From: Levilactobacillus angrenensis
Lineage (GTDB): Bacteria > Bacillota > Bacilli > Lactobacillales > Lactobacillaceae
NCBI RefSeq assembly: GCF_003946085.1
Contig: NZ_RHOB01000003.1
Location: 62,001-126,000 of the forward strand
Length of the DNA: 64,000 nucleotides
Direction of reading: 5' to 3'
Part shown: positions 1-64,000 of the stretch, one piece after another
How positions within the stretch are numbered: the first letter of the stretch is position 1
Layout of the letters: each line of letters begins with the position of its first letter
The notes under the pieces: generated by a model
Told to the model about the DNA's origin: nothing
What the model saw: only the letters and a program-made list of their open reading frames with translations
Database searches by the model: none
Program-made: the position numbers and the translations under genes

Positions 1-73
1 CACTATTTTTAGGGACAGTCAAAATTACAGTGTCACCTGCATGCCGTGACTTAACTATCTTTTCGCTCATCAT
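1..73 (-). CDS. AbrB/MazE-type antitoxin, N-terminal part (cut by window edge)
   Basis: Only the first 24 codons are inside the window. The product begins MMSEKIVKSRHAGDTVILTV, which resembles the swapped-hairpin DNA-binding domain of MazE/PemI/AbrB antitoxins. Such proteins neutralise a toxin and repress their own operon. Two adjacent ATG codons (73-71 and 70-68) follow a GGAGG site at 79-83. A near-consensus promoter overlapping a palindrome lies just upstream. A toxin gene would be expected beyond the left edge and is not visible, so the toxin-antitoxin role is inference. Confidence 0.55.
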   Translation of the reverse strand, partial: MMSEKIVKSRHAGDTVILTVPKNS

Positions 74-94
74 CAGCGCCTCCTTACTTTAACG

Positions 95-125
95 ACAGTA
101 TACGCTGTAGTCTGATGGGTGACAA
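95..125 (-). promoter_or_regulatory. Promoter and likely autoregulatory operator of the antitoxin gene
   Basis: On the minus strand TTGTCA (125-120) and TATACT (102-97) are 17 bp apart. The -10 box lies inside the inverted repeat ACAG-TATACG-CTGT (95-108). A palindrome over the -10 box fits autorepression by an antitoxin. The hexamers are visible; the repressor identity is inferred. Confidence 0.6.
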
Positions 126-163
126 GAAATTTACCAGCTAGTCCAGGCCCGCAACTACCCTCG

Positions 164-793
164 CTATTCCCGCCAACCATGGTGTTCCCGGTCCCAATCG
201 CGCTTGCGACTACCGGAGACAAACGGATTGCCGGCCACGATGTAACGTAGGGGCCGTTCCTGCCAACTACCGGCGCTGACGCCGACCCGCGACGTGGCCG
301 CAATCTCTTGGGGCTGGCGCGTCACCTGTTCCGTAATCGTCAGGTTGTTGGCACCCAGCATGGTGCGGTTCAAATCCTTAGATTGCAGGCCCAATGCCGC
401 CGTTAATTTGCCCGGCCCATTGGTGATATCCGGTACCGGCTTAGCGCGATGCTGCTGCATGAGGTCCAATCCTTGATGAGGTTCGATGCCCCGAATCAGG
501 ATTCCTTGCGGCGTACCAGCCGCCTGGGTCGCCACATCTAACATGTAGTACCCCCGCAGGATGTAAATGTAAATGGTCCCCGGCGCATCATACAAAGCCG
601 CATTGGCCGCGGTATAGCGACCGTTGAAGGCGTGGGCCGCCGTATCCTGCTCACCCAAATACGCCTCGGCCTCAACAATCCAGCCACTCATGGTCCCCGC
701 AGACGTCTGGTAGATCAGTTCGTGGCCCAACAAGTCCTGGGCAATCTGGGCCGTCGGGCGGCCAGTAAAGAATTCAGCTAATGCGGTAGTCAT
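164..793 (-). CDS. DNA-3-methyladenine glycosylase, Mpg/AAG family
   Basis: The protein (209 aa) excises alkylated purines such as 3-methyladenine and hypoxanthine to start base excision repair. The family signature EAEAYLGEQDTAAHA lies at residues 41-55 and carries the catalytic glutamate. A YIYILRGYYMLDV block and the conserved NGPGKLTAALGL segment follow. Length matches bacterial members. It diverges from the DUF488 gene, with 55 bp between the starts. Two unrelated Tag-type glycosylase genes occur later in the window, so the strain carries two alkylation-repair glycosylase folds. Family assignment is firm; substrate range is not readable. Confidence 0.9.
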   Translation of the reverse strand: MTTALAEFFTGRPTAQIAQDLLGHELIYQTSAGTMSGWIVEAEAYLGEQDTAAHAFNGRYTAANAALYDAPGTIYIYILRGYYMLDVATQAAGTPQGILIRGIEPHQGLDLMQQHRAKPVPDITNGPGKLTAALGLQSKDLNRTMLGANNLTITEQVTRQPQEIAATSRVGVSAGSWQERPLRYIVAGNPFVSGSRKRDWDREHHGWRE

Positions 794-848
794 GTTTTTT
801 TCGCTTCCCTTTCACTATGGTAGAATTGACTCATGGAGATGGTCAAAT

Positions 849-1241
849 ATGGCAATTAAACTCGAACGTATTTATACAAAGCCCGCTGATTTAGACGGTT
901 ACCGCGTGTTGGTCGACCGCTTGTGGCCCCGCGGCATTTCCAAGGTCAATGCCCAACTGGCGTCCTGGGAAAAGGAAATGGGCCCGTCGACTGAGCTGCG
1001 AAAATGGTTCAATCACGAACCCGAAAAATTCCCCGCCTTTCAAGAAAAATACTTAGCAGAACTAGCCGCCAATCCGGCCCTACCAGACTTCTTAACTCTG
1101 GTGGCGACCCAACTGGCTAAACAAGACGTTATTTTCCTTTATGGCGCTAAGGATGAGACCCACAATCAGGCTGTCATCTTAAAGGACCTGGTGCTCAAGC
1201 GTCTGGCTGACCGAGTGCCCGCAGCACGGCTGGCAGACTAA
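849..1241 (+). CDS. DUF488 family protein
   Basis: A 130-residue protein with the DUF488 hallmarks VDRLWPRGISK near the N-terminus and FLYGAKDETHNQA near the C-terminus. Its biochemical role is unknown; the family is small, cytosolic and widespread. I chose ATG 849 because GGAGATGG (835-842) sits at normal spacing and because the extra upstream codons are not family-like. An extended -10 (TGG-TAGAAT, ending at 826) lies upstream. The 3' end overlaps the convergent HAD gene by 47 bp, so the two transcripts are antisense at their ends. Confidence 0.85.
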   Translation: MAIKLERIYTKPADLDGYRVLVDRLWPRGISKVNAQLASWEKEMGPSTELRKWFNHEPEKFPAFQEKYLAELAANPALPDFLTLVATQLAKQDVIFLYGAKDETHNQAVILKDLVLKRLADRVPAARLAD

Positions 1242-1872
1242 GGTCTTGCGTACTGGACAACTGCGCGTCGGCACCCGGTAACGGGTCAACATTGATGGCC
1301 ACAGTCAAGCACCCGGCCGTTTTTGCGGATTGCACGCCGGTCACGGTGTCTTCCAACGCCACGCAATGCGTCGGGGCCAAATGTAACAGTTGCGCAGCCG
1401 CCAAATACACGTCCGGCGCCGGTTTACTGGCCTTTAGGCTACCGGCCGCCACGATGTGGGTAAAGTAGTCGGTCAGCTGGAGACGGGCGATTTCGGCGGG
1501 CGCATTGGTCGAGGCCGACGCCAAGGCCATGGGATAGCCCGCAGCCACCAGTTCGTCCAAAAAAGCGGTGACGCCCGGCAACCGATTAGCCGGCGTCATG
1601 GCGGCAACGTACTGGCGATACAGGTCATTTTCGTGGTCGGTGATGGCTTGCATCTGCGCCGCATCGAACTCACCCTGGCGATTGGCTGAGGCCAGAATCG
1701 TTTGCAACGACCCCAACCGACTCATCCCCGGCAGCACCTCCGCCAAGGCCGTGGTCCACGGAATGTTCAACTCCGCAGCAATAGCTTGCCAGGAGGCCAA
1801 ATGATACTGCCAGGAATCGGCAATGACCCCGTGCAGGTCGAACAAAAATCCTTGAATTTTAGACGTGGGCAT
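1195..1872 (-). CDS. HAD-superfamily hydrolase, beta-phosphoglucomutase-like, altered motif I
   Basis: A 225-residue HAD phosphatase/phosphomutase with a helical cap of the beta-phosphoglucomutase subfamily. Motif I reads FLFDLHGVIADS (residues 9-20), motif II is LASAST, motif III is the lysine of LKASKPAPDVYL, and motif IV is VALEDTVTGVQSA. The family normally has DLDG in motif I, where the second Asp is the general acid/base. Here that residue is His (codon CAC). The nucleophile Asp is intact. It starts after an AGAGGGGG site and is not next to a maltose phosphorylase gene, so a role in maltose metabolism is not supported. A phosphatase with shifted chemistry is one reading. Confidence 0.8.
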   Translation of the reverse strand: MPTSKIQGFLFDLHGVIADSWQYHLASWQAIAAELNIPWTTALAEVLPGMSRLGSLQTILASANRQGEFDAAQMQAITDHENDLYRQYVAAMTPANRLPGVTAFLDELVAAGYPMALASASTNAPAEIARLQLTDYFTHIVAAGSLKASKPAPDVYLAAAQLLHLAPTHCVALEDTVTGVQSAKTAGCLTVAINVDPLPGADAQLSSTQDLSLPAVLRALGQPDA

Positions 1873-1992
1873 GCGCGTTTCCCCCTCTAATGACTAAATG
1901 TAATGCCTCAATTATACCACGCGTAACGTGGTGACTAGCGCCTGGGCGTAAACTGTCCGGACGCCTTTTTATTGCGTCTAAGTTAACGGTAA

Positions 1993-2300
1993 CTGAAGGT
2001 TGCTGATCATCGCTAATCCGCCGGAGGCAGCCAGAGATGGAGCCAGCTGTGTCGACGGTGTTGGGACGACGGTGTTGGCTGAGGCCCTTTCTCAGCCTAC
2101 AGCGTGGGACGACTTAAGAGACTGGCGGTCTTGGCTAGACTTTCATGCGAACCTCCAGCCCGCCCCTCAGGCTGGAGGTGTTCCCCAGAGCAGGCGGAAT
2201 CTCTGGCTGACGCAGGCTCTTGGTTTCACTAATTTTAGTGGGTAGAACCCTGTCATTCCGGGAATTACCGCATCAATGCCACTTTCGACCTCGTCTTTAA
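1993..2300 (-). mobile_element. Structured MITE-like element, copy A (308 bp, internally deleted)
   Basis: This copy is in reverse orientation and carries only the first (module 1) half of the family. It is bounded by the direct repeat AACGGTAA (1985-1992 and 2301-2308), an apparent 8-bp target duplication. The left end CTGAAGGTTG matches the family terminus, and the right end has ACTTTCGACC in place of the usual ACTTTCAACC. Its right duplication abuts the T-run of the minus-strand terminator of the universal stress gene. Open frames across it (for example 2000-2245) recur only because the repeat recurs and are not genes. Confidence 0.75.
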
Positions 2301-2309
2301 AACGGTAAC

Positions 2310-2339
2310 AAAAAAGTTTGGGACAACCTATCCCAAACT
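2310..2339 (-). terminator. Intrinsic terminator of the universal stress gene
   Basis: On the minus strand AGTTTGGGA pairs with TCCCAAACT (2331-2339 with 2315-2323) and is followed by a run of six T. It lies 67 bp past the stop codon. Confidence 0.8.
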
Positions 2340-2406
2340 CCTGTATCACAAATTCAGATAGCCGAAACGCGCGGCGCCACAACTGCCTTTGGTTGTACGA
2401 ACGCGC

Positions 2407-2865
2407 TTAGCGAATCACGATGACCGAAACGTCAGCCTTCTTGCCTAACCGCAAGCCAATGGCCCCAGGCTTACCGTGGCTGGCAAAGTCAACGTCAGCC
2501 CCGCACACGATCAAATCGGGTTGGAAGTCGGGCACGATCTTTTGCAAGATCACGTCGTCCACGTCGCCACCCTCAGCGATAATGGGCCGCACTTGTTCGA
2601 CGCCAAAAGCTTCGGCACGCTTGGCGTAGTCTTGAACGACCTGACGCAAGTGGTCACGTTTTTCGTTGAGCTTATCCGGCATCAGTGATTCATAAATGCT
2701 GATGTCATTGCTTTCCAAGACGGAAGCGATTCCCAGGTGCGCACCATAATCCTTCGCCAGGGTCATCGCAAACCGAAAGGCCCGGGTGGTCGATGGGCGG
2801 TCATCCTCATCGATCGTAATCAAAATACGTCGGAAAAACAGCGGATCATTACTTTCATCTGCCAT
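2407..2865 (-). CDS. Universal stress protein, UspA family
   Basis: A 152-residue cytosolic protein with one Usp domain: an ILITIDEDD first strand, then near the C-terminus PDLIVCGADVD and a glycine/serine-poor version of the nucleotide loop (GKPGAIGLRLGKKADVSVIVIR). The usual ATP-binding G-2x-G-9x-G(S/T) pattern is only partly met, so nucleotide binding is uncertain. I chose ATG 2865. The ATG at 2886 overlaps the GGAGGG site itself. The 5' side holds a structured stretch that may be a Lacto-usp/6S-type RNA. Confidence 0.8.
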   Translation of the reverse strand: MADESNDPLFFRRILITIDEDDRPSTTRAFRFAMTLAKDYGAHLGIASVLESNDISIYESLMPDKLNEKRDHLRQVVQDYAKRAEAFGVEQVRPIIAEGGDVDDVILQKIVPDFQPDLIVCGADVDFASHGKPGAIGLRLGKKADVSVIVIR

Positions 2866-2949
2866 AATTAATTTAGTTCCCTCCAATGGATGATTCGGCC
2901 CTCATTGTATCATATTTGCGGGGAAAACTGGGGGTTAATCTTTTGGTTT

Positions 2950-3095
2950 CTGGCTGGTGTGGAACAATTTTTTCTTAGGTAAGAAATTCAATGCGGTTAT
3001 AACAATAGCGAATGTGGACCACTTCTTGGAATCAGCAACAACAGTCCTTTAACTGAAAGCCTAACACCAGCCTACTCGCAGACTAAGCTTCAGAT
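2950..3095 (-). ncRNA. Candidate structured RNA upstream of usp (Lacto-usp/6S-like)
   Basis: The minus strand has GGCTGGTGT (3072-3064) that can pair perfectly with ACACCAGCC (2960-2952), closing a region of about 120 nt. Inside is a TTTCTTA/TAAGAAA hairpin. Lacto-usp RNAs, later grouped with 6S RNA, are known upstream of usp genes in lactobacilli, so position and long-range pairing fit. I cannot match the consensus from memory, so this is a candidate only. No other gene lies in 2866-3172. Confidence 0.35.
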
Positions 3096-3125
3096 TCTGA
3101 AATTATTCTCCTTGCTTTTTCCCCC

Positions 3126-3152
3126 AAAAAAGGCCAGGACACACGGTCCCAG
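3126..3152 (-). terminator. Intrinsic terminator of the BCCT transporter gene
   Basis: GGCTGGGAC pairs with GTCCTGGCC (two G-T wobbles) on the minus strand and is followed by TTTTTT. Confidence 0.75.
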
Positions 3153-3172
3153 CCTCAGTCAATTTCAGTTAA

Positions 3173-4786
3173 TTAGTTTGCGTGGTCTGGTGACAAGATC
3201 ATTGGTCCCCGGACGGCACGCGGTAATTCGACGGTGATACGCCGGACCACAACGGGTTGCGGCACGACCACCGGCGCTGGCTTGGGTTTGGCCGCCAGCA
3301 TGTGCCAGATAGAATGCAACAATAGGATGCAGACAAACATCAGTGGGAACCCGGCAATCGTCGAAACGGTTTGCACGGTCTTGAAGCCACCGACCATCAC
3401 GATCCCAAAGGAGAAGATGATGAAGACGACCACCCAGATCATCCGATTCCAGCGGCTTGGTTCCTGCCCATCATCCAGGTGCAGACTCGTAAAGGACGAC
3501 ACGATGAAGGCAGACGACGAAATCGTCGTGGCCAAGAAGATGAAACAAGAGATACAGTACAAAGCCAGAATGATCATCTTAAATGGCAACGTCGCAATCA
3601 CCGTGGCGACCACAGCGGCTTGACCTTGGGTATTTAAGATGTGGACCAAGTTAACGGCCCCAGTCCGTTGAAGCCACAAAGAGTACCCACCAAAGATGGC
3701 GTAGAAACTCATGCAGCCCAAAGCCCCGTACGTTAACATCCCCACTAAGACCTGACGAATCGTCCGGCCTTTAGAGATGCGGGCAATAAACAGCCCCATC
3801 ACGGGCATGTAAGACAACCACCAACCCCAGTAGAAAATGGTTTCCTGCTGAGCGGTACTGTCCCCACCGTTGGGCAAGGTGTTGGTCGACATCGAAATAA
3901 ACTTCTGGGCCATCAACCCCAAGCTATTCGTTTCCGAATTTAAAATGTACACGGTTGGGCCAATGATTAAAATAATGGCTAACAATCCCAGCGCCGTCCA
4001 AATGTGGGCGGAACTCAGGCGGTTGATTCCCCCATTTAACCCGTGGAAAACCGTGACCGCAAATAAAATAAACAAGACAATGAAGAGCTCAATCTTTAGC
4101 ATCAAGTTATCTTGCACACCGGTAAGCCGGCTCAACACTTTGGAAATGATGGGAATTTCCATCCCGACGGACGAACCAATCCCCCCCATAATGCCAAAGA
4201 CGACCAGGAAGTCAACGACGTGGCGGGCAATCACCTTGCCCCGACTGTCGCCTTGCAGGCTGGTGATGGCGGCACTGACGCGTTGGACCTTAGCGTGCTT
4301 CACGTAGAGCACGTAAGCAATCGCAATCGTCGCGGGCGCAAACATCATCCAGGCCATGGGCCCCCAGTTGAACTGCCCCAACATGTGCGCTGCCCCATAA
4401 GCGTTGCTAGAAAATGGCTTAAAGCCAAACGCGGGGTGTTGGACGTAACGCAGCGGATCGACGATGGACAGCATCAAGATGCTGGCGTCGATGGCCGTTG
4501 CGAAGACCATGCTCCCCCACTGGAAGTTGCTGTAGTGGGGTTTGTCCTCGGGGTCACCTAATTTTACCTTACCAAACTTACCGAATGCCAGATACATAAA
4601 AAATAAAAAGTTGACGACGTACACCATCAAATAGGCCCATGACATGCGAGTATCAATCCAGTTCAACAATGAACTGAGCGTGGCCTGTAACTGGCCACCG
4701 CCTAAAATAAATAGCAATGACGCGAGTATAAATAAAACGATGGTTGGTACGAATACTAACTTATCAATATTTTTACGCGCTAAAAT
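3173..4786 (-). CDS. BCCT-family compatible solute/carnitine transporter, apparent ATT start
   Basis: A 12-helix secondary transporter for betaine-, choline- or carnitine-type solutes. The family core IFYWGWWLSYMPVMGLFIAR followed by ISKGRTIRQ is present, and the first helix (KLVFVPTIVLFILASLLFIL) is complete only if translation starts near 4786. In this frame a stop (TGA, 4801-4799) directly precedes the AGGAGG site, and no ATG, GTG or TTG occurs before TTG 4717, which lies at the end of helix 1 with no ribosome site. ATT 4786-4784, about 7 nt after AGGAGG, is the best start (537 aa). A degraded start is the alternative. The C-terminal tail is proline-rich and cytosolic. Confidence 0.75.
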   Translation of the reverse strand: MLARKNIDKLVFVPTIVLFILASLLFILGGGQLQATLSSLLNWIDTRMSWAYLMVYVVNFLFFMYLAFGKFGKVKLGDPEDKPHYSNFQWGSMVFATAIDASILMLSIVDPLRYVQHPAFGFKPFSSNAYGAAHMLGQFNWGPMAWMMFAPATIAIAYVLYVKHAKVQRVSAAITSLQGDSRGKVIARHVVDFLVVFGIMGGIGSSVGMEIPIISKVLSRLTGVQDNLMLKIELFIVLFILFAVTVFHGLNGGINRLSSAHIWTALGLLAIILIIGPTVYILNSETNSLGLMAQKFISMSTNTLPNGGDSTAQQETIFYWGWWLSYMPVMGLFIARISKGRTIRQVLVGMLTYGALGCMSFYAIFGGYSLWLQRTGAVNLVHILNTQGQAAVVATVIATLPFKMIILALYCISCFIFLATTISSSAFIVSSFTSLHLDDGQEPSRWNRMIWVVVFIIFSFGIVMVGGFKTVQTVSTIAGFPLMFVCILLLHSIWHMLAAKPKPAPVVVPQPVVVRRITVELPRAVRGPMILSPDHAN

Positions 4787-4854
4787 AAATAATCCTCCTC
4801 ATTTGTTTCCTGCAGGCCAAGCCTCCAGCGGATGGTACTTCAATTAGATTGTAC

Positions 4855-4905
4855 GAAAAAAGCGCGTTTCCAGGGTCGTTATCCGAGCTACCTGTACAGC
4901 GCGCT
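4855..4905 (-). promoter_or_regulatory. Terminator-like hairpin in the BCCT leader (attenuator candidate)
   Basis: On the minus strand AGCGCG (4905-4900) pairs with CGCGCT (4866-4861). An inner ACAGG/CCCTG pairing and a run of six T (4860-4855) complete an intrinsic terminator. It lies inside the leader, between a possible -10 box (TATAAT, 4965-4960) and the coding region. That placement suggests conditional read-through. It could also end an unseen short transcript. Confidence 0.5.
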
Positions 4906-4959
4906 ACCGTTAAATACAAATTGCTTTCGAAAATCTTCTTAAAGCGATATCCAAAATCT

Positions 4960-4988
4960 ATTATACGCGGTCATTTAAATTAGTAAAA
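4960..4988 (-). promoter_or_regulatory. Probable promoter of the BCCT gene
   Basis: A perfect TATAAT (4965-4960) with a weak -35 (TTTTAC) 17 bp upstream. It would give a leader of about 165 nt containing the hairpin at 4855-4905. Nothing else is recognisable in 4990-5097. Confidence 0.4.
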
Positions 4989-5097
4989 TCTTGCTGGACG
5001 ATAAGTTTTTTCTGTCTAAAATAAACCGGTTACAAGCCACGTCATGTTAGTAATCTAAGAATTTGATTAGAATTTAGATTAGTGGCTAAAATCGGGG

Positions 5098-5706
5098 TTA
5101 TTTGCCCAATTGATCTGGCCATTGGGCCTGGGCAGCGGCGTTACCGGTCTCACTGTTGTCAATTTCCTTGATGACGCGCGCCGGGTTGCCGGCAATGACG
5201 ACATTATCGCCAAAGGACTTGGTGACGACGGAACCCGCGCCGACGACCACGTTATTGCCTAACGTGACGCCTGGGAGAATGGTGACCCGGCCGCCTAGCC
5301 AAGCGTTGTCGCCAATGGTAATGGGCGCTCCCATTTCCACGTCATTGCTGCGCGCCATGGCGTTCAGCGGGTGAACTGGCGTGTACAGACCGATGTTGGG
5401 GCCAAAGTAGCAGTGGCTGCCAATCGTGATGGGGCAAGTGTCTAGGAAGGTCATATCGTAGTTGCCATAGAAATGGTCCCCGATGTGAATGTTCCAGCCG
5501 TAATCAAACATGAAGCTGGCCTCGACGAAGAAATCATCGCCGGTGTCCGCCAGTAATTGCTTGTAGGCGGCGTTTCGGGCCTGGTTGTCTGGTAGCTGAT
5601 TAGCTGCCTGTAAGGTCTTGCGGGCCAATACGCGCCGGTCGATCAGTTCCTTGTCGAATTGATTGTAGGGCTGCCCGGCTGTCATTTTTTCTCGTGCTGT
5701 TGCCAT
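5098..5706 (-). CDS. Sugar O-acetyltransferase, maltose/galactoside acetyltransferase family
   Basis: A 202-residue left-handed beta-helix acyltransferase of the Maa/LacA group, which moves acetyl from acetyl-CoA to a sugar hydroxyl. The N-terminal maltose acetyltransferase cap ([18 protein letters not shown]) is followed by hexapeptide repeats, the conserved [20 protein letters not shown] block, and [17 protein letters not shown]. The catalytic His lies in YTPVHPLNA. Length is typical. It is monocistronic as seen. The physiological acceptor is unknown. Confidence 0.88.
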
Positions 5707-5855
5707 GATTTATCAATCACTCCTCTTGGTTTCATGATACCACTGTTGGTGCGAGGGTAACAAAGGGGCGGTTAGCTATAACCCAGTGGATACTGGCCGC
5801 CTCCCCAGCGCTTTGAGCTATCAAATTCCATTACCACAAGCTAAGATCAAGCAAT

Positions 5856-5890
5856 CAAAAAAGGAGTCGGGAAATTTTTCCAGACTCCAC
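5856..5890 (-). terminator. Intrinsic terminator downstream of the VOC gene
   Basis: On the minus strand GGAGTC-loop-GACTCC is followed by TTTTTT. It ends the transcript of the VOC-domain gene. Confidence 0.7.
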
Positions 5891-5963
5891 GATTGTTTAT
5901 CTAGTTATTTTACGGCCTACGCTACAGCCGTTTTAGGCCGCTCACTAGCGTTCCAAGTAACGG

Positions 5964-6434
5964 TTAGGCTTCCGTGGTGGCTTCGCTGGGCTGGGCGGGC
6001 AATGATTGCTCGCTGAGAATCCAGGTGATGCCATAAGCATCCACGATTTGTCCCATTTTGCCGCCCAATGACTGCTTGGCAAACGGACTGATCACCTTAA
6101 CTTCTGATTTGACCAAACGCTGATACAGCGCGTCTAACGCCTTAACGCTGGTACTGTCGTCCTCATCAACCGCCAACATCAGTGAGATCAAGGTCGAAGA
6201 CGTCGGCTGCCCCATCAAGGCATCCGCGCACTGAATATCCAACCCCATGATTTGAAAGCCACCGCGCATTGTCATTTTCTCCAGATCAACCGCAGGATCT
6301 AAGCCAAAACGCTCGGCTTCATCTACGGTTGGGCTGACACGGTAAGCATTCGTGGCGCCAAAGACACTCTGATAATAATCAATTGCCTCTTTGGCATTTT
6401 CAAACTCCAGATACGGAATTAACTTTGCTTGCAT
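5964..6434 (-). CDS. VOC-superfamily (PhnB/glyoxalase-like) protein
   Basis: A 156-residue protein with the PhnB-type beginning IPYLEFENAKEAIDYYQSVFG and ending DAYGITWILSE, a single VOC fold. Members bind small substrates or metals; no reaction can be assigned. I prefer ATG 6434, because family proteins begin directly at this strand, over ATG 6452. It stands alone between two intergenic stretches. Confidence 0.8.
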   Translation of the reverse strand: MQAKLIPYLEFENAKEAIDYYQSVFGATNAYRVSPTVDEAERFGLDPAVDLEKMTMRGGFQIMGLDIQCADALMGQPTSSTLISLMLAVDEDDSTSVKALDALYQRLVKSEVKVISPFAKQSLGGKMGQIVDAYGITWILSEQSLPAQPSEATTEA

Positions 6435-6551
6435 CGTCGGTACCCCATTCAATCCTTAATATTTGCTGGATCTAGGCTAGCCCCTAAATCCTTGGGTGCT
6501 GGTTGCCCCCATTAGATAACGTCTACAATCCCTCTAGTTGGTATTATACCC

Positions 6552-7412
6552 TTAATCATCTGTAAACGGTAGGTCGCGTAGGCTGCGGGCAATGTCGGCC
6601 ACCGACTGTTCGGTCGATCGGTGCGTCATCGCTTGGGGCGCTTGGGCCTTGGTAGGCTTAGCTTTTGGTGCCGGTTGCGTGGCCGTCACCGGCTTAACAA
6701 GCGACTTCGCCCCAGATTTGGTCATCTGGTCCATCGTTTGATTCAGTAAATGGTCGACAAAAACGTTGCCCTGATTAGTGGCGTGCCCCTTAGTCCAGCG
6801 GTACTGGAGGTCCGTAAATTGCGGCAATAGCCGATCCACGTCCTGCCAAAGTTCGGCATTGACCAGCGGCCCCGCACTACGCTTCCAGCCGCGGCGTTTC
6901 CATCCGGCCAGCCAGCCCTTGGTCACGGCGTTCAACACATACTGGGAATCCAACACGAATAAAATACTTTCGCGGGTCTGGCCCAAGTCAACCAGGTGCT
7001 GCAGGGCATTGCGAAAGGCCATGATTTCCATCCGGTTGTTGGTCGCACCAAATTCGCCGGCCGACCCCGTCTCCACGTGATCGGGCAACTCAATGCGGTA
7101 GGCCCAAGCGGCCTTGTCAGCGTCACGGACGTGCCCGCCAGCGACGTTGCCCGTGTTGCGGGACCCACCATCGGTATAGACCGTAATCGTCGTCTGTGCA
7201 GCCGCTGATGCCTGGTGGGTGACCTTGGTTTTCGCCTGAGCCGTCGATTTTGCTTGCGGCGTGTCGTGCATAAACGCCTGAGCGGCCGCTTCAGTGGTAA
7301 AACTCTTGTACTGTGCGCCGGAATAGCCGTTGACTTGCTTTTGCGTTTCCGGCCAAGTCCGGTAGATGCCCGGCTTTTTCCCCCGGCGAACCGCATAGTA
7401 TTTTTGTGCCAT
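6552..7412 (-). CDS. rnhA: Ribonuclease HI with N-terminal viroplasmin (hybrid-binding) domain
   Basis: This 286-residue enzyme cleaves the RNA strand of RNA-DNA hybrids. Residues 1-50 form a viroplasmin/hybrid-binding domain (YYAVRRGKKPGIYRTWPE, with YKSFTTEAAAQAF). A linker rich in Ala, Lys and Gln leads to the RNase H domain from about residue 75. The four acidic catalytic positions are Asp81 (YTDGG), Glu129 (NNRMEI), Asp155 (LDSQYV) and Asp220 (NVFVD). A basic low-complexity tail follows. ATG 7412 follows AGGA at normal spacing. Confidence 0.9.
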   Translation of the reverse strand: MAQKYYAVRRGKKPGIYRTWPETQKQVNGYSGAQYKSFTTEAAAQAFMHDTPQAKSTAQAKTKVTHQASAAAQTTITVYTDGGSRNTGNVAGGHVRDADKAAWAYRIELPDHVETGSAGEFGATNNRMEIMAFRNALQHLVDLGQTRESILFVLDSQYVLNAVTKGWLAGWKRRGWKRSAGPLVNAELWQDVDRLLPQFTDLQYRWTKGHATNQGNVFVDHLLNQTMDQMTKSGAKSLVKPVTATQPAPKAKPTKAQAPQAMTHRSTEQSVADIARSLRDLPFTDD

Positions 7413-7801
7413 CTTCGTTCCTGCTTTCAAAATTGGTTTAGGTGTTGCGTTATTTTTTAATGGTTAGATGAAGCCGGTTGCCGTTCGCGTAATCCGCAAC
7501 TGGACCCCCAAGTTGGACGGGAGGCCTCGGTACCGAAATCCACGACCCCCAGCCGTCCGAATTTAACGAAACCTGCGCCCATAAATCGGTTTAATCTTTT
7601 CGCAAACTCGCCCTAGTTTACCATACTTTTTCCCGGATTTTTTAAAATCTGTCATTACCAAATTTATGAATCCGACACCAATACCGGCGGGCTCGCGCTG
7701 ATTTTTTTGCGAAAAAATTAAGTATTCGAGAAATCCCGAATTTCTAAGGTTAAATTGTTTCCATAACTTTTAGATTATGCTAACCTAGAAGGTGTGAAAT
7801 A
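7413..7801. other. Gene-free stretch between divergent rnhA and the unknown gene at 7864
   Basis: No gene is visible on either strand. The right part is AT-rich and holds an inverted repeat CTAAGGTTA / TAACCTAG (about 7744-7787) just before the ribosome site of the leader ORF at 7802. This is a plausible promoter/operator zone, but I cannot place clear -35 and -10 boxes. Confidence 0.4.
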
Positions 7802-7846
7802 ATGACCGGAGAACACTGTTTTTTCCTGCATTTTCTAAATTTTTGA
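7802..7846 (+). CDS. Short leader ORF, Phe-rich 14-residue peptide
   Basis: ATG 7802 follows AAGGTG (7789-7794) at 7-nt spacing and encodes MTGEHCFFLHFLNF. The stop TGA (7844-7846) overlaps the GAGGGGG ribosome site of the next gene. Four of 14 residues are Phe and two are His. The arrangement suggests translational coupling or a sensing leader peptide. No database support is possible here, so it is a reasoned candidate. Confidence 0.4.
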   Translation: MTGEHCFFLHFLNF

Positions 7847-7863
7847 GGGGGTTTTCGTTTTTC

Positions 7864-8337
7864 ATGAAGAATCCGATCCGTGCGACCATCATAACCGTCG
7901 ACCAAGCCCGCGCCATGCTGAAAGACCAGCGTGACCAACGCGATGAACGTTTTCCAGAGCTAGCCGCCTCCGGTCAATACATCTTACCAGACTATCGGTT
8001 GACCCGTAAGCGAGAAGCCTTTAAGATTCGACGCCATACGTTTTTGAAGAAGCATTTCCGCTCCTACGTGGCGTTTGATTCCGACAATGGCCAGACGCTG
8101 TGGATCCATAATTTCCCCAGTCTCTCTGAAGCTTGCTTCTGGTTGAACACCGGCCTGAAGCCCAACGATACGGACTTCACCAGTTCCTACCAGGAATGGA
8201 AAACTAAGCATACTGACGAAATCGAGGTGTTGAAGGCTCAATTGCGCGCCCAACACCACGAAAAGAAAAAGCCCGTCGCCGCTGCTAAGCCAGCGCACGT
8301 CTCGGCCGTTAAAAAAGTTAAGCACACTAAGAAGTAA
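7864..8337 (+). CDS. Unknown protein with basic C-terminal tail
   Basis: A 157-residue protein I do not recognise. It lacks a signal peptide and membrane segments. The middle has aromatic-rich segments (HFRSYVAFDSDNGQTLWIH and FPSLSEACFWLNTG) that look like a small folded domain. The end is a Lys/Ala/His-rich tail (EKKKPVAAAKPAHVSAVKK) of the kind that binds nucleic acid nonspecifically. ATG 7864 follows GAGGGGG (7845-7851) at a rather long spacing. A TTG start overlapping the site is unlikely. The gene ends in a strong terminator. Confidence 0.65.
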   Translation: MKNPIRATIITVDQARAMLKDQRDQRDERFPELAASGQYILPDYRLTRKREAFKIRRHTFLKKHFRSYVAFDSDNGQTLWIHNFPSLSEACFWLNTGLKPNDTDFTSSYQEWKTKHTDEIEVLKAQLRAQHHEKKKPVAAAKPAHVSAVKKVKHTKK

Positions 8338-8341
8338 TGCC

Positions 8342-8377
8342 AACGCCGCCACTCCCACAGTGACCGGCGTTTTTTTT
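8342..8377 (+). terminator. Intrinsic terminator of the unknown gene
   Basis: AACGCCG (8342-8348) pairs with CGGCGTT (8365-8371), followed by eight T. Repeat copy B begins immediately after the T-run. Confidence 0.85.
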
Positions 8378-8797
8378 GTTGTCCACTAAAGTTAGTGAAA
8401 CCAGGAGCCTGCGTCAGCCAGAGATTCCGCCTGCTATGGGGGACACCTCCAGCCAAAGAGCGGGCTTCCAGTTCGCTTTGAAGCCTGACAAAATCAGTCA
8501 GTCTCCAAAGTCGCCCCACGCTGTAGGCTGAGAAAAGACCTCAGCCAACACCGTCGACACAGCTGGCTACATCTCTGGCTGTCTCCGGCAAGTTGGCGAT
8601 TATCAGCAACCTTGTCTTAATTAAAGGCTAGTTGTCAAATCAGCCGTTACCTGGAGCTAAGCCAACTATTATTAGCTCACACACTTGTAGCCGAGAGTCC
8701 GCCAATTATCACTATGAAGCTGTAAAAGACTAATTTTTACGCCATCAGTCGCGTGATGCCAACGTTTCTAGCTGATTTTTATTTTTCAATCTTGTCC
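8378..8797 (+). mobile_element. Structured MITE-like element, copy B (module 2 hairpin deleted)
   Basis: Forward orientation. Module 1 and the linker are intact, but the branched hairpin of module 2 is missing: GTCCGCCAA runs straight into the distal sequence TATGAAGCTGTAAA. The 5' terminus is lost against the terminator T-run. The 3' end TTTTTCAATCTTG resembles the family terminus CTTTCAACCTTC. TTGTCC occurs at both edges (8379-8384 and 8792-8797) but is too short to be called a target duplication. Confidence 0.7.
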
Positions 8798-8874
8798 GCT
8801 CTCAGATTGGAGGTGACCCCCATACCAGGCAACTATCATGCACGAACGGTAAGACGGCGGTTGCCACACTACAA

Positions 8875-8908
8875 CAAAAAAACAGACTGGCCACGATGCG
8901 CCAGTCTG
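8875..8908 (-). terminator. Intrinsic terminator of the cytosine deaminase operon
   Basis: CAGACTGGC pairs with GCCAGTCTG around an 8-nt loop, followed on the minus strand by TTTTTTTG. Confidence 0.85.
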
Positions 8909-8930
8909 CTGATTTAGGTTGCGTTTAATT

Positions 8931-10166
8931 TTAGAGGTCCAAGTGAACCTGCTTGGGGTCGGTCTTTACGATGACCTTGCCATGGTGAATCGAGTACAGC
9001 ACTTCGGAACGTTGGTTCAAAGCGTTGTAGAAGTTGTCGTTGTTCATGACGACCAGGTTAGCTGGCTTGCCCACTTCGATACCGTAGTGGTCGGTCACGT
9101 GCATGGCCTTGGCCCCGTGGGTCGTGACGAATTGATAAGAATTCATGATGTCGTCGTAGCCCATCATTTGCGTCACGTGAATCCCCATGTGTAAGGAGTC
9201 CAGCATGTTGCCATCCCCCATTGGGTACCACGGATCCTTGATGTCGTCTTCCCCGAAGGCCACGTTGACCCCGGCGGCGTTTAATTCCTTGACCCGCGTC
9301 AAGCCACGGCGCTTCGGGTAGGTATCGAACCGGCCGCCCAAGTGGGTGTTGATCAATGGGTTAGAAATCATGTTGATGTGGGACATCTGTAAGAGCCGCA
9401 TCAATTTGTAAGCATAAGCATTATTATAAGACCCCATCGCCGTGGTGTGGCTAGCCGTGACTTGGTCGCCCAAGCCCGTTTCCAAGGCTAATGTCGCCAA
9501 CGTTTCCAGGCCACGAGAAGCCGGGTCGTCGATTTCGTCACAGTGCGCGTCGACCAACTTGCCGTACTTTTGGGCCAGTTCAACGGCGAAGTGTAAGGAT
9601 TCCACGCTGTATTCCCGGGTGAATTCGAAATGCGGAATAGCGCCGATGACGTCAACGCCTAATTTGGCGGCTTGTTCCATCAATTCCTTACCGTGGGGGA
9701 ACGATAGAATCCCTTCTTGAGGGAAGGCGACCAGTTGGAGTTCGATGAAGTCTTTGACCTCGTCACGAACTTCAATCAAGGCCTTGAGCGCCGTTAAGTT
9801 AGGATCCGTGACGTCAACGTGTGACCGCACGAACTGAATCCCGTTGGCCGCTTGGCGTTCCAGTGCTTGCCGGGAGCGCGTCTTGACGTCTTCGATACTC
9901 AACGTCTTCTTCCGTTCTGACCAGATTCGAATCCCGTCAAATAAGGTCCCGGACTGGTTCCATTCGGGGTCCCCGGCTGTCATGGTACTGTCCAAATGGA
10001 CGTGTGGGTCAACAAATGGCGGTAAGATCAATTTGTCCGTCGCATCGATCACCTGTTCATTATCTTTTGGTGTTAAATGATCGGCGATGGCAGTAAATTG
10101 GCCATTTTCAATCCGAATATCCTGTGGCTGTTTTGCATTTTCGATATGCCCTTGTTTAATTAACAT
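8931..10166 (-). CDS. codA: Cytosine deaminase / amidohydrolase
   Basis: A 411-residue metal-dependent amidohydrolase that most likely converts cytosine to uracil and ammonia for pyrimidine salvage. Metal ligands are visible: DPHVHLD (His55, His57), VDAHCDE, TASHTTAM and AFGEDDIKDPW. The last is typical of the CodA group. ATG 10166 follows AGGAGG at 10 nt; the upstream extension is not family-like. It is the second gene of a pair, 25 bp after a small membrane protein gene. No CodB permease is nearby, so that membrane protein might support uptake, which is speculative. Confidence 0.87.
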   Translation of the reverse strand: MLIKQGHIENAKQPQDIRIENGQFTAIADHLTPKDNEQVIDATDKLILPPFVDPHVHLDSTMTAGDPEWNQSGTLFDGIRIWSERKKTLSIEDVKTRSRQALERQAANGIQFVRSHVDVTDPNLTALKALIEVRDEVKDFIELQLVAFPQEGILSFPHGKELMEQAAKLGVDVIGAIPHFEFTREYSVESLHFAVELAQKYGKLVDAHCDEIDDPASRGLETLATLALETGLGDQVTASHTTAMGSYNNAYAYKLMRLLQMSHINMISNPLINTHLGGRFDTYPKRRGLTRVKELNAAGVNVAFGEDDIKDPWYPMGDGNMLDSLHMGIHVTQMMGYDDIMNSYQFVTTHGAKAMHVTDHYGIEVGKPANLVVMNNDNFYNALNQRSEVLYSIHHGKVIVKTDPKQVHLDL

Positions 10167-10191
10167 GCACGCTAATCCTCCTAGTCGCATT

Positions 10192-10488
10192 TCAGTAAAA
10201 TCCTGGGATGGTCAAGCCTAGCGCTAGCAAAGACCCGTCCGTGACGATGCCCGCGATGACGGCGATAATCGCCACTGTCGCCGGTACCAGGCCCCACTGC
10301 GGTCCCCGTCGTGCCGAGCGCACCAACCCATATAAGCTTATCACAGTTAGCGTCAATCCGAGCGTTAAAGTCAGCGGTTCATTGGGAATTAAGACATACA
10401 ATTGGTCAAAGGCCCCGGCAATGGCGACCCAACTAGCCGCAACGCCCCCAACGCTCCAGAGTAAAACACTTCTGCCCCCAGTGGTCAT
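10192..10488 (-). CDS. Small membrane protein, probable operon partner of codA
   Basis: A 98-residue hydrophobic protein with about three membrane helices (LLWSVGGVAASWVAIAGAF, LTLTLGLTLTVISLYGLV, ATVAIIAVIAGIVTDGSLLA) and a short basic loop (RSARRGPQ) between them. I do not recognise a family. ATG 10488 follows GGGAG at 8 nt. It is transcribed with codA 25 bp downstream and diverges from the kinase gene at 10607. Confidence 0.6.
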   Translation of the reverse strand: MTTGGRSVLLWSVGGVAASWVAIAGAFDQLYVLIPNEPLTLTLGLTLTVISLYGLVRSARRGPQWGLVPATVAIIAVIAGIVTDGSLLALGLTIPGFY

Positions 10489-10606
10489 GTTCCCCACTCC
10501 CTTTTCATTTTGACTGAACTTTCCGCGCCTTTTCAATGGTATTTTTCATAGGTTCCATGGTATGCTGAATGCAATCAATTTTAAGTCACGGAGGTCCGAT
10601 CAAATA

Positions 10607-11425
10607 ATGATAAATTCATATCCACAAGCCTTAACGATTGCCGGTTCTGACAGCGATGGTAGCGCTGGGATGCAAGCCGACCTACACACCTTTTTTGCCC
10701 GCGGCGTCTACGGTGCATCCGTCATGACCGCCTGTGTCGCCGGTAACTCATACGGCATCCACGCTAGCGTGCCTATGCCGACTGATTTCATCGACCAAGA
10801 GTTTGCTGACCTGGCAGATGATTACCACATCCGCGCAGCTAAAACGGGCATGCTTGCCGACTCCGAACTGATCGAAGACGTGGTCAAGAATTACCAAGCC
10901 GCTGACTTCGGGCCGCTGGTGGTCGACCCCGTCATCATGACCAAGCACGGCAATCAGCTGTTAGAGGAAAGTGCCTTCAACACCCTGCGGACCAAATTGA
11001 TTCCGCTGGCAACGGTCCTAACCCCGAACTTTTATGAAGTCCAAAAGATTGCCGAAATGACGATTCACAACGACGATGACATGATTATGGCCGCCAAGAA
11101 GATGCAAGCCATGGGTGCCAAAAACGTCGTCGCCAAAGGCAGCCACGCCGATGAAACGCAAACGACCGTCCGTGACTACATTTTGCTAGCTTCCGGCGAA
11201 GGCTTCTGGCTCAGCGAACCCTACCACCAGACCAACCGGGTCAACGGGACGGGCGACTCTCTGTCCGCCTGCATCACCGCTGAACTGGCCAAGGGCACGC
11301 CGATGAAGCAAGCGATTGAAATCGCCAAGCAATTCGTCAACACGGCCATCGGTCACCCCATCGAGGTCGGCCACAAGTTTGGCCCCATCAACCACTGGGC
11401 AGCGCAGGACCGTTCTTACGATTAG
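10607..11425 (+). CDS. Hydroxymethylpyrimidine/phosphomethylpyrimidine or pyridoxine kinase (ThiD/PdxK family)
   Basis: A 272-residue ribokinase-fold enzyme. It begins with the substrate-binding AGSDSDGSAGMQADL motif and has VVDPVIMTKHG and the anion-hole NGTGDSLSACITAEL near the C-terminus. In lactobacilli such proteins phosphorylate HMP/HMP-P for thiamine, or pyridoxine/pyridoxal. No thiamine genes are adjacent, so the vitamin B6 reading is equally possible. ATG 10607 is 12 nt after GGAGG. The gene ends in an intrinsic terminator. Confidence 0.85.
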   Translation: MINSYPQALTIAGSDSDGSAGMQADLHTFFARGVYGASVMTACVAGNSYGIHASVPMPTDFIDQEFADLADDYHIRAAKTGMLADSELIEDVVKNYQAADFGPLVVDPVIMTKHGNQLLEESAFNTLRTKLIPLATVLTPNFYEVQKIAEMTIHNDDDMIMAAKKMQAMGAKNVVAKGSHADETQTTVRDYILLASGEGFWLSEPYHQTNRVNGTGDSLSACITAELAKGTPMKQAIEIAKQFVNTAIGHPIEVGHKFGPINHWAAQDRSYD

Positions 11426-11434
11426 CTATGACTT

Positions 11435-11460
11435 AGAGGCCGTCATTGGGCCTCTTTTTT
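11435..11460 (+). terminator. Intrinsic terminator of the ThiD/PdxK gene
   Basis: AGAGGCC pairs with GGCCTCT, followed by a run of seven T. Confidence 0.85.
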
Positions 11461-11491
11461 TGACATTTTTTAGAGTCTCACAGGTAGCCAG

Positions 11492-11671
11492 TTACCATTT
11501 GTCCGGGCGCCAGGTGCGGCCATCGACCTCGCCACTGAGCTGGTCGTTACGCCGGTCCTGCTCGCGGACCATTTCCTTGAGGGCCAGCCAAAAGGCGCGG
11601 TCGGTGAACTTTGTCTGTTGCTCGGCCAGCTTGTCAATTTGCAGTTGTAACCATTGCGATTGCTCAGTCAT
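11492..11671 (-). CDS. Small soluble protein (59 aa), translationally coupled to the oxidoreductase
   Basis: This ORF starts MTEQSQWLQLQIDKLAEQQ and ends GRTWRPDKW. It is charged, probably helical (residues 5-45) and without membrane segments. Its ATG (11671-11669) overlaps the stop of the upstream flavodoxin-fold gene by 8 nt, which indicates coupling. The ribosome site lies inside the upstream gene (GGAGCGAGACG). Function is unknown; a partner or stability factor for the oxidoreductase is possible. Confidence 0.6.
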   Translation of the reverse strand: MTEQSQWLQLQIDKLAEQQTKFTDRAFWLALKEMVREQDRRNDQLSGEVDGRTWRPDKW

Positions 11672-12359
11672 CGTCTCGCTCCTTAATCAAAGACAAAGTA
11701 TCCGCCAGCGCCTCAATATCATCTTGTTGCTGGGCAAATTCAGCCTCGATCAGCCGCCCGGTCGCTTGTTGTTCGGGCGGCAGTTGGTCGATCATCCCCG
11801 GTAATTTTTGGGCAAACCAGGTCTGCCGCGCCTGCAAGCTATCTGGCTGCGTTTGCGTCAGGTAGCGTTGGTAGTCCACGACCAATTGGAGCTTCTCCGG
11901 TTCTTCTAGGTAGGCGAACTGGTGAATCGCAAATGTCGGTAACCAGGTCATTTTCGCTCGATGGGCCACCGCAGCCAGGGGCGCCAAAGCAGCGTCTAAC
12001 GTCAATCCCTCGGCCCCGCCGCGCTGGAAGGCCTTGGCCGGCATCCCGGTCGTGACTACGATACCCAGTTCCTTATCGGCCAACGGGTAACGGTGATCAC
12101 CGTAGACAAAGCTTCGCGTCAACACCGTGTCTTCCCACGCCTTTAGCCCAGCGGGGGCCGCGTACCAATACAAAGGAAATTGTAAAATGATTCTGTCGGC
12201 TTGCCGCAGTTGTTCCTGTTCCTTGGCAACATCCAAGTGTGCCTGACTTTCAATGTGCTCCCACACGATATCCGTGTTTTCCGGCAGACTCGCCTTTAAA
12301 AATTGTTGACTGGTCGAGTCGGCCAAGTGCGGATGGGAAACCAATACTAGGGTCGTCAT
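11664..12359 (-). CDS. NAD(P)H dehydrogenase (quinone), KefF/MdaB flavodoxin-like family
   Basis: A 231-residue flavoprotein that transfers electrons from NAD(P)H to quinones or other acceptors. It begins TTLVLVSHPHLADSTSQQF, the FMN/FAD phosphate loop. It has the family block ILQFPLYWYAAPAGLKAWED and the VVTTGMPAKAFQRGG loop. Its C-terminal about 60 residues (Gln-rich helices) extend beyond the usual length of 170-190. It forms a coupled pair with the 59-residue protein downstream. Confidence 0.85.
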   Translation of the reverse strand: MTTLVLVSHPHLADSTSQQFLKASLPENTDIVWEHIESQAHLDVAKEQEQLRQADRIILQFPLYWYAAPAGLKAWEDTVLTRSFVYGDHRYPLADKELGIVVTTGMPAKAFQRGGAEGLTLDAALAPLAAVAHRAKMTWLPTFAIHQFAYLEEPEKLQLVVDYQRYLTQTQPDSLQARQTWFAQKLPGMIDQLPPEQQATGRLIEAEFAQQQDDIEALADTLSLIKERDDD

Positions 12360-12462
12360 GACCTCATCTCCTTCGACTATTTTCTCTAAAACTACTCTAT
12401 CACAAATTTACTGGGCAACGGATCTGAACGCCCAGTTAGTTTGTGACCTTTCTGTGAAATCG

Positions 12463-12514
12463 CTTACAAAATAACGAATAACGTGTATAATTGCTCGCTG
12501 GTAAAACGAATAAC
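12463..12514 (+). promoter_or_regulatory. Promoter of the SDR gene with flanking direct repeats
   Basis: CTTACA (12463-12468) and a perfect TATAAT (12486-12491) are 17 bp apart. Two copies of ACGAATAAC lie at 12474-12482 and 12506-12514, one in the spacer and one just past the expected start site. They are 32 bp apart, three helical turns. This looks like a two-site operator; the regulator is unknown. Confidence 0.6.
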
Positions 12515-12535
12515 CTACATAAGGAGGACCTCATT

Positions 12536-13297
12536 ATGACAGTACAATGGGACGTTCAAGGTAAAAGTGTGATTATCACCGGTGGGGCCGGCGGAATCGG
12601 CCTGGGGATGGCCACGGCTTTCGTGAAGGCTGGTGCCCAGGTTTTGATTGTCGATGTCAGTGAAGAACATCTGCAAGCAGCCGCTAAACAGCTTGCACAA
12701 TTCGGCACAATTGAGACGCTGAATTTGGATATTTCTTCAGTCGAAAATGACCGCCAGATCATCGACACGGCGGTCGCTAAATTTGGCAAGCTGGATGTCT
12801 TGATCAATAACGCGCACGCTTCTCGCCAGAAACCCTTTACGAGCCTGACGGACGACGACTTTGCCTTGTCCTTCAATACCAGTTTTAATCCCACCCGCCA
12901 CTTGATGTTACTGGCCCACGACCAGCTCAAGGCCACGCAGGGTTGTGTCATTAATTTTGCCTCCGGTGCCGGTATCCGCGGCCAACAGACTCAGGCCGCC
13001 TACGCCGCTGCCAAAGAAGCCATCCGGGGCTTAACGCGCGTGGTCGCTCACGAATGGGCGGCTGACGGGATTCGCCTGAACATCATTTCCCCCATCGCTG
13101 AAACGGACGGCGTCAAGCAGTGGCACCAAGCTGCGCCCAAGCAATACGACCAGCTGGTCAACAGCATTCCGCTCCACCGGCTGGGCGACCCCGAACACGA
13201 CATCGGCGCCGTAGCCTTGTTCCTAGCCAGCAGCGCCAGCGCCTACATGACCGGGCAAACACTGATGGTCGATGGCGGCGATATTCAAATGTATTAA
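12536..13297 (+). CDS. Short-chain dehydrogenase/reductase
   Basis: A 253-residue classical SDR. The NAD(P) loop is TGGAGGIG near the N-terminus, the NNAH motif replaces the usual NNAG, and the catalytic pair is in AAYAAAKEA after a serine in FASGAG. An Asp after the second strand (VDVSEEH) suggests NAD rather than NADP. The substrate is not readable. ATG 12536 is 8 nt after AAGGAGG. It has its own strong promoter and is monocistronic. Confidence 0.88.
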   Translation: MTVQWDVQGKSVIITGGAGGIGLGMATAFVKAGAQVLIVDVSEEHLQAAAKQLAQFGTIETLNLDISSVENDRQIIDTAVAKFGKLDVLINNAHASRQKPFTSLTDDDFALSFNTSFNPTRHLMLLAHDQLKATQGCVINFASGAGIRGQQTQAAYAAAKEAIRGLTRVVAHEWAADGIRLNIISPIAETDGVKQWHQAAPKQYDQLVNSIPLHRLGDPEHDIGAVALFLASSASAYMTGQTLMVDGGDIQMY

Positions 13298-13351
13298 GCG
13301 TATCGAGCGAGTGGGCCAAAAGGCAATTAGCCAGTTCTGCTATGTGAAGAT

Positions 13352-13395
13352 GACGAAAACGAGCCTGGAAGGTCTGTCCCAGGCTTGTTTTCGTC
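13352..13395 (+). terminator. Long hairpin downstream of the SDR gene
   Basis: GACGAAAACGAGCCTGG pairs with CCAGGCTTGTTTTCGTC (one mismatch-like bulge). It lies between the SDR gene and the convergent 49-residue ORF and can serve both strands. The T-run is interrupted, so strength is uncertain. Confidence 0.6.
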
Positions 13396-13438
13396 CCAAA
13401 GAAAAACGCCCAGCCCCAAGACTGGACGACCCTAATTC

Positions 13439-13588
13439 TTAACTTAACCGGCGATTACTATCGTCGTGGAATTTACTACGCGTGGCCAAATGCTTACTCT
13501 TCTTCCGAAAAGCCGCCAGATTATTCAGGTACAATTGACCCACTCCGGCAATTACTAAAATCAGTAAAATGATTGCTACTGCATGCAT
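13439..13588 (-). CDS. Small single-span membrane protein (49 aa)
   Basis: ATG 13588 follows a GGGGGG site at 7 nt. The product begins MHAVAIILLILVIAGVGQLY, a single membrane helix, and continues with a basic cytosolic part (FRKKSKHLATRSKFHDD). Strong transcription signals upstream (TTGCAA-17-GATAAT) argue that it is a real gene. I do not recognise a family. Confidence 0.65.
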   Translation of the reverse strand: MHAVAIILLILVIAGVGQLYLNNLAAFRKKSKHLATRSKFHDDSNRRLS

Positions 13589-13604
13589 AAGAATTCCCCC
13601 CGTC

Positions 13605-13652
13605 AACATTAGGTTACAAATATATTATCCTAATGTTACAGAAAGATTGCAA
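13605..13652 (-). promoter_or_regulatory. Promoter and palindromic operator of the 49-residue membrane protein gene
   Basis: On the minus strand TTGCAA (13652-13647) and GATAAT (13629-13624) are 17 bp apart. A perfect 9-bp inverted repeat, AACATTAGG (13605-13613) and CCTAATGTT (13629-13637), separated by 15 bp, spans the -10 box and start site. This is a good repressor-site candidate, or a hairpin at the very 5' end of the RNA. Confidence 0.6.
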
Positions 13653-13742
13653 GTGGTCACGCTTAAAAATTAGAATTTCTTGATAATTCAGTACTGAACG
13701 ACTGTTAGTTCCCTGATGAAACCCCAGCTACTCCACTATTTA

Positions 13743-14383
13743 CTGAAGGTTGAAAGATGGAAATCAGCTAGAACCATTGTCATCGTGCGACTGATGACGT
13801 AAAAATTAGTCGTTTATAGCATCCTAGTGAGAACTGGCCGCCTACCGTCCGCCAACTATGGGTTGGAACGCGGTGGGCGGACCGGACCGAGCCTGAGAAG
13901 CGGTCTCGGCCTCGCTTTGAGCCGGAAACCCGCGTCTCAAAGACGCCAGTTGTCTAAGCGGCATGAACCGTGCCGCTAAGACAACTCCCACGGCTGAACC
14001 CATATTTGGTGGACTCTCGGCTACAAGTGTACGTGCTAGCGAAAGTTGGCTTAGCTCCATGTAACGGCTGATTTGACAACTAGTCTTTAATTAAGACAAG
14101 GTTACTGATTATCGCCAACTCGCCGGAGGCAGACAGAGGTGGAGCCAGCTGTGTCGACGGTGTTGGCTGAGGTCTTTTCTCAGCCTACAGTGTGGGGCGA
14201 CTTGAGAGACTGGCGAACTTTGCCAGACTTTCAAGCGAACCGGAAGACCGCTTCTCAGGCTGGAGGTGTCCCCCATAGCAGGCGGAATCTCTGGCTGACG
14301 CAGGCTCCTGGTTTCACTAATTTTAGCGGCCAGAACACTGTCCTTCCAGGGACTATTGCGTTAATGCTACTTTCAACCTTCAG
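13743..14383 (-). mobile_element. Structured MITE-like element, copy C (641 bp, full length)
   Basis: This is the type copy. The perfect 14-bp terminal inverted repeat CTGAAGGTTGAAAG is at 13743-13756 and its complement at 14370-14383. The 7-bp target duplication CTATTTA is at 13736-13742 and 14384-14390. It is in reverse orientation with both modules present. Module 2 is closed by an 18-bp stem (13847-13864 with 13997-14014, one mismatch). Frames crossing it (13842-14060, 14139-14414) have no ribosome sites and change with each copy, so it is non-coding. Confidence 0.85.
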
Positions 14384-14395
14384 CTATTTACCAGA

Positions 14396-14713
14396 TTATT
14401 TACTATCCGACTGATCGGCTGAGTTGCTAGATGATTTCTGTTGTGACTCTTTTTTCTCGGATTCTTTTTTCTGTTGATGCTTCTTTTGGACCTTACGCAC
14501 CTGATCTGAAATCTGCGTCGATGGGTTCACAGTCTTCTTCCCGGATAGATTGGAAACGGGATAGGCAATGAACAACACGACGGCAGAAATGATTAAGTAA
14601 CGGATATTTTTCTTGCGGTCACCGAGGACTTGTGTGATTTGAAAGAAATAATAAATTAATAAAATGGCAGCGAAAAATACAATGACTTCGGCAACGATAT
14701 GGACAACACCCAC
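14396..14713 (-). CDS. Small membrane protein with charged Lys/Ser/Glu-rich tail
   Basis: A 105-residue protein starting at GTG 14713, 7 nt after AAGGAGG. Two membrane helices (VIVFFAAILLIYYFFQI and YLIISAVVLFIAYPVS) flank a short basic loop. Residues 60-105 form a polar tail dominated by Lys, Glu, Ser and Gln. Family not recognised. Repeat copy C is inserted 6 bp beyond its stop codon, and no terminator is seen before the repeat, so the repeat may now end this transcript. Confidence 0.65.
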   Translation of the reverse strand: MGVVHIVAEVIVFFAAILLIYYFFQITQVLGDRKKNIRYLIISAVVLFIAYPVSNLSGKKTVNPSTQISDQVRKVQKKHQQKKESEKKESQQKSSSNSADQSDSK

Positions 14714-14791
14714 GAGAAACCCTCCTTGACTAGTTTAGCCTAACTTTACTGGAACCACTGGTCCCTGTCAACTAACCGGACAGAACAGTGA

Positions 14792-14820
14792 TTGACACGA
14801 CCCGTTCGCTTCTCTATAAT
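14792..14820 (+). promoter_or_regulatory. Consensus promoter of tRNA-Arg
   Basis: TTGACA (14792-14797) and TATAAT (14815-14820) are both perfect and 17 bp apart. The mature tRNA begins 19 bp downstream. Confidence 0.9.
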
Positions 14821-14839
14821 TAAGAAGTTATGGGATTTT

Positions 14840-14913
14840 GTCGCAATAGCTCAGCTGGATAGAGCAACGGTCTTCTAAACCGTAGGTCGAGGGTTCGAAT
14901 CTCTCTTGCGACA
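14840..14913 (+). tRNA. tRNA-Arg (anticodon TCT)
   Basis: A 74-nt cloverleaf. The acceptor stem is GTCGCAA/TTGCGAC. The anticodon stem ACGGT/ACCGT encloses the loop CTTCTAA, with TCT at 14874-14876, and the T-arm loop is GGTTCGAAT. It reads AGA and AGG codons, which are rare in this GC-rich sequence. CCA is not encoded. A hairpin follows (AGAGTCT...AAGACTCT, about 14920-14941) but lacks its T-run, apparently because foreign DNA begins there. Confidence 0.95.
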
Positions 14914-14939
14914 TTTTAAAAAGAGTCTGGGACAAGACT

Positions 14940-15206
14940 CTAGAGCTTAAATAGAAAAGTGGTGTCAATTGCCGGTTTGTGGCGATTGACACCACTTTTC
15001 TTTGGTCTTAGGGTTGGTTGTTTAATGATTTTAGACAGTTTTGATAAATTCTCAGCCATTAAAGCGATTCCCATTTCATTATCTACGGCAGCTAGACCAC
15101 GTACCGAAAAGCGTTTGAACTTCAAGTAAGTCTTGAGGTCAGCAAAGATTGGTTCAATTTCAATTTTACGGCGAGCGTACAAATCATGCCCAATTTTACT
15201 AGTCAT
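14940..15206 (-). pseudogene. IS1182-type transposase, C-terminal fragment
   Basis: The 88-codon frame matches the end of a DDE transposase: YARRKIEIEPIFADLKTYLK, whose EIEP carries the third catalytic acid, then FKRFSVRGLAAVDNEMGIAL and MAENLSKL. Everything upstream, including the first two catalytic residues, is missing. A long hairpin (AGAAAAGTGGTGTCAAT with its complement, 14951-14994) inside the last codons is the usual 3' end of such elements. Both sides adjoin damaged neighbours, so this is a decayed insertion. Confidence 0.75.
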
Positions 15207-15476
15207 CGGTCTAATTATGGGTTGGGCCTATTATCAGCTGCACAAACACGTCGCTAGCCTGCTGATTATTCACTGGTTAGCCACGTATGCTTACCGGGCC
15301 TACCTCGCCAACGTTTTTGGCTACAACCTATCTGGCCAATTGGCGAACGCGACCTAACTAAGGCCCCACTGGTCATTATTTTCAGCATCTATCTCCTGAC
15401 TTGGGCCTGCTCATTTGTCGGAGCTTACGGGCTACATCGGTTAAAACAGTTGGTCATTCAGAATAAACCTAAATAA
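15199..15476 (+). pseudogene. Remnant of a small membrane protein gene (DUF3021-like)
   Basis: Two frames together encode the end of a membrane protein: VIGLIMGWAYYQLHKHVA through RAYLANVFGYNL in one frame, then WPIGERDLTKAPLVIIF through LHRLKQLVIQNKPK in another. A frameshift lies near 15325-15335. The 5' end is missing at the junction with the transposase fragment. The pattern of helices and the basic C-terminus recall DUF3021 proteins, often paired with LytTR regulators, but that label is tentative. Confidence 0.55.
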
Positions 15477-15510
15477 CGTGCCTCCATTATTGCGGGAAGC
15501 ACGTTATTGT
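15472..15510 (+). terminator. Terminator of the membrane-protein remnant
   Basis: AATAACGTGC pairs with GCACGTTATT, followed by GTTT. It survives from the ancestral gene and may also serve the convergent efflux gene. Confidence 0.6.
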
Positions 15511-15539
15511 TTATAAGATCCAATTAAGTGGAGCCAGAC

Positions 15540-17237
15540 CTACTGTTTCAAATAATCCCGTCGCCGTTTAAAACTGATCAGCAACGGCAACGTGCTGAAT
15601 GTAACCGGCATCGCAACCTGGTAAGGCCGCATAAATGCTCCGGTCAACGCCGTCTTGCTCGTAGCCTTAACCTTAGTCACCACGGTCGCAATCTGTTGAT
15701 TGTCATGTACAACCGTTGCAATGACGGTCCGCTGAACCCGGCGATAAAACGCCCTACGAACCTGGACGGGCGCTAATGCAAGCCGTTGTTGCTTAATCAC
15801 TTGCGCATAGTTTTGCCGAATCAGATGCTGGGTCTTTGCCGGGGTAATGAAGTGCTTTGATGTGCCGGACGCGACTTTTTCCGTGGCTAGCTGCGCCCGT
15901 ACCGCCGCTAACGTATCCTGCTTGGCCTTAGCTGAGACCGTCAAATTCGCCACTGCGCCCTGTGCCGTTTGCCAAACCTGGTGCTTAGCGGTAACCAGGT
16001 TAGTCGATAACGCTGACACAAAAATCGCGACCGCTAGCGACGTCCCGATTTGCCGAAAGACCCCAATCACGCTCTGCGAGGCCGTCAGCAATTTCCCCGT
16101 GAAGTCACCAGCGGCTAAGACCGTAATCGGCCCAATGATTATCCCGTATCCCGCACCGACTAACAGCAAGACAATCAGGAGTTGCCAATAATGATCCGGA
16201 TTCAGTCGACTGAGACCGACGTAACCCGCAATAATTGCGAGGATGCCACTGAGAATCACCGCCCGGGGACCAACTTTGGCCAGCACGAATCCACTGATGG
16301 GTGAAAATAGGAAAATCATCATTGACGCCGGTGAAATCATCAGCGCCGCCACAAGTTCCGTTTTACCTTGGACTTTGGTGAAAAAACTCGGCAACAGGAC
16401 TAACAGCGCCACCATGAATACACCGGAAATAATGGTGATAAGCGCTGCGCCCGTGAATTGACGGTTGTGGAATAGCGCTAACGGCATCATCGGCTGTTCA
16501 ACGTGGGCCTCCACCACAATAAAGCTGACTAATGCGACCAGACTGAAGACACCGAGCCTAATGACGACTGAACTCGTCCAGCCCCAGTCACTCCCCTTGA
16601 CTAGCATCAGTGTTAAGCTAAATAATGTCCCCATCGAACATAAACTGCCTACCCAATCGATCTTTTCAGTCACCGTTTCAGTAGTTTGGCGATCCAGTAA
16701 CCACCAGCATAGCCCTAACATGATTAAGACTAACGGCACGTTGATTAAAAAAATACCGCGCCAACCAAAAAATTGCGTCACCGCACCCCCAATCGTCGGT
16801 CCTAACGCTGCGGCTAATCCCTGAGTGGTCCCAAGAATGGCAATCGCACCCGTTCGTTTAGCGGCCGGGACACTTTGAATCCCAATCGTCATGCTGGCAG
16901 GGAAAACGATCGCCGCTCCCAGACTTTGGACGCCACGACCAACGATTAACCAACTGACATGACCAGCTAAGCCGGAAAACAGTGAACCGCCTAAGAATAG
17001 GGCTAAACCAATTAAATACAGGCGTGCCCGGCCATAAATATCCGCCAGCCGGCCCAAAGGAATGGTCAAACTAGCAAATAGTATGGTATAAATATTGAGC
17101 GCCCAGGATAATTGGGCTAAGTTAGTCGCCAAACCCGTTTGGATTGCGGGTAGTGCGATATTCATGACCGTCGTATCCAACATACATAGAAACGTCCCCA
17201 TCGCCATCGTCGTTACAATCTTAGTTGATTTTTGCAT
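15540..17237 (-). CDS. MFS multidrug transporter, DHA2 (EmrB/QacA) family, 14 helices
   Basis: A 565-residue proton-coupled drug exporter. The first helix carries LDTTVMNIALPAI, the DHA2 signature. The loop motif LGRLADIYGRARLY and the helix-5 motif GPTIGGAVTQFFGWR-IFLIN are both present. A large polar loop (about residues 435-530) before the last helix is typical of QacA-type pumps. It is divergent from a TetR-family gene, the usual arrangement for a drug-inducible pump. Substrates cannot be read. Confidence 0.9.
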   Translation of the reverse strand: MQKSTKIVTTMAMGTFLCMLDTTVMNIALPAIQTGLATNLAQLSWALNIYTILFASLTIPLGRLADIYGRARLYLIGLALFLGGSLFSGLAGHVSWLIVGRGVQSLGAAIVFPASMTIGIQSVPAAKRTGAIAILGTTQGLAAALGPTIGGAVTQFFGWRGIFLINVPLVLIMLGLCWWLLDRQTTETVTEKIDWVGSLCSMGTLFSLTLMLVKGSDWGWTSSVVIRLGVFSLVALVSFIVVEAHVEQPMMPLALFHNRQFTGAALITIISGVFMVALLVLLPSFFTKVQGKTELVAALMISPASMMIFLFSPISGFVLAKVGPRAVILSGILAIIAGYVGLSRLNPDHYWQLLIVLLLVGAGYGIIIGPITVLAAGDFTGKLLTASQSVIGVFRQIGTSLAVAIFVSALSTNLVTAKHQVWQTAQGAVANLTVSAKAKQDTLAAVRAQLATEKVASGTSKHFITPAKTQHLIRQNYAQVIKQQRLALAPVQVRRAFYRRVQRTVIATVVHDNQQIATVVTKVKATSKTALTGAFMRPYQVAMPVTFSTLPLLISFKRRRDYLKQ

Positions 17238-17253
17238 TTTAAGCTCCCCCTAT

Positions 17254-17271
17254 CTGTGTATGCACAGTATA
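17254..17271. promoter_or_regulatory. Probable TetR operator between the efflux pump and its regulator
   Basis: The palindrome CTGTG-TATG-CACAG (17254-17267) overlaps a TATACT -10 box on the minus strand (17271-17266). A second half-site, GCACACA, lies at 17283-17289. It is placed to control both divergent genes. That it binds the adjacent regulator is inference. Confidence 0.55.
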
Positions 17272-17330
17272 CGGGGACGTTCGCACACAAATAAATATTT
17301 AGGTTACAAAATATGGGAGGTTGTTACCCA

Positions 17331-17888
17331 ATGAGTCCACAAGAACGCAAACGGCAAAACTTAGTCGCCATCTACCAAGCCTTACTGCAACTGATGACTC
17401 AAAAACCACTAGCCACCATTTCCATCACCGAACTCTGTCAACAAGCCGGTGTTTCCCGAACTTACTTTTATCGCAATTACGCGAACTTTGATCAGATTAT
17501 TGGTGCCTTTCAAGAACAATACATGCTGCACTACTTGCGACGTCTGCCCAATCAGACACAAATTGGGCTTGCTGAACTCATGACCCGGTACTTCCAAGTC
17601 GTCCAACAAGCGGCTGACACCAACCGGCTATTAATCAAAAACGATAAGTACGATATTTTCGTGCAAACGTTTCAGACCGTCTTTCAATTACTCATTAAAC
17701 AGAACCGAATTAGTAGCGCCAGTGGTTTAGCCATCTTTAACGAGCCGTACTACGTGGAATTCTTTTCCGGCGCGGTCGTCAACGTTGCCATTAACTGGAT
17801 GCGGCGCGGGATGCCGGAACCGCCCGCATACCTCGGCCAACAAATTGAACGCCTAGCAACGCTGCATCCCCACAAGCCGCAGCAATGA
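17331..17888 (+). CDS. TetR/AcrR-family transcriptional regulator
   Basis: A 185-residue regulator. The N-terminal helix-turn-helix is ISITELCQQAGVSRTYFYRN (residues 30-50), and the rest is a helical ligand-binding domain of the TetR_C type common in Firmicutes. ATG 17331 is 10 nt after GGGAGG. It is divergent from the DHA2 pump with 93 bp between, so it most likely represses the pump and itself. Confidence 0.88.
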   Translation: MSPQERKRQNLVAIYQALLQLMTQKPLATISITELCQQAGVSRTYFYRNYANFDQIIGAFQEQYMLHYLRRLPNQTQIGLAELMTRYFQVVQQAADTNRLLIKNDKYDIFVQTFQTVFQLLIKQNRISSASGLAIFNEPYYVEFFSGAVVNVAINWMRRGMPEPPAYLGQQIERLATLHPHKPQQ

Positions 17889-17901
17889 CCTTCAACCGCA
17901 C

Positions 17902-18009
17902 GAGAGTGGGACAAAAGACGTTTTACTACCGAGCATAGCCTAGGAATACGAATGATTGTGCACTTTCAATCGTTCGTATTTCGTCCCTAAGCGAAGGAAG
18001 CAGTCTTTT
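17902..18009 (+). repeat. Nested hairpin region after the TetR gene
   Basis: AAAAGAC (17913-17919) can pair with GTCTTTT (18003-18009). Inside, ATACGAATGATTG pairs with CAATCGTTCGTAT (one mismatch). The leading GAGAGTGGGACAAAAG text resembles widespread lactobacillar terminator-like sequences. It may end the TetR transcript or be an RNA; I cannot decide. Confidence 0.35.
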
Positions 18010-18041
18010 ATCGCACGTTTCGACTATAAATGTTTGGAAAT

Positions 18042-18078
18042 AAAAAAACGAGTCTGGGGTTTTGTCCCAGACTCGTTT
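18042..18078 (-). terminator. Intrinsic terminator of the cytochrome b5-like gene
   Basis: AAACGAGTCTGGG (18046-18058) pairs with CCCAGACTCGTTT (18066-18078). On the minus strand a run of seven T follows. Confidence 0.85.
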
Positions 18079-18091
18079 GTCTTGTTTCCCG

Positions 18092-18334
18092 TTAATCCTG
18101 ATACTGACCGACAACCGGTAAGTTCTTCAATACCTTGCGGCCATGTGGCGACTTGCCATCGATCACGCTAGTCAGTTCTTGGCCGGCTAGGTTACCGTGG
18201 TGCTTGCCGCCAGCCCAGGCGTCGACCCCCGTGACATCGTAAACGACACCGGCGATAGCCACGTAAGCGGGTTTCCCGTCTTGTCCGTTAAACTTCGCTA
18301 ATTCTGCTTGGTTAAATACCTTTTCTGCACTCAT
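18092..18334 (-). CDS. Cytochrome b5-like heme/steroid-binding domain protein
   Basis: A stand-alone 80-residue cytochrome b5 fold. It starts with the FNQAELAKFNGQDGKPAYVA strand, has VVYDVTG and the KHHGNLAGQELT segment where the first axial His would lie, and SPHG where the second may lie. Heme binding is plausible but unproven, since lactobacilli lack heme synthesis and some homologues bind steroids or nothing. ATG 18334 follows GAAGGTGG at 8 nt. It is monocistronic. Confidence 0.8.
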   Translation of the reverse strand: MSAEKVFNQAELAKFNGQDGKPAYVAIAGVVYDVTGVDAWAGGKHHGNLAGQELTSVIDGKSPHGRKVLKNLPVVGQYQD

Positions 18335-18454
18335 TAAAAGCACCACCTTCATTATTTGCTTATATCATAACCTGAAATAGTGTGGATAACAACTAATTCG
18401 TTTGTCACTTGATAAGCCAATTGGTTAACCCCGCTGATCAGAAAAATGGGCGCA

Positions 18455-18489
18455 AAAAAACCACTAACCGAAGTCAGTGGTTTTTTACT
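18455..18489 (-). terminator. Intrinsic terminator of the cold-shock gene
   Basis: AACCACT pairs with AGTGGTT around a 10-nt loop and is flanked by A and T runs on both sides, so it can work in either direction. Confidence 0.8.
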
Positions 18490-18513
18490 AAGCACGATTT
18501 AGGCTAATGTAAA

Positions 18514-18717
18514 TTAGTCAACTACCGTAACGTTAGCAGCTTGTGGGCCACGGTCGCCTTGTTCTACATCAAGGGATACGTGTTGGCCTTCTTCAAGAGT
18601 CTTGAAGCCTTCACTGTTGATAGCAGAGAAGTGAACGAAAACGTCTGAGCCGTTTTCCAAAGTGATGAAGCCGTAACCTTTATCAGCGTTGAACCATTTA
18701 ACAGTACCTTGTTCCAT
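18514..18717 (-). CDS. Cold-shock protein, CspA family
   Basis: A 67-residue single OB-fold RNA chaperone that melts structure in mRNA. RNP1 is KGYGFI and RNP2 is VFVHF, and it begins [21 protein letters not shown] 18717 is 10 nt after GGAGG; longer frames run into the leader. A promoter at 18841-18869 gives a leader of about 115 nt with the palindrome TTCTTATAAGAA (18786-18797), in line with long, temperature-sensitive csp leaders. Confidence 0.95.
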
Positions 18718-18840
18718 AAGAATGAAACCTCCATGCGCATAGCGCAATAATATTTGCATTTGAAAGCTGGGGTAAAAAGGAGCCATTCTTATAAGAACGT
18801 CGAGCCTTTAAAACTTCCGAACCATAAATACATTAACCAT

Positions 18841-18869
18841 AGGATAACAGGTATTTTCCAGAATAGCAA
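18841..18869 (-). promoter_or_regulatory. Promoter of the cold-shock gene
   Basis: On the minus strand TTGCTA (18869-18864) and TATCCT (18846-18841) are 17 bp apart, with a TGT extension before the -10 box. Confidence 0.65.
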
Positions 18870-18907
18870 ATGCAAAGTGCTATTTTTTGAAATGTTTTTG
18901 CCGACCC

Positions 18908-19522
18908 CTATAAAGCATTTACCGCTAGCCACTGTTGGGCCGCCAGCACCTCTTGCGGCGTCAGCTGGTGGGTTCCGCCGGTTTCTTCCAGCGTCGTTTG
19001 CGCGCCAATTGCCGCTAAATTTGCCAAAACTTTTTTTACGGTGGCCACCGTGACCAGCGGATCATGAGCACCCGCTGACAACCAAACGTGATAATCTGGT
19101 CGAGGCACCGGCTGAGCCACTGGCAACAGTAACGGGTGGAACAGCAGTGCCGCCTGGCCAGGAAACTGTCCCGTCTGAATGCCGTAAGCCGCCATGGCTG
19201 CTCCATTGGAGTACCCCACGACTACCAGCCGGTCGCTGTCCCAGTGGTGGTCTGCACAAATTGCGTGCACCTGCTGACCCAGCCAGGCCGCTTCGGTCGC
19301 AATCTGCTGCGGATTGACCGGGCCAGCTGCCGTTTGCGAATAGTACTGCCGTTGTTGGCCTTGGCCCTGCCGCCCACCAATCGTGATCAGCGGACTTTGC
19401 GGTGCCAATCGTCGCCCAAAGTTCAGCATCTCTTGATTCGTACCACCAGTCCCCTGCAACAACAGTAGCGGTGGTGCGGTATTGGCGCCCGGCATGGTTT
19501 CAATCAACTGTTCTTCTGCCAT
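18908..19522 (-). CDS. Alpha/beta hydrolase, phospholipase/carboxylesterase type
   Basis: A 204-residue serine hydrolase of the YpfH/carboxylesterase group. The nucleophile is in GYSNGA, the acid in SAGAHDPLV, and the His in GGTHQLT near the C-terminus. The oxyanion region is LLLQGTGG. Substrate unknown. ATG 19522 follows AGGTGG, and the gene begins 10 nt after the stop of the preceding gene, so the two form an operon downstream of mutY. Confidence 0.85.
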   Translation of the reverse strand: MAEEQLIETMPGANTAPPLLLLQGTGGTNQEMLNFGRRLAPQSPLITIGGRQGQGQQRQYYSQTAAGPVNPQQIATEAAWLGQQVHAICADHHWDSDRLVVVGYSNGAAMAAYGIQTGQFPGQAALLFHPLLLPVAQPVPRPDYHVWLSAGAHDPLVTVATVKKVLANLAAIGAQTTLEETGGTHQLTPQEVLAAQQWLAVNAL

Positions 19523-19532
19523 CTGCGTCCAC

Positions 19533-19853
19533 CTACCGGGCCACGATGAGCTCGATTTGACCCTTTTGCGGGGCGAAATTGAGGCCCTCACAATTTTCCG
19601 TCAAAATCTTGCTGTACTCGGCCAACACGTCGGCGGGCAACGGCGTGTGCGTGCGCAAATGCTCGATCAGTTCCGCAGCCGAGGCCAACTCCTTTAAGGT
19701 CACGAACAACAGCGCATTATTAATTAAATCATGTAAAAGATCCGTCAACAGACCGTTGGGCTTGCCCGCCCGGTCCGTGATGACAACTTGGGGACTCTCC
19801 ACTTCTTGGTGATTCACCGAAATATGCTTTAACACGTCAAAAATTGTTTGCAC
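19533..19853 (-). CDS. Unknown protein, 106 aa, in the mutY operon
   Basis: A soluble acidic protein starting at GTG 19853, 9 nt after AAGGAG. It has an N-terminal strand-rich part (VESPQVVITDRAGKPNGLL) and helical middle (DLLHDLINNALLFVTLKELA). No family recognised. It is followed after 10 nt by the hydrolase gene and lies 80 bp after mutY on the same strand. Confidence 0.55.
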   Translation of the reverse strand: MQTIFDVLKHISVNHQEVESPQVVITDRAGKPNGLLTDLLHDLINNALLFVTLKELASAAELIEHLRTHTPLPADVLAEYSKILTENCEGLNFAPQKGQIELIVAR

Positions 19854-19933
19854 GATTGATCACTCCTTCTGAATTAGTTCCGCCGTGCTGGGATTGTTGC
19901 TTAAATCATACAGCTTTTTGCCGGCAACGGAAA

Positions 19934-21073
19934 CTACTTCTTCGTAAATACGCCCGGATGGCCTTGATTTTGAAATCTGGTCATGATTTTTTCCTGGACT
20001 TTGGGCAACGGTAACGTGGAAATATCTGCCGCAGCCACCCATTTTCCCGGGAAAAAGGCCAATGAAGGCGTCGTCGTCAGTTCAGCCACGAGCAATTTCA
20101 CCCGCCAACGTTGGTGGGTGTAGGTATGACTCACCGGTTGCCCGCCCACCACGGCCAAATCCAGGTCAAGTTGGTAATCCGTTTTAAATTGCCGCGTAAT
20201 GGCTGCCAAGTCCTGATCCAAGTTATTAGGTTCGGTCGCCTCTACAGGCGTCAAATCGGCCTGTAAGAGCAGTGGAAACGTCCAATATCCCGTTAACATC
20301 TGGGTCGCGTCGCGTTGGACCAAGAGATAGCCGGCCGGCGAGTGGACGATGACCGCGTAATATGGCATCAATTTGGGCCGGGGTGCCTTGGTCTTGACCG
20401 GGAAATCGGCCACCCGTCCCGTTTGGTATGAGGCATCAAACGCCTTGACCGGTGAATGGGCCGGATCAGAATTCTTGGCGCGCATGTAGCTGGACCCCAG
20501 ATCCATGATGGCCTGGTTGAAAGCACCAGGCCGTTGTGGGTCGACAATGGGCTGAATCGCCTGTTCGAATACCTTACGCGTCTGGGGCTTGGCGATATCG
20601 TCATCAATCAACAAGAGCCGCGAGAAGACCCGAAACGCATTGCCATCCACTGCTGGCACGACCTCACCAAAGGCAATACTGGCGATGGCGCCCGCCGTAT
20701 AAGGGCCAATGCCGACCAGGTCTGTCAGTTCTGCGGCCGTTTGTGGCCATTTTCCCTGATAATCCGTGACCAGCTGGCGTGCTGCACGTTGGAGATTACG
20801 GGCACGCGAATAGTACCCCAGCCCTTGCCAAGCCTTGAGCAGAGTGGCTTCATCGGCATCCGCCAAGTCACCCACCGTGGGAAATGTTGCCATGAAATTT
20901 TGATAGTACGGAATCACCGTGTTGACCTGCGTCTGTTGGAGCATGATTTCACTGACCCACACGTGATACGGGTCATGGTCCTGCCGCCAGGGCAAGTCAC
21001 GCCCCTCTTGATCATACCAAGCCAATAATGTCCGGCGAAAATCCCGGATCGTGGCCGCTGACCAGTTTTCCAT
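19934..21073 (-). CDS. mutY: A/G-specific adenine glycosylase without the iron-sulfur cluster
   Basis: This 379-residue enzyme removes adenine mispaired with 8-oxoguanine. Catalytic Glu42 (SEIMLQQTQV) and Asp143 (AVDGNAFRV), the helix-hairpin-helix LVGIGPYTAGAI and a C-terminal NUDIX-like 8-oxoG recognition domain are present. The four cysteines that hold the [4Fe-4S] cluster in E. coli MutY are absent: the aligned residues are Met197, Pro204, Ser207 and Asp213, in the same C-x6-C-x2-C-x5-C spacing. Clusterless MutY proteins are known among lactic acid bacteria. ATG 21073 follows GAGGAGG. Confidence 0.92.
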   Translation of the reverse strand: MENWSAATIRDFRRTLLAWYDQEGRDLPWRQDHDPYHVWVSEIMLQQTQVNTVIPYYQNFMATFPTVGDLADADEATLLKAWQGLGYYSRARNLQRAARQLVTDYQGKWPQTAAELTDLVGIGPYTAGAIASIAFGEVVPAVDGNAFRVFSRLLLIDDDIAKPQTRKVFEQAIQPIVDPQRPGAFNQAIMDLGSSYMRAKNSDPAHSPVKAFDASYQTGRVADFPVKTKAPRPKLMPYYAVIVHSPAGYLLVQRDATQMLTGYWTFPLLLQADLTPVEATEPNNLDQDLAAITRQFKTDYQLDLDLAVVGGQPVSHTYTHQRWRVKLLVAELTTTPSLAFFPGKWVAAADISTLPLPKVQEKIMTRFQNQGHPGVFTKK

Positions 21074-21253
21074 CAGCTCGCCTCCTCGTTCGTTTTTTCT
21101 TATTCTAACGAATTCCGCTTCCCGCTACAAGTAGCCCTTGACGCCGCTGGCCGCGTCCCCTATCATCAGAAAAGAAACCTATCACTTGCCAGCAAAAACA
21201 ATTTCCGTTAGGACTATCACGGTGGACGAATCACTCGTTTCAATTAGGTAGGC

Positions 21254-21460
21254 ACTAAATGTTGAAAATAGCATTAACGCGGCAGCTCCCGGAACAACAG
21301 TGTTTTATCCACTAAAATTAGCGAAACCAGAAGCCTGCGTCAGCCAGAGATTCCACCTGCTATGGGGGCCTGAGGAGCGGGCTTCCGGTTCGACACAGCT
21401 GGCGCCACCTCTGGCTGCCTCCGGCGAGTTGGCGATTATCAACAACGCCAATATTCAATC
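21254..21460 (+). mobile_element. Structured MITE-like element, copy D (truncated)
   Basis: Forward orientation. The 5' end CTAAATGTTGAAAATAGCATT matches the family terminus. Module 1 has lost its centre and module 2 is absent. No target duplication is visible. It lies directly upstream of the OppA gene, and TTGGCG-17-TATTCA at its right edge is a weak promoter candidate for that gene. In 21074-21253 I see nothing further. Confidence 0.6.
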
Positions 21461-21506
21461 ATCAAACAAATTCAAAGAAGACTATTCAGATACAGGAGTG
21501 GTAACC

Positions 21507-23162
21507 GTGAAACATTGGGGTTTTATACTGATTTTGCTACTGGGCTTGGGCCTGACCACCGGGTGCCAGATGCAGTCAGAGACCGAATCACCTAGCGACA
21601 GCCAGGGGGTCATGACCAAGCGCCAAGTCGTCACGTTGGCCACATCACAGCCGCTGACCACCTTGGACACTGACAAGCTGACCCAGTTTGGACGGCTGAA
21701 CAACACGATTGAGGGGCTGTATTCCGCGACTGGCGAAGGCCAAGCCCAACTGGCACTCGCCAAGAAGGTCCACGTCAACGCCGCCAAGACGACCTATACG
21801 TTCACCCTTTATAAAGATTCTTATTGGAGCAACGGTGACGTCATCACGGCTCAGGACTTCGTTTACTCCTGGCAACGAGCGCTGGCACCGACGACCAAGG
21901 CTCCCAACGCCGACTTGTTTGTCGGCATCAAGAACGCCCGTAAAATTTTAGATGGTAAGTTGCCCGCCACCCAGTTGGGCGTCAGTGCGCCAACCAAATT
22001 TACCCTGGTGGTCCATCTGGATCATCCCATGGCTGAGCTGCCACAACGGCTGACATTTCCGCTGTTCGGCCCGCAGAATCAACGCGTGGCCCGCAAATAC
22101 GGTAAGCGCTACGCCACCAAGCCGCAATATCAAGTCTACGCGGGGCCGTTCATGGTCGCAGCCAAGGGTAACACGCGCCAGCACTGGCACATGGTCCCCA
22201 ATCCCCACTATTGGGACCGCGAGCACGTCTACTTGCAGCGCATCAACGTCGACGTTTACCGGACCACGCGCCAAATGTGGCGGGCTTATCGTCGCGGCAC
22301 GCTGGATGAAATGCGGCTGGTTGGCATCACCAATATCAAGTCGTACGAAAAACAAGCGGCCTACACCGCGCGGCCTTATTCGAAAATGGTGTTGCTTAAT
22401 TACCGGCAACTCGGGCGAAACCCAACCATCGACCACCTCTTGAGTCAACGATTGGCGCGGCTGGCGATTTCCCACGCCATCAATCGCAAACAATTGGGCC
22501 AGGACTCGTATGGCAACACCTCGCTAGTGGCCCAAGGGGTCGTACCGGCGGGATTGAGTCGTGGTCAAAGAGGCACGGCGGACTTTGCGGCGGCTCAGCC
22601 TGCCCAAGATACCTTGGCCTATCAACCCAAACTGGCCAAACAACAATGGGCGACCGCCCGGAAACGCGCCGGTCTCGACCACGTGACGCTGACGCTCAGC
22701 TATTTGGATGCGCCCTATAATAAGAAAATTGCGACCTTGTTGCGCAGTCAATTGCAACGCGCACTCCCCGGGCTCCAGATCAAACTCAAGACCCGTGAAT
22801 GGACCATTAACCGTGCGGACGGCCCGGCCAATGCGGACCTGGCGTTGACCACGCAACACGCACAGTATGCCGACCCGCTGGCCATGCTGGCCCTCTTTAC
22901 CAGTGACAACGCCGCCAATACCGGCTACTGGTTCAGTGAGCGCTACGACGAGCTGATTGCTCAGGCCAGCAATGCGCCGTCCTTCAACAGTCAACGGTGG
23001 AAGACGCTCCTCAAGGCTGAAGGCGAGCTGATGAAAGATCAAGGCGTCACGCCCCTGTTCCAACCGGCCAGCACCTACCTGATCAATCCCAAACTCAATG
23101 GCGTGCAGTACAACACGGTCGGCACGCAGTCGAACTTCAAGGGTGCTTACTTTGTGAAATAA
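21507..23162 (+). CDS. Peptide ABC transporter substrate-binding lipoprotein, OppA family
   Basis: A 551-residue extracellular solute-binding protein (SBP_bac_5). A lipoprotein signal with lipobox LTTGC anchors it to the membrane. The WSNGDVITAQDFVYSWQRAL block and the ending GVQYNTVGTQSNFKGAYFVK are OppA hallmarks. GTG 21507 follows AGGAG at 8 nt; the long in-frame extension upstream is repeat copy D. No permease or ATPase genes are adjacent, so it must use a transporter encoded elsewhere. It is paralogous to the OppA at 33635. Confidence 0.88.
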   Translation: MKHWGFILILLLGLGLTTGCQMQSETESPSDSQGVMTKRQVVTLATSQPLTTLDTDKLTQFGRLNNTIEGLYSATGEGQAQLALAKKVHVNAAKTTYTFTLYKDSYWSNGDVITAQDFVYSWQRALAPTTKAPNADLFVGIKNARKILDGKLPATQLGVSAPTKFTLVVHLDHPMAELPQRLTFPLFGPQNQRVARKYGKRYATKPQYQVYAGPFMVAAKGNTRQHWHMVPNPHYWDREHVYLQRINVDVYRTTRQMWRAYRRGTLDEMRLVGITNIKSYEKQAAYTARPYSKMVLLNYRQLGRNPTIDHLLSQRLARLAISHAINRKQLGQDSYGNTSLVAQGVVPAGLSRGQRGTADFAAAQPAQDTLAYQPKLAKQQWATARKRAGLDHVTLTLSYLDAPYNKKIATLLRSQLQRALPGLQIKLKTREWTINRADGPANADLALTTQHAQYADPLAMLALFTSDNAANTGYWFSERYDELIAQASNAPSFNSQRWKTLLKAEGELMKDQGVTPLFQPASTYLINPKLNGVQYNTVGTQSNFKGAYFVK

Positions 23163-23212
23163 CCTGGCAACAGCGGTCCATCCTGGCTGCCTTACCGTTC
23201 ATCAAACAAAAA

Positions 23213-23255
23213 AAGACAGCGGCCACCGAAATTTCTGGTGTGACGCTGCCTTTTC
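23213..23255 (+). terminator. Intrinsic terminator of the OppA gene
   Basis: CAGCG pairs with CGCTG around an inner ACC/GGT stem, followed by CCTTTTC. Repeat copy E begins about 25 bp downstream. Confidence 0.65.
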
Positions 23256-23278
23256 ATTTACTCTAAAGATTAGTTATC

Positions 23279-23889
23279 GGCTAACAGTCAAAATTAATAC
23301 GTTGACTACCGGAACGACAGCGTTCTGGCCACTAAAATTAGTGAAACCAGGAGCCTACGTCAGCCAGAGATTCCGCCTGCTCTGGGGAACACCTCCAGCC
23401 TAAGAAGCGGGCTTCCGGTTCGCTTTGAAGCCTGGCAAAATCCGCCAGTCTCCAAAGTCGTCCCACGCTGTAGGCTGAGAAAAAAACTCAGCCAACGCCG
23501 TCGACACAGCTGGCTCCACCTCTGGTTGCCTCCGGCGGGTTAGTGATTATCAGTAACACTGTGGTAGAGACTAGCTACCACCTGGGGCTAAGCCGCTTGT
23601 TATTGGTATGCGCCCTCGTAGCCGAGAGTCCGCCAACTATGGGTTCAGCCGTGGGAGTTGCCTTAGTGGCGCGGTTCATGCCACTTAGACAACTGGCGTC
23701 TTTGAGACGCGGGCTTTCGGCTCAAAGCGAGGCCGAGACCGTTTCTCAGGCTCGGTCCGGTCCGCCCACCGCGTTCCAACCCATAGTTGGCGGACGGTAG
23801 GCGGCCAGCTCTCACTACGAAACTGTAAACGACTAATTTTTGCGCCATGCGTCGTGTGATGACAATGTTTCTAACAGAATTTCATCTTG
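23279..23889 (+). mobile_element. Structured MITE-like element, copy E (611 bp, both modules)
   Basis: Forward orientation. Apparent 7-bp target duplication AGTTATC at 23272-23278 and 23890-23896. The terminal repeats are degenerate compared with copy C. Module 1 spans about 23330-23550. Module 2 is closed by a perfect 18-bp stem (23628-23645 with 23778-23795). Its P2 stem is 23656-23670 with 23680-23694. The frame at 23543-23800 is a by-product of the repeat. Confidence 0.75.
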
Positions 23890-23922
23890 AGTTATCAACA
23901 GATTTGTCCACAGCAATGCCAG

Positions 23923-24243
23923 TTAATCGTCAATCGCCAACGTTTGCCGGACCGTTTGGACCAGGTCTTCACTGACGAATTCGCTGGTTAGACGCTGCAT
24001 GGGCGTGTAGTCGTGGCGTTGCTTGTAGTCCAGCGGGTGAGCCACGATGACGGCGACACGGAGGTTGTTTTCCGTTAAGAAAATCTGGCCGACGCCCTTG
24101 AACTTACCCTTGCTATGACGACCGGTGCGCCAGTCGTGAAGCTTGAAACTGCCGTCCGGGTCGCGTTTGATTTCGTACTGACCGGAGGCGTTGGTCTCGA
24201 CCGGCACGCCACTGTAGACGTTGACGTCGTACTTGGCCTTCAT
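23923..24243 (-). CDS. Unknown protein, 106 aa, coupled to lplA
   Basis: A soluble protein beginning MKAKYDVNVYSGVPVETNA with many charged beta-type segments (YEIKRDPDGSFKLHDW, GVGQIFLTENNLRVAVIVAH). No family recognised. Its ATG overlaps the lplA stop (ATGA), so translation is coupled. The link to lipoate metabolism is by context only. Confidence 0.6.
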   Translation of the reverse strand: MKAKYDVNVYSGVPVETNASGQYEIKRDPDGSFKLHDWRTGRHSKGKFKGVGQIFLTENNLRVAVIVAHPLDYKQRHDYTPMQRLTSEFVSEDLVQTVRQTLAIDD

Positions 24244-25280
24244 TGCTGCGCCTCCCCCGCTAAAATCGCCGTGACTGGGGCAATAGCATCTTCACCCAGA
24301 ATAGCGACCGTCTCGGGTTGTTTCAGCACAGCACCAATCGCGTCGGCCGTGGCAGCGATGCCAGTCAGCTGTTCCGAAATGGCGTGGAGTTCTGCTGGCG
24401 TGCCGACCGCGCCAAAGAGCATGGCTGCCCGTAACTTACCCGCGTGACGCGTAAAGTTCACGTGCAGCTGACCCTTAGCGACGGCGAGCTTTTCGTATGC
24501 CCGAAATCCCGGATTGGCGCCGTAGTTCCAGGCATCAGTGTTGTACTTCTCCGCCAACCGCTGATCAATGACCGCCCAGTCGTGATCGGTCAGATGATAC
24601 GTTTCAATTTGGTCCAGCCGGTCGACTTCAAAGATGTGGCACAACAAGGCTTCCTTGAAGGCCTGGATGTCGAGATCTTGGTATTCCGGTGCCAGGTATT
24701 GCCGCAGATTGGTGATGGGCACCCGGTTGGAATCGACGCCCCGGTGTGGTCGTTCACTAGCCGGCAAGAGTGCCGCGTGGGCCGCATCGACGTTTAAATC
24801 GTACATGATGGTCCCGCCAGCCGCATAGCCATCCCCATTTTTGAACATGGTCATGCCAGAAAATTTCTTGCCAGCTACCGTCAAGGCACTCTTGTTACTG
24901 ATGCCCAGGTCAGCCACGCCCATGGCCTTGAGCGCCCGCAAAACGGGTTCGGCAAAGACCGTGTAGTCGCCAAATTTCGACCCATCTTGCGGGTCACCAT
25001 TGATGATGTGCTCGAAAATCAAGTTGCGTTCGTCATGGTAAACGGCGCCGCCACCGGACGTCCGCCGCACTAACTGAACCTGATGCTGTTCGAGGTAGTG
25101 TAAATCCACCTCGGCGCCCACGGTTTGGTTGATGCCGACGATGACAGCGGGCTGATTGACGTACATCATCAGGCCGTGGCCGGGTAATTTTAAGTCGTTC
25201 ACGAGGTAGTTATCGATCGACTGATTGACGATGGCATCAGTGACCACTTGGCCATTACGGCTCGTATCAATTAAAAACAT
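24240..25280 (-). CDS. lplA: Lipoate-protein ligase A
   Basis: A 346-residue ligase that activates free lipoate with ATP and attaches it to a lysine of carrier domains. Visible motifs are RRTSGGGAVYHDERNL (lipoate loop), GKKFSGMTMF with the catalytic lysine, and a C-terminal accessory domain from about residue 255. ATG 25280 is preferred over 25301 because family proteins begin MFLIDTS. It is divergent from a lipoyl-carrier gene whose product is a probable substrate. Confidence 0.93.
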   Translation of the reverse strand: MFLIDTSRNGQVVTDAIVNQSIDNYLVNDLKLPGHGLMMYVNQPAVIVGINQTVGAEVDLHYLEQHQVQLVRRTSGGGAVYHDERNLIFEHIINGDPQDGSKFGDYTVFAEPVLRALKAMGVADLGISNKSALTVAGKKFSGMTMFKNGDGYAAGGTIMYDLNVDAAHAALLPASERPHRGVDSNRVPITNLRQYLAPEYQDLDIQAFKEALLCHIFEVDRLDQIETYHLTDHDWAVIDQRLAEKYNTDAWNYGANPGFRAYEKLAVAKGQLHVNFTRHAGKLRAAMLFGAVGTPAELHAISEQLTGIAATADAIGAVLKQPETVAILGEDAIAPVTAILAGEAQQ

Positions 25281-25401
25281 TTTGGGTAACGCTCCCTTCA
25301 CGCTTAACCATCGGCGCTACCAGTTAGCCGCCGAATGAAATTATTTTCAGTGTAGCATAAGCCTCTCACAGCAACAACTCTCCGTGCCCGTGAGCAAGTT
25401 A

Positions 25402-25431
25402 TTGTCAGCGGTTACACGTAAAGGGTATACT
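25402..25431 (+). promoter_or_regulatory. Promoter of the GcvH-like gene
   Basis: TTGTCA (25402-25407) and TATACT (25426-25431) are 18 bp apart, 38 bp before the start codon. Confidence 0.65.
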
Positions 25432-25468
25432 AGATGTTAAACACGACATACTAGGGAGGAATTCTATC

Positions 25469-25849
25469 ATGGCTGCACAACAATCATTTTGGCAACGCCT
25501 CATCAACTGGTTCCGCGGCAACAAAGCCCCTGCCGCACCAGAAATCACGGTGAAGGACGGTGTCTGGCTGGAACAACGTGACCAAGGCCACTACCGGCTG
25601 GGCTTATCCAGCGACGCACTCGAACAGATCGGCGACATTAGCTTCGCCGATCTGCCTATCTTAAGTGAAGACGTTCTGGCCGCCGGCGACGACATTTTAG
25701 AAGTCGAGAGCGACAAGGCCGTGGAAAATTTCAAAACGCCGTACGCGGGTACCGTGGTCAAGGTCAATGAAGACTTGGTCAGTGACCCAGCGAAGATCAA
25801 CAAGAATAAGCAAGCGGACAACTGGGTGCTGGACCTGCAAGTGGTTTAA
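25469..25849 (+). CDS. GcvH-like lipoyl carrier protein
   Basis: A 126-residue protein with a lipoyl domain of glycine-cleavage H type. The modified lysine would be Lys83 in VESDKAVENFKTPYAG, followed by VVKVNEDLVSDPAKIN. Residues 1-22 add an unusual amphipathic aromatic leader (FWQRLINWFRGNK). No glycine cleavage P, T or L genes are nearby. GcvH-like carriers elsewhere act in protein lipoylation/ADP-ribosylation systems or as lipoyl relays. The divergent lplA supports lipoylation. Start ATG 25469 follows GGGAGG. Confidence 0.8.
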   Translation: MAAQQSFWQRLINWFRGNKAPAAPEITVKDGVWLEQRDQGHYRLGLSSDALEQIGDISFADLPILSEDVLAAGDDILEVESDKAVENFKTPYAGTVVKVNEDLVSDPAKINKNKQADNWVLDLQVV

Positions 25850-26129
25850 GCCGTTAGTCAGTCAAGTTACCAACCCGACCGCACTAACGCCGCCGTAACT
25901 TAGTGGCCGATGCGTTGAAATCCCAGCCAATTCACGGGAACCGTGTCAACTCATTTCACCCGTCACCGCTTTTAGCCGCTGGTTTAGGGCCTAATTACTG
26001 GGAAACTTGGCTGAGTTAAACAAAATATTTACCATTTCCAATTTTTTGGACTACTATGAAGATGAAGCCGGTGGCGTATGCCAGTAACAGAACCGCTGAC
26101 CCCAATATTCATTTTGGAGGTAATTGGTT

Positions 26130-26345
26130 ATGGCTGTTGTAGAAAAGACTGCTTTATTGGATGAAAAAATGAGTGAAGTATTCGACTGGTCAGATTCAAA
26201 GCAACCAGTTCGGGATGCTCTTTGGAACCACTTTATGGAATCCAATGGTCACAACACCGATGAAACTGAAGCTTCGATGAAGGAAATCGACGCTAAGTCC
26301 GACGATGAAGTTCGTTCTTACGTAGAAGATAACCTCAAGAAGTAA
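26130..26345 (+). CDS. Small acidic protein of unknown function (71 aa)
   Basis: Start ATG 26130 is 9 nt after GGAGG. The product is strongly acidic and helical (EKMSEVFDWSDSK, ETEASMKEIDAKSDDEVRSY), soluble, with no cysteines. Family not recognised. It is monocistronic and followed by a terminator. The 280 bp before it hold no other gene that I can support. Confidence 0.65.
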   Translation: MAVVEKTALLDEKMSEVFDWSDSKQPVRDALWNHFMESNGHNTDETEASMKEIDAKSDDEVRSYVEDNLKK

Positions 26346-26362
26346 ACCGGCTGTCTCAACCA

Positions 26363-26397
26363 AAAAATAACCCTGCCCTAGCGGTGGGGTTATTTTT
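26363..26397 (+). terminator. Intrinsic terminator of the small acidic protein gene
   Basis: AAAAATAACCC pairs with GGGTTATTTTT around a GC-rich loop. It can work on both strands. Confidence 0.85.
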
Positions 26398-26404
26398 CTT
26401 TGGC

Positions 26405-26512
26405 CTAAATAATTGTCGTCTATGGTGGTGCAAGCTGGCGGCCTCTCGGCTACAAACGTGCTACCCCATAACAACGGCTTAGCCCGTGGTAGCAATTAAC
26501 CTGGCAAAGAGT
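26405..26512 (-). mobile_element. Remnant J of the structured element (linker part)
   Basis: Read on the minus strand, GCTACCACGGGCTAAGCCG and TTGTAGCCGAGAGGCCGCC match the linker between modules 1 and 2 of copies C, E and I. Both flanking modules and the termini are gone, so this is a decayed copy. Confidence 0.5.
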
Positions 26513-26525
26513 CTTTAGCTGTCAA

Positions 26526-26570
26526 GTGACGTCACTCAGTTTGTTTTGTGATATGGTGAACATGTACAAT
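26526..26570 (+). promoter_or_regulatory. Promoter of the SDR gene at 26597, with palindrome
   Basis: TTGTTT (26541-26546) and TACAAT (26565-26570) are 18 bp apart. A perfect 10-bp palindrome GTGACGTCAC (26526-26535) sits just upstream of the -35 box and may bind an activator. Confidence 0.5.
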
Positions 26571-26596
26571 AATCTTACATACTGGAGGTTTTCAGA

Positions 26597-27349
26597 ATGA
26601 CTGAACGACTTGATGGTAAAATTGCTCTGGTAACCGGTGGCGCCGCAGGAATTGGTTTGGCAACGGTCAAACGCTTCTTAGCAGAGGGCGCAACCGTGGT
26701 TTTCACGGATATTAACGTTAAAGCTGGCGAGAAGGTTGAAGCTGACCTCGATTCACCTAAGGCAATCTTCATGCCCCAAGACGTCAGTCAGGAGGCCGAC
26801 TGGGAAACGGTCGTCAAGGCAACCCTTGATAAATTTGGGACCATCGACATCCTCTTCAACAATGCCGGTATCTTCCGGCTGATCAACCTGCCAGACATCA
26901 CAGAAAAACAATGGGATCAGCTCATGAATATCAATGTTAAGGGTGTCTTCTTTGGCATGAAACACGTCATCCCCATCATGGCAGCCAAGAAGAGTGGCTC
27001 CGTCATCAACACATCGTCAATTGCTGGACTGGCTGGTTCCCCGCAAGCTACCCTGTACGGTGCTAGCAAAGGAGCCGTTCGCCTGATGACCAAAGACGCC
27101 GCTATCGAATATGCTCCTGCTCAAGTCCGGGTCAACTCAGTCCACCCCGGCTTGATTGAAACGGAAATGGCAGATTACGCCTCAGATATTTACGAAGCAC
27201 CTAAGACTGACCTGGGAAAGATGCACCCACTGGGCCGTTTGGGGAAAGCTACCGAAGTTGCCGCAACCGTGGCTTTCTTAGCTTCTGATGATGCCTCCTT
27301 CATCACCGGGGTCGAGATTCCGGTTGACGGCGGTGTGACGGCACAATAA
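26597..27349 (+). CDS. Short-chain dehydrogenase/reductase, R-ADH/diacetyl reductase type
   Basis: A 250-residue classical SDR. It has TGGAAGIG, NNAGIF, a serine in NTSSIAG, YGASKGA, and the C-terminal end VDGGVTAQ. The last matches the ending of the well-known R-specific alcohol dehydrogenase of L. brevis, to which it is clearly related by overall pattern. Asp after strand 2 (FTDINVKAG) suggests NAD preference. The substrate is likely a small ketone or alcohol. Confidence 0.88.
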   Translation: MTERLDGKIALVTGGAAGIGLATVKRFLAEGATVVFTDINVKAGEKVEADLDSPKAIFMPQDVSQEADWETVVKATLDKFGTIDILFNNAGIFRLINLPDITEKQWDQLMNINVKGVFFGMKHVIPIMAAKKSGSVINTSSIAGLAGSPQATLYGASKGAVRLMTKDAAIEYAPAQVRVNSVHPGLIETEMADYASDIYEAPKTDLGKMHPLGRLGKATEVAATVAFLASDDASFITGVEIPVDGGVTAQ

Positions 27350-27360
27350 AAAAGCAAATT

Positions 27361-27400
27361 AAAAAGTTGCGCGCCAAAATTTGGTTACGCAACTTTTTTT
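27361..27400 (+). terminator. Intrinsic terminator of the SDR gene
   Basis: AAAAAGTTGCG pairs with CGCAACTTTTT, followed by more T. Confidence 0.85.
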
Positions 27401-27490
27401 AATGCTATTTTTCAAAACAGTTCTGATTCTCGTTATTTTATTCGCCAATTGCAGATGGCCGGCTAACCGCCTTGCATCCTACTCTATTTT

Positions 27491-28114
27491 CTAGTGAAAC
27501 TGCCCGCTAACCGCATAGGACTGCAAGTACCGCTGCCCCGTCACCGGATCGATCACCATCCTGGTCAGACTGGTATTGCCGGGCTCGGGCAACGCGGTCG
27601 TGGCCGGCGCTGCCAACATCAACAGCGCGGTCGCCTTGATGGTTAGGCCGTGACTGACCACGAGGATGTGGTCGTCGGGATGGTCCACGACCTCCTCGGC
27701 CAACCACTGGCCCACTCGCCGTTGCACGTCCAAAAAGGTCTCTCCGCCAACGGTCGCTAAAACGTCCGGCAAGGCTTCCCCCGTCACTGCGTCAAAATCA
27801 CCAGGGCGCTGGGCCCGTAGCCCTTGAAAATTTGCTCCGGTCCATTGCCCGTAATCGGCTTCCATCAGCCGACCATCGAACTGCGGCAAGACGTCTAGCG
27901 TCGCCGTTAAGGCCGCCGTCGTTTGCCGGGTCCGGTGTAAGGGACTGCTGACCAACTGGTCGTAGTGGCTGTTTTGAAGCCATTGTGCCAGGCGTTCGGC
28001 TTGCTGCAAGCCGTTGACTGTTAAATGCGTGACCGCACTATCCAATTGTCCTTGCACAACTTGGTCAACGTTGGCTTGCGTTTGACCATGACGCACCCAA
28101 TCAAAGGTCGTCAT
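27491..28114 (-). CDS. Histidine phosphatase family protein (phosphoglycerate mutase-like)
   Basis: A 207-residue phosphatase. The phosphohistidine motif is VRHGQTQAN (residues 7-15); RTRQTTAAL, EADYGQW and the second His in LVVSHGLTIKA complete the site. It is 11 bp downstream of the DMT transporter gene on the same strand. Its small-molecule substrate is unknown. Confidence 0.88.
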   Translation of the reverse strand: MTTFDWVRHGQTQANVDQVVQGQLDSAVTHLTVNGLQQAERLAQWLQNSHYDQLVSSPLHRTRQTTAALTATLDVLPQFDGRLMEADYGQWTGANFQGLRAQRPGDFDAVTGEALPDVLATVGGETFLDVQRRVGQWLAEEVVDHPDDHILVVSHGLTIKATALLMLAAPATTALPEPGNTSLTRMVIDPVTGQRYLQSYAVSGQFH

Positions 28115-28125
28115 TTGCTCACTTC

Positions 28126-29070
28126 CTAATTTACACGTTCAAATTGCGTTTCAATTTTCCGTCGGCCCTGTTGTAACAGGTAAATCGCCACAATGACCAG
28201 AACGGAGCCGATGATCTCGGCAATCGTAATCTTTAAGCTCAAGAATAAAATCGACAAGACAAAGGTCACCACCGGTTGCGTGGCGTCGACGATACTGATA
28301 ACGTCGGACGGCGCAAAATGCGTGCTGTAGAGGATCAAGGAGAACGGTAAAATGGTTCCCACGATAATCACCGTGGCCATGGACCCAATTAGCGTGCCGG
28401 TAATCGGTGGCATGTTCATGAAGACGGGATGGTATAAATTAAAAACCACGCCCGCAATAAACGTTCCCCAGCCTAACACAGTAATCGGCGCATGACCATA
28501 GTCACGGACCAACGGCCGGGGTAAAACGACGTAACAAGCCGCCGTGATCCCAGAACCAATGCCCCACAACAGGGAGTCAACGGGAATCGCCAGCTGGGTG
28601 ATGTCTCCGCGCGTAATGGCTAAAAAGACCCCGACTAAGGCGACCACAAAGGCAATCAAGTCGCTGCGCAATGGCCGCTCGTGTTTGAACAACAGGCTGC
28701 CCAGCACGATAAATAGTGGACTGAGGTACTGCAGAATCGTGGCTGCCGCAGCATTTCCTGTCTGTACGGCAATGTAGAACGTCAGCAGGTTCGCCCCCAA
28801 CCCAATCAAAGCATAGGCGACGATCCACCCAATTTCTTGCCAACTCTTAAAAATCGTAAACGTCTTTTTTCCATACAATACCAAACTAATCAACAACAAA
28901 ATAATGCCGGCACCCATGGTTCGTGCAGATAAGAACCAACTGGTCGGAATTGACTGGCCTTGTGAAATGAACTGCAGGACGGTTCCGGAAATCCCAAACA
29001 TGGCCGAAGCCACGGTTGCCCAGAAAATTCCCTTCATGACATTTTCAGCCGGCGCACCTAAATTCTTCAA
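28126..29070 (-). CDS. EamA/DMT-family transporter
   Basis: A 314-residue, 10-helix protein with two EamA repeats (residues about 15-150 and 165-305), a putative metabolite or amino acid exporter. TTG 29070 lies about 10 nt after AAAGGA. ATG 29037 lacks a ribosome site and would crowd the first helix. It heads a two-gene operon with the histidine phosphatase. The substrate cannot be assigned. Confidence 0.85.
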   Translation of the reverse strand: MKNLGAPAENVMKGIFWATVASAMFGISGTVLQFISQGQSIPTSWFLSARTMGAGIILLLISLVLYGKKTFTIFKSWQEIGWIVAYALIGLGANLLTFYIAVQTGNAAAATILQYLSPLFIVLGSLLFKHERPLRSDLIAFVVALVGVFLAITRGDITQLAIPVDSLLWGIGSGITAACYVVLPRPLVRDYGHAPITVLGWGTFIAGVVFNLYHPVFMNMPPITGTLIGSMATVIIVGTILPFSLILYSTHFAPSDVISIVDATQPVVTFVLSILFLSLKITIAEIIGSVLVIVAIYLLQQGRRKIETQFERVN

Positions 29071-29469
29071 ACCCGATAAATCCTTTCTCTCTCATACCCG
29101 TAACGATATGCATCATAATTTTCCTATTTTACCGGAATATCATTAGAATTCGGCGGCAAAATGGGCGTTGCTTAAAAAATATTTTCAACACTGCGGCGGG
29201 GCCCTGCTGATGTCCTTACACGCGAGCTTCGCGTAAACTCAACAGCATCCCCGCTACACCTAATTATCCCAGTGAATCATTGCGGATAAGCTTAGTCAGA
29301 TAACCTAATTTGTCGAAAAATAGTTCAGATTAGTCAGTTTCTCGGAAAACCACAATGAGGCCAGGGCAATTGCCCTGACCTCACGGTGATTTTGCGTGTT
29401 CACTTTTGTTGACTCTTGAGCCATATAGCTGACATCACGGGCAAAAACGTATTGCAACACAGCAACACT
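29071..29469. other. Gene-free stretch with two strong hairpins
   Basis: No coding signal. At 29192-29252, GCGGGG and TGCTG on the left pair with CAGCA and CCCCGC on the right around an inner TTAC-CGCGA/TTCGCG-TAA hairpin. At about 29353-29380 an almost perfect dyad centres on CAGGGCAATTGCCCTG with flanking TGAGG/CCTCA; it has no T-run on the plus strand. Either could be an RNA element or a terminator. No family recognised. Confidence 0.4.
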
Positions 29470-29644
29470 CCGTTAGCCGTGAGTGAAGTGAAATCTAGGC
29501 TCAGCCGGGGAATTTATCGGCGAATTTTGCTGATAAATTGGTGACTTTAAGACGGCGTTCTTCCGGCTTAAAGCAAGGTCCGCGACCGCTCTTTGGCTCG
29601 GACCGGTCTTCCCCAGCGTTCCAGCCTAGACTTTCACGTAACGG
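29470..29644 (+). repeat. Divergent homologue of the module 2 hairpin (F)
   Basis: Same branched layout as module 2 of copies C, E and I, with different stem sequences. The closing stem is CCGTTA/TAACGG plus TCTAGGCT/AGCCTAGA. P2 is AATTTATCGGC/GCTGATAAATT (29511-29521 with 29529-29539). P4 is CTTTAAG/CTTAAAG (29545-29551 with 29567-29573), where copy E has CTTTGAG/CTCAAAG. The terminal arm GGTCCG/CGGACC matches GGCCGAG/CTCGGTCC. No termini or target duplication seen. Confidence 0.6.
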
Positions 29645-29683
29645 TAAGGCAATCAGGTCAACTCACCATTGTTGAAATTCGCT

Positions 29684-30367
29684 TTAAGCTGTGTGGTCCA
29701 CTTTGCGGGCCCAGAGGTCGCCAATCAGCTGAATGGCGAAGACCAGGACCAAGATGATCAGCATGGCCGCAATCGTCACGTCGTTTTCAAACCGACTGTA
29801 CCCAACGTTGATGGCCAAGTTCCCGAGGCCACCACCACCGATAGCTCCGGCCATGGCGGTCAGGTCGATCAGACTGATCAACGTGAGGACTGACGAGCGA
29901 ATGATGTCTGGTAAGCCTTCACGCAGGTAGACGCGGAAGATGATGGCAATTGGGCCAGAGCCGACTGACTCAGCCGCTTCAATCACGCCACGGTCCACTT
30001 CTGACAAGGCATTTTGAATCTGCCGCGCGTAGAAGGGTGCGGAACCAATAACCAGTGGGACGATAGCCGCGGTCGTCCCAATTGCCGTGCCGACAATCAG
30101 CCGGGTCAGTGGCGCAATCACGGCCAGTAAGATAACGAATGGAATCGACCGGCACAGGTTGACGATTTTATCAAGAATGTTATAAACAACGCGGTTCTCC
30201 AAGATGCCGCCTGGTTGGGTCACAATCAACCCGACCCCGATGGCCATCCCGATGATGCCCGCTACAACCGCCGTGATAAACGTCATGTACAGCGTCTCGC
30301 CCGTGGCCTGCACGAACTCGTCTTTCATGGTTACTGCATTAGGAAAATATTTCGCAATAAAATTCAA
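29684..30367 (-). CDS. metI: Methionine ABC transporter permease MetI
   Basis: A 227-residue permease with about five helices that forms the channel for D/L-methionine with MetN. The EAA coupling motif AAESVGSGPIAIIFRVYL is present. It starts at TTG 30367 directly after the metN stop (TAA), with GGAGG overlapping the metN end, so expression is coupled. Third gene of metQ-metN-metI under the Met T-box. Confidence 0.93.
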   Translation of the reverse strand: MNFIAKYFPNAVTMKDEFVQATGETLYMTFITAVVAGIIGMAIGVGLIVTQPGGILENRVVYNILDKIVNLCRSIPFVILLAVIAPLTRLIVGTAIGTTAAIVPLVIGSAPFYARQIQNALSEVDRGVIEAAESVGSGPIAIIFRVYLREGLPDIIRSSVLTLISLIDLTAMAGAIGGGGLGNLAINVGYSRFENDVTIAAMLIILVLVFAIQLIGDLWARKVDHTA

Positions 30368-31432
30368 TTAGGCCACCTCCGGATCTGTGGGTTGTAACTG
30401 CGTCACGGAAATTCCCGCGTCCTGGCAATATTGCCAAGCGGCGGACAGCTTGTCGGGTTCCCCAGTCATGACGACGATTAGGTTACCCAGCGGCGTGTCT
30501 TGCAGGATTTCGACGTTCCCGTATAAAATGTTAGACACCACGCCGTAGCGTTTGTACAATTCGGTAATCAACGGTGCGTCGGTGCTGGCACCCACGTACT
30601 GGAGTTGGACCAGCCGGTGATGATCGTCGAGGCCCAACGTCCGCGCTTGTTTGAAAATCTTCTCGCGGGCTTGATCCACTTGCGTCGCCGTGTTGATAAA
30701 GTCTTGGGTCAATGGCTTTTCCGGGCGACTGAAGATGGTGACCAAATCACCGCGTTCGATGATTTCGCCGGCGTCCATGACAGCCACCTTGTTGCAGATT
30801 TCCTTAACGGCTTCCATTTCATGGGTGATGAGGACCACGGTCAAGCCGAGTTCGCGGTTCAAGCGTTTCAACAGTTCCAAAATGGATGACGTGGTCTTGG
30901 GATCCAGCGCGCTGGTCGCTTCGTCACTGATCAGAATCTCTGGGTCATTGGCCAAGGCCCGGGCAATGGCGACTCGTTGCTTTTGCCCCCCGGAAAGCTG
31001 AGCGGGATAGTCCGCCGCCTTTTCCGTTAAGCCAACTAAGTCCAGTAAATGGGCCACTTTTTCTTGGCGTTCCTCATGGGACAAGTCGCCGCCCTTTAAG
31101 GGATAGCCCACGTTGTCCGCAATCGTGCGTGACGCCATCAGGTTAAAGTGCTGGAAGATCATCCCAATCTTGGTGCGTGCCACCCGGAGTTCCTTAGGCT
31201 TGAGGCCCAAAATATCTTGACCATTAACTTCCACCGTACCGGCAGTTGGCCGTTGAAGGCGGTTAATGACCCGAACCAGCGTACTCTTCCCGGCGCCGGA
31301 ATACCCGACGACCCCGTAAATGTCCCCCCGTTCTACGGTGAGTGACACGTTTTTCACGGCCGTAACGGTTTGGCCCTTGTTGTGGAAGGTCACGTCGATA
31401 TCTTTTAATTGAATAATCGCTTCATTAGTCAC
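30368..31432 (-). CDS. metN: Methionine ABC transporter ATPase MetN
   Basis: A 354-residue ATPase. Walker A is GYSGAGKST, the signature LSGGQKQR, Walker [13 protein letters not shown], and the switch His is in [10 protein letters not shown]-terminal NIL/ACT-like domain (from about residue 265) gives trans-inhibition by cytosolic methionine in the family. I place the start at GTG 31432, 9 nt after AAGGAG, not at the upstream TTG. It lies 57 bp after metQ. Confidence 0.95.
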
Positions 31433-31489
31433 AGACTCATTCTCCTTACTCGCCAATGCCGGCAGTTTCAGTGTTCACGGACGTACTGT

Positions 31490-32296
31490 TTACCAAGCTG
31501 GTACAGACAACCCGTTGTAGTACTTCTTGATTAATTTCTTCGTTTGTTCAGACTGGTAAGCCTTCACGATCTTCTTGTAGGTCTTGTTGTTCTTGTCCGC
31601 CTTGTTCGTAGCAATGATGTTGATGTACGGAATCGACGCCTTGTTCAGCTTTTCCTTGTAAATGGTTTCGCTGTTGGGCAGCTTGGCTTCAGCCGCAAAT
31701 TCATTGTTGATAACGGCCCCGGCAGCATCACTCAGAGAACGTGGTGTTTGCGCAGCGTCAACTGGCGTAATCTTCAAGTTCAACTTGTTTTGCGTAATGT
31801 TCTTCGGTGTTGGCAATGCCAGCTTGTTGTTGATCTTGATCAGCCCAGCCGATTGCAGTAAGTGTAAGGCCCGACCTTCGTTGGTGGAGTCATTAGGAAT
31901 CGTGATTTGGTCGCCCTTCTTGATGTCAGCAACGCTCTTGACCTTCTTGGAGTACAACCGCAGTGGCGCGCGCATGGTCTTCCCGATAGACACGATGTTG
32001 GTCTTGTGTGCCTTGTTCCATTGTTGCATGAAGTAGGTGTGTTGGAACGAGTTGATGTCAACTTCGTGGTTGGTCAACGCGGCGTTAGGCTGGTTGTAAT
32101 CCGTAAACGTCACCAGCTTGATGTTGACGCCTTGCTTCTTCAGCCGCTTTTGAATTGGTTTCCAAATCTTTTCATCGGACCCCATGATGCCGACCTTTAC
32201 CGTCTTTGAACTGCTGGATTTGCCGCAGCCAGAAACAATCAACAGTGGAATCAATAACAATAATAACCAACTAAAATGCTTAAATGATTTCTTCAT
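31490..32296 (-). CDS. metQ: Methionine-binding lipoprotein MetQ
   Basis: A 268-residue NlpA-family lipoprotein that delivers methionine to MetNI. The signal peptide ends in the lipobox IVSGC. The mature protein has KVGIMGSDEKIWKPIQKRL at its N-terminus and family blocks VDINSFQHTYFM, IPNDSTNEGRALHLLQ and AVINNEFAAEA. It is first in its operon, preceded by a T-box leader, so it should be induced when tRNA-Met is uncharged. Confidence 0.95.
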   Translation of the reverse strand: MKKSFKHFSWLLLLLIPLLIVSGCGKSSSSKTVKVGIMGSDEKIWKPIQKRLKKQGVNIKLVTFTDYNQPNAALTNHEVDINSFQHTYFMQQWNKAHKTNIVSIGKTMRAPLRLYSKKVKSVADIKKGDQITIPNDSTNEGRALHLLQSAGLIKINNKLALPTPKNITQNKLNLKITPVDAAQTPRSLSDAAGAVINNEFAAEAKLPNSETIYKEKLNKASIPYINIIATNKADKNNKTYKKIVKAYQSEQTKKLIKKYYNGLSVPAW

Positions 32297-32365
32297 ACCC
32301 AATAATCCCCTTTATCGATTAAATTCTAAGTTTTAAGCTAAATGCCGCGATTGACACTGTGACCA

Positions 32366-32668
32366 AAAGAAAAAGTCCGCTCCTAAATTAATAGAAACGA
32401 ACTTCGTCGTGGTACCATTCTAAATTCAAGTCAGGTACGAATACCCAGCTCCTCATTAACACTCGCCAGCTTGCGCCTTGAAGTGCGTGCACGATAATGA
32501 GTGCCGGACATTACCGCCTCATCTCGAAAGACTCAGCGATACCAATTCATTTCAGGCCATCTTCGCCCCGCCGTGGGTTACCCGCTTGCAGCAAAACACG
32601 GGCTCTCTTCAAACCATTGACGGTGGTTACTCTCCTGATCACATTGTTTTTTCAATCGTTTAATTTAT
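32366..32668 (-). promoter_or_regulatory. T-box riboswitch (methionine) upstream of metQNI
   Basis: The minus strand carries the T-box core AGAATGGTACCACG (near 32421-32408) that pairs with the tRNA acceptor end. A terminator follows (AAGTTCGTTTC with GGAGCGGACTT, then TTTTTCTTTT, about 32368-32402). Stem I lies at about 32500-32645. An ATG triplet flanked by purines (32550-32548, GAAATGAA) fits a methionine specifier, in agreement with the downstream genes. The specifier choice is inference from sequence plus context. Confidence 0.88.
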
Positions 32669-32673
32669 CTGTA

Positions 32674-32702
32674 AGTCTAATGCAACTTTAATCGGGTGTC
32701 AA
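32674..32702 (-). promoter_or_regulatory. Promoter of the metQNI operon
   Basis: TTGACA (32702-32697) is perfect; TAGACT (32679-32674) follows after 17 bp. Transcription would start just before stem I of the T-box. Confidence 0.75.
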
Positions 32703-32814
32703 GACAAAGTTGCGATAAATTTATTCATAATGAATCGCGTAATACCGGCATTCCCTTACCCATGTCCCCCAGAAACCATTGGTGGGCGAAATAACTTTCT
32801 CACCTAAATTTCAC

Positions 32815-33363
32815 TTAGTCGTCGATGATTTGCTCGCGTAACAAGCCCGCGGCTAAGAGAAACATGTGGGTGACGACCGGACCGACAAAGCTGAAGCCCC
32901 GGCGTTTGAGGTCTTTTGCCACGGCGGTCCCGATGGTCGACTGGTTGGTCAGCTCATCGCGGGTCACGGCCGGCAATAACAGTGGCGTCCCCTGAACGAA
33001 CTGCCAGAGGTACTGGCTGAAACTGCCAAATTCGCGCTGCACCTGCACCAGCGCCCGGGCATTGTGAATCGTCGCGCGAATCTTGCGACCATTGCTGATC
33101 ATCGCCGGGTCACGCGCGATGCGCTCACCGTCGAGCTCGTCTTCAAAACCGGCCACGCGCTGCGGATCCATTCCCGCAAATAACCGCCGGTACACCGGCA
33201 ATTTGCTCGCAGCCGCCTGCCAGCTGAGCCCCACTTGAAACACGCCGACCGTCAGGAGCTCGAACAAGACGTGATCATCATGCGTTGGCGTTCCAAAGTA
33301 AGCTGAGTATTCCTGCGTACCGTTGCTGTCCCAAACCTGGCCGTCGTCGGGTCCAATCGCCAT
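32815..33363 (-). CDS. Tag-like 3-methyladenine glycosylase I homologue lacking key residues
   Basis: A 182-residue protein of the Tag fold, recognised by FQVGLSWQAAASKLPVYRRLF, ISNGRKIRATIHNARAL and KRRGFSFVGPVVTH. It differs from the canonical Tag at 44266 at decisive positions. The base-contacting Glu (Glu39 there, Glu38 in E. coli) is Gly40, the N-terminal zinc Cys is absent, and the C-terminal His/Cys zinc ligands are missing. It is likely not a classical 3-methyladenine glycosylase. It is a single gene. Confidence 0.8.
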   Translation of the reverse strand: MAIGPDDGQVWDSNGTQEYSAYFGTPTHDDHVLFELLTVGVFQVGLSWQAAASKLPVYRRLFAGMDPQRVAGFEDELDGERIARDPAMISNGRKIRATIHNARALVQVQREFGSFSQYLWQFVQGTPLLLPAVTRDELTNQSTIGTAVAKDLKRRGFSFVGPVVTHMFLLAAGLLREQIIDD

Positions 33364-33429
33364 GTTGCCATCCCCTCTCTTTCATCCATGATACCAGAAA
33401 AACTGGGGAAAGCGATATGATCAAGAGTG

Positions 33430-33634
33430 TGACAACAGGCGGTTAACTGGCGAGCATTAACGGCGCTCGGCGGATAATCCTGATTCTGGATTATTTGTCT
33501 AGCGGTGTTAAGCGGAACCAGTTGCCTGTTGGCGCACGTTTCGGCTATGAGGCCAGAGACGTGCGCCATCGACTCAAAGCGAGAGCGAGGCCGAGACCGT
33601 CTCTCAGGCTTGGTCCGGTCCGCACACCGCCTCA
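33430..33634 (+). repeat. Partial module 2 relative (G)
   Basis: The right part matches the distal arm of module 2: ACTCAAAGCGAGAGCGAGG, CCGAGACCGTCTCTCAGGCT and TGGTCCGGTCCGCACACCG. The left part is different but keeps a strong stem, GGCGCACGT with ACGTGCGCC. It may be a chimeric remnant. It ends at the OppA stop codon, on the downstream side of that gene. Confidence 0.5.
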
Positions 33635-35275
33635 TTACTTGAGATAAGCATACTTATAACTCCACTGCGTTCCCGCTGTGTTGTGGATAATGCCGTGAAC
33701 GTCAGAACGCGTCAGGTAGGCGTAGTTAGCCTGATACAACGGGGTGAAGCTTTGCGTCTTGTTTAACAACTTGGCTGCTTGGACCATGTCTTGCCAGCGG
33801 GCTTCATCGTTGCCGGCATCCTGGTTTTGCGCCTTGTCGATCAATGCATCATAGCGCTTGTTCGACCATTTCCCGTAGTTCAGTGAGTTCGAGCTGACCG
33901 GAATCTGGAGGAAGGAAATCGGGTCGTTGAAGTCGGCTCCCCAGTGGGACAGGTACAAGTCAAAGTCGCCGCTAGTCGAACGGGACTGGGCCACGGAAGC
34001 CGGGACGTTTTGAATCTTCAGGTTAAAGCCCTTCAGGTTCTTTTCCAGCGCGCCCTTCAGGTACTGGGTCACGGTGCTGGCCGCGACGTCATCGTTGCCG
34101 GCCATGATGCTTAGGTTAACTTCCTTGACGCCCAGTTGCTTCAAGCCAGCCGCCCATTTCTGCTTGGCTAACTTAGGATTGTACGTCGTGGTATTCTTGA
34201 CCGCCTGTTGCTTGGCGAAGTCCTCACCCGTCTTCGGGTCGTTCGCCAAACCACTGGCTACGAACCCCGTCGGCGTCACGGAGCCATCCCCCAAGACTTT
34301 CTTGGTCAGCTGGCTACGGTTGATGGACAACGCAATGGCCTGGCGAATGTTTTGGTTGCTCATGATCCGCCGTTTAGCCTTGTCGGCGTCTTGGAAATTG
34401 TATTTCAAATGAATCACGATGGAGTACGGATATTGCTGGAACTCTTTGTCATTCTTGTAGTTCTTCACCTGCTCGTTGGACAGTTGGGCAAAGTCCAGCT
34501 TCTTGTTTTGATACAGGCTCAACCCCGTCTGTGGATTAGTGACGACTTGGTAATTGATCTTGTGCAGCTTCACCACTTTGTGATCCCAGTACTGGTTGTT
34601 CTTGACGAAGGACCAGGTGTTGCCAGTCCCGTTCCAGCCCTGAATCTTAAATGGCCCACTGTAGACCATGTACTCGGACTTGGTCGCGTATTTCTTCCCG
34701 TACTTGTCGACCACCTTTTGATTTTGCGGGGCAAACAGCGGGTACGCCATTAAAATTTTAAAGTAAGCGATTGGCTTGTCCAGTTGGACCACGACCGTCT
34801 GTTGGTTCTTGGCGTGAATCCCAATGGTACTTGGCTTAGCCTTGCCCGCGATGATCTTGTCACCGTTCTTGATACCAGAAAACATGGTCATGTAAGACGA
34901 CTTGGTCGATGGCGTCAGCGTTCGCCGCCAAGAATAAACGAAGTCCTGCGCAGTAATCTTATCGCCGTTACTCCACTTCGCGTTGTCACGAACGTGGAAG
35001 GTCCAGGTCTTCTTATCCTTGGAAACGCTGACCTTGTCCGCCAACCCAGGCGCCACCTTACCGTTCTTGCCTAAGCGATAAAAACCTTCAAACACATTCC
35101 CCGTCTGGCCATAACCGGTGGCCTTAGCCAGGTCGATCGTATCAAGTGCCGCGGTCGCTGGCAGCCGCAAGACCTGCTGCGGCTTGGCCGTTGATGACGT
35201 TTGTCCACAAGCAGCTAACCCCATGCCTAGTGCGATAACTGCGGCGACTAACCCAATTCCAGTCCATTTTTTCAT
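33635..35275 (-). CDS. Peptide ABC transporter substrate-binding lipoprotein, OppA family
   Basis: A 546-residue SBP_bac_5 protein. The lipobox is LAAC with the next residues GQTSS. The body has WSNGDKITAQDFVYSWRRTL and ends with NTAGTQWSYKYAYLK. ATG 35275 is 9 nt after AAGGAG. It is a paralogue of the protein at 21507. Its 300-nt leader contains a Cys-rich ORF and a terminator, which points to amino-acid-dependent expression. No other opp gene adjoins it. Confidence 0.9.
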   Translation of the reverse strand: MKKWTGIGLVAAVIALGMGLAACGQTSSTAKPQQVLRLPATAALDTIDLAKATGYGQTGNVFEGFYRLGKNGKVAPGLADKVSVSKDKKTWTFHVRDNAKWSNGDKITAQDFVYSWRRTLTPSTKSSYMTMFSGIKNGDKIIAGKAKPSTIGIHAKNQQTVVVQLDKPIAYFKILMAYPLFAPQNQKVVDKYGKKYATKSEYMVYSGPFKIQGWNGTGNTWSFVKNNQYWDHKVVKLHKINYQVVTNPQTGLSLYQNKKLDFAQLSNEQVKNYKNDKEFQQYPYSIVIHLKYNFQDADKAKRRIMSNQNIRQAIALSINRSQLTKKVLGDGSVTPTGFVASGLANDPKTGEDFAKQQAVKNTTTYNPKLAKQKWAAGLKQLGVKEVNLSIMAGNDDVAASTVTQYLKGALEKNLKGFNLKIQNVPASVAQSRSTSGDFDLYLSHWGADFNDPISFLQIPVSSNSLNYGKWSNKRYDALIDKAQNQDAGNDEARWQDMVQAAKLLNKTQSFTPLYQANYAYLTRSDVHGIIHNTAGTQWSYKYAYLK

Positions 35276-35340
35276 CAGATAACTGCTCCTTTTTCCTCAA
35301 TTTTTGGTGTGCAATCCACAAAAATTTTTATTTTGAAGCC

Positions 35341-35389
35341 AAAAAACGGGTTACCGCCCTCACGACATTCGTGAAAGGGGTAACCCGTT
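35341..35389 (-). terminator. Terminator in the OppA leader
   Basis: On the minus strand AACGGGTTACC pairs with GGTAACCCGTT around an inner CACGA/TCGTG hairpin, followed by TTTTTT (35346-35341). It lies 65 nt before the OppA start, so read-through is required for expression from the upstream promoter. Confidence 0.85.
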
Positions 35390-35396
35390 AGACACT

Positions 35397-35412
35397 GCCA
35401 ATCTAGATTGGC
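35397..35412 (-). repeat. Perfect 16-bp palindrome in the OppA leader
   Basis: GCCAATCTAGATTGGC lies between the leader ORF stop and the terminator. It can form its own hairpin and spaces the ORF from the terminator. Confidence 0.7.
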
Positions 35413-35423
35413 GCTATGTACTG

Positions 35424-35528
35424 CTACGGTTTAGCCGGAAGATCACGAATTGAGGTAACGCAAAAAGACACGTTACATTCGCAACATGCGGCCAGTTGTC
35501 CTTGAGTTTGGCTAGCGTTCGTCATCAT
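35424..35528 (-). CDS. Cys-rich leader peptide ORF (34 codons) upstream of OppA
   Basis: ATG 35528 follows AAGGAGG (35544-35538) at 9 nt, the strongest ribosome site in the region. The peptide has Cys at residues 15, 16, 18 and 23 (AACCECNVSFCV), too dense for chance in a lactobacillus. The 12-bp stretch GGAAGATCACGA overlapping the ribosome site (35539-35528) is exactly complementary to TCGTGATCTTCC inside the end of the ORF (35448-35437). An inner hairpin GTAACG/CGTTAC (35476-35455) overlaps the last Cys codons. This fits a ribosome-stalling sensor of cysteine supply. Confidence 0.7.
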   Translation of the reverse strand: MMTNASQTQGQLAACCECNVSFCVTSIRDLPAKP

Positions 35529-35582
35529 CGTGATCTTCCTCCTTTACTTATTTTTTGTTATTAAGTGAATTGCACAAGATTA

Positions 35583-35611
35583 AAGTTAACCTAAACCCAG
35601 CCATTTGTCAA
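35583..35611 (-). promoter_or_regulatory. Promoter of the OppA leader transcript
   Basis: TTGACA (35611-35606) is perfect and TAACTT (35588-35583) follows after 17 bp. The predicted transcript has a leader of about 300 nt. Confidence 0.65.
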
Positions 35612-35714
35612 AGAATAAGTTTTGCTGGCACAAAATTCTCAACAGAGGGTAACATAACGGGGATGAAAACGGTATACTGGAAACAAGTTTAACTAGTAGA
35701 AAGGATTTGAACGT

Positions 35715-37970
35715 ATGGACATCGAACGAACGCTAGCTGCACTCACGTTACCCGAGAAGGCCGCTTTGGTTTCAGGAAAAAAGAGTTGGTACACCGCGGC
35801 CATTGACCGCTTAGACATCCCCGCTCTCATGATGACGGACGGCCCTTCCGGCTTACGGAAACAGACCGCCGATTCAGGGACCACCAACATCAACGACTCG
35901 GTCCAAGCCATCACCTATCCCGCGGCGGCGCTAAGTGCCAGCTCGTGGAATAAAGATCTACTTCACCAATTGGGCGAGCACCTGGGAGACGAGGCTCGCG
36001 CCGAACAAATCAGTCTGTTGTTAGGTCCCGGTGTCAATTTGAAACGCTCCCCACTGGGCGGCCGCAACTTCGAGTACCTGTCTGAAGACCCCCTAGTGGC
36101 CGGTGAGCTCGGCAGCGCCTACGTTCAAGGCGTTCAATCCAAACATGTAGGGGTCGCCGTTAAACATTTTGCCGCCAACAACCGGGAAAATCAACGCTTC
36201 ACGGCTTCCAGCGATATGTCCCAACGGACCTTGCGTGAATTGTATCTGCGGACCTTTGAAATCATCGTCAAGTCCGCTCTGCCGGCAACCGTTATGACCT
36301 CTTATAACAAAATCAATGGCACGTTGAACTCGCAGAATCGCCGCTTGTTGCGCAGCATTTTACGTGACGAATGGGGCTTCCACGGCGCAGTGATGTCTGA
36401 CTGGGGGGCCGTCGCCAACAACGTCCAAGCCTTACGCGCCGGTCTTGATTTGGAAATGCCTGGTCAAGGTCAGGCTTCCGTCGACAGCATCATCCGGGCC
36501 GTGGAAACTGGCGAGCTGGACGAAGGCACGCTGAACAAGGCCGTTCGGCACCTGCTGCACATCATTGAAAACTGGCTGCCAGCCGCCAAACCCGGCACTT
36601 ACGACCACGCCGCCCACCACAAATTTGCCCGGCAATTAGCTGACGACAGCATTGTGTTGTTAAAGAACCGACATCACGAATTACCACTGACAGCCAAGGA
36701 CGCTGGCAATATCGTCGTGATTGGCGAACTCGCCGACCAACCACGCTATCAGGGTTCCGGTAGCTCGCACGTCAATCCGACCAACCTGGTCACCCCACTG
36801 ATGGCGCTGCAAGACAGCGAACTGACGGCTAACTACTACCCCGGGTATCGTTTAGACCAAAGCGAAACGGACGACAGCTTGGCGCAAGCCGCACTGGAAG
36901 CCGCTAAGTCAGCGGATCACGTCATCATTTTTGCTGGCTATCCCGAAAACGCCGAGTCAGAAGGCTTCGACAAGACCTCACTGATGCTCCCTGAAAATCA
37001 AGGGGAACTGATTGGTAGCCTCGCCAAAGTCAATGAACACGTCACTGTCGTTTTACAAAACGGTTCTGCCGTTGAAATGCCTTGGATCAACAATGTGGAC
37101 GCGGTCGTGGAAACTTACCTAGCTGGTGAAGCGGTCGGCGAAGCCACTTGGGATATCATCACCGGGGCTGTCAATCCCTCCGGTCACTTGGCCGAGACCT
37201 TCCCCCGGCGGTTGACCGATACGCCGATGGCACCGACCTTTGGCCAAGACCCACATCACGAACGCTATACTGAAGGCGTCTTCATGGGCTACCGGTATTA
37301 CGACACCCACGAAATGCACGTGCTGTTCCCGTTCGGCCACGGCTTGAGCTACACCACGTTTGAATACACCAACCTGGCCATCACTGAAAACGAGCACGGT
37401 GCCACGGTAAGCTTTGAGGTAACCAATACCGGCGACCGCCCGGGCCAAGCAGTGCCGCAACTCTATGTGGCCAACCACGCCTCTCACGTACCAATGCCGA
37501 CTAAGGAACTGCGCGCCTTCACCAAGGTGGCCGTGGCGCCAGGCGAAACCCAGCCCGTCACTCTCAAGCTCAGCCGCCGCGACTTCAGCTGGTGGTGTGA
37601 GGGCAAGGCTCGTTGGCAAGCCGATACCGGCGACTACGAAATCATGATTGGCGATTCCTCAAGAGACATTCGCCTCCAGACCAAGCTGACGATGGACTTC
37701 AAGAACTCACCAGCCCCCGTCACCATGGAGACCTACTTGACCACGATTGTCCAAGATCCGCGGTTGCGGGCACTCTTCCAAGCAACCGTCCTGGCACCGA
37801 AGTATGCGGGGTCGAATAACTTCTTAGCCGCCACTGACGAAAAAGGTAATCTAGCCTTACTTCAAGATCAAATGTTTCTGAACATGCCGTTGCGCGCAGT
37901 CATTGCGCTCGGCGGTCCTGCACCGTTGATTGCTGACTTTATTGCCGCTGCCAACGACCGTACGAAATAG
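35715..37970 (+). CDS. Glycoside hydrolase family 3 beta-glucosidase
   Basis: A 751-residue cytosolic enzyme without signal peptide that hydrolyses beta-glucosides from the non-reducing end. The N-terminal TIM barrel has MMTDGPSGLRKQ, KHFAANNRENQR and the nucleophile Asp at about residue 229 (VMSDWGAV). The alpha/beta sandwich follows, then a fibronectin III-like domain (GLSYTTFEY; DRPGQAVPQLYVA). About 85 residues follow the FnIII domain. ATG 35715 follows AAAGGA. It is divergent from the OppA leader, with TATACT (35673-35678) as a likely -10. Confidence 0.93.
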   Translation: MDIERTLAALTLPEKAALVSGKKSWYTAAIDRLDIPALMMTDGPSGLRKQTADSGTTNINDSVQAITYPAAALSASSWNKDLLHQLGEHLGDEARAEQISLLLGPGVNLKRSPLGGRNFEYLSEDPLVAGELGSAYVQGVQSKHVGVAVKHFAANNRENQRFTASSDMSQRTLRELYLRTFEIIVKSALPATVMTSYNKINGTLNSQNRRLLRSILRDEWGFHGAVMSDWGAVANNVQALRAGLDLEMPGQGQASVDSIIRAVETGELDEGTLNKAVRHLLHIIENWLPAAKPGTYDHAAHHKFARQLADDSIVLLKNRHHELPLTAKDAGNIVVIGELADQPRYQGSGSSHVNPTNLVTPLMALQDSELTANYYPGYRLDQSETDDSLAQAALEAAKSADHVIIFAGYPENAESEGFDKTSLMLPENQGELIGSLAKVNEHVTVVLQNGSAVEMPWINNVDAVVETYLAGEAVGEATWDIITGAVNPSGHLAETFPRRLTDTPMAPTFGQDPHHERYTEGVFMGYRYYDTHEMHVLFPFGHGLSYTTFEYTNLAITENEHGATVSFEVTNTGDRPGQAVPQLYVANHASHVPMPTKELRAFTKVAVAPGETQPVTLKLSRRDFSWWCEGKARWQADTGDYEIMIGDSSRDIRLQTKLTMDFKNSPAPVTMETYLTTIVQDPRLRALFQATVLAPKYAGSNNFLAATDEKGNLALLQDQMFLNMPLRAVIALGGPAPLIADFIAAANDRTK

Positions 37971-37978
37971 ATTTACTT

Positions 37979-38036
37979 AAAAAGCAGGCGTGACCATCAA
38001 GTATTTTGCTACTTGGTAGTCGCGCCTGCTTTTGTC
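37979..38036. terminator. Bidirectional terminator between GH3 and the acetyltransferase gene
   Basis: AAAAGCAGGCG pairs with CGCCTGCTTTT outside and TCAAGTA with TACTTGG inside. It ends the GH3 transcript on the plus strand and the convergent ElaA-type gene on the minus strand. Confidence 0.85.
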
Positions 38037-38486
38037 TTACTGCGTTAGCGGCAACACCATATCTAAATGCGGAATCCCGGTCTCCAGGTAAACGTCACTC
38101 ACCGGTTGAAATCCCAGCGAGGCGTAAAACTGCTGTAGATAGGCTTGCGCTTGAATCACAATCCGCCGGGCTGCTGGATAAGTCGTCTGGGCCGCCTGAA
38201 TCGCCGTCATGACCAACTCGCGACCCGCGCCATGCCGACGCGCTGACGGGGCCACGACGACCCGCCCGATGCGAACCTGCTGAGGTTCTGGAATCAACCG
38301 GGCATAGGCCAACACATGTCCAGCTGCATCCTGCCGAAATAGGTGTTGGGCAACCTGGTCAGCATCGTCTACTTCCTGATAGGCACAGTCTTGCTCCACC
38401 ACGAATACTGCCACCCGCAGCCGATAGATTTCGAGCAACTCCGTCGTGGTCACCTCAGAAAATGATTTTTGGATAAATTCGCTCAT
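38037..38486 (-). CDS. GNAT-family N-acetyltransferase, ElaA type
   Basis: A 149-residue single-domain GNAT protein. It begins with the ElaA pattern YRLRVAVFVVEQDCAYQEVDD and has the acetyl-CoA loop VVVAPSARRHGAGREL, ending FYASLGFQPVSDVYLETGIPH. The substrate is unknown. It follows the bile salt hydrolase-like gene by 10 bp, so the two are cotranscribed. Confidence 0.9.
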   Translation of the reverse strand: MSEFIQKSFSEVTTTELLEIYRLRVAVFVVEQDCAYQEVDDADQVAQHLFRQDAAGHVLAYARLIPEPQQVRIGRVVVAPSARRHGAGRELVMTAIQAAQTTYPAARRIVIQAQAYLQQFYASLGFQPVSDVYLETGIPHLDMVLPLTQ

Positions 38487-38496
38487 ACGTTTCTCG

Positions 38497-39480
38497 CTAG
38501 TTCACGTACTTGACGTGAGGCTGATGATCCAAGGGGTATTCCACGGGCGTATCCCAATCGTTCAGCATTTCATCAGTCAATCGCACGCCCTGTAACTCCT
38601 GATTATCATACGGTTCCATGAAGTAAGAGCGTTCGTCCAAGTTCGCGTAGCCCCGGTATTGGGTGTAGTCACTCGTGCCATCGGCCTTTAGTTTGACGCC
38701 CTTAGGAATCGTGACGCTGTCCAGAAGGTGTTGTAAGAGGTTCAACGTATTGGGCGTCCCCGTAGTTGGTAAGCTATAATGCTTGTTGTAAACGGTCCGG
38801 ACAAAGCGTGATGGTGAGGTGTAGTCGCCGGGTAGTCCCAGTGCCCCAGTTCCCGGACCTTGCGTCTTCAGTGAGAAGCCCATGTAGTCATGCAACGGCC
38901 GTTCCGCCGCTTGCATCGTACCATACGTGCTAAGGTTTTGCAGATGCCAGCTCAGCTGTGGTGCGTTCGTCATGACCCCCACTGGGTCGTCGATCAAATG
39001 CAGGTCTTCACTGGTAGCTTCCAGTACCGCGGTATCCCCGGTCGGGTCACTGAAAATAAAGTGCAACGGCGTGGTCAACCCTAATAACGCTACCGGTACG
39101 TCTAAGATCTGAATGTGTTTAACCAACTCCCGCAAGTCGGCCACGCTTTTGGCATTGCCCAGGGCCCAGGCCGTCACGTCATGGGGCGCTAGACCTAATT
39201 TATCGGCGGGTGCCGTCTTTTGGTATTGCGCATATTGGGGGAAGTAAAGTGCAGCGACTCCCAGGCCAAATTCATTCACGCCATCCACAAACATGTAGTG
39301 GCTCAGATTCCGACCAGCCCCGATAAAGCCGTACTTCGTGGTAAAGTCGCCGGCATCTCCTTGAATCTTTTGGTGGCGGGGCATGAAGACTGGTTGCCCA
39401 CCTAGTTCAAAAGCAAAGTCCATCGTGCGTGCCAGAAAATGGTCGCCCTGACTATTTTCGTAAGTTAAACTCGTACACAT
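38497..39480 (-). CDS. Choloylglycine hydrolase family enzyme (bile salt hydrolase/penicillin acylase)
   Basis: A 327-residue Ntn-hydrolase. Cys2 (MCTS) becomes the N-terminal nucleophile after Met removal. Conserved Arg/Asp of ARTMDF, MTNAP and YTSPSRFVR follow. It hydrolyses amide bonds of conjugated bile acids or acyl groups such as N-acyl homoserine lactone or penicillin V. Which one cannot be told from sequence reading. First gene of a pair with the acetyltransferase. Confidence 0.88.
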   Translation of the reverse strand: MCTSLTYENSQGDHFLARTMDFAFELGGQPVFMPRHQKIQGDAGDFTTKYGFIGAGRNLSHYMFVDGVNEFGLGVAALYFPQYAQYQKTAPADKLGLAPHDVTAWALGNAKSVADLRELVKHIQILDVPVALLGLTTPLHFIFSDPTGDTAVLEATSEDLHLIDDPVGVMTNAPQLSWHLQNLSTYGTMQAAERPLHDYMGFSLKTQGPGTGALGLPGDYTSPSRFVRTVYNKHYSLPTTGTPNTLNLLQHLLDSVTIPKGVKLKADGTSDYTQYRGYANLDERSYFMEPYDNQELQGVRLTDEMLNDWDTPVEYPLDHQPHVKYVN

Positions 39481-39918
39481 TGAAAATCATCCCGTTTCTA
39501 ATTTAGTTACTCATTATTCTAACCCTTCAAAATCAATTTTGCACGGATAATCATTGAAACTATAACCAGTTAATTCAGTCCTACGATAAACCGTTTTAGG
39601 GGTTATTTTAACGATTACCATCATTAATTTTGCGTGTGCAAGACCATTGTGGGGCAAAATTAACTCACCGTTTTAAGTTGAGCAACTTAATCATCACTTT
39701 TGGTGCTATCTCACGCTTTTCCGGTATCTATTTTGCTAGTGGTCGGGTATGCTTACGGGTAGGAAGGTCGCTTCTCGTGGTAATGACGGTTGCGGGTTAG
39801 CTTTTCCACTGGCGCAGTTAAACGACAGCATCATGTCAATGAGACCCCCAATCTAAAAGGCAAGTCACAAGGCCTTTTAGCTAGCCGTGTGTCAGGTGAC
39901 CGCCGTCCTTCCGGAATA
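39481..39918. other. Gene-free stretch of hairpins (possible non-coding RNA)
   Basis: No credible protein frame. Inverted repeats: TTAATTTTGC (39624-39633) with GCAAAATTAA (39654-39663); TTAAGTT-GAGC-AACTTAA (about 39674-39691); CTAGTGG (39739 on) with CCACTGG; CTAAAAGGC (39853-39861) with GCCTTTTAG (39872-39880). A plus-strand terminator closes the region although no plus-strand gene precedes it. I do not recognise RNase P, tmRNA, SRP or 6S signatures. Confidence 0.4.
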
Positions 39919-39954
39919 GGGACTGGAACCGACCATTCCAGTCTCTTTATTTTG
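39919..39954 (+). terminator. Plus-strand intrinsic terminator without an upstream gene
   Basis: GGGACTGGAA (39919-39928) pairs with TTCCAGTCTC (39936-39945), followed by TTTATTTT. The T-run is on the plus strand, whereas both flanking genes are on the minus strand. Confidence 0.65.
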
Positions 39955-39967
39955 GCCTGGAATAACA

Positions 39968-42900
39968 TCACTCCGCAGCATGGTAGCGAATCGTACTCTC
40001 GCCATTCCCGTTGGCGATGACTTGCAACTGGTTTTCGACCTGATCACGCAGCTCGCTCACGTGGCTAATGATTCCGATCATCCGGTGTTGTCCCTCGATT
40101 GTTTCTAGTGATTCCAGGGCCGTCATTAAAGCATCCTCATCCAGTGAGCCAAAGCCTTCGTCAATGAAGAGTGCATCCACGTCGACACTCCCCGTGGTCT
40201 GCTGAATGACTTCCCCTAACGCCAAGGCCAGGGCTAACGAGGCAATGAAACTTTCCCCGCCAGAGAGCGTGTGCACGCTGCGTTGCTCGCCAACGTGGTC
40301 ATCATAGACATTGATTTCCAAACCAGAGCGTTTCTTTGAATTAGCTTGCGCCTCGTCGATCACAAACTGATAGCGGCCGTTGGTCAACTGCTTCAGCCGG
40401 TGATTGCCGACGGTCAAGATCTGGCGGAGATATGTTTGCAACACGTAGCGCTCCAACCCCAGTTTACTGTTCGGGCCATCCCCGTTGACGACCCCACTCA
40501 ATTCCGTAAGCTCTTGCGTTTTCTTCAAGGTAGCCGCTTGGTCCGCCACCAGCTGATCCAGTTGGGTGACGCGTTCCGTGTTGTATTCAGCCAAGTTCTG
40601 CCGTTGTCGTTGCTGTTCTTGCAGTGCCGTGACTTGTTCTTTAGCCGCCGTCAATTTAGCCTGCGTTTGTTCACGTTGCGGCGCGGCCTGCCCTTGCGTC
40701 CGCTTGACCAGCGTGGCGATTGACGTCGCCAACTGGGCCTGGTGCTGTTGAAAGTCTTGTAGCGTTTGACGGTTAGCGCCCAATGTGGGCAATTCCGCGA
40801 TAGCCGTCGTTACCAGTTGTTCTTGCTCATCGCCGGCTGCTTGAAATTGGGTCAAGAGCTGTTGATGGACCGCTGCTTGGGCCGTGGCCAGTTCCTGTTG
40901 GCTCGTTACCAGTTCCTGCTGGGCTTGTGTGACCTGTGTCTGCCGGATTTCCACGGTCTGTTGTGCTTGTTGAACTGCTTGGTTAGCCATGTCTAAGGTC
41001 TGCTGATCTTGGGTGATTTGTTGTTGCAATGCCGCCAATTGCCGATCAAAATCCGTGACCGTGGGGGCATCGGCCGGCAACCGCTTGGTCTCGGTCGCAA
41101 GTTCCGTTGTCAGCTGGTCTGCCGCAGATTGCCGCTGCTTGGCCGTTTCAGTGGCCTGCGTCAACTGTGTCGCCAGAGACTGCGCATCGGCTTTCAATTG
41201 GGCCAGGGCCGTTTGCGCCGCCTGCAGGTCCGCTAGTTGCTGATTATTTTCAGCGATGGCTTGTTGATAAGCTGTCACAGCCGCCTGCTGCACACTAGCC
41301 AGTTGCGCTAGCGTAGCCGTTGCGGGTTGGGCCAGCGCCTGTTGGAGGTCACGCAACCCAGTCTGAATGGTCGCTTGCTGCTCAGCGACCCGTTCTTGCT
41401 GATTTTTGCATTCAGTTGCCAGTTGAGTCGCCTGTTGTTCGCGCTGCTGGGCCGTCGCTGCTAGTTGCTTGACCTCATCTTCAGAAATGTCTGCGGCCGC
41501 CGTCGTTGGCGCTGGATGGGGATGATGTTCCGACCCGCAGACCGGACACGGACTCCCCTCAGTCAGTTGCGCACTTAACAATACGATTTGGTTCCGCAAG
41601 AATTCTTGGTTCTTCGCTTCAGCTAGTGCGCGTTGTTGCTTCGCTGTTGCAGCGGCCGCATTGGCCTGCATCGTCAACGCCTGTTGCTGGGTCGTCAATT
41701 GCGCCTGATTTTTCGTCAACTCCTGTAATGTCGTCAACTGCTGTTGCTGTTGATCCAGTGTCGCTTTTTGCTGCGCCAAGGTATTTTGGGTGGCATAAAT
41801 CGTTGCCTGTTGGTCCACGACCTGTTGTCGCCGGACTTGGGCCGTTTGATTCTCTGTGACTGCGGTTTGACTAGTCGTCACCTCCGCCGTAGCCCGTTGG
41901 ACCGCCACCTGAGCTTGCTCACGCTGCTGTTTTAAGTCAGCTACACGTTGATAGACCGGAACCAAAGCCTGCTGTTGGGCCAATTGGGTATTGGCTTGCT
42001 TGAGCTTGGCCACCAGTGGTTGTTGACGGGTCTGCTCCTGTTGGGCAGCCGCCAGTTGGACCTGGGCTTGACTCAACTGATCTTTGGCAGTTTGTTGCTG
42101 GGTCTGCCGCTGGGCCACGGTTTGAGTTGCCCGTTGGCGTTGCTGCCATTGCGGCTGGAGTTGTTGGGTCCACTCCAACTCGGCGATTCGCTGCTTGAGT
42201 TGCGCCATCGCCGGTTCCTGCGTGGCCAGCGTCTGTTGTTCAGTACGCTGCTGAGCCAATTGCTGCTGGTCTTGCAAGAATAGCCGTTCTTGTTCATCTT
42301 GGCGGACCAAATCACTGTGGGCCTGATCAGCGGCTTGTAGCTTCTTTTGCACGGTGGCAACTTCTTGTTTAGTAGTCGCCTGTTGGCTAGCCATTAAGGT
42401 CAGAATCTCAGTCGTTTGTCGATTAGCCAGGAGATCTTGAGCGTGTGCCTGGTTGGCTGGCGTCCATTTCAATTCACCGAGCAACCGGTCTTGGGTCGCC
42501 GCAGTCTGGCGATTGGCGGCCTCATTTTGCTTGAGTTGGCGCTTTAGTTGGTCCGTCCACCGGGCAAAAATAGTCGTGTTGAACAGTTGCTCCAACACCG
42601 CTGCCTTGTCTTCGCTAGGCGCAATCAAAAAGCGCCGGAATTGGCCTTGAGGCAGCAACACGATTTGGGCAAACTGTTTGCCGTCCATCTGCAAGAGATT
42701 TTGCAGGTAATCGCGGACCTGGCCTTCCTTGGTCAGCTGGGTCACTTCATCTTCTCCAGCAAAAACCGTGAGCGTCACGCTAGCCGCGGCTTCGTGGACC
42801 CCAGTTCCCCGCTTTTTGGCCAACGTTTGGCTAGGCTCGCGCACAATTTCGTAGCGCCGCTCGCGGTGCGTGAAGGTAAACGTGACCCGCGTGGTGTCCG

Positions 42901-43117
42901 TCATCGTGGCAAAGTCTGAACGCATGGATTTGGCCTCGCGGTCGACGCCTGAGGTCTGATTGAACAGGGCATAGCACATCCCGTCAAAGATGGTGGTCTT
43001 GCCACTCCCGGTCTTGCCACTAATCAAAAACAACGGTGTCGCGGCAAATTTGGTGAAGTCGATGGTCGCATCCCGATAAGGACCAAAATATTCCAGATGT
43101 AAGGTTACTGGGCTCAT
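39968..43117 (-). CDS. sbcC: Exonuclease SbcC (Rad50-like SMC ATPase)
   Basis: This 1049-residue ATPase works with SbcD to cut DNA hairpins and process double-strand ends. Walker A is ISGKTGSGKTT. Two Gln/Ala-rich coiled coils flank the zinc hook SPCPVCGSEHHPHP, and the C-terminal half has HTLSGGESFIASLALALALG and LFIDEGFGSLDEDAL. Codons for Gln are extraordinarily frequent in the coils. ATG 43117 overlaps the sbcD stop (ATGA), so synthesis is coupled. Confidence 0.96.
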   Translation of the reverse strand: MSPVTLHLEYFGPYRDATIDFTKFAATPLFLISGKTGSGKTTIFDGMCYALFNQTSGVDREAKSMRSDFATMTDTTRVTFTFTHRERRYEIVREPSQTLAKKRGTGVHEAAASVTLTVFAGEDEVTQLTKEGQVRDYLQNLLQMDGKQFAQIVLLPQGQFRRFLIAPSEDKAAVLEQLFNTTIFARWTDQLKRQLKQNEAANRQTAATQDRLLGELKWTPANQAHAQDLLANRQTTEILTLMASQQATTKQEVATVQKKLQAADQAHSDLVRQDEQERLFLQDQQQLAQQRTEQQTLATQEPAMAQLKQRIAELEWTQQLQPQWQQRQRATQTVAQRQTQQQTAKDQLSQAQVQLAAAQQEQTRQQPLVAKLKQANTQLAQQQALVPVYQRVADLKQQREQAQVAVQRATAEVTTSQTAVTENQTAQVRRQQVVDQQATIYATQNTLAQQKATLDQQQQQLTTLQELTKNQAQLTTQQQALTMQANAAAATAKQQRALAEAKNQEFLRNQIVLLSAQLTEGSPCPVCGSEHHPHPAPTTAAADISEDEVKQLAATAQQREQQATQLATECKNQQERVAEQQATIQTGLRDLQQALAQPATATLAQLASVQQAAVTAYQQAIAENNQQLADLQAAQTALAQLKADAQSLATQLTQATETAKQRQSAADQLTTELATETKRLPADAPTVTDFDRQLAALQQQITQDQQTLDMANQAVQQAQQTVEIRQTQVTQAQQELVTSQQELATAQAAVHQQLLTQFQAAGDEQEQLVTTAIAELPTLGANRQTLQDFQQHQAQLATSIATLVKRTQGQAAPQREQTQAKLTAAKEQVTALQEQQRQRQNLAEYNTERVTQLDQLVADQAATLKKTQELTELSGVVNGDGPNSKLGLERYVLQTYLRQILTVGNHRLKQLTNGRYQFVIDEAQANSKKRSGLEINVYDDHVGEQRSVHTLSGGESFIASLALALALGEVIQQTTGSVDVDALFIDEGFGSLDEDALMTALESLETIEGQHRMIGIISHVSELRDQVENQLQVIANGNGESTIRYHAAE

Positions 43118-44250
43118 TGTTGTTCCTCCTCCTTTTCCGCACGCTGTAAGGCCTGCTTGGCCCAAGTCAACTGCTGGTCACTCAAGTCGTGCTGCGTGAC
43201 CTGGGCAAAGAAATCACTCAGAAGCGTCACGGGGTCTTGTTGGACCTGGTGCACGTCCAAAGTTTCTGGTGTCACCAGCAATTGGTTGACCCGATTTAAC
43301 TCAATCACCCGCGGAAACCGGGTCTTCAGTCGTTGCATCACGTTGGTAATCGGCGTGGTGTCCGTCAGGTTCACGGCGATAAAGTCCTCCGGCGTCACTG
43401 GGTAAATGTGATTGGGGTCCATTAAGTGATCAAAACTATCTTCCAATACGACCAAGTCATGCCACGGTTTCAACGGCTTAAAGGTCACGGTTACCGGTGT
43501 CGTGTCGGTATCCACAATCCACACCCCTTTGGTATCCGCAGCCTCACTGGTCGAAAATTTCAGCGGTGAGCCACTGTATTTGACAGTCGGTTCATTTTGC
43601 AAGGCCTCTTTACGATGTAAATGTCCCAACGCCACGTAGTCAAATGGGGCCAGTAAGTCCACGGGGACGGCATTCAAGCCCCCTACTTGAACCTGCGTTT
43701 CTGAATCTGTATGTTGACTACCGGCCGCAAAGAAATGGGCGATCAAGACGTGTCTTTTGTCTGGCGCAAATTTTTCCTGCATTGCCGCCACTAACCGTTC
43801 CATCGCTTGATTGACGGTGCGAATCTTATCGTCATCAAAGAACTTTCGAGCAGCGATTGGTTCAAAATACGGCAGTAAAAAGAACTGCGTATCGCCCAGT
43901 GTCACTGGTTTTAAGACGTCTGCTAATTTGGTCCGTAAGAAAAAGTCGGTGCTCGAAAACCACTCGGCCCCGTAACCCAACCGCACGCCGGAATCATGAT
44001 TACCACTGATAGCCAGCAGCGGAAATTTCTCGTGGCGGTTCAAGTCCACCAGCATCTTCGTCAATGCCGTCACGGTCGGTTCGCTGGGGAGTGCGCGGTC
44101 ATAGAGGTCGCCCGCAATCACGATGGCATCCACGTGCTCGGCCACCGCGATCGCCTTGATCTGCCGATAGGCCTCCTCTTGTTCTGGAATCAAATCATAG
44201 CCGTGAAGCTTTTTGCCAATATGCCAATCCGCTGTATGTAAAAATCGCAT
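43114..44250 (-). CDS. sbcD: Exonuclease subunit SbcD (Mre11-like nuclease)
   Basis: A 378-residue metallophosphoesterase. Motifs are HTADWHIGK, IAGDLYDR, ISGNHDSG, VLIAHFF and LGHLHRKE, the five metal-binding blocks of Mre11/SbcD. A C-terminal capping domain follows. First gene of sbcDC. The unrelated tag gene ends 15 bp upstream on the same strand, so the three repair genes may be one transcript. Confidence 0.96.
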   Translation of the reverse strand: MRFLHTADWHIGKKLHGYDLIPEQEEAYRQIKAIAVAEHVDAIVIAGDLYDRALPSEPTVTALTKMLVDLNRHEKFPLLAISGNHDSGVRLGYGAEWFSSTDFFLRTKLADVLKPVTLGDTQFFLLPYFEPIAARKFFDDDKIRTVNQAMERLVAAMQEKFAPDKRHVLIAHFFAAGSQHTDSETQVQVGGLNAVPVDLLAPFDYVALGHLHRKEALQNEPTVKYSGSPLKFSTSEAADTKGVWIVDTDTTPVTVTFKPLKPWHDLVVLEDSFDHLMDPNHIYPVTPEDFIAVNLTDTTPITNVMQRLKTRFPRVIELNRVNQLLVTPETLDVHQVQQDPVTLLSDFFAQVTQHDLSDQQLTWAKQALQRAEKEEEQQ

Positions 44251-44265
44251 CGTCCTGCCCTCTCT

Positions 44266-44826
44266 CTACTTATTCTCTGGCGCCCAATCACAACTCACCA
44301 AATGGTCATTCACCATACCCACCGCTTGCAGAAAGGAATAAACGGTGGTGGGCCCCACGAACTTGAAGCCGCGTTTCTTCATTTCTCGGGAAATATGCTG
44401 TGCCAGATCCGTCGTTGCCGGCATCTGATCAGCCGACTGAATGGCGTGGCGGATTGGTTGCCCACCGACAAAGGCCCACAGCCACGTCGCAAAGTCAGGA
44501 CCAGCCGGCCAATTTAAAATGACCTGGGCGTTGTTGACCGTGGCTTCGAGCTTCCGCCGATTACGAATGATCTCAGGGTCAGTCAACAAGCGTGCAATGT
44601 CTGCGGGGGTCATGGCCGCGACTTTGGCGATATCAAAATCGTAAAAGTCCCGGCGAAAAGCAGCGCGCTTATTCAGTACCGTTTGCCAGCTCAACCCAGC
44701 CTGATAGGTCTCTAGGCAGAGTAGCTCAAAGATCTTCTGTAAATCGTGTTGCGGCCGACACCATTCTTCATCGTGATACCGTTCCATCACCGGTGAACCC
44801 GTTGCCCAATCACATCGTTTAACCAT
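44266..44826 (-). CDS. tag: DNA-3-methyladenine glycosylase I
   Basis: A 186-residue canonical Tag enzyme that excises 3-methyladenine. Zinc ligands are Cys5 (KRCDWA), His18 (RYHDEEW) and the C-terminal His/Cys in NDHLVSC. The substrate-contacting Glu39 is in LCLETYQAGLSW. ATG 44826 is 7 nt after GGGAGG. It is placed just before sbcDC, forming a DNA-repair cluster. Confidence 0.95.
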   Translation of the reverse strand: MVKRCDWATGSPVMERYHDEEWCRPQHDLQKIFELLCLETYQAGLSWQTVLNKRAAFRRDFYDFDIAKVAAMTPADIARLLTDPEIIRNRRKLEATVNNAQVILNWPAGPDFATWLWAFVGGQPIRHAIQSADQMPATTDLAQHISREMKKRGFKFVGPTTVYSFLQAVGMVNDHLVSCDWAPENK

Positions 44827-44972
44827 GACGATTCCTCCCATTTTCTGTTAAATCTACTATACCAGATTCCAATTCAAAGACCAAACAAACGTTCGATTTA
44901 TTATTTTATGAAAGCGACACCAATGCCGCAATCAGTGGTTTATTCATCTGATATTTCCTCAATTAATTTTGC

Positions 44973-45001
44973 TTGACCCTACGCAACTAATGGCCTATGC
45001 T
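44973..45001 (+). promoter_or_regulatory. Promoter of the secreted metalloprotease gene
   Basis: TTGACC (44973-44978) and TATGCT (44996-45001) are 17 bp apart, 45 bp before the start codon. Confidence 0.6.
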
Positions 45002-45045
45002 ATTGTAAACATGACATGTTTTGGGGAATAGAGGAGGTTATCATC

Positions 45046-45975
45046 ATGCGTAGAACACACCATCTCAAGGCGCGCTCACTGATTACGGCCGTTGCGGCAG
45101 CCTTAATCGTGGCACCCGCCATCACCACTAGCACCATCACGGCTTCAGCTGCCAGTGTGACCCCGTCTAGTGCATTGCTCAAAAAATCCAAGGGCTACTA
45201 TCAAAAGCACGCCAAGACGCTGGGCAAGAAATACAAGTTAGCTTATGATGCACAGACCGCCTTGAAGAAAAACGGCAAGACCACGGTGTACGTGAACACC
45301 AAGGATAAGACGCTCAAGAAGAGTGTTACCACCGCGATGGCTTACTGGAACAAGAAGCTGGGCAAGAAAGAATTTACTGTCGGCACCAAGAAAAAGCACA
45401 ATCTGACGTTCTCCGTCTCCAAGACCACCCCTACCAAGAGTGATCAAAGTGACGCGTGGTGGACGCCTGCTAAGAAGCAGTTACAGATTCGGCAATCATT
45501 TTACACCGCCGAAAAGCAAAATATCGGCGTGGCCATGACCAATCAGCTCAACGACGCCTTTTACAAGCAATACGCTGGGAAGATTGAAGCGAAGGCCAAG
45601 GCTAACCTGATGGCTGAAGGTATCTCTGCCGACGACAACGAGTACCAGACACTGTTCAATCAGGAAGCCGGTAAGGTCGAGACGAGTTTACCAGAATACG
45701 CCGTTTTGAAAAAAGACGTGACTCTGGTGAAGAATAAGCTCGCCAACGAAGGCCGCATGTACGAATACGCCAGCACGATCGCCCATGAACTGGGGCACGT
45801 GATGGGACTTAATCATTCACCGAATAAGAAAGATTTAATGTACTTTGAAAGCGGTAGTAGCAACGTTTACAGCTACAAGAAAGTCAAAGCTGGTCTGTCC
45901 AAATACACACCAGTGACCAAGACCGATAAGAATCGCGCCAAACTCGCGCTTAAAATTTATGTGGCTGTTCACTGA
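45046..45975 (+). CDS. Secreted zinc metalloprotease, matrixin-like
   Basis: A 309-residue exported protein. The signal peptide (residues 1-36) ends near TASAAS. Lys-rich repeats follow. The catalytic zinc motif is HELGHVMGLNH at about residues 247-257 (HExxHxxGxxH), then a methionine in DLMYFESG that can supply the Met-turn. This is the M10/matrixin pattern. Lactobacillar members are secreted or wall-associated with unknown targets. ATG 45046 follows GAGGAGG. Confidence 0.87.
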   Translation: MRRTHHLKARSLITAVAAALIVAPAITTSTITASAASVTPSSALLKKSKGYYQKHAKTLGKKYKLAYDAQTALKKNGKTTVYVNTKDKTLKKSVTTAMAYWNKKLGKKEFTVGTKKKHNLTFSVSKTTPTKSDQSDAWWTPAKKQLQIRQSFYTAEKQNIGVAMTNQLNDAFYKQYAGKIEAKAKANLMAEGISADDNEYQTLFNQEAGKVETSLPEYAVLKKDVTLVKNKLANEGRMYEYASTIAHELGHVMGLNHSPNKKDLMYFESGSSNVYSYKKVKAGLSKYTPVTKTDKNRAKLALKIYVAVH

Positions 45976-45985
45976 TCAACTCCGT

Positions 45986-46024
45986 AAAAAGTTGCCAATC
46001 GTTTTCTCGTTGGCAACTTTTTTT
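45986..46024 (+). terminator. Intrinsic terminator of the metalloprotease gene
   Basis: AAAAAGTTGCCAA pairs with TTGGCAACTTTTT, followed by more T. Confidence 0.85.
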
Positions 46025-46119
46025 CTGCAATCGAACTGTAATCAATTGTAAATTGTCCGTAACCTCCTCGCAAGTCAGACCGTGTACAATGGACCCAAAG
46101 ACTGAGGAGGATATCATTC

Positions 46120-47061
46120 ATGCAAATTAAGTTTCATAAATTAGGGGCCGGTTTGGCCGCTGCAGCTGCTGTTTTGGCCGTGGGTATCGGTTTGAGCACA
46201 ACTAGCGCACAAGCAGCCGGTAACAAAGTTGCGGATGTTTCTCAATACCAAGGAAATATCAACTGGAACAAGGCGTCCAAGGACTTAAAGTACGCCATCA
46301 TTCGTGTACAACACGGGAGCAAGGGCGACGCTGGCTACATGGTCGACAGCAAGCGTAACGTCAACGCCAACGGTGCCTACAAGGCGGGCGTGCCATTCGG
46401 CCAATACATGTTTGCCGAATTCACGAGTGTGAAGGATGCCAAGCAAGAAGCCAAGGACTTCTACAAGCGGAGTAACGCGCACACGAAGTTCTTCGCTTTG
46501 GATGAAGAAAAGCGGATGCCAAGTGCCACTAAGTCCGAACAAACTTACGTTAATGCCTGGTTGAAGACCATGCGGAGCTTAACGGATAAGCCTTTGATCA
46601 TGTATGCTGGTGAATATTACGCCAACTCACATAACTTGGACTTCTCTAAATTTGACGGTTCTTGGATCGCCAAGTACAGTTCCACTAAGCCTAAGGTTTC
46701 TGGTACGTCCATCGACTTGTGGCAATACACCAGTACGGGACGGGTCTCCGGTATCAGCGGTAACGTTGACTTGAACAAGATTCAAAACAATTCCGTGGTC
46801 AAGAGCTGGTTCGCCGGTGCCGCCCATACTACGCCTAGCTACTACAGTAGTGTGAAAAACGTGACTGGCATCAAGATCGACAAGAACGTTTATGAATACA
46901 ACAGCACGTTGTTCACAAAGAACAAGCGAAGCACCAAATTGACTGCCGGTAAGAAGGTTGCGGTCAAAGCCATCACCAAGAACAGCAAGAACGCTTACCG
47001 TTTCCAATTGAACAACGGCAAGTACGTGACTGCTAACAAGGCATTCGTGACGACTTACTAA
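46120..47061 (+). CDS. Secreted GH25 lysozyme (muramidase) with DUF5776-like wall-binding tail
   Basis: A 313-residue exported enzyme that cleaves peptidoglycan between MurNAc and GlcNAc. A signal peptide ends near TSAQAAG. The GH25 barrel has DVSQYQGNINW and the catalytic FALDEEK region, followed by IDLWQYTSTGRVSG-SGNVDLN. The last 65 residues (IKIDKNVYEYNSTLFTKNKR to the end) resemble the wall-binding tails of lactobacillar surface enzymes. ATG 46120 follows GAGGAGG. Confidence 0.92.
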   Translation: MQIKFHKLGAGLAAAAAVLAVGIGLSTTSAQAAGNKVADVSQYQGNINWNKASKDLKYAIIRVQHGSKGDAGYMVDSKRNVNANGAYKAGVPFGQYMFAEFTSVKDAKQEAKDFYKRSNAHTKFFALDEEKRMPSATKSEQTYVNAWLKTMRSLTDKPLIMYAGEYYANSHNLDFSKFDGSWIAKYSSTKPKVSGTSIDLWQYTSTGRVSGISGNVDLNKIQNNSVVKSWFAGAAHTTPSYYSSVKNVTGIKIDKNVYEYNSTLFTKNKRSTKLTAGKKVAVKAITKNSKNAYRFQLNNGKYVTANKAFVTTY

Positions 47062-47080
47062 AATTAAATTTAACTGTTTT

Positions 47081-47113
47081 AAGGACAGCGACTTCGGTTG
47101 CGGTCCTTTTTTC
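47081..47113 (+). terminator. Intrinsic terminator of the lysozyme gene
   Basis: AAGGAC pairs with GTCCTT around a GCG/TGC inner stem, followed by six T. The target duplication of repeat copy I begins one base after the T-run. Confidence 0.85.
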
Positions 47114-47120
47114 GTATCAC

Positions 47121-47757
47121 CTAAAGATTGAAAGTAACATTTACGCGTTAACACCCGAAACGACAGTATCCTGTCCATATAAACTTAGTCAAACCAGGAG
47201 CCTGCGTCAGCCAGAAATTCCGCCTGCTATGAGGGACACCTCCAGCCAAAGGGCGGGCTTCCAGTTCGCTTTGAAGCCTGACAAAATCAGTCAGTCTCCA
47301 AAGTCGCCCCACGCTGTAGGCTGAGAAAAGACCTCAGCCAACACCGTCGACACAGCTGGCTCCATCTCTGGCTGTCTCCGGCGGGTTGGTGATTATCAAT
47401 AACACTGTGTTAGGAATCAACCGCTAGAATAGCTGCCGTCTAGGGCTAAGCCGACTTTTACTGGCAAGCACTTCTGCAGCCGAGAGTCCGCCAACTATGG
47501 GTTCAGCCGTGGGAGTTGTTTTAGCGGCGTGATTCATGCCGCTTAGACAACTGGCGTCTTTGAGACGCGACCTTCGGCTCAAAACGAGGCCGAGACCGTT
47601 TTTCAGGCTCGGTCCGGTCCGCCCACTGCGTTCCAACCCATAGTTGGTGGACGGTAGGCGACCAGTCCTCACTACGAAGCTGTAAACGATTGATTTTTTC
47701 GCCATCAGTCGCGTGGTGACTATGCTTCTAGCTGATTCTTATCTTTCTTGTCTTTAG
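47121..47757 (+). mobile_element. Structured MITE-like element, copy I (637 bp, full length)
   Basis: Forward orientation. 7-bp target duplication GTATCAC at 47114-47120 and 47758-47764. Ends are CTAAAGATTGAAAG and CTTTCTTGTCTTTAG, an imperfect inverted repeat related to copy C. Module 2 is closed by an 18-bp stem (47486-47503 with 47635-47652). It lies between the lysozyme terminator and the ferrochelatase gene. The minus-strand frame 47424-47705 is an artefact of the repeat. Confidence 0.85.
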
Positions 47758-47854
47758 GTATCACCATCTCCGCAAAAGAATCTTTAGTGAGTGACTCTGT
47801 AAGCGGTTAATTTATGCTAAGATTAATTTAATCATAACCCTTGGGGGAATTCTC

Positions 47855-48808
47855 ATGAACGGTTTACTCTTAGTCAATTTAGGCTCACCCGCTTCGCCCA
47901 CCACGGCGGACGTGCGCCAATACTTACGCCAATTTCTCAGCGACCGCAACGTGATTGAAATGTCGCCTGCCCTATGGCAACCACTGTTGCGCGGCATCAT
48001 TTTGCCCACTCGTTCCTGGCGCTCGGCGACCTTCTATCAACATATTTGGACCCAGGAAGGCTCACCTCTGATTGTGTACACCCAACGAATGGCGCAACAA
48101 GTTCAACGACTGTTGCCAGACTGGCAGGTCGCCTACGCCATGACGTACGGCCAACCCGCGATTGGACCGGCGTTAACCCAGTTAGCACAAACCTGCGATC
48201 ACATCGTCTTACTGCCGCTTTTCCCACAGTACACGCAAAGCACGCATGGCGGTATTTTTCAGCAGGCTCAAGCTACTGGTGTACCCGTCACCACGGTTCA
48301 CCATTTCTACGACCAGCCAGCCTACCTCGACCTCTTGGCGGATCAAGTCTGGCACGCCTATCAACAGGCCGATTACGATGCCGTCTTATTCAGTTACCAC
48401 AGCATCCCTAGCGCCATGGTTCGTCACGGTGACCCCTACCCGACGGAGTGTCAGGCCACCACACAAGGCGTTTTGGACCGTCTGCCCGACTTGCCCGCCG
48501 ACAAGGTCCAGACGGTCTATCAATCTAAGTTCGGCCCGATGCCGTGGCAGAAGCCTTACTTGAAGAACACGCTGATGCAGCTAGTCGAGCTAGGCAAACG
48601 CAACGTCTTAATTGCGACACCGTCTTTCGTGGCCGACTGTCTGGAAACCTTAGAAGAAGATTACGTTCAAAACTACCAAACGTTTAAGGCCAGTGGCGGC
48701 GACAATTTCCAGCTGGTTCCGCCGATGAATGACGACCCGCGGTTCAGCCGGTTTCTCGCTGATTTAGCGCAACAGCGACTCACTCAAGTGGGTGATGCCC
48801 ATGCCTGA
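47855..48808 (+). CDS. hemH: Ferrochelatase (HemH/CpfC family)
   Basis: A 317-residue enzyme that inserts ferrous iron into (copro)porphyrin. It has MNGLLLVNLGSPASPT, LLPLFPQYTQSTHGGIF, FSYHSIPSAMVRHGDPY with the catalytic His, and YQSKFGPMPWQKPYL. No other heme-synthesis genes are in the window. An orphan ferrochelatase is known in this bacterial group and suggests use of imported porphyrin or another metal-handling role. It overlaps mntH by 8 nt, so the two are coexpressed. Confidence 0.92.
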   Translation: MNGLLLVNLGSPASPTTADVRQYLRQFLSDRNVIEMSPALWQPLLRGIILPTRSWRSATFYQHIWTQEGSPLIVYTQRMAQQVQRLLPDWQVAYAMTYGQPAIGPALTQLAQTCDHIVLLPLFPQYTQSTHGGIFQQAQATGVPVTTVHHFYDQPAYLDLLADQVWHAYQQADYDAVLFSYHSIPSAMVRHGDPYPTECQATTQGVLDRLPDLPADKVQTVYQSKFGPMPWQKPYLKNTLMQLVELGKRNVLIATPSFVADCLETLEEDYVQNYQTFKASGGDNFQLVPPMNDDPRFSRFLADLAQQRLTQVGDAHA

Positions 48809-50129
48809 ACCCACGCGGCCCAGTTTGGATGAAGTCAATCGTAGCGTGCCGGTACCTAGCGTCTATGAGACGTCATTTTTCCAGAAATTTCTCGCTTATA
48901 GCGGGCCCGGTGCGTTGGTGGCTATTGGCTATATGGACCCCGGCAATTGGTTGACGTCGCTGGCGGGGGGCAGCCAGTATCGCTATCAACTGTTGGCAGT
49001 CCTGGTCATGGCGATTTTAGTCGCGATGTTCATGCAGGATTTGGCCATCAAGCTCGGCGTCGTGGCCCGTCAAGATTTGGCTCAAGCAATCGCGGCCCAG
49101 GTTCCCACACCCGTGCGTATCACGCTGTGGCTGCTCAATGAGGTGGCGATGATGGCGACCGATCTGACCGGGGTCGTGGGCACGGCCATCGCCTTGAAAT
49201 TACTCTTTGGCTTGCCGCTGGTCTACGGCATCCTACTGACAGTGGCCGACGTGCTGATTGTCCTGTTGTTTTTGCACTTCGGCATTCGGCGCATCGAATT
49301 CATCGTGTTGGTGGCGATTCTCACCGTGGGGCTGATCTTTGCCATCGAGGTCTGGCGCGCCCAACCCGTGCCGAGTGCGATTGCTCGCGGTTTGGTCCCT
49401 TCGCTCAGCCTCCTGACCAATCATGAAAAATTGATTCTCAGCGTCGGCATTATCGGCGCGACCATCATGCCCCACAACCTTTACTTACATTCGGCCCTCG
49501 CCCAAAGTCGGCGCTACGACGAGCACGACCCGGCGCAAGTCACCGAGGCGTTGCGGTTCGCCCGCTGGGATTCTACCGTCCATTTGATTGCGGCTCTGAT
49601 CATTAACGCCTTACTCTTGATTCTCGGCGGCACGCTATTCTTTGGCAAAACGGGCCAACTTTCCAGTCTGCAGGCCGTCTACCAGGGCCTGAAAAATAGC
49701 GCCATCGTCGGCACGTTGGCTAGTCCGCTCATGAGTTGGTTGTTCGCGTTGGCCCTCTTGATCACCGGGCTGATTTCGTCCATCACCAGCACCCTGTCCG
49801 GACAAATCGTGATGGAAGGCTACATCCACATTCGCTTACCCTTGTGGCAACGGCGCCTGCTGACACGTTTCGTAACGCTAGTGCCCATCATCTTGATTGG
49901 CTGGGCGGTCGGCTTTAACGACCACACCTTTGAAAGCCTCATCGTCTACGCTCAGGTGGTCTTGAGCATTGCGTTGCCATTCACCCTTTTCCCACTGATT
50001 CATTTGACGGACCAGTCGCCGCTAATGGGCAACCACGTCAACCGCCGCGCAATCGCAGTCATCGGGTACGGCTTGACGGCGGTGATCACCGTGTTTAACC
50101 TGCAATTATTACTCTCTGTTTTTTCTTAA
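48801..50129 (+). CDS. mntH: Nramp-family divalent metal transporter (MntH; HitA-like)
   Basis: A 442-residue proton-coupled Mn/Fe importer with 11 helices. Helix 1 has GYMDPGNWLTS and helix 6 has IMPHNLYLHSAL, the two metal-binding unwound segments. ATG 48801 is 8 nt after GTGGG inside hemH; GTG 48792 and ATG 48795 are too close to the site. L. brevis has a hop-inducible Nramp gene, hitA, and this could be its equivalent. Heavy manganese import is typical of lactobacilli. Confidence 0.92.
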   Translation: MPEPTRPSLDEVNRSVPVPSVYETSFFQKFLAYSGPGALVAIGYMDPGNWLTSLAGGSQYRYQLLAVLVMAILVAMFMQDLAIKLGVVARQDLAQAIAAQVPTPVRITLWLLNEVAMMATDLTGVVGTAIALKLLFGLPLVYGILLTVADVLIVLLFLHFGIRRIEFIVLVAILTVGLIFAIEVWRAQPVPSAIARGLVPSLSLLTNHEKLILSVGIIGATIMPHNLYLHSALAQSRRYDEHDPAQVTEALRFARWDSTVHLIAALIINALLLILGGTLFFGKTGQLSSLQAVYQGLKNSAIVGTLASPLMSWLFALALLITGLISSITSTLSGQIVMEGYIHIRLPLWQRRLLTRFVTLVPIILIGWAVGFNDHTFESLIVYAQVVLSIALPFTLFPLIHLTDQSPLMGNHVNRRAIAVIGYGLTAVITVFNLQLLLSVFS

Positions 50130-50189
50130 AATGCCATACAAAAGCGCGTCTGGGCCATTTGTCCAAACGCGCTTTTATATGGCATTTTA
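50130..50189 (+). terminator. Strong terminator after mntH
   Basis: AAAATGCCATA pairs with TATGGCATTTT, and inside AAAAGCGCGT pairs with ACGCGCTTTT. The double stem can stop transcripts from both sides. Confidence 0.85.
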
Positions 50190-50217
50190 ACTCAGTGAAA
50201 CGGGTAGCCGGTTGCGT

Positions 50218-51336
50218 CTATCCCAACGCTGTGACCACTTGCAAAGTCGCTGAGAAATAATTCTTCTTTTCAATCGATTTTGGCAGTTGCTTAGCCGTCT
50301 TCTTTTTCAGGGACGTGCGCTTCATCACGCGCGCCGCGTAGTTGACCGGCGCGGTAAACGCGGTGTTCTCGTAGGTGTTGACCGCTTTGCCGCCGAGCGT
50401 GTAGACCGCCTTGATCTTGGCCTTCCGGTTGTAGAAGGTCAGTTGCTTGAGCAGCGCTTTTTTGGTCACGCTGTCATGTTTGATCTTATAAGTCTGGGCT
50501 AACCGCCACGGCACCCGGCAAGCATTGTAGCCAACTTGATTATCCGTGCCCGATTCAATGGCATACGGCTGCACGGCCTTGAGCTTCAGGCTCTTACCTG
50601 TCACGAAAATGAAGTCTGGAAACAAGCCCGTCTTGTGCCGCGCACTCAGCTTCTTAACTGCGGTTTGACTGCGTTTAGCCACCTTGTTCCAGAAGCTATC
50701 GTGGGTGTATTTCGCAAACGTCTTGAAGTACCCCGTCATCAAATCCGCCGTCCGCAACTTACTGCGGTCATAAGCACTCGTGGCCCAATTACCCATAGTT
50801 GGCAGTAAGGTCGTCGGGTTGATTTCCTTTTGCTTGATGGCCTTCAAAAGCTTCTTGGCGGCCGCCTTGTAATTGACCTTTTTACTACCCCACTTCTTGT
50901 CGGCTAAAATCAACGCATAGGCAATGTCCAAATCTCCATCGGTCGCCGAATTTCGCTGCTGGCCGGTACTGGTCAGCTTGCCGCCACGCTTGGTCTGTTG
51001 CCACTGCATCAACGGGACCTTGCTGGATACCCGGTGAGCACGGTAGTATTTGTAGAACTGGTTAAACGTGCTCCGCGTATTGACGCCCTTCTTAGCCGCC
51101 AATACGGCCGCTAACATGCCGTAACCCTGGCCCTCAGATAAAGCGGTCGTGGCTCCTTGGCCGTTGTTGGACTTGACATACTTTTGGGTCTTGCCGCCCA
51201 CATAAGCCTTCCGCCACTGCTTATACAGCGTGGTGGCAGACGCCGCGTGCGCCGACATCGGTTGGGACAGCGCTAAGCCGCCAACCGTCAAGCCACACAA
51301 CACCGCCATACCAACGATTAATTTATGTAAATGCAT
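50218..51336 (-). CDS. Secreted glycoside hydrolase family 8 enzyme
   Basis: A 372-residue exported GH8 protein (endoglucanase/chitosanase/licheninase type). The signal peptide ends in AHAAS. The catalytic acid is the Glu of TALSEGQGYGML, and the base region is ATDGDLDIAYALILAD. A C-terminal YNACRVPWRLA block is typical. It probably acts on beta-glucan, perhaps exopolysaccharide of this or other bacteria. It is monocistronic. Confidence 0.9.
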   Translation of the reverse strand: MHLHKLIVGMAVLCGLTVGGLALSQPMSAHAASATTLYKQWRKAYVGGKTQKYVKSNNGQGATTALSEGQGYGMLAAVLAAKKGVNTRSTFNQFYKYYRAHRVSSKVPLMQWQQTKRGGKLTSTGQQRNSATDGDLDIAYALILADKKWGSKKVNYKAAAKKLLKAIKQKEINPTTLLPTMGNWATSAYDRSKLRTADLMTGYFKTFAKYTHDSFWNKVAKRSQTAVKKLSARHKTGLFPDFIFVTGKSLKLKAVQPYAIESGTDNQVGYNACRVPWRLAQTYKIKHDSVTKKALLKQLTFYNRKAKIKAVYTLGGKAVNTYENTAFTAPVNYAARVMKRTSLKKKTAKQLPKSIEKKNYFSATLQVVTALG

Positions 51337-51429
51337 ACTGGTAACTCCTTTCGCTATTCATACGTTCATTATACCGCGCACTGAAATAAAAAGGACTGTG
51401 ACCACCGCCACAATCCTGGAATAACGTTG

Positions 51430-51765
51430 CTATTTAGTTTTTGCCTCATCCGTGAAGATTTCCTTGGCAATATTGAAGGCAGACCACGCTTTAGGCCAAC
51501 CCACGTAGAAGGATAAGTGGGTAATAACTTCGGCAATCTCGTCCTTGGTGATGCCGTTGCCCTTGCCAATCTTCAGATGTGCTGGAAGTTGTTCAAAGTT
51601 GCCCGCAGAAATCAATGCAGAAATCGTAATCAAACTTCGTTGGTGCGCGGATAATTTATCCTCGCGTGACCAGACTTGACCGAATAAGACATCGTCATTG
51701 AGTTCAGCAAACTTGGGCGCAAAATCACCTAAGTTGTCCCGACCAGCAGTTTGTTTTTTCGCCAT
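51430..51765 (-). CDS. Carboxymuconolactone decarboxylase (CMD) family protein
   Basis: A 111-residue helical CMD protein, with SAHQRSLITISALISAG, HLKIGKGNGITKDEIAEVI and HLSFYVGWPKAWSA. The CxxC of AhpD-type peroxidase adaptors is missing, so it is a CM-decarboxylase-like form. Last gene of merR-cupin-CMD, 12 bp after the cupin gene. Such trios accompany aldehyde or redox stress responses, by analogy. Confidence 0.88.
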   Translation of the reverse strand: MAKKQTAGRDNLGDFAPKFAELNDDVLFGQVWSREDKLSAHQRSLITISALISAGNFEQLPAHLKIGKGNGITKDEIAEVITHLSFYVGWPKAWSAFNIAKEIFTDEAKTK

Positions 51766-51777
51766 CGTGCTAACCTC

Positions 51778-52188
51778 CTAATCCAACGCGTCGTAATGGG
51801 CGTCATCCACTGGTTCCAACCATTCTGGAGTACCCGCCGTAATGGCGACGTGGCTAAACCAACTATCCTTGGTGGCACCGTGCCAATGCTTAACGCCGTC
51901 CTTAGTCACGACCACATCGCCAGGATGAAGCCGGCGTGCGGGTTGACTAGCTTCTTGATACCAGCCTTCGCCACCCGTGACCAGCAGGATTTGGAACCCA
52001 TTGTGGTGAATGTGCCAGTTGTTCCGGCACCCCGGTTCAAAGGTCACATTACCCACACCAACACTGACATCGGGGTCATTGACCAGGCCCTGTAAGTAGC
52101 TTTGACCCGTGAAGACATCTTGGTAAGCCACGTTTTTTTCGCCAACTGGGAAGATGACGCCATTTTTCACATTTTCATTCCTTGCCAT
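51778..52188 (-). CDS. Cupin-domain protein
   Basis: A 136-residue single cupin. Metal ligands are in WHIHHNGFQ and HWHGATKD, with GGEGWYQ and LHPGDVVV between. The reaction is unknown. Second gene of the merR-cupin-CMD operon, between a regulator and a CMD protein, an association seen widely in lactobacilli. Confidence 0.9.
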   Translation of the reverse strand: MARNENVKNGVIFPVGEKNVAYQDVFTGQSYLQGLVNDPDVSVGVGNVTFEPGCRNNWHIHHNGFQILLVTGGEGWYQEASQPARRLHPGDVVVTKDGVKHWHGATKDSWFSHVAITAGTPEWLEPVDDAHYDALD

Positions 52189-52202
52189 ATTTTTTAGCCT
52201 CT

Positions 52203-52622
52203 TTAGTCTTGAAATTTTTGCAAGTAGTCGTGGAAGCTCTCAGCATCTGGAATCGAGTGATCAATTTTACCATCGTACCAGTCGATCTTGTGTCCTAAGA
52301 CTTGTAAATGCATCTGCAATTCAGCAATATCGGCCTCGGCATCCACCTTGACCTGCTGGAGCATTGCCCGGCGTTCCGCGATGGTGCTGTCACCGGCGGC
52401 CCGCAAGCGCACGTATCGTTTCAGCTCGTTTAGTCGCATGCCGGTCCCTTTGAGATGTAAGATGAACCCGACCCACCGGATGTCTTGCGTCGTGTAGTAA
52501 CGCACGCCGTTGCCATCTCGTTGGGGCCGAATCAAGCCCTGATCTTCATAATACCGTAACGTGTACGAAGACAAGCCCACCAACTTGGCGAACTCCCCAA
52601 TACGATAATGCTGCTCTGCCAT
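52203..52622 (-). CDS. MerR-family transcriptional regulator
   Basis: A 139-residue regulator. The winged helix-turn-helix is YRIGEFAKLVGLSSYTLRYY and EDQGLIRPQRDGNGVRYY, followed by a coiled-coil dimerisation helix. It contains no cysteine, so it does not use a Cys-based metal or redox site. ATG 52622 follows AGGAGGG. It is first in the operon with the cupin and CMD genes and probably controls them. Confidence 0.9.
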   Translation of the reverse strand: MAEQHYRIGEFAKLVGLSSYTLRYYEDQGLIRPQRDGNGVRYYTTQDIRWVGFILHLKGTGMRLNELKRYVRLRAAGDSTIAERRAMLQQVKVDAEADIAELQMHLQVLGHKIDWYDGKIDHSIPDAESFHDYLQKFQD

Positions 52623-52722
52623 TGCTGACCCTCCTCTACTTGCTAACAAGACTAGTAAACACCTTCAAGTGCACTCTAAGGCAAGCGAAAATGACTAAAA
52701 AATTTGATTATTGGCGAATGAC

Positions 52723-53292
52723 TTATTCAATGGTGGTAAATTGGTCGATGGCCAACTGCATGGTTTGGTCAAACCGCTGATCGACCTTCCGAGCTGGCAA
52801 CCGCAAAAAGCCGCCAATTTCTTGAACGATGAAGCCAAATAGCGCCGACCGATACAGCGTGGACTCCACCAAGGCCGTGTTGCCGGCTTCATCTAAATGT
52901 AGGCTCTTGAACATCTGTTGATACAGGTCGACCAGCGCCTGGTGCGTAGCGGTCAATTGCTGCAAGTCATTGGGATTCAGTAACAATGGTGCTAAATGCT
53001 GTTGCTGCTTGCAGCCTGCCCGGAATTCCTGGGCAAAGACCCAGAGTGCTTCCTTTCCAGCAACCCCGACTAACCGCCGCATCAAGCGATCCGCAATCTC
53101 ATTGACAAAGGTGACCCCTACTTGGTCCAGCAAATCATTTAAACTGTCAACATAGTTATAAACAGACTGGGGCCGCACGTCGAGTCGCCCCGCCAACGCG
53201 CGAATCGTCAGGTGACTCAGCCCCTCACTGGCAATGATGTCGTTGGCCTGATCCAAGACTTGTTCTCGCGATAATGTCCGTCGTTTTACCAT
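52723..53292 (-). CDS. TetR-family transcriptional regulator
   Basis: A 189-residue regulator. The HTH is LTIRALAGRLDVRPQSVYNY (residues 27-46); the C-terminal part has the helical TetR_C pattern with a TAG-like WHG domain. The target is not evident, since neighbours are the MerR operon downstream and the surface adhesin gene upstream on the same strand. Confidence 0.88.
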   Translation of the reverse strand: MVKRRTLSREQVLDQANDIIASEGLSHLTIRALAGRLDVRPQSVYNYVDSLNDLLDQVGVTFVNEIADRLMRRLVGVAGKEALWVFAQEFRAGCKQQQHLAPLLLNPNDLQQLTATHQALVDLYQQMFKSLHLDEAGNTALVESTLYRSALFGFIVQEIGGFLRLPARKVDQRFDQTMQLAIDQFTTIE

Positions 53293-53481
53293 TATTGTTC
53301 TCCCCCTCTAACATCTTGAGGTTATTATACCGTGAACGGCCGGCGAAATAAACTGGCCAACGGTGACGACTACCGACCCACAGCATACCGATAAATTCGG
53401 GAAAGATTTTACTTGCTTCAGCGACCATCATAGCATATAATCATCAGCAAGGATAGTTAATCCCGTTACAAATATATTTAT

Positions 53482-53516
53482 AAAAAAGACGCCACCTGGC
53501 GATACCAGATGACGCC
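53482..53516 (-). terminator. Intrinsic terminator of the LPXTG protein gene
   Basis: GGCGTCATCTGG pairs with CCAGGTGGCGTC (G-T wobbles) on the minus strand, followed by TTTTTT. Confidence 0.85.
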
Positions 53517-53524
53517 TTTCCTAA

Positions 53525-55384
53525 CTATTCATGACGCCGATAAACAATCACGCCTAAACTACTAAACGCGAGTAATCCTAAACCAATCCAGAGAATAGCG
53601 GGGTGCTGCTGTTCGCCGGTTTGTGGCAACGTGTTCCCACTGTATGCTGGACTAGTCCCGTTCGCCGTGGCATGACCATTCTGTTGACCAGCCGCACCAG
53701 TAGTCGCCGATTGACTACCAGTAACGTTGCCAGTTACCGGGCCACTTGGAGTTACAGACGAGCCAGTCGTACTGCCCGCCGGCGTGGTGGCCGCGCCTGA
53801 ATGACTCGGCTTCTGTGGCGTCGTTGGCTGCGTAACCGTTGGCTTTTGTGGCTTTTGTGGCTTTTGTGGCTTTTGCGGTTGCGTCACCGTTGGCTTCTGT
53901 GGCTTCTGTGGCTTCTGTGGCACTTCAGGCTTTTGTGGCACTTCAGGCTTCTGCGGTTCTTGTGGTACCTCAGGCTTTTGTGGTTCTTGAGGCGCCTCAG
54001 GGTTTTGCGGCTCACCTGGCGTGGGCGTACCAGGGCCTGGCTGTCCAGGATTTTCTGGATTTTCTGGTTCAACTGGCGTGGTTGGACCAGGGCCTGGTTG
54101 CCCAGGATTCTCCGGATTTTCTGGTTCAACTGGCGTCGTCGGACCAGGACCTGGTTGCCCAGGATTCTCCGGATTACCGCCTTCACCGGGACCTTCACTA
54201 TTTTCCCGTTGGTCAGTTGCAAAGACTTCGACTGGTGTCGTCTGACCAGCCGTTATCGTAAATGGTAACGGCGTATCATTGAGGGCAAAGCCTGCTGGCG
54301 GTGTCGTTTCAACGAAGGCGTAATCACCAACCGGTAAGTTCTTGTAGACAATTTGGCCATCTGCATTGGTGACCAGATCACTGGCAACCACGGTCCCATC
54401 AGCCTTTTGCAACCGATAAACCGCGCCAGTCAACATTTCTTCTGTGCCAGTTGCTTGCTTGTTCAAGACGACTTCGCCAGTGCCGACTTCACCAGATCCG
54501 CTGCCGCTGCCGCCCCAAGCAATTTGCGACCCAACAGTCTTACCGTCCCAAGCGGCTTGATTGGTCCAACTGCCGCCATTATCCAGCGTTGTTGGCCGCG
54601 TTTGATAGGTCATGTTGATGGCGGTGGTGACGTTATCAAAGGTAAACGTTAACCGATTGCCATCTTGGCTCACGGTCGGCGTCGTCGTCCCGCTAGACAC
54701 AAACGTACTCTTCGTGACATACTCCCCAGTTTCCGCTACCACGGAGCCGGGAATAAATTCTTGATTGGCCCCCAGCGTGTCCGTCACAACCGCGTGGCCC
54801 ACGTTTTTACCAGTCGGATTAAACGCAATGTTCCAAGTCAACTTGGCTGGCGAACCATCTGGATTTTTCTCGCTGATCCAGCCAATCTTGTTCAATCCCC
54901 AGTCGTTGCCATCAGCATTCGTGACCGTCGTGCCTTTAACATAGAATTGTAACGTCCCGCGACGGTTAGTGCCGACCGAAGCAAACACATCGTTAAACAT
55001 GATACTGCCAGTCGTTTCACCGGCCTTGATCGTAAAGATGCCAACCTCGTGACCCGTATCGTCTAGAATCGATACCGTGGTATCATGTTCCGCGACAGCG
55101 CCAGTTGGTAAATGAACGGTGGCCGTATCACCGGTCGCAATGGCCTGCCCATCGGGAATCGCCCAATTGTATTGGACTGAATAACTCGTCCACTTATCCA
55201 GTTGGCTGCCATTCGTCACTGGATTACCTTCAATATCTGTAATGGTGGCGTCGCCTGACTGAAGACCAGAGGTCAAGACCTCCGCCGCGTGAGCCGTGAC
55301 GTTGTTCAACAGTAATCCCCCAACCAGGAAGACGGCCACAGTCACGACCAGACCGACCAGGGTCCGATAAATCTTCCTTCGCAT
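53525..55384 (-). CDS. LPXTG-anchored surface protein with collagen-binding-type and Cna B domains
   Basis: A 619-residue adhesin. Signal peptide residues 1-34; adhesin (SDR-Ig/collagen-binding-like) region about 35-295; one Cna B/prealbumin-like domain about 305-395 (GEVVLNKQATGTEEMLTGAV); then a Pro-rich stalk. The stalk has three units built on EPENPENPGQPGPGPTTPV, then PQKPE/PQKPQ units. The sortase signal LPQTG (residue 586), a hydrophobic helix and YRRHE end it. ATG 55384 follows GGAGGAGG. Confidence 0.9.
   Translation of the reverse strand: MRRKIYRTLVGLVVTVAVFLVGGLLLNNVTAHAAEVLTSGLQSGDATITDIEGNPVTNGSQLDKWTSYSVQYNWAIPDGQAIATGDTATVHLPTGAVAEHDTTVSILDDTGHEVGIFTIKAGETTGSIMFNDVFASVGTNRRGTLQFYVKGTTVTNADGNDWGLNKIGWISEKNPDGSPAKLTWNIAFNPTGKNVGHAVVTDTLGANQEFIPGSVVAETGEYVTKSTFVSSGTTTPTVSQDGNRLTFTFDNVTTAINMTYQTRPTTLDNGGSWTNQAAWDGKTVGSQIAWGGSGSGSGEVGTGEVVLNKQATGTEEMLTGAVYRLQKADGTVVASDLVTNADGQIVYKNLPVGDYAFVETTPPAGFALNDTPLPFTITAGQTTPVEVFATDQRENSEGPGEGGNPENPGQPGPGPTTPVEPENPENPGQPGPGPTTPVEPENPENPGQPGPGTPTPGEPQNPEAPQEPQKPEVPQEPQKPEVPQKPEVPQKPQKPQKPTVTQPQKPQKPQKPQKPTVTQPTTPQKPSHSGAATTPAGSTTGSSVTPSGPVTGNVTGSQSATTGAAGQQNGHATANGTSPAYSGNTLPQTGEQQHPAILWIGLGLLAFSSLGVIVYRRHE
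54024..54180 (-). repeat. 57-bp tandem repeats in the adhesin stalk
   Basis: About three copies of a 57-bp unit encode the 19-residue EPENPENPGQPGPGPTTPV block. The downstream stretch 53818-54005 has shorter 12-21 bp units for PQKP and PQEP. Such repeats vary in number between strains. Confidence 0.8.
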
Positions 55385-55606
55385 CTGTAATCCTCCTCCA
55401 ATCCATCAAAATTCTAACTAAATGTTCCTGACAATCCCACACCCTGTAGTCACTATAGCCGGGTTAGGACTGAAGGGGTTAGTGATTCAATTTGCTAACA
55501 ACTGTTTTTGTCAACGCCCCACCCAACTGACAGATTTAATCGTTATTTGATTGACGGCGGCAGCGCTAAGTTGTCCACTAATGCCGGTATAACGCCATTT
55601 AGCCAA

Positions 55607-55638
55607 CAAAAAACGCGCAATCATCATGATTACGCGTG
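55607..55638 (-). terminator. Intrinsic terminator of the aldo/keto reductase gene
   Basis: ACGCGTAATCAT pairs with ATGATTGCGCGT on the minus strand, followed by TTTTTT. The other 225 bp before the adhesin gene hold no gene that I can see. Confidence 0.75.
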
Positions 55639-55678
55639 CGTGCAAATTATCCAGTTGGTCATTTACTAACGGGACGAT

Positions 55679-56521
55679 TTAGTCAAATTCTTCGTAGGTG
55701 TTGGGATCCTGGCCTTCGAGGCGCCCATCCGGCCGATTGAGTCCGTTGATGGCCCGCACTTCACCTGGCGTCAATTCGAAGTCAAAGAGGTCCAAATTGG
55801 TCCGTTGATGAGTCAGGTTGCGGGACTTGGGAATGGGCACGATGCCCCGTTGCGTGTGCCACCGTAAAATGATTTGGCCCACGTTTTTCCCGTATTTTTG
55901 TGCCAGTTGTTGAATCACTGGTTCCTGCAAGGCGGCACTGCCACGGCCCAAGGGGCTCCAAGCTTCGGTCACGATACCTCGTTGCTGATCAGCGGCCAGC
56001 ATTTTTTCTTGTACCCAGTAGGGATGAATCTCAATTTGATTGACCGCCGGCGTCACACCGGTTTCGGTGATGAGCCGATCCAAATGTTCCGGTTCAAAGT
56101 TAGAAACGCCGATGGAGCGAATCAGCCCGCGCTGTTGCGCATCAATCATTGCCTGCCAAGCTTCAACGTAATGGTCGCGCTTGGGCAGTGGCCAATGAAT
56201 CAAGTAGAGGTCAAAATAGTCCAGCCCCAGCCGGTACAGGGATTCCTGGATCGCCATCGTGGCATCCGCATACTGATGATACTTGCCTGGCAATTTGGAC
56301 GTCACAAAGAAGTTCGCCCGGGGAATCCCGGACCGTCGAATCGCTTCTCCGACCGCACCTTCGTTGTCGTAGTTGGTTGCCGTGTCTAAACTGCGGTAGC
56401 CATCGTGAATGGCCGCTAAAATTTGGTTGACACCTTGGCCACCCCGAATTTGGAAGGTGCCCAGACCAATCGCGGGCATTTGATAGCCGTCGTTTAACGT
56501 TACATTGGGAATTGTCGTCAT
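55679..56521 (-). CDS. Aldo/keto reductase
   Basis: A 280-residue NADPH-dependent carbonyl reductase of the AKR5/2,5-diketogluconate reductase group. The catalytic tetrad is in LDTATNYDNE (Asp, Tyr), TSKLPG (Lys) and LIHWPLP (His). The cofactor clamp IPIPKSRNLTHQRTN is complete. The natural substrate is unknown. It lies next to two MFS exporters on the same strand but is separated by 65 bp. Confidence 0.92.
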   Translation of the reverse strand: MTTIPNVTLNDGYQMPAIGLGTFQIRGGQGVNQILAAIHDGYRSLDTATNYDNEGAVGEAIRRSGIPRANFFVTSKLPGKYHQYADATMAIQESLYRLGLDYFDLYLIHWPLPKRDHYVEAWQAMIDAQQRGLIRSIGVSNFEPEHLDRLITETGVTPAVNQIEIHPYWVQEKMLAADQQRGIVTEAWSPLGRGSAALQEPVIQQLAQKYGKNVGQIILRWHTQRGIVPIPKSRNLTHQRTNLDLFDFELTPGEVRAINGLNRPDGRLEGQDPNTYEEFD

Positions 56522-56586
56522 TAGAAAGCCTCCTGTAGAGTAATTACCAATAGGTTTAGCTTACCGCAACTATTTCCAGATGTGAA

Positions 56587-57762
56587 CTATGCCGTCTGCC
56601 GATGGCGTTTGATCACTCGGTTCAACACCACTGCCAGGACCAAGGAAATCGCGGCGTATCCAGCGGCACCCCAGCTGATATGGTTGAGGCCCACGGTGCC
56701 TAGCATCCCCGAAGCCGTGGCGGACCCCAAGGAAATCCCAAAATTAAAGAAGATGGAGTTTAAAGACGAGGCTAAGACGGTGGATTGCGGGTAATCTTGT
56801 TCCGCAATATTCAGAAAATGAATCTGAATCGGGGAATTTAAAATGGTGACGATCAGGCTCAGTACTAACAGCATGCCAAGCCCCAGAAACTTGCTGGATA
56901 ACCCCCATGGCAATAGTGCCAATAAAATCACGTCGGCAATGTAAAACCGTGGCATGACCCGTAAGCCGTTGCGTTCGGCCAGCATCCCCGAGAAGCGATT
57001 GCTGAGGATACTCATGATACCGATCAAGAACAGTAGCCAGTTTAAACTAGTCGTACTGAAGCCCAAGGCCGTTGTCAATAATGGTCGAATGTAGGTGTAG
57101 TATGCATACATGGTGGCGGCCGTAAACAGCACTAACGCGATGCCCACGATTACGCGGCGATCCTTTAGCAAGACCAGTTGGTTCTTCACACTCCCTTGAA
57201 CCTGTTCCACCTGACGCGGCAATAACCAGCCCAGCAAGACACACGTGATGGCACTAATGATCGAAATCAGATAGAAGGCATCATGCCAGCTGTAACTGGT
57301 ACTAATCGCCGTGCCAATGGGTACCCCAAAGACGGAGGCAATGCTAAATCCAGCGAAGATCCACGAGACCAAACCTGCCCGTTTCTCGCGCGGCGCAATG
57401 GTGCTGGCAAAGGTCATGATCAAAGAGATGATGGCGCCGGCCACCACGGCCGTGATGATTCGCGACACCAATAAAATCGGAAAACTCATGGCCAACCCAC
57501 TGAGCGTGTTGCCGACCAAGAAAATACCCATCAAGGTCATCAGCGTTTTATAACGACTGAAACGGTTGGTCAAAATCGTAATAAACGGCGTGCTCACGGC
57601 ATAGACGGTGGCAAAAATCGTCACCAAATAACCGACCGTCGCCACGGGGACCCGAAACTCCTGGGCGATGTCGGATAGGACCCCGACCACGATAAACTCA
57701 TTGCACCCCAACATAAACGCGACTAAGACAAACACAATGGCTTGCCAACGATACTTGTTCAT
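56587..57762 (-). CDS. MFS transporter, AraJ/DHA1 type (downstream paralogue)
   Basis: A 391-residue, 12-helix transporter. It begins YRWQAIVFVLVAFMLGCNEF and has the loop motif TNRFSRYKTLM, with RFSGMLAERNG in the second half. It is close to the gene at 57840 along its whole length, so the two arose by tandem duplication. Putative sugar, arabinose-derivative or drug exporter; the substrate is not known. Confidence 0.87.
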   Translation of the reverse strand: MNKYRWQAIVFVLVAFMLGCNEFIVVGVLSDIAQEFRVPVATVGYLVTIFATVYAVSTPFITILTNRFSRYKTLMTLMGIFLVGNTLSGLAMSFPILLVSRIITAVVAGAIISLIMTFASTIAPREKRAGLVSWIFAGFSIASVFGVPIGTAISTSYSWHDAFYLISIISAITCVLLGWLLPRQVEQVQGSVKNQLVLLKDRRVIVGIALVLFTAATMYAYYTYIRPLLTTALGFSTTSLNWLLFLIGIMSILSNRFSGMLAERNGLRVMPRFYIADVILLALLPWGLSSKFLGLGMLLVLSLIVTILNSPIQIHFLNIAEQDYPQSTVLASSLNSIFFNFGISLGSATASGMLGTVGLNHISWGAAGYAAISLVLAVVLNRVIKRHRQTA

Positions 57763-57839
57763 AAACGTTTTCCTCTGTTTTTCATAGATTTCTAATTACC
57801 AGATTACACTATTGGCGGCTAAATATTTAGCCAAACGAC

Positions 57840-59045
57840 TCATTGATTTCGTGACGCCGTCGTCTGTGGACTGTCAATCGACTGATGCCGAGCAATCACG
57901 CGATTCAAGATGATGGCGACAATCAGAGATAACCCGGCAAACGCGGCGCCACCCAATCCCAGTCGATTGAGGCCGCCATGCGTTAGAACGATCGACGCGG
58001 TGGCCGACCCCACGGAAATACCAATATTAAAGAAGATGGCATTTAACGACGACGCCAGTAAGGTGGCCTGCGGGTAATCGGCTTCAGCCACATCTAAGAA
58101 GTGAATCTGAATTGGTGAATTGACCACGGAAATGATCAGCGTCAAAATCAAAAACAACCCAAAGCCAGTGACTTGATTGGTCATCGCTAACGGCAAGAGC
58201 AGTAACAACCCAATGTCGATCACGTAGAAGCGGGGCATGGTTTTCAACCCACTCCGTTCCGCCACCGTTCCGGACAGTCGGTTACCCAAGATGCTCATGA
58301 TCCCCAGGACGAACAATAACCAATTTAATGCGGTGGTACTGAATCCCAGCCCAGTGGTCAACAACGGACGAATGTACGTGTAATAAGCGTATAGCGCGGC
58401 CGCCGAGAAAAGAATCAGCATGGCTCCCAAATAGATCCGTTTGTCTGTCAGTAAAACTAATTGCTCTTTGATACCACCCGGCGTCTGCGGTAAATGCCGT
58501 GGCAAGAGGAACGCCATCACGAGGCAGGTCACTAGACTAAGTATGGAAATCAAATGAAAAGCAACGTGCCAGCTGGTCGCCGTGCTAATCGCGGTTCCGA
58601 TCGGCACCCCCACGACTGAAGCGATACTGAAGCCGGCAGCCAGCCACGAGATCAACATCGCCCGTTTGTGTCGCGGCGCAATGTCATTGGCAAATAAAAT
58701 AATCAGCGACTCGATTGCCCCAGCAACCGCGGCCGTCAACATCCGTGAGACCAAAAACCAGCCATAGCTCGTGGCAAATCCACTCCAAGTATTGCCAATC
58801 AAAAAGATGAGTAATAACACCATCAGCGTTTTGTACCGGCTAAATCGGTTCGCGAGCACCGTAATCAGCGGCGTACTAATTGCATAAACGATGGCAAAAA
58901 TCGTCACCAAATATCCCGCCGTCGCTACCGTCACCCGCAAGGACCGCGCGATGTCAGAAATCACGCCGACGACCATAAATTCATTACAACCCAACATAAA
59001 CGCCACTAGAACTAAGGCACTGGCTTGCCACCGGTATTTTGTCAT
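57840..59045 (-). CDS. MFS transporter, AraJ/DHA1 type (upstream paralogue)
   Basis: A 401-residue, 12-helix transporter, beginning YRWQASALVLVAFMLGCNEF with ANRFSRYKTLM and RLSGTVAERSG. It has a short extra C-terminal tail (QSIDSPQTTASRNQ) missing in its partner. The gap between the pair is 77 bp and on the same strand. The duplication appears old, since many silent and conservative changes separate the copies. Confidence 0.87.
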   Translation of the reverse strand: MTKYRWQASALVLVAFMLGCNEFMVVGVISDIARSLRVTVATAGYLVTIFAIVYAISTPLITVLANRFSRYKTLMVLLLIFLIGNTWSGFATSYGWFLVSRMLTAAVAGAIESLIILFANDIAPRHKRAMLISWLAAGFSIASVVGVPIGTAISTATSWHVAFHLISILSLVTCLVMAFLLPRHLPQTPGGIKEQLVLLTDKRIYLGAMLILFSAAALYAYYTYIRPLLTTGLGFSTTALNWLLFVLGIMSILGNRLSGTVAERSGLKTMPRFYVIDIGLLLLLPLAMTNQVTGFGLFLILTLIISVVNSPIQIHFLDVAEADYPQATLLASSLNAIFFNIGISVGSATASIVLTHGGLNRLGLGGAAFAGLSLIVAIILNRVIARHQSIDSPQTTASRNQ

Positions 59046-59169
59046 GGATGAACCTCCGTCTCATTTTTACTTGATTCCTTCTAGCGTACCTTATTTTTCA
59101 GTCAAAATGGTCAGAAAAAAACATTTTGCCCAAATTTCTCAGCAAAATGTCCGTTAATTGTCATTCAAT

Positions 59170-59619
59170 TTACGCCTCGACGCCAACCGTTAATTGATTC
59201 AGCGCCTCTTCAAATTCCGTAATACCAGTCCCAGCCACCGAAGACAACTGAAAGATTTGTTGAACGCCGGCATTTTTCAGCCGCTCTTCGGCATATGTAA
59301 TTTGTTCAGGACTGGCAGCGTCGATCTTGGAGACCACACCAATCGTTTTAACTGGAAACATCGTCGTAAAAGCTGGCGGGAAGACGGCGCGCTGATCAAG
59401 TGCACTTTGAATGGCGACAATGACCTTGGCCCCTACCGACAGCGTCATCAGTGAGGGATATAGATAGCGATGTTCCACGAATTCACCTGGGGTATCAATG
59501 ATACTACCCCGGAATTCAACCGCTTGTGTCTTGTCATAACTAATTGTTTCATGATGTAGTCGTTGAACCAGCGTGGTTTTACCACACCCAATGGCGCCTA
59601 CAAACATTGCCTTTCTCAT
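59170..59619 (-). CDS. pduV: PduV/EutP-like small GTPase
   Basis: A 149-residue P-loop protein of the EutP/PduV family associated with bacterial microcompartments. The P-loop is GAIGCGKTTL, followed by SIIDTPGEFVEHRYLY (G3, Walker B-like) and VSKIDAA (NKxD equivalent). In Salmonella PduV is linked to movement or attachment of Pdu compartments. ATG 59619 fits the family N-terminus (MRKAMFVGAIG). It is the last gene of the pdu cluster on this strand. Confidence 0.85.
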   Translation of the reverse strand: MRKAMFVGAIGCGKTTLVQRLHHETISYDKTQAVEFRGSIIDTPGEFVEHRYLYPSLMTLSVGAKVIVAIQSALDQRAVFPPAFTTMFPVKTIGVVSKIDAASPEQITYAEERLKNAGVQQIFQLSSVAGTGITEFEEALNQLTVGVEA

Positions 59620-59641
59620 TGCACTCAGCGTCCCTTCACCT

Positions 59642-60502
59642 TCAGTTATCCTGATCATACATGGCGATACCAATCGGCGTGACGAACTGCGGGAACTTGG
59701 GCTTCACAGCCGTGGTTCCCAATGCCTTACTAAATGTCTTGATGAAGTCTTTAAAGTTAATAGCCCCACCCACAACAATGACTGGTTGTTGCGGTCGACC
59801 GTCAGTAGCCGAGCTGGTAATCGCCGCCATTTTTTCAACGACTGGTCGAATCGTGGCAAATACCTCAGTTTCACGGGACACATCTCGTTTGACCTTTTCA
59901 GCCTCATCCATAGACCAGTGATTGTGTCCCGCCAATACCAAGGTCATATGCGACCCACCGGTGGCCTCATCCGTCACATAGACCAGTCGTTTACGCTTAA
60001 AAATACTGATGCCAGTGGTCCCACCACCGATATCAACGACGGTACCATCCTTCAGGTGTAAGAATTTGGCCGCAGCGGTTGGTTCGTCGACGACTGCTCG
60101 GCACTCAAAGCCGGCGGATTCAATGACGTTAGACACGATTTTAGCACTGCCATCCCCAGTTCCAGGTGGAATTGCCCCACAGGCCGTGGTCAGTGGTTGG
60201 CCGAGAATGTCTTCTGCTTGTTGCTTGAGCCGCATCAAGATGCGCACGGAATCCATGAAGTTCACGACCAAGCCGTCGCGGACAGCGTGATCGTATTCAA
60301 AGTTCCCATAGATGACCTCGTTGTCTTGGTCCAACACCACCATCACAATGGAAGAAGTCCCCAAGTCAATTCCCACGCGTAACGTATCTTCCGCCGTTAC
60401 ATCCCGGGTCGCGTGATCACCGTTGACGATTTCTGCAAATTGGCTCAACTGTTGATTGGCCGTTTCTAATAAGTTCGGTTTTTTCGTTAGCACATCTGTC
60501 AC
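59642..60502 (-). CDS. EutJ-like actin/Hsp70-fold chaperone protein
   Basis: A 286-residue ASKHA-fold ATPase of the EutJ group. Visible sites are VGIDLGTSSIVMVVL (phosphate 1), VVDIGGGTTGISIF (phosphate 2) and VIVVGGAINF (adenosine). Its role in ethanolamine or propanediol use is uncertain and may be chaperoning of compartment enzymes. It is 22 bp upstream of pduV, so cotranscribed. Confidence 0.87.
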   Translation of the reverse strand: MTDVLTKKPNLLETANQQLSQFAEIVNGDHATRDVTAEDTLRVGIDLGTSSIVMVVLDQDNEVIYGNFEYDHAVRDGLVVNFMDSVRILMRLKQQAEDILGQPLTTACGAIPPGTGDGSAKIVSNVIESAGFECRAVVDEPTAAAKFLHLKDGTVVDIGGGTTGISIFKRKRLVYVTDEATGGSHMTLVLAGHNHWSMDEAEKVKRDVSRETEVFATIRPVVEKMAAITSSATDGRPQQPVIVVGGAINFKDFIKTFSKALGTTAVKPKFPQFVTPIGIAMYDQDN

Positions 60503-60525
60503 CTCACTATCAAGATTTCACTAAG

Positions 60526-61356
60526 TTACTGTAGACACAGCGCCTTGCCCAAGGCCGGATGTTGCTTAAAGAATGCTTGTGAATAAGGGCATCCCGCAAC
60601 AATACTTAAGCCAAATAACCGGGCAATCATCACCAATTTCAACATCAATTGACTGGCCAAGCCCTGGCGCTCAAATCCCGGTTCAATGGTGACACCTGAG
60701 ATGACCAATAAGCCTGTGCTCCATTGGAACGTCGCTTGACCGACCTGCTTATCCTGTTGTAACAGCCGAATTTTATCTGTTCCAATTTGAAAGGTCAGTC
60801 GAGACGTTGCTACCGTTTCTCCTGGCATCGCTGCAATCAAATTGTCGATTGCCATTTTCAAGAACGGTAAGACCGAATCGTCCGTCAATATCTCATGATC
60901 CGCAAACAGCCGACGGACATCACTAATATAGATTTCAGTGGGCTGAACTGGTTGCATGCCCAAGACTAGCGCCAACTGTTTGAGTTGTTGACTGGCACTC
61001 AGGCCACCCAACTTACCCGTAGATACTGACGCAATCAACACTGGTTTGTGTTCCCACAAGCTCCCCTGATACGATACCGAGGCAATGTCCAAGGCGTTTT
61101 TCAAGCATCCGGGGATCCCGCGGTTAATCTCTGGCGTGACGATGCAAAAGGCATCCATCCGTTGAATCTGATCCTTGAATGCCTGACAAGCGTCCTGTTC
61201 GCGACGACTCAAATGGTCATGAAGCAACGGCAGATGGGCAATCGAAATAGGCTCGGCCAGTACCGTATTGGGTACCAACAATCCCAGATTGCGAGCGACC
61301 TTACGCGCATAAGATTCTGCTCGTAGACTACCAGCTAATAATCCAATTCGTTTCAA
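60526..61356 (-). CDS. Fusion of NADPH-dependent FMN reductase and GNAT acetyltransferase domains
   Basis: A 276-residue two-domain protein. Residues 1-180 are a flavodoxin-like FMN reductase (RIGLLAGSLRAESYARKVAR, TPEINRGIPGCLKNALD). Residues about 185-276 match the small YjdJ-type GNAT fold, with VISGVTIEPGFERQGLASQL and AGCPYSQAFFKQHP. The start is TTG 61356, 8 nt after AGAAGGTG; longer frames are not family-like. It lies between a terminator and eutJ in the pdu cluster. Confidence 0.8.
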   Translation of the reverse strand: MKRIGLLAGSLRAESYARKVARNLGLLVPNTVLAEPISIAHLPLLHDHLSRREQDACQAFKDQIQRMDAFCIVTPEINRGIPGCLKNALDIASVSYQGSLWEHKPVLIASVSTGKLGGLSASQQLKQLALVLGMQPVQPTEIYISDVRRLFADHEILTDDSVLPFLKMAIDNLIAAMPGETVATSRLTFQIGTDKIRLLQQDKQVGQATFQWSTGLLVISGVTIEPGFERQGLASQLMLKLVMIARLFGLSIVAGCPYSQAFFKQHPALGKALCLQ

Positions 61357-61393
61357 ATTTCTCACACCTTCTTCAACGTTCCTCTTGTCTGAT

Positions 61394-61445
61394 AAAAAAT
61401 CCCAACGACCTAGGCGCAAAAATACCTAGTCATCGGGAATTTTTC
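61394..61445 (-). terminator. Terminator between the phosphatase and the FMN reductase fusion
   Basis: On the minus strand CCCGATGACTAGGT pairs with GCCTAGGTCGTTGGG (imperfect), followed by TTTTTT. It divides the cluster into two transcription units or limits downstream expression. Confidence 0.75.
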
Positions 61446-62241
61446 ATGCCAAATCTGATGTTAAGTAGATTCGTTGCAATCGTTGGATCACCGAGGGCGA
61501 CAACCCAACGAAGTCAACTAGGTATGGTTTGATGCCACCGAATTCACCGTTGATCAATGTCATCGCTTGATCAAAATAATCCAGCGATACCGTTGATAAA
61601 TCAATAATCGATGACTGAAAGTTAGCGTTCATCCCTTGGCGTTGGGACTCGCGGACACGTTGCACGATTCGCGGCAGACAGAACTGGTTGGTCAACAAGT
61701 AGTCCTGCTTCAACTGCTGCGTCGAGACACCCAACGCACCTAGCAACAACAAGGCGCACAGCCCAGTTCGATCCTTACCAGACGTACAGTGGAACAGGAC
61801 CGTGTTGTCCGCGCCAACAGTTGCCAACAGTTCAAAGAACCGTCGATAAGCGCGACGAGGTTGTTGCTGTAAGACCAGTCGCCGGTAAACACGTAACATT
61901 CGCCGCCGCCCGTTGTTGGCATCGGCTGAATAGTAGGCATTTAGCTGCTGAATGGTTTGAGTACTCTCTGTCTCGTCATCGTCAAAGAGTGGCAAATGAC
62001 AGACGCGAATCGTGCTCGGCAATTGATCAGGCGCTGGCTGCCATTCTGCTCGCGACCGCGTGTCAATGACTGTAGACACGCCATAATCGACTAGCCGTTG
62101 TTGATCTGCCGGCGTTAGGTGAGCCAGACTACCTGACCGTAGGAGTCGATGATCACGCACCCGCAGATGACCCACCGAATAGCCCCCCAACTCACGGACA
62201 TTGAGAGCACTTGCTAAGGGTATTACTCGTTGTGTCAGCAT
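61444..62241 (-). CDS. Tyrosine/dual-specificity phosphatase in the pdu cluster
   Basis: A 265-residue phosphatase. The active-site loop is HCTSGKDRTGL (Cys-x5-Arg), and the N-terminus has NVRELGGY, typical of the Y_phosphatase3 family. It begins 13 bp after the pduU stop, so it is cotranscribed. Such proteins act on phosphotyrosine or inositide-like substrates. The reason for one in the pdu operon is unclear. Confidence 0.85.
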   Translation of the reverse strand: MLTQRVIPLASALNVRELGGYSVGHLRVRDHRLLRSGSLAHLTPADQQRLVDYGVSTVIDTRSRAEWQPAPDQLPSTIRVCHLPLFDDDETESTQTIQQLNAYYSADANNGRRRMLRVYRRLVLQQQPRRAYRRFFELLATVGADNTVLFHCTSGKDRTGLCALLLLGALGVSTQQLKQDYLLTNQFCLPRIVQRVRESQRQGMNANFQSSIIDLSTVSLDYFDQAMTLINGEFGGIKPYLVDFVGLSPSVIQRLQRIYLTSDLA

Positions 62242-62254
62242 TTACACCACTCCA

Positions 62255-62608
62255 TTAAGTCCGCGTAATGTCAGTCACATCAAAGCCTAGCAGATCTCGC
62301 AAGGTGGTGACCACTTTGCGTAAGGCGGCGTCCACTTCGGAAACCTCGCCAACGATCACGACCGAGCCACTAAAGCGGTCGATAAATCCCAATTCGACGC
62401 TACTGGCTTTTGTGGCGATATCGCCGGCAATGATCGACGTTTCGCTAGGCGTAATCGTTAAAATACCTAAAGCATTTTTGTCCGTCTGGATACCCAGTTT
62501 TTCAAAAATATCCGGTGTCGGGTTAGCAATGATGTGGGCTAGCGTGACCTGTTTACCAGGAACATACTCTTGAATTGAACGCGCAATATCTCGAGCCAAT
62601 CCGTCCAC
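62255..62608 (-). CDS. pduU: Bacterial microcompartment shell protein PduU
   Basis: A 117-residue circularly permuted BMC-domain protein. The first segment [20 protein letters not shown] is the pore-capping beta-barrel strand of PduU. The rest, [19 protein letters not shown] and [14 protein letters not shown], is nearly the Salmonella PduU pattern. Start at GTG 62608, with TTG 62599 as an alternative because the TAGGAG site is very close. It forms a trimmed hexamer in the compartment shell. Confidence 0.93.
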
Positions 62609-62614
62609 CTTCTC

Positions 62615-63796
62615 CTAACTGTCTAAGACTTTCTCTGTTTCCCGGGCAATAACTAATTCTTCGTTCGTTGGGATGACCAAGACCTTCACACGACTATCAG
62701 CCGCAGAAATATCGAGATCATTATCCTGGTTCGCGTCTGCATCGATCTTCACGCCCAAGTACCCCAAAGCCGCGCAGACCCGTTCACGAATCGGTGCTGA
62801 ATGTTCGCCGACACCCGCCGTGAAGACCAGCGTCTGCAAGCCACCCAGGTCAGCCGTGTACGCCGCAATATAGGTTTGAATCTGGTGTACGTACACTTGC
62901 AAGGCTAACTCGGCACGCTTATTGCCATCCGCTTCTGCTTTAAGCACATCTCGAACGTCATTGGAAACGCCCGAGAGGCCCAGCAGACCAGATTTATGAT
63001 TTAAGATCTGACGAACATCCGCCGCACTAAGATCTTCCTTTTCTGCCAGGAACGGCAAAATGTTAGGGTCAACATCTCCTGAACGTGTCCCCATGACCAG
63101 ACCGGCCAGGGGCGTAAAGCCCATCGACGTGTTCACCGACTTGCCGTCCTTGATGGCACAAACACTGGCACCATTGCCCAAGTGACAGGAAATAATCTTC
63201 CGAGAAAAGTCACGATCGTAGCGCCGATTGACCTCACTGTAAATGTACTGGTGAGACTGCCCGTGAAATCCGTACCGCCGAATACCATATTTTTCGTAGT
63301 ATTCAAATGGCAGCGCATACATATATGCCTTTGACGGAATCGTGCTATGAAATGAGGTATCGAAGACCGCCACTTCACGCGCGTCTGGCAGAAGCTTTTC
63401 GAACGCTTCGATTCCCAACAGGTTAACCGGATTGTGTAAAGGTGACATGTCCGAGAGTTCATCAATCTTCTGTTGGACCACCGGTGTGATCTCGGTTGAT
63501 TGTGTATAGTCGCGGCCACCATGGGCAACCCGATGGCCAATCCCAACGATTTCTGACTTGTCTCGAATCGCACCACTGTCTAGCAGTGCGTCCGTGACCA
63601 GTTGGACCGCTTCCGTATGATTCTGGACAGCTTGAACCGATTTATGTTTTGTGCCCTGATATTCATAAGTAAAAATACAATCGGAATGGCCGATTCGGTC
63701 AACCAAGCCACTGATCACAACGTCTTCTGCCGGCATGGCGTACAATTTGAATTTCAACGAGGAGCTCCCCGCATTAACAGATAAGATTTTTGGCAT
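62615..63796 (-). CDS. pduW: Acetate/propionate kinase
   Basis: A 393-residue kinase that makes ATP and acetate or propionate from the acyl phosphate. It begins MPKILSVNAGSSSLKFKLY. It has GHRVAHGGRDY, DTSFHSTIP, GTRSGDVDPN and TAGVGEHSAP. In the pdu operon it would take propionyl phosphate from 1,2-propanediol. It lies 6 bp upstream of pduU. Sequence alone does not separate PduW from AckA, so context sets the name. Confidence 0.93.
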   Translation of the reverse strand: MPKILSVNAGSSSLKFKLYAMPAEDVVISGLVDRIGHSDCIFTYEYQGTKHKSVQAVQNHTEAVQLVTDALLDSGAIRDKSEIVGIGHRVAHGGRDYTQSTEITPVVQQKIDELSDMSPLHNPVNLLGIEAFEKLLPDAREVAVFDTSFHSTIPSKAYMYALPFEYYEKYGIRRYGFHGQSHQYIYSEVNRRYDRDFSRKIISCHLGNGASVCAIKDGKSVNTSMGFTPLAGLVMGTRSGDVDPNILPFLAEKEDLSAADVRQILNHKSGLLGLSGVSNDVRDVLKAEADGNKRAELALQVYVHQIQTYIAAYTADLGGLQTLVFTAGVGEHSAPIRERVCAALGYLGVKIDADANQDNDLDISAADSRVKVLVIPTNEELVIARETEKVLDS

Positions 63797-63826
63797 ACGT
63801 CATCTTTCCTTCTATCTCCAGAATAT

Positions 63827-64000
63827 TTACCGAATCACTTTCCGGTAAATGGCCTTCAGATCATCATCAGATGGGATGACTGGATTGCCAGGGAACGTCG
63901 CGTCCAACTTAGCGTCCTCAATGACAACTTGCGTCTTAGCTTCAGCGTCTTTGACATCGACACCAAAGGCCCGTAACGTTTGCGGACAATCCATTTGAAT
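63827..64000 (-). CDS. pduQ: Iron-containing alcohol dehydrogenase PduQ, C-terminal part (cut by window edge)
   Basis: Only the last 57 codons are present. The product includes LRAFGVDVKDAEAKTQVVIE and ends PSDDDLKAIYRKVIR, typical for the end of group III Fe-alcohol dehydrogenases. PduQ reduces propionaldehyde to 1-propanol and regenerates NAD+ in the compartment. It lies 30 bp upstream of pduW. The rest of the pdu operon must continue to the right. Confidence 0.75.
   Translation of the reverse strand: MQMDCPQTLRAFGVDVKDAEAKTQVVIEDAKLDATFPGNPVIPSDDDLKAIYRKVIR

Follow-up and report, generated by a model that had tools for sequence, protein, structure and literature searches.

MITEs such as RUP and Correia/NEMIS are short, non-coding, hairpin-like intergenic sequences of about 100–250 bp, present in many copies and bounded by terminal inverted repeats that match those of a partner insertion sequence (IS). 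What lies between the transposase-binding ends of a MITE is usually regarded as passive; in the element described here, the interior carries evidence of selection. REP/BIME palindromes are also intergenic and structured, often occur as inverted pairs and have a plausible 3′-end role. The section consulted of PMC3733652 gives a size of 20–40 bp for REP. The copies of bcr1, a repeat dispersed between genes, are likewise predicted to fold alike, and its model is 167 bp long in the consulted part of PMC2267715 and 147 bp in the literature; the lactobacillus family in that part of the survey, from L. johnsonii Lac-1, is genic. For mobile elements of the IS4 family, Table 1 of PMC2266710 (De Palmenaer et al. 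2008) describes ISPepr1 as 1500–1600 bp long, with direct repeats of 7–8 bp and ends of the form YT-AA-YTT---A, and a passage of its text reports a preference for A/T-rich targets.

The window, i.e. the whole 64-kb stretch of DNA from Levilactobacillus angrenensis that was analysed, contains a 641-bp sequence (copy C) that we interpret, with a probability of about 0.8, as a MITE moved in trans by an ISPepr1-type IS4 transposase and carrying an outward-facing inverted pair of structured modules. The analysis showed the ends and target duplications, a site that is empty in a sister species, an IS whose ends match, covariation, and an outward excess of G-U pairs in arm 2 and in the pooled arms; movement by this transposase and action of the arms as RNA are inferred. 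The perfect 14-bp terminal inverted repeats and the CTATTTA duplication that the initial annotation gave for copy C were confirmed, and the duplications it listed for copies A (AACGGTAA), E (AGTTATC) and I (GTATCAC) were all exact. A profile search of the window yielded 11 element pieces at 9 places, and the partial pieces among them support the truncated copies that had been reported. The boundaries of copy C and the other pieces are as follows.

13743–14383, plus strand: copy C, complete non-autonomous element, 641 bp, delimited by its ends and flanking duplication
13743–13756, plus strand: left terminal inverted repeat CTGAAGGTTGAAAG, 14 bp
14370–14383, minus strand: right terminal inverted repeat, the perfect reverse complement of CTGAAGGTTGAAAG
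13736–13742, no strand: CTATTTA target duplication on the left of copy C, present once at the empty site in G025
14384–14390, no strand: CTATTTA target duplication on the right of copy C
1993–2300, plus strand: copy A, deletion derivative of 308 bp between AACGGTAA duplicates (profile match and flanks)
8332–8792, minus strand: partial copy without ends (profile match)
21255–21447, minus strand: fragment with a single degenerate end, 3 mismatches (profile match)
23279–23889, minus strand: copy E, near full length, with degenerate ends and AGTTATC on both sides (profile match and flanks)
26435–26521, plus strand: fragment of the element (profile match)
29427–29659, minus strand: diverged fragment of the element with an internal weak match (30.5 bits) to the arm model R1 described below (profile match)
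33556–33630, minus strand: fragment of the element (profile match)
47121–47757, minus strand: copy I, full length, with GTATCAC on both sides (profile match and flanks)

At its left end copy A reads CTGAAGGTTG, but a further 15 bases to the left, within the duplication claimed for it, are also covered by the profile match, which makes the position of this boundary less certain. The 14-bp end is not recognisable in copy E (4–5 mismatches at best), and one end of copy I has 2 mismatches, the other being degenerate. The element had been described as encoding no protein and as MITE-like, and we agree: the longest ATG frame across 40 copies is 101 aa, and Pfam returned no family for two frames within or overlapping copy C, so a protein reading of these short frames was rejected. 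Copy C matched nothing in plasmid and phage collections, and no description of the element was found in the openly accessible literature (PMC), which is the scope of the term "undescribed" as used here. The window also holds a cspA thermoregulator RNA (RF01766, 90.6 bits) at 18454–18818 on the minus strand, and a separate direct repeat of 170 nt with 73% identity (56710–56879 and 57993–58162).

The genome contains at least 40 copies (40 of the 293 initial candidates were scored, and all matched), and the end motif, at no more than 2 mismatches, occurs at 172 places, versus 18 for a reversed control. Defining a complete copy by the presence of both ends within 3 mismatches retained 24 of the 40, the other 16 being left out because an end was unrecognised. 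Exact duplications of 7–8 bp flank 13 of these 24 complete copies, versus 2 of 552 mispaired flanks (both of which reach 7); the duplication is 6 bp long in one of the remaining complete copies, 4 bp in another and 0–2 bp in nine. Many copies are deleted or truncated. Sequences similar to copy C were detected by BLAST in 27 of 35 genomes of the genus. In a derivative of 324 bp (L132, G000:C22:6718-7041), the ends are unchanged and 8 bp (AACAACTA) are duplicated, but part of the interior differs. Three contigs of the genome (C13, C38 and C56) end within copies, near element positions 327–385, and the copies therefore probably contribute to the fragmentation of the assembly.

For 9 complete copies, the two flanks were joined and used as queries against the 35 genomes of the genus; among the matches listed, the junction was spanned for at least 5 of the 9 (L059, which is copy C, L020, L034, L036 and L039); four were aligned. 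The site of copy C is empty in the sister species G025, in which 400 of 400 bases align unbroken at 95%, with a single CTATTTA and no element; in G030, the joined flanks of copy C match at 84% with a diverged junction. The site of L034 is empty in G030 (84%). The empty sites that the initial annotation proposed seeking in sister strains were obtained, in sister species, for two copies, and its claim of transposition is upheld by the one in G025 together with the duplications of the 13 complete copies. The L036 and L039 junctions were too diverged for a judgement of empty sites; the L036 site is filled with element sequence in both G025 and G030, and the L039 site is similarly filled in G030. 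Some insertions are therefore common to several species and not every copy is a recent jump, L036 being occupied in two sister species. The element also sits repeatedly at the same point of a second dispersed repeat, which contains TTATCAGTTTTAAGCGGAACC or close variants and has a 13-mer with 11 exact matches in the genome. Four copies (L024, L027, L028 and L058) adjoin this second repeat, which is uninterrupted at L266, L267, L269 and L271, for example. L024 is an element inside the second repeat, with TTATCAG exactly duplicated, and other insertions also lie after TTATCAG; L024 and the uninterrupted copies of the second repeat are a filled/empty comparison within a single genome.

An autonomous copy was sought through end motifs paired 1–3 kb apart (100 listed of the 172 places), and the candidates recovered were rejected as deletion variants and a composite of two partial copies (L075); two other loci that had looked promising, L062 and L064, each appear to consist of one leftover end next to host genes. 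In the own genome, the transposase was found as a fragment only, at L145, where the C-terminus of an IS4-family transposase adjoins the end motif and is broken by an IS5-like element. Relatives of this transposase are present in 13 of the 35 genus genomes, several by weak matches only, and paired ends delimiting about 1,560 bp were found at 4 of the 11 transposase loci examined. The initial annotation had suggested looking for an autonomous IS that shares the terminus, and an IS with matching ends was identified among these in G013 (L173): it is 1,559 bp long, each of its ends carries CTAAAGGTTGAAAG, and the 8-bp sequence CTGATTAA is duplicated on either side. The three other paired-end insertion sequences (L172, L176 and L183) had no obvious duplication. 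CTAAAGGTTGAAAG has 1 mismatch with the end of copy C and is identical to the ends of other copies. The G013 transposase scored 470 bits for NF049925 (IS4 family; cut-off 250), and a Y-2-R-3-E-6-K spacing (YREK) was recognised by eye in P0003.

The partner IS resembles the ISPepr1 subgroup of the IS4 family. Its end agrees with the ISPepr1 consensus except at position 7, where it has G instead of Y; the end of a related IS, CTGAAACTTGAAAG, agrees at every position. The 1,559-bp length falls within the 1500–1600 bp listed in Table 1 of PMC2266710. In the first 130 bases from each end, compared by eye, the IS and copy C have nothing in common beyond the 14-bp ends; the MITE is therefore not a simple deletion of this IS. 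The initial annotation took the element to depend on an unknown transposase. A candidate can now be named, since an ISPepr1-type IS with matching ends is found in the genus and a broken copy in this genome. Mobilisation in trans by such a transposase is very probable: an ISPepr1-type IS4 enzyme would recognise the 14-bp ends, and insertion would occur mostly at A/T-rich sites, with 7–8 bp duplicated.

The interior of copy C is occupied by two arms separated by a short spacer.

13840–14021, minus strand: arm 1, inverted RNA-like module of about 185 nt, putative RNA sense leftward (R1, 50.1 bits; covariation)
14022–14121, no strand: spacer between the arms, 100 nt (interval between the R1 matches)
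14122–14305, plus strand: arm 2, RNA-like module of about 185 nt, putative RNA sense rightward (R1, 202.3 bits; covariation)

R1 is a covariance model of arm 2 built from 39 sequences, copy C included, and in copy C it also detects arm 1, on the opposite strand; the element is thus an inverted pair of one module. Relative to 20 shuffles, copy C folds with z values of −10.9 and −9.8 on the two strands. When 81 cores were aligned and the set was reduced to 46 at 90% identity, 124 consensus pairs were obtained, and at 56 of them Watson-Crick types occur that differ at both positions. In a ranking by covariation, 46 of the top 160 column pairs fell within the consensus structure and 52 were complementary in more than 85% of weighted rows, versus 12% of random pairs; the other 108 were non-complementary, reflecting relatedness or noise. 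A second alignment, of 126 matches (122 distinct rows, four genera), was fitted to R1, which favours the model; in this alignment, 96.7% of cells were paired, versus 73.4% in shuffles and 32–41% in slid versions, and two-sided change was recorded at 54 of 56 pairs over the 122 rows, versus 38.7 when shuffled and 26–32 when slid. A model-free MAFFT alignment of the arms (72 rows after reduction) gave a 69-pair fold, with 67 pairs on both strands. Searches with Rfam at gathering and permissive thresholds returned chance-level matches only over the element, and none over the arms of 20 loci, where two tRNAs were the only matches. The term MITE-like, as applied in the initial annotation, holds for the ends and covers them alone, since the interior is an inverted, covarying RNA-like pair that is also found in other genera.

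At 40 loci from genera g38, g4 and g20 (five weaker matches opposite already counted arms having been set aside), 20 had the order "minus then plus" and none the order "plus then minus", 3 had arms in the same direction and 17 had a single arm. The arm pair can enclose a gene, as at L213:111-980 in G297, where outward arms surround a frame that by eye resembles a glyoxalase/VOC protein, and terminator-like hairpins, likewise judged by eye, lie just outside.

The inverted arms might act as a DNA structure (a cruciform or single-stranded hairpin) aiding replication-linked transposition, or owe their symmetry to template-switch repair of imperfect palindromes, in which case the covariation would not reflect RNA. 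The element is indeed roughly palindromic (arm 1 is similar to arm 2 in reverse complement), each strand has a much stronger fold than its shuffles, and standard pairs occupy 96.7% of cells. Furthermore, when both arms were read in one common orientation, G-U and A-C pairs were balanced (122 vs 107, p=0.155). However, a flat one-orientation test is what arms pointing opposite ways would give, and splitting it by arm accounted for the result. For arm 2, with pairs predicted from both strands, G-U exceeded A-C (79 vs 30; columns 25:6; p=0.0009), and for arm 1, in the same strand reading as arm 2, the values were G-U 43 vs A-C 77 (columns 11:18, p=0.26); arm 1 alone leans the predicted way, non-significantly. 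In arm orientation, the pooled arms, which were picked by a G-U-tolerant model, gave 226 vs 130 (columns 39:17, p=0.005), the other genera alone 126 vs 66 (columns 30:13, p=0.014) and Levilactobacillus alone 91 vs 43 (p=0.002), all p-values of these tests being rough because the rows are related. The excess of G-U over A-C in the outward sense points to RNA. Also compatible with RNA are a U-U mismatch conserved at 0.92 and 0.93 and five unpaired residues that are almost invariant (0.97–0.99), and at one pair of a model-fitted alignment 52 of 72 rows have G-U; such features persist, whereas repair would tend to remove them. Unpaired columns were on average no better conserved than paired columns (0.69 vs 0.67). 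We consider the DNA-structure explanation rather unlikely, although it is the best placed of the alternatives.

A role of the arms as RNA, working whichever side transcription enters from, is put at even odds or slightly less. On the RNA reading, the two modules of about 185 nt are inverted, with their RNA sense pointing outward from the short spacer, such that transcription from either neighbouring gene would bring exactly one arm into its folding sense, toward the 3′ end of the transcript. The folded arm could then stop, cap or stabilise the RNA, and the insertion could thereby be harmless in both orientations. The spacer contains no promoter-like site, the one detected being located elsewhere in the element (13777–13806), and no terminator-like sites were found in the element.

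The arms also occur outside the genus. Within the family, R1 matched 62 of the 301 genomes, and these belong to 10 of the 40 genera, its own among them (with up to 8 places scored per genome), some genera being matched only weakly (best E about 1e-6 in g5). Across the order, 17 of 395 genomes matched (up to 6 places scored per genome), two of them outside the family, both weakly. An exact 32-mer, used after a degenerate pattern was found to cover at most 19 of the 126 rows, gave a single match, in Levilactobacillus suantsaiihabitans. Covarying structure is thus present in mirror-image pairs in four genera, and the single-arm model matches in ten. In g38, an ISPepr1-like end (no more than 2 mismatches, in the right orientation and inside 170 nt) was found at 10 of 25 arms, versus 0 of 25 in the wrong orientation, and 4 of these 10 ends are 77–78 nt away from the arm, the distance found on one side of the Levilactobacillus element. 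No such end at up to 2 mismatches was found near the arms of g4 (25 arms) or g20 (12 arms); the arms can therefore lack these ends too, unless the ends have decayed past recognition.

This distribution raises the possibility that the arm pair is itself mobile by means of another enzyme and has been trapped between ISPepr1-type ends in Levilactobacillus and g38. The G004 subfamily, in which the boundaries of the alignment are sharp at the arm pair and such ends are absent, is what this explanation would lead us to expect, as are the end-less arm pairs of g4 and g20. Nevertheless, inspection of 22 pairs revealed neither a consistent target duplication nor another consistent end around them, the empty sites of the G004 subfamily were not resolvable at the base level, and the missing ends are explicable by decay. 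An independently mobile arm pair is therefore unlikely, and a little less credible than a DNA structure. Tentatively, and at slightly longer odds than an RNA role as such, we propose that the arm belongs to an undescribed class of functional RNAs, roughly 185 nt long and present in multiple copies in several Lactobacillaceae genera, arranged as outward inverted pairs independent of the direction of transcription, and spread by capture between ISPepr1-type ends and perhaps by a second route.

The 40 copies of the own genome are located in 19 convergent, 14 co-directional and 2 divergent gaps, with 5 unclear. Convergent gaps thus account for 19 of the 35 classifiable copies, versus 7 of 36 gaps of the window (27% of gap bases; the method was somewhat different). 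Of the classifiable cases, 20 of 23 in g38 and 10 of 12 in g20 have the gene beyond the outer end of the arm facing the arm; no convergent preference was seen in g4, where the gene faces the arm in 12 of 22 (12 vs 10). This context fits promoter avoidance, and neighbouring transcripts often head toward the element. An ordinary functionless MITE, with a neutral interior structured by descent from a palindromic ancestor, would sit well with the many deleted copies and with insertions mostly where they harm least, but it is improbable, because baggage would not be expected to change on both sides of 54 of 56 pairs across 122 distinct rows from four genera, or to recur in other genera without these ends. 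The mobilised MITE with its structured pair of arms remains our preferred reading, and the recurrence of its folded module in related bacteria suggests that the passenger, as well as the vehicle, is under selection. If the arms act as RNA, an unannotated RNA family is scattered through these genomes, and the element would be a transposon equipped with an RNA device that works in either orientation and may lessen the impact of the transposon on adjacent genes.

With RUP and Correia/NEMIS, as these are generally described, the element has in common that it is short, non-coding and intergenic, is present in many copies and has terminal inverted repeats that match a partner IS; it differs in holding two inverted multi-branched modules common to several genera. 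It resembles REP/BIME palindromes in its intergenic location, its structure, its inverted pairing and a plausible role at 3′ ends. Its arm, at about 185 nt, is much longer than the 20–40 bp stated for REP in the consulted section of PMC3733652. Like bcr1 and other structured intergenic repeats in PMC2267715, the element is dispersed between genes and its copies are predicted to fold alike; inverted pairs of modules between IS4-type ends are unmentioned in the part of that survey consulted. It differs from its partner IS in its interior, and from ISPepr1 as listed in PMC2266710 in having no transposase, a length of about 640 bp rather than 1500–1600 bp, and a G instead of Y at position 7 of the end. 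It is like the ISPepr1 subgroup described there in its 5′-CT ends, duplications of 7–8 bp and A/T-rich targets, and the IS with matching 14-bp ends encodes an IS4-family transposase with, by eye, the YREK spacing.
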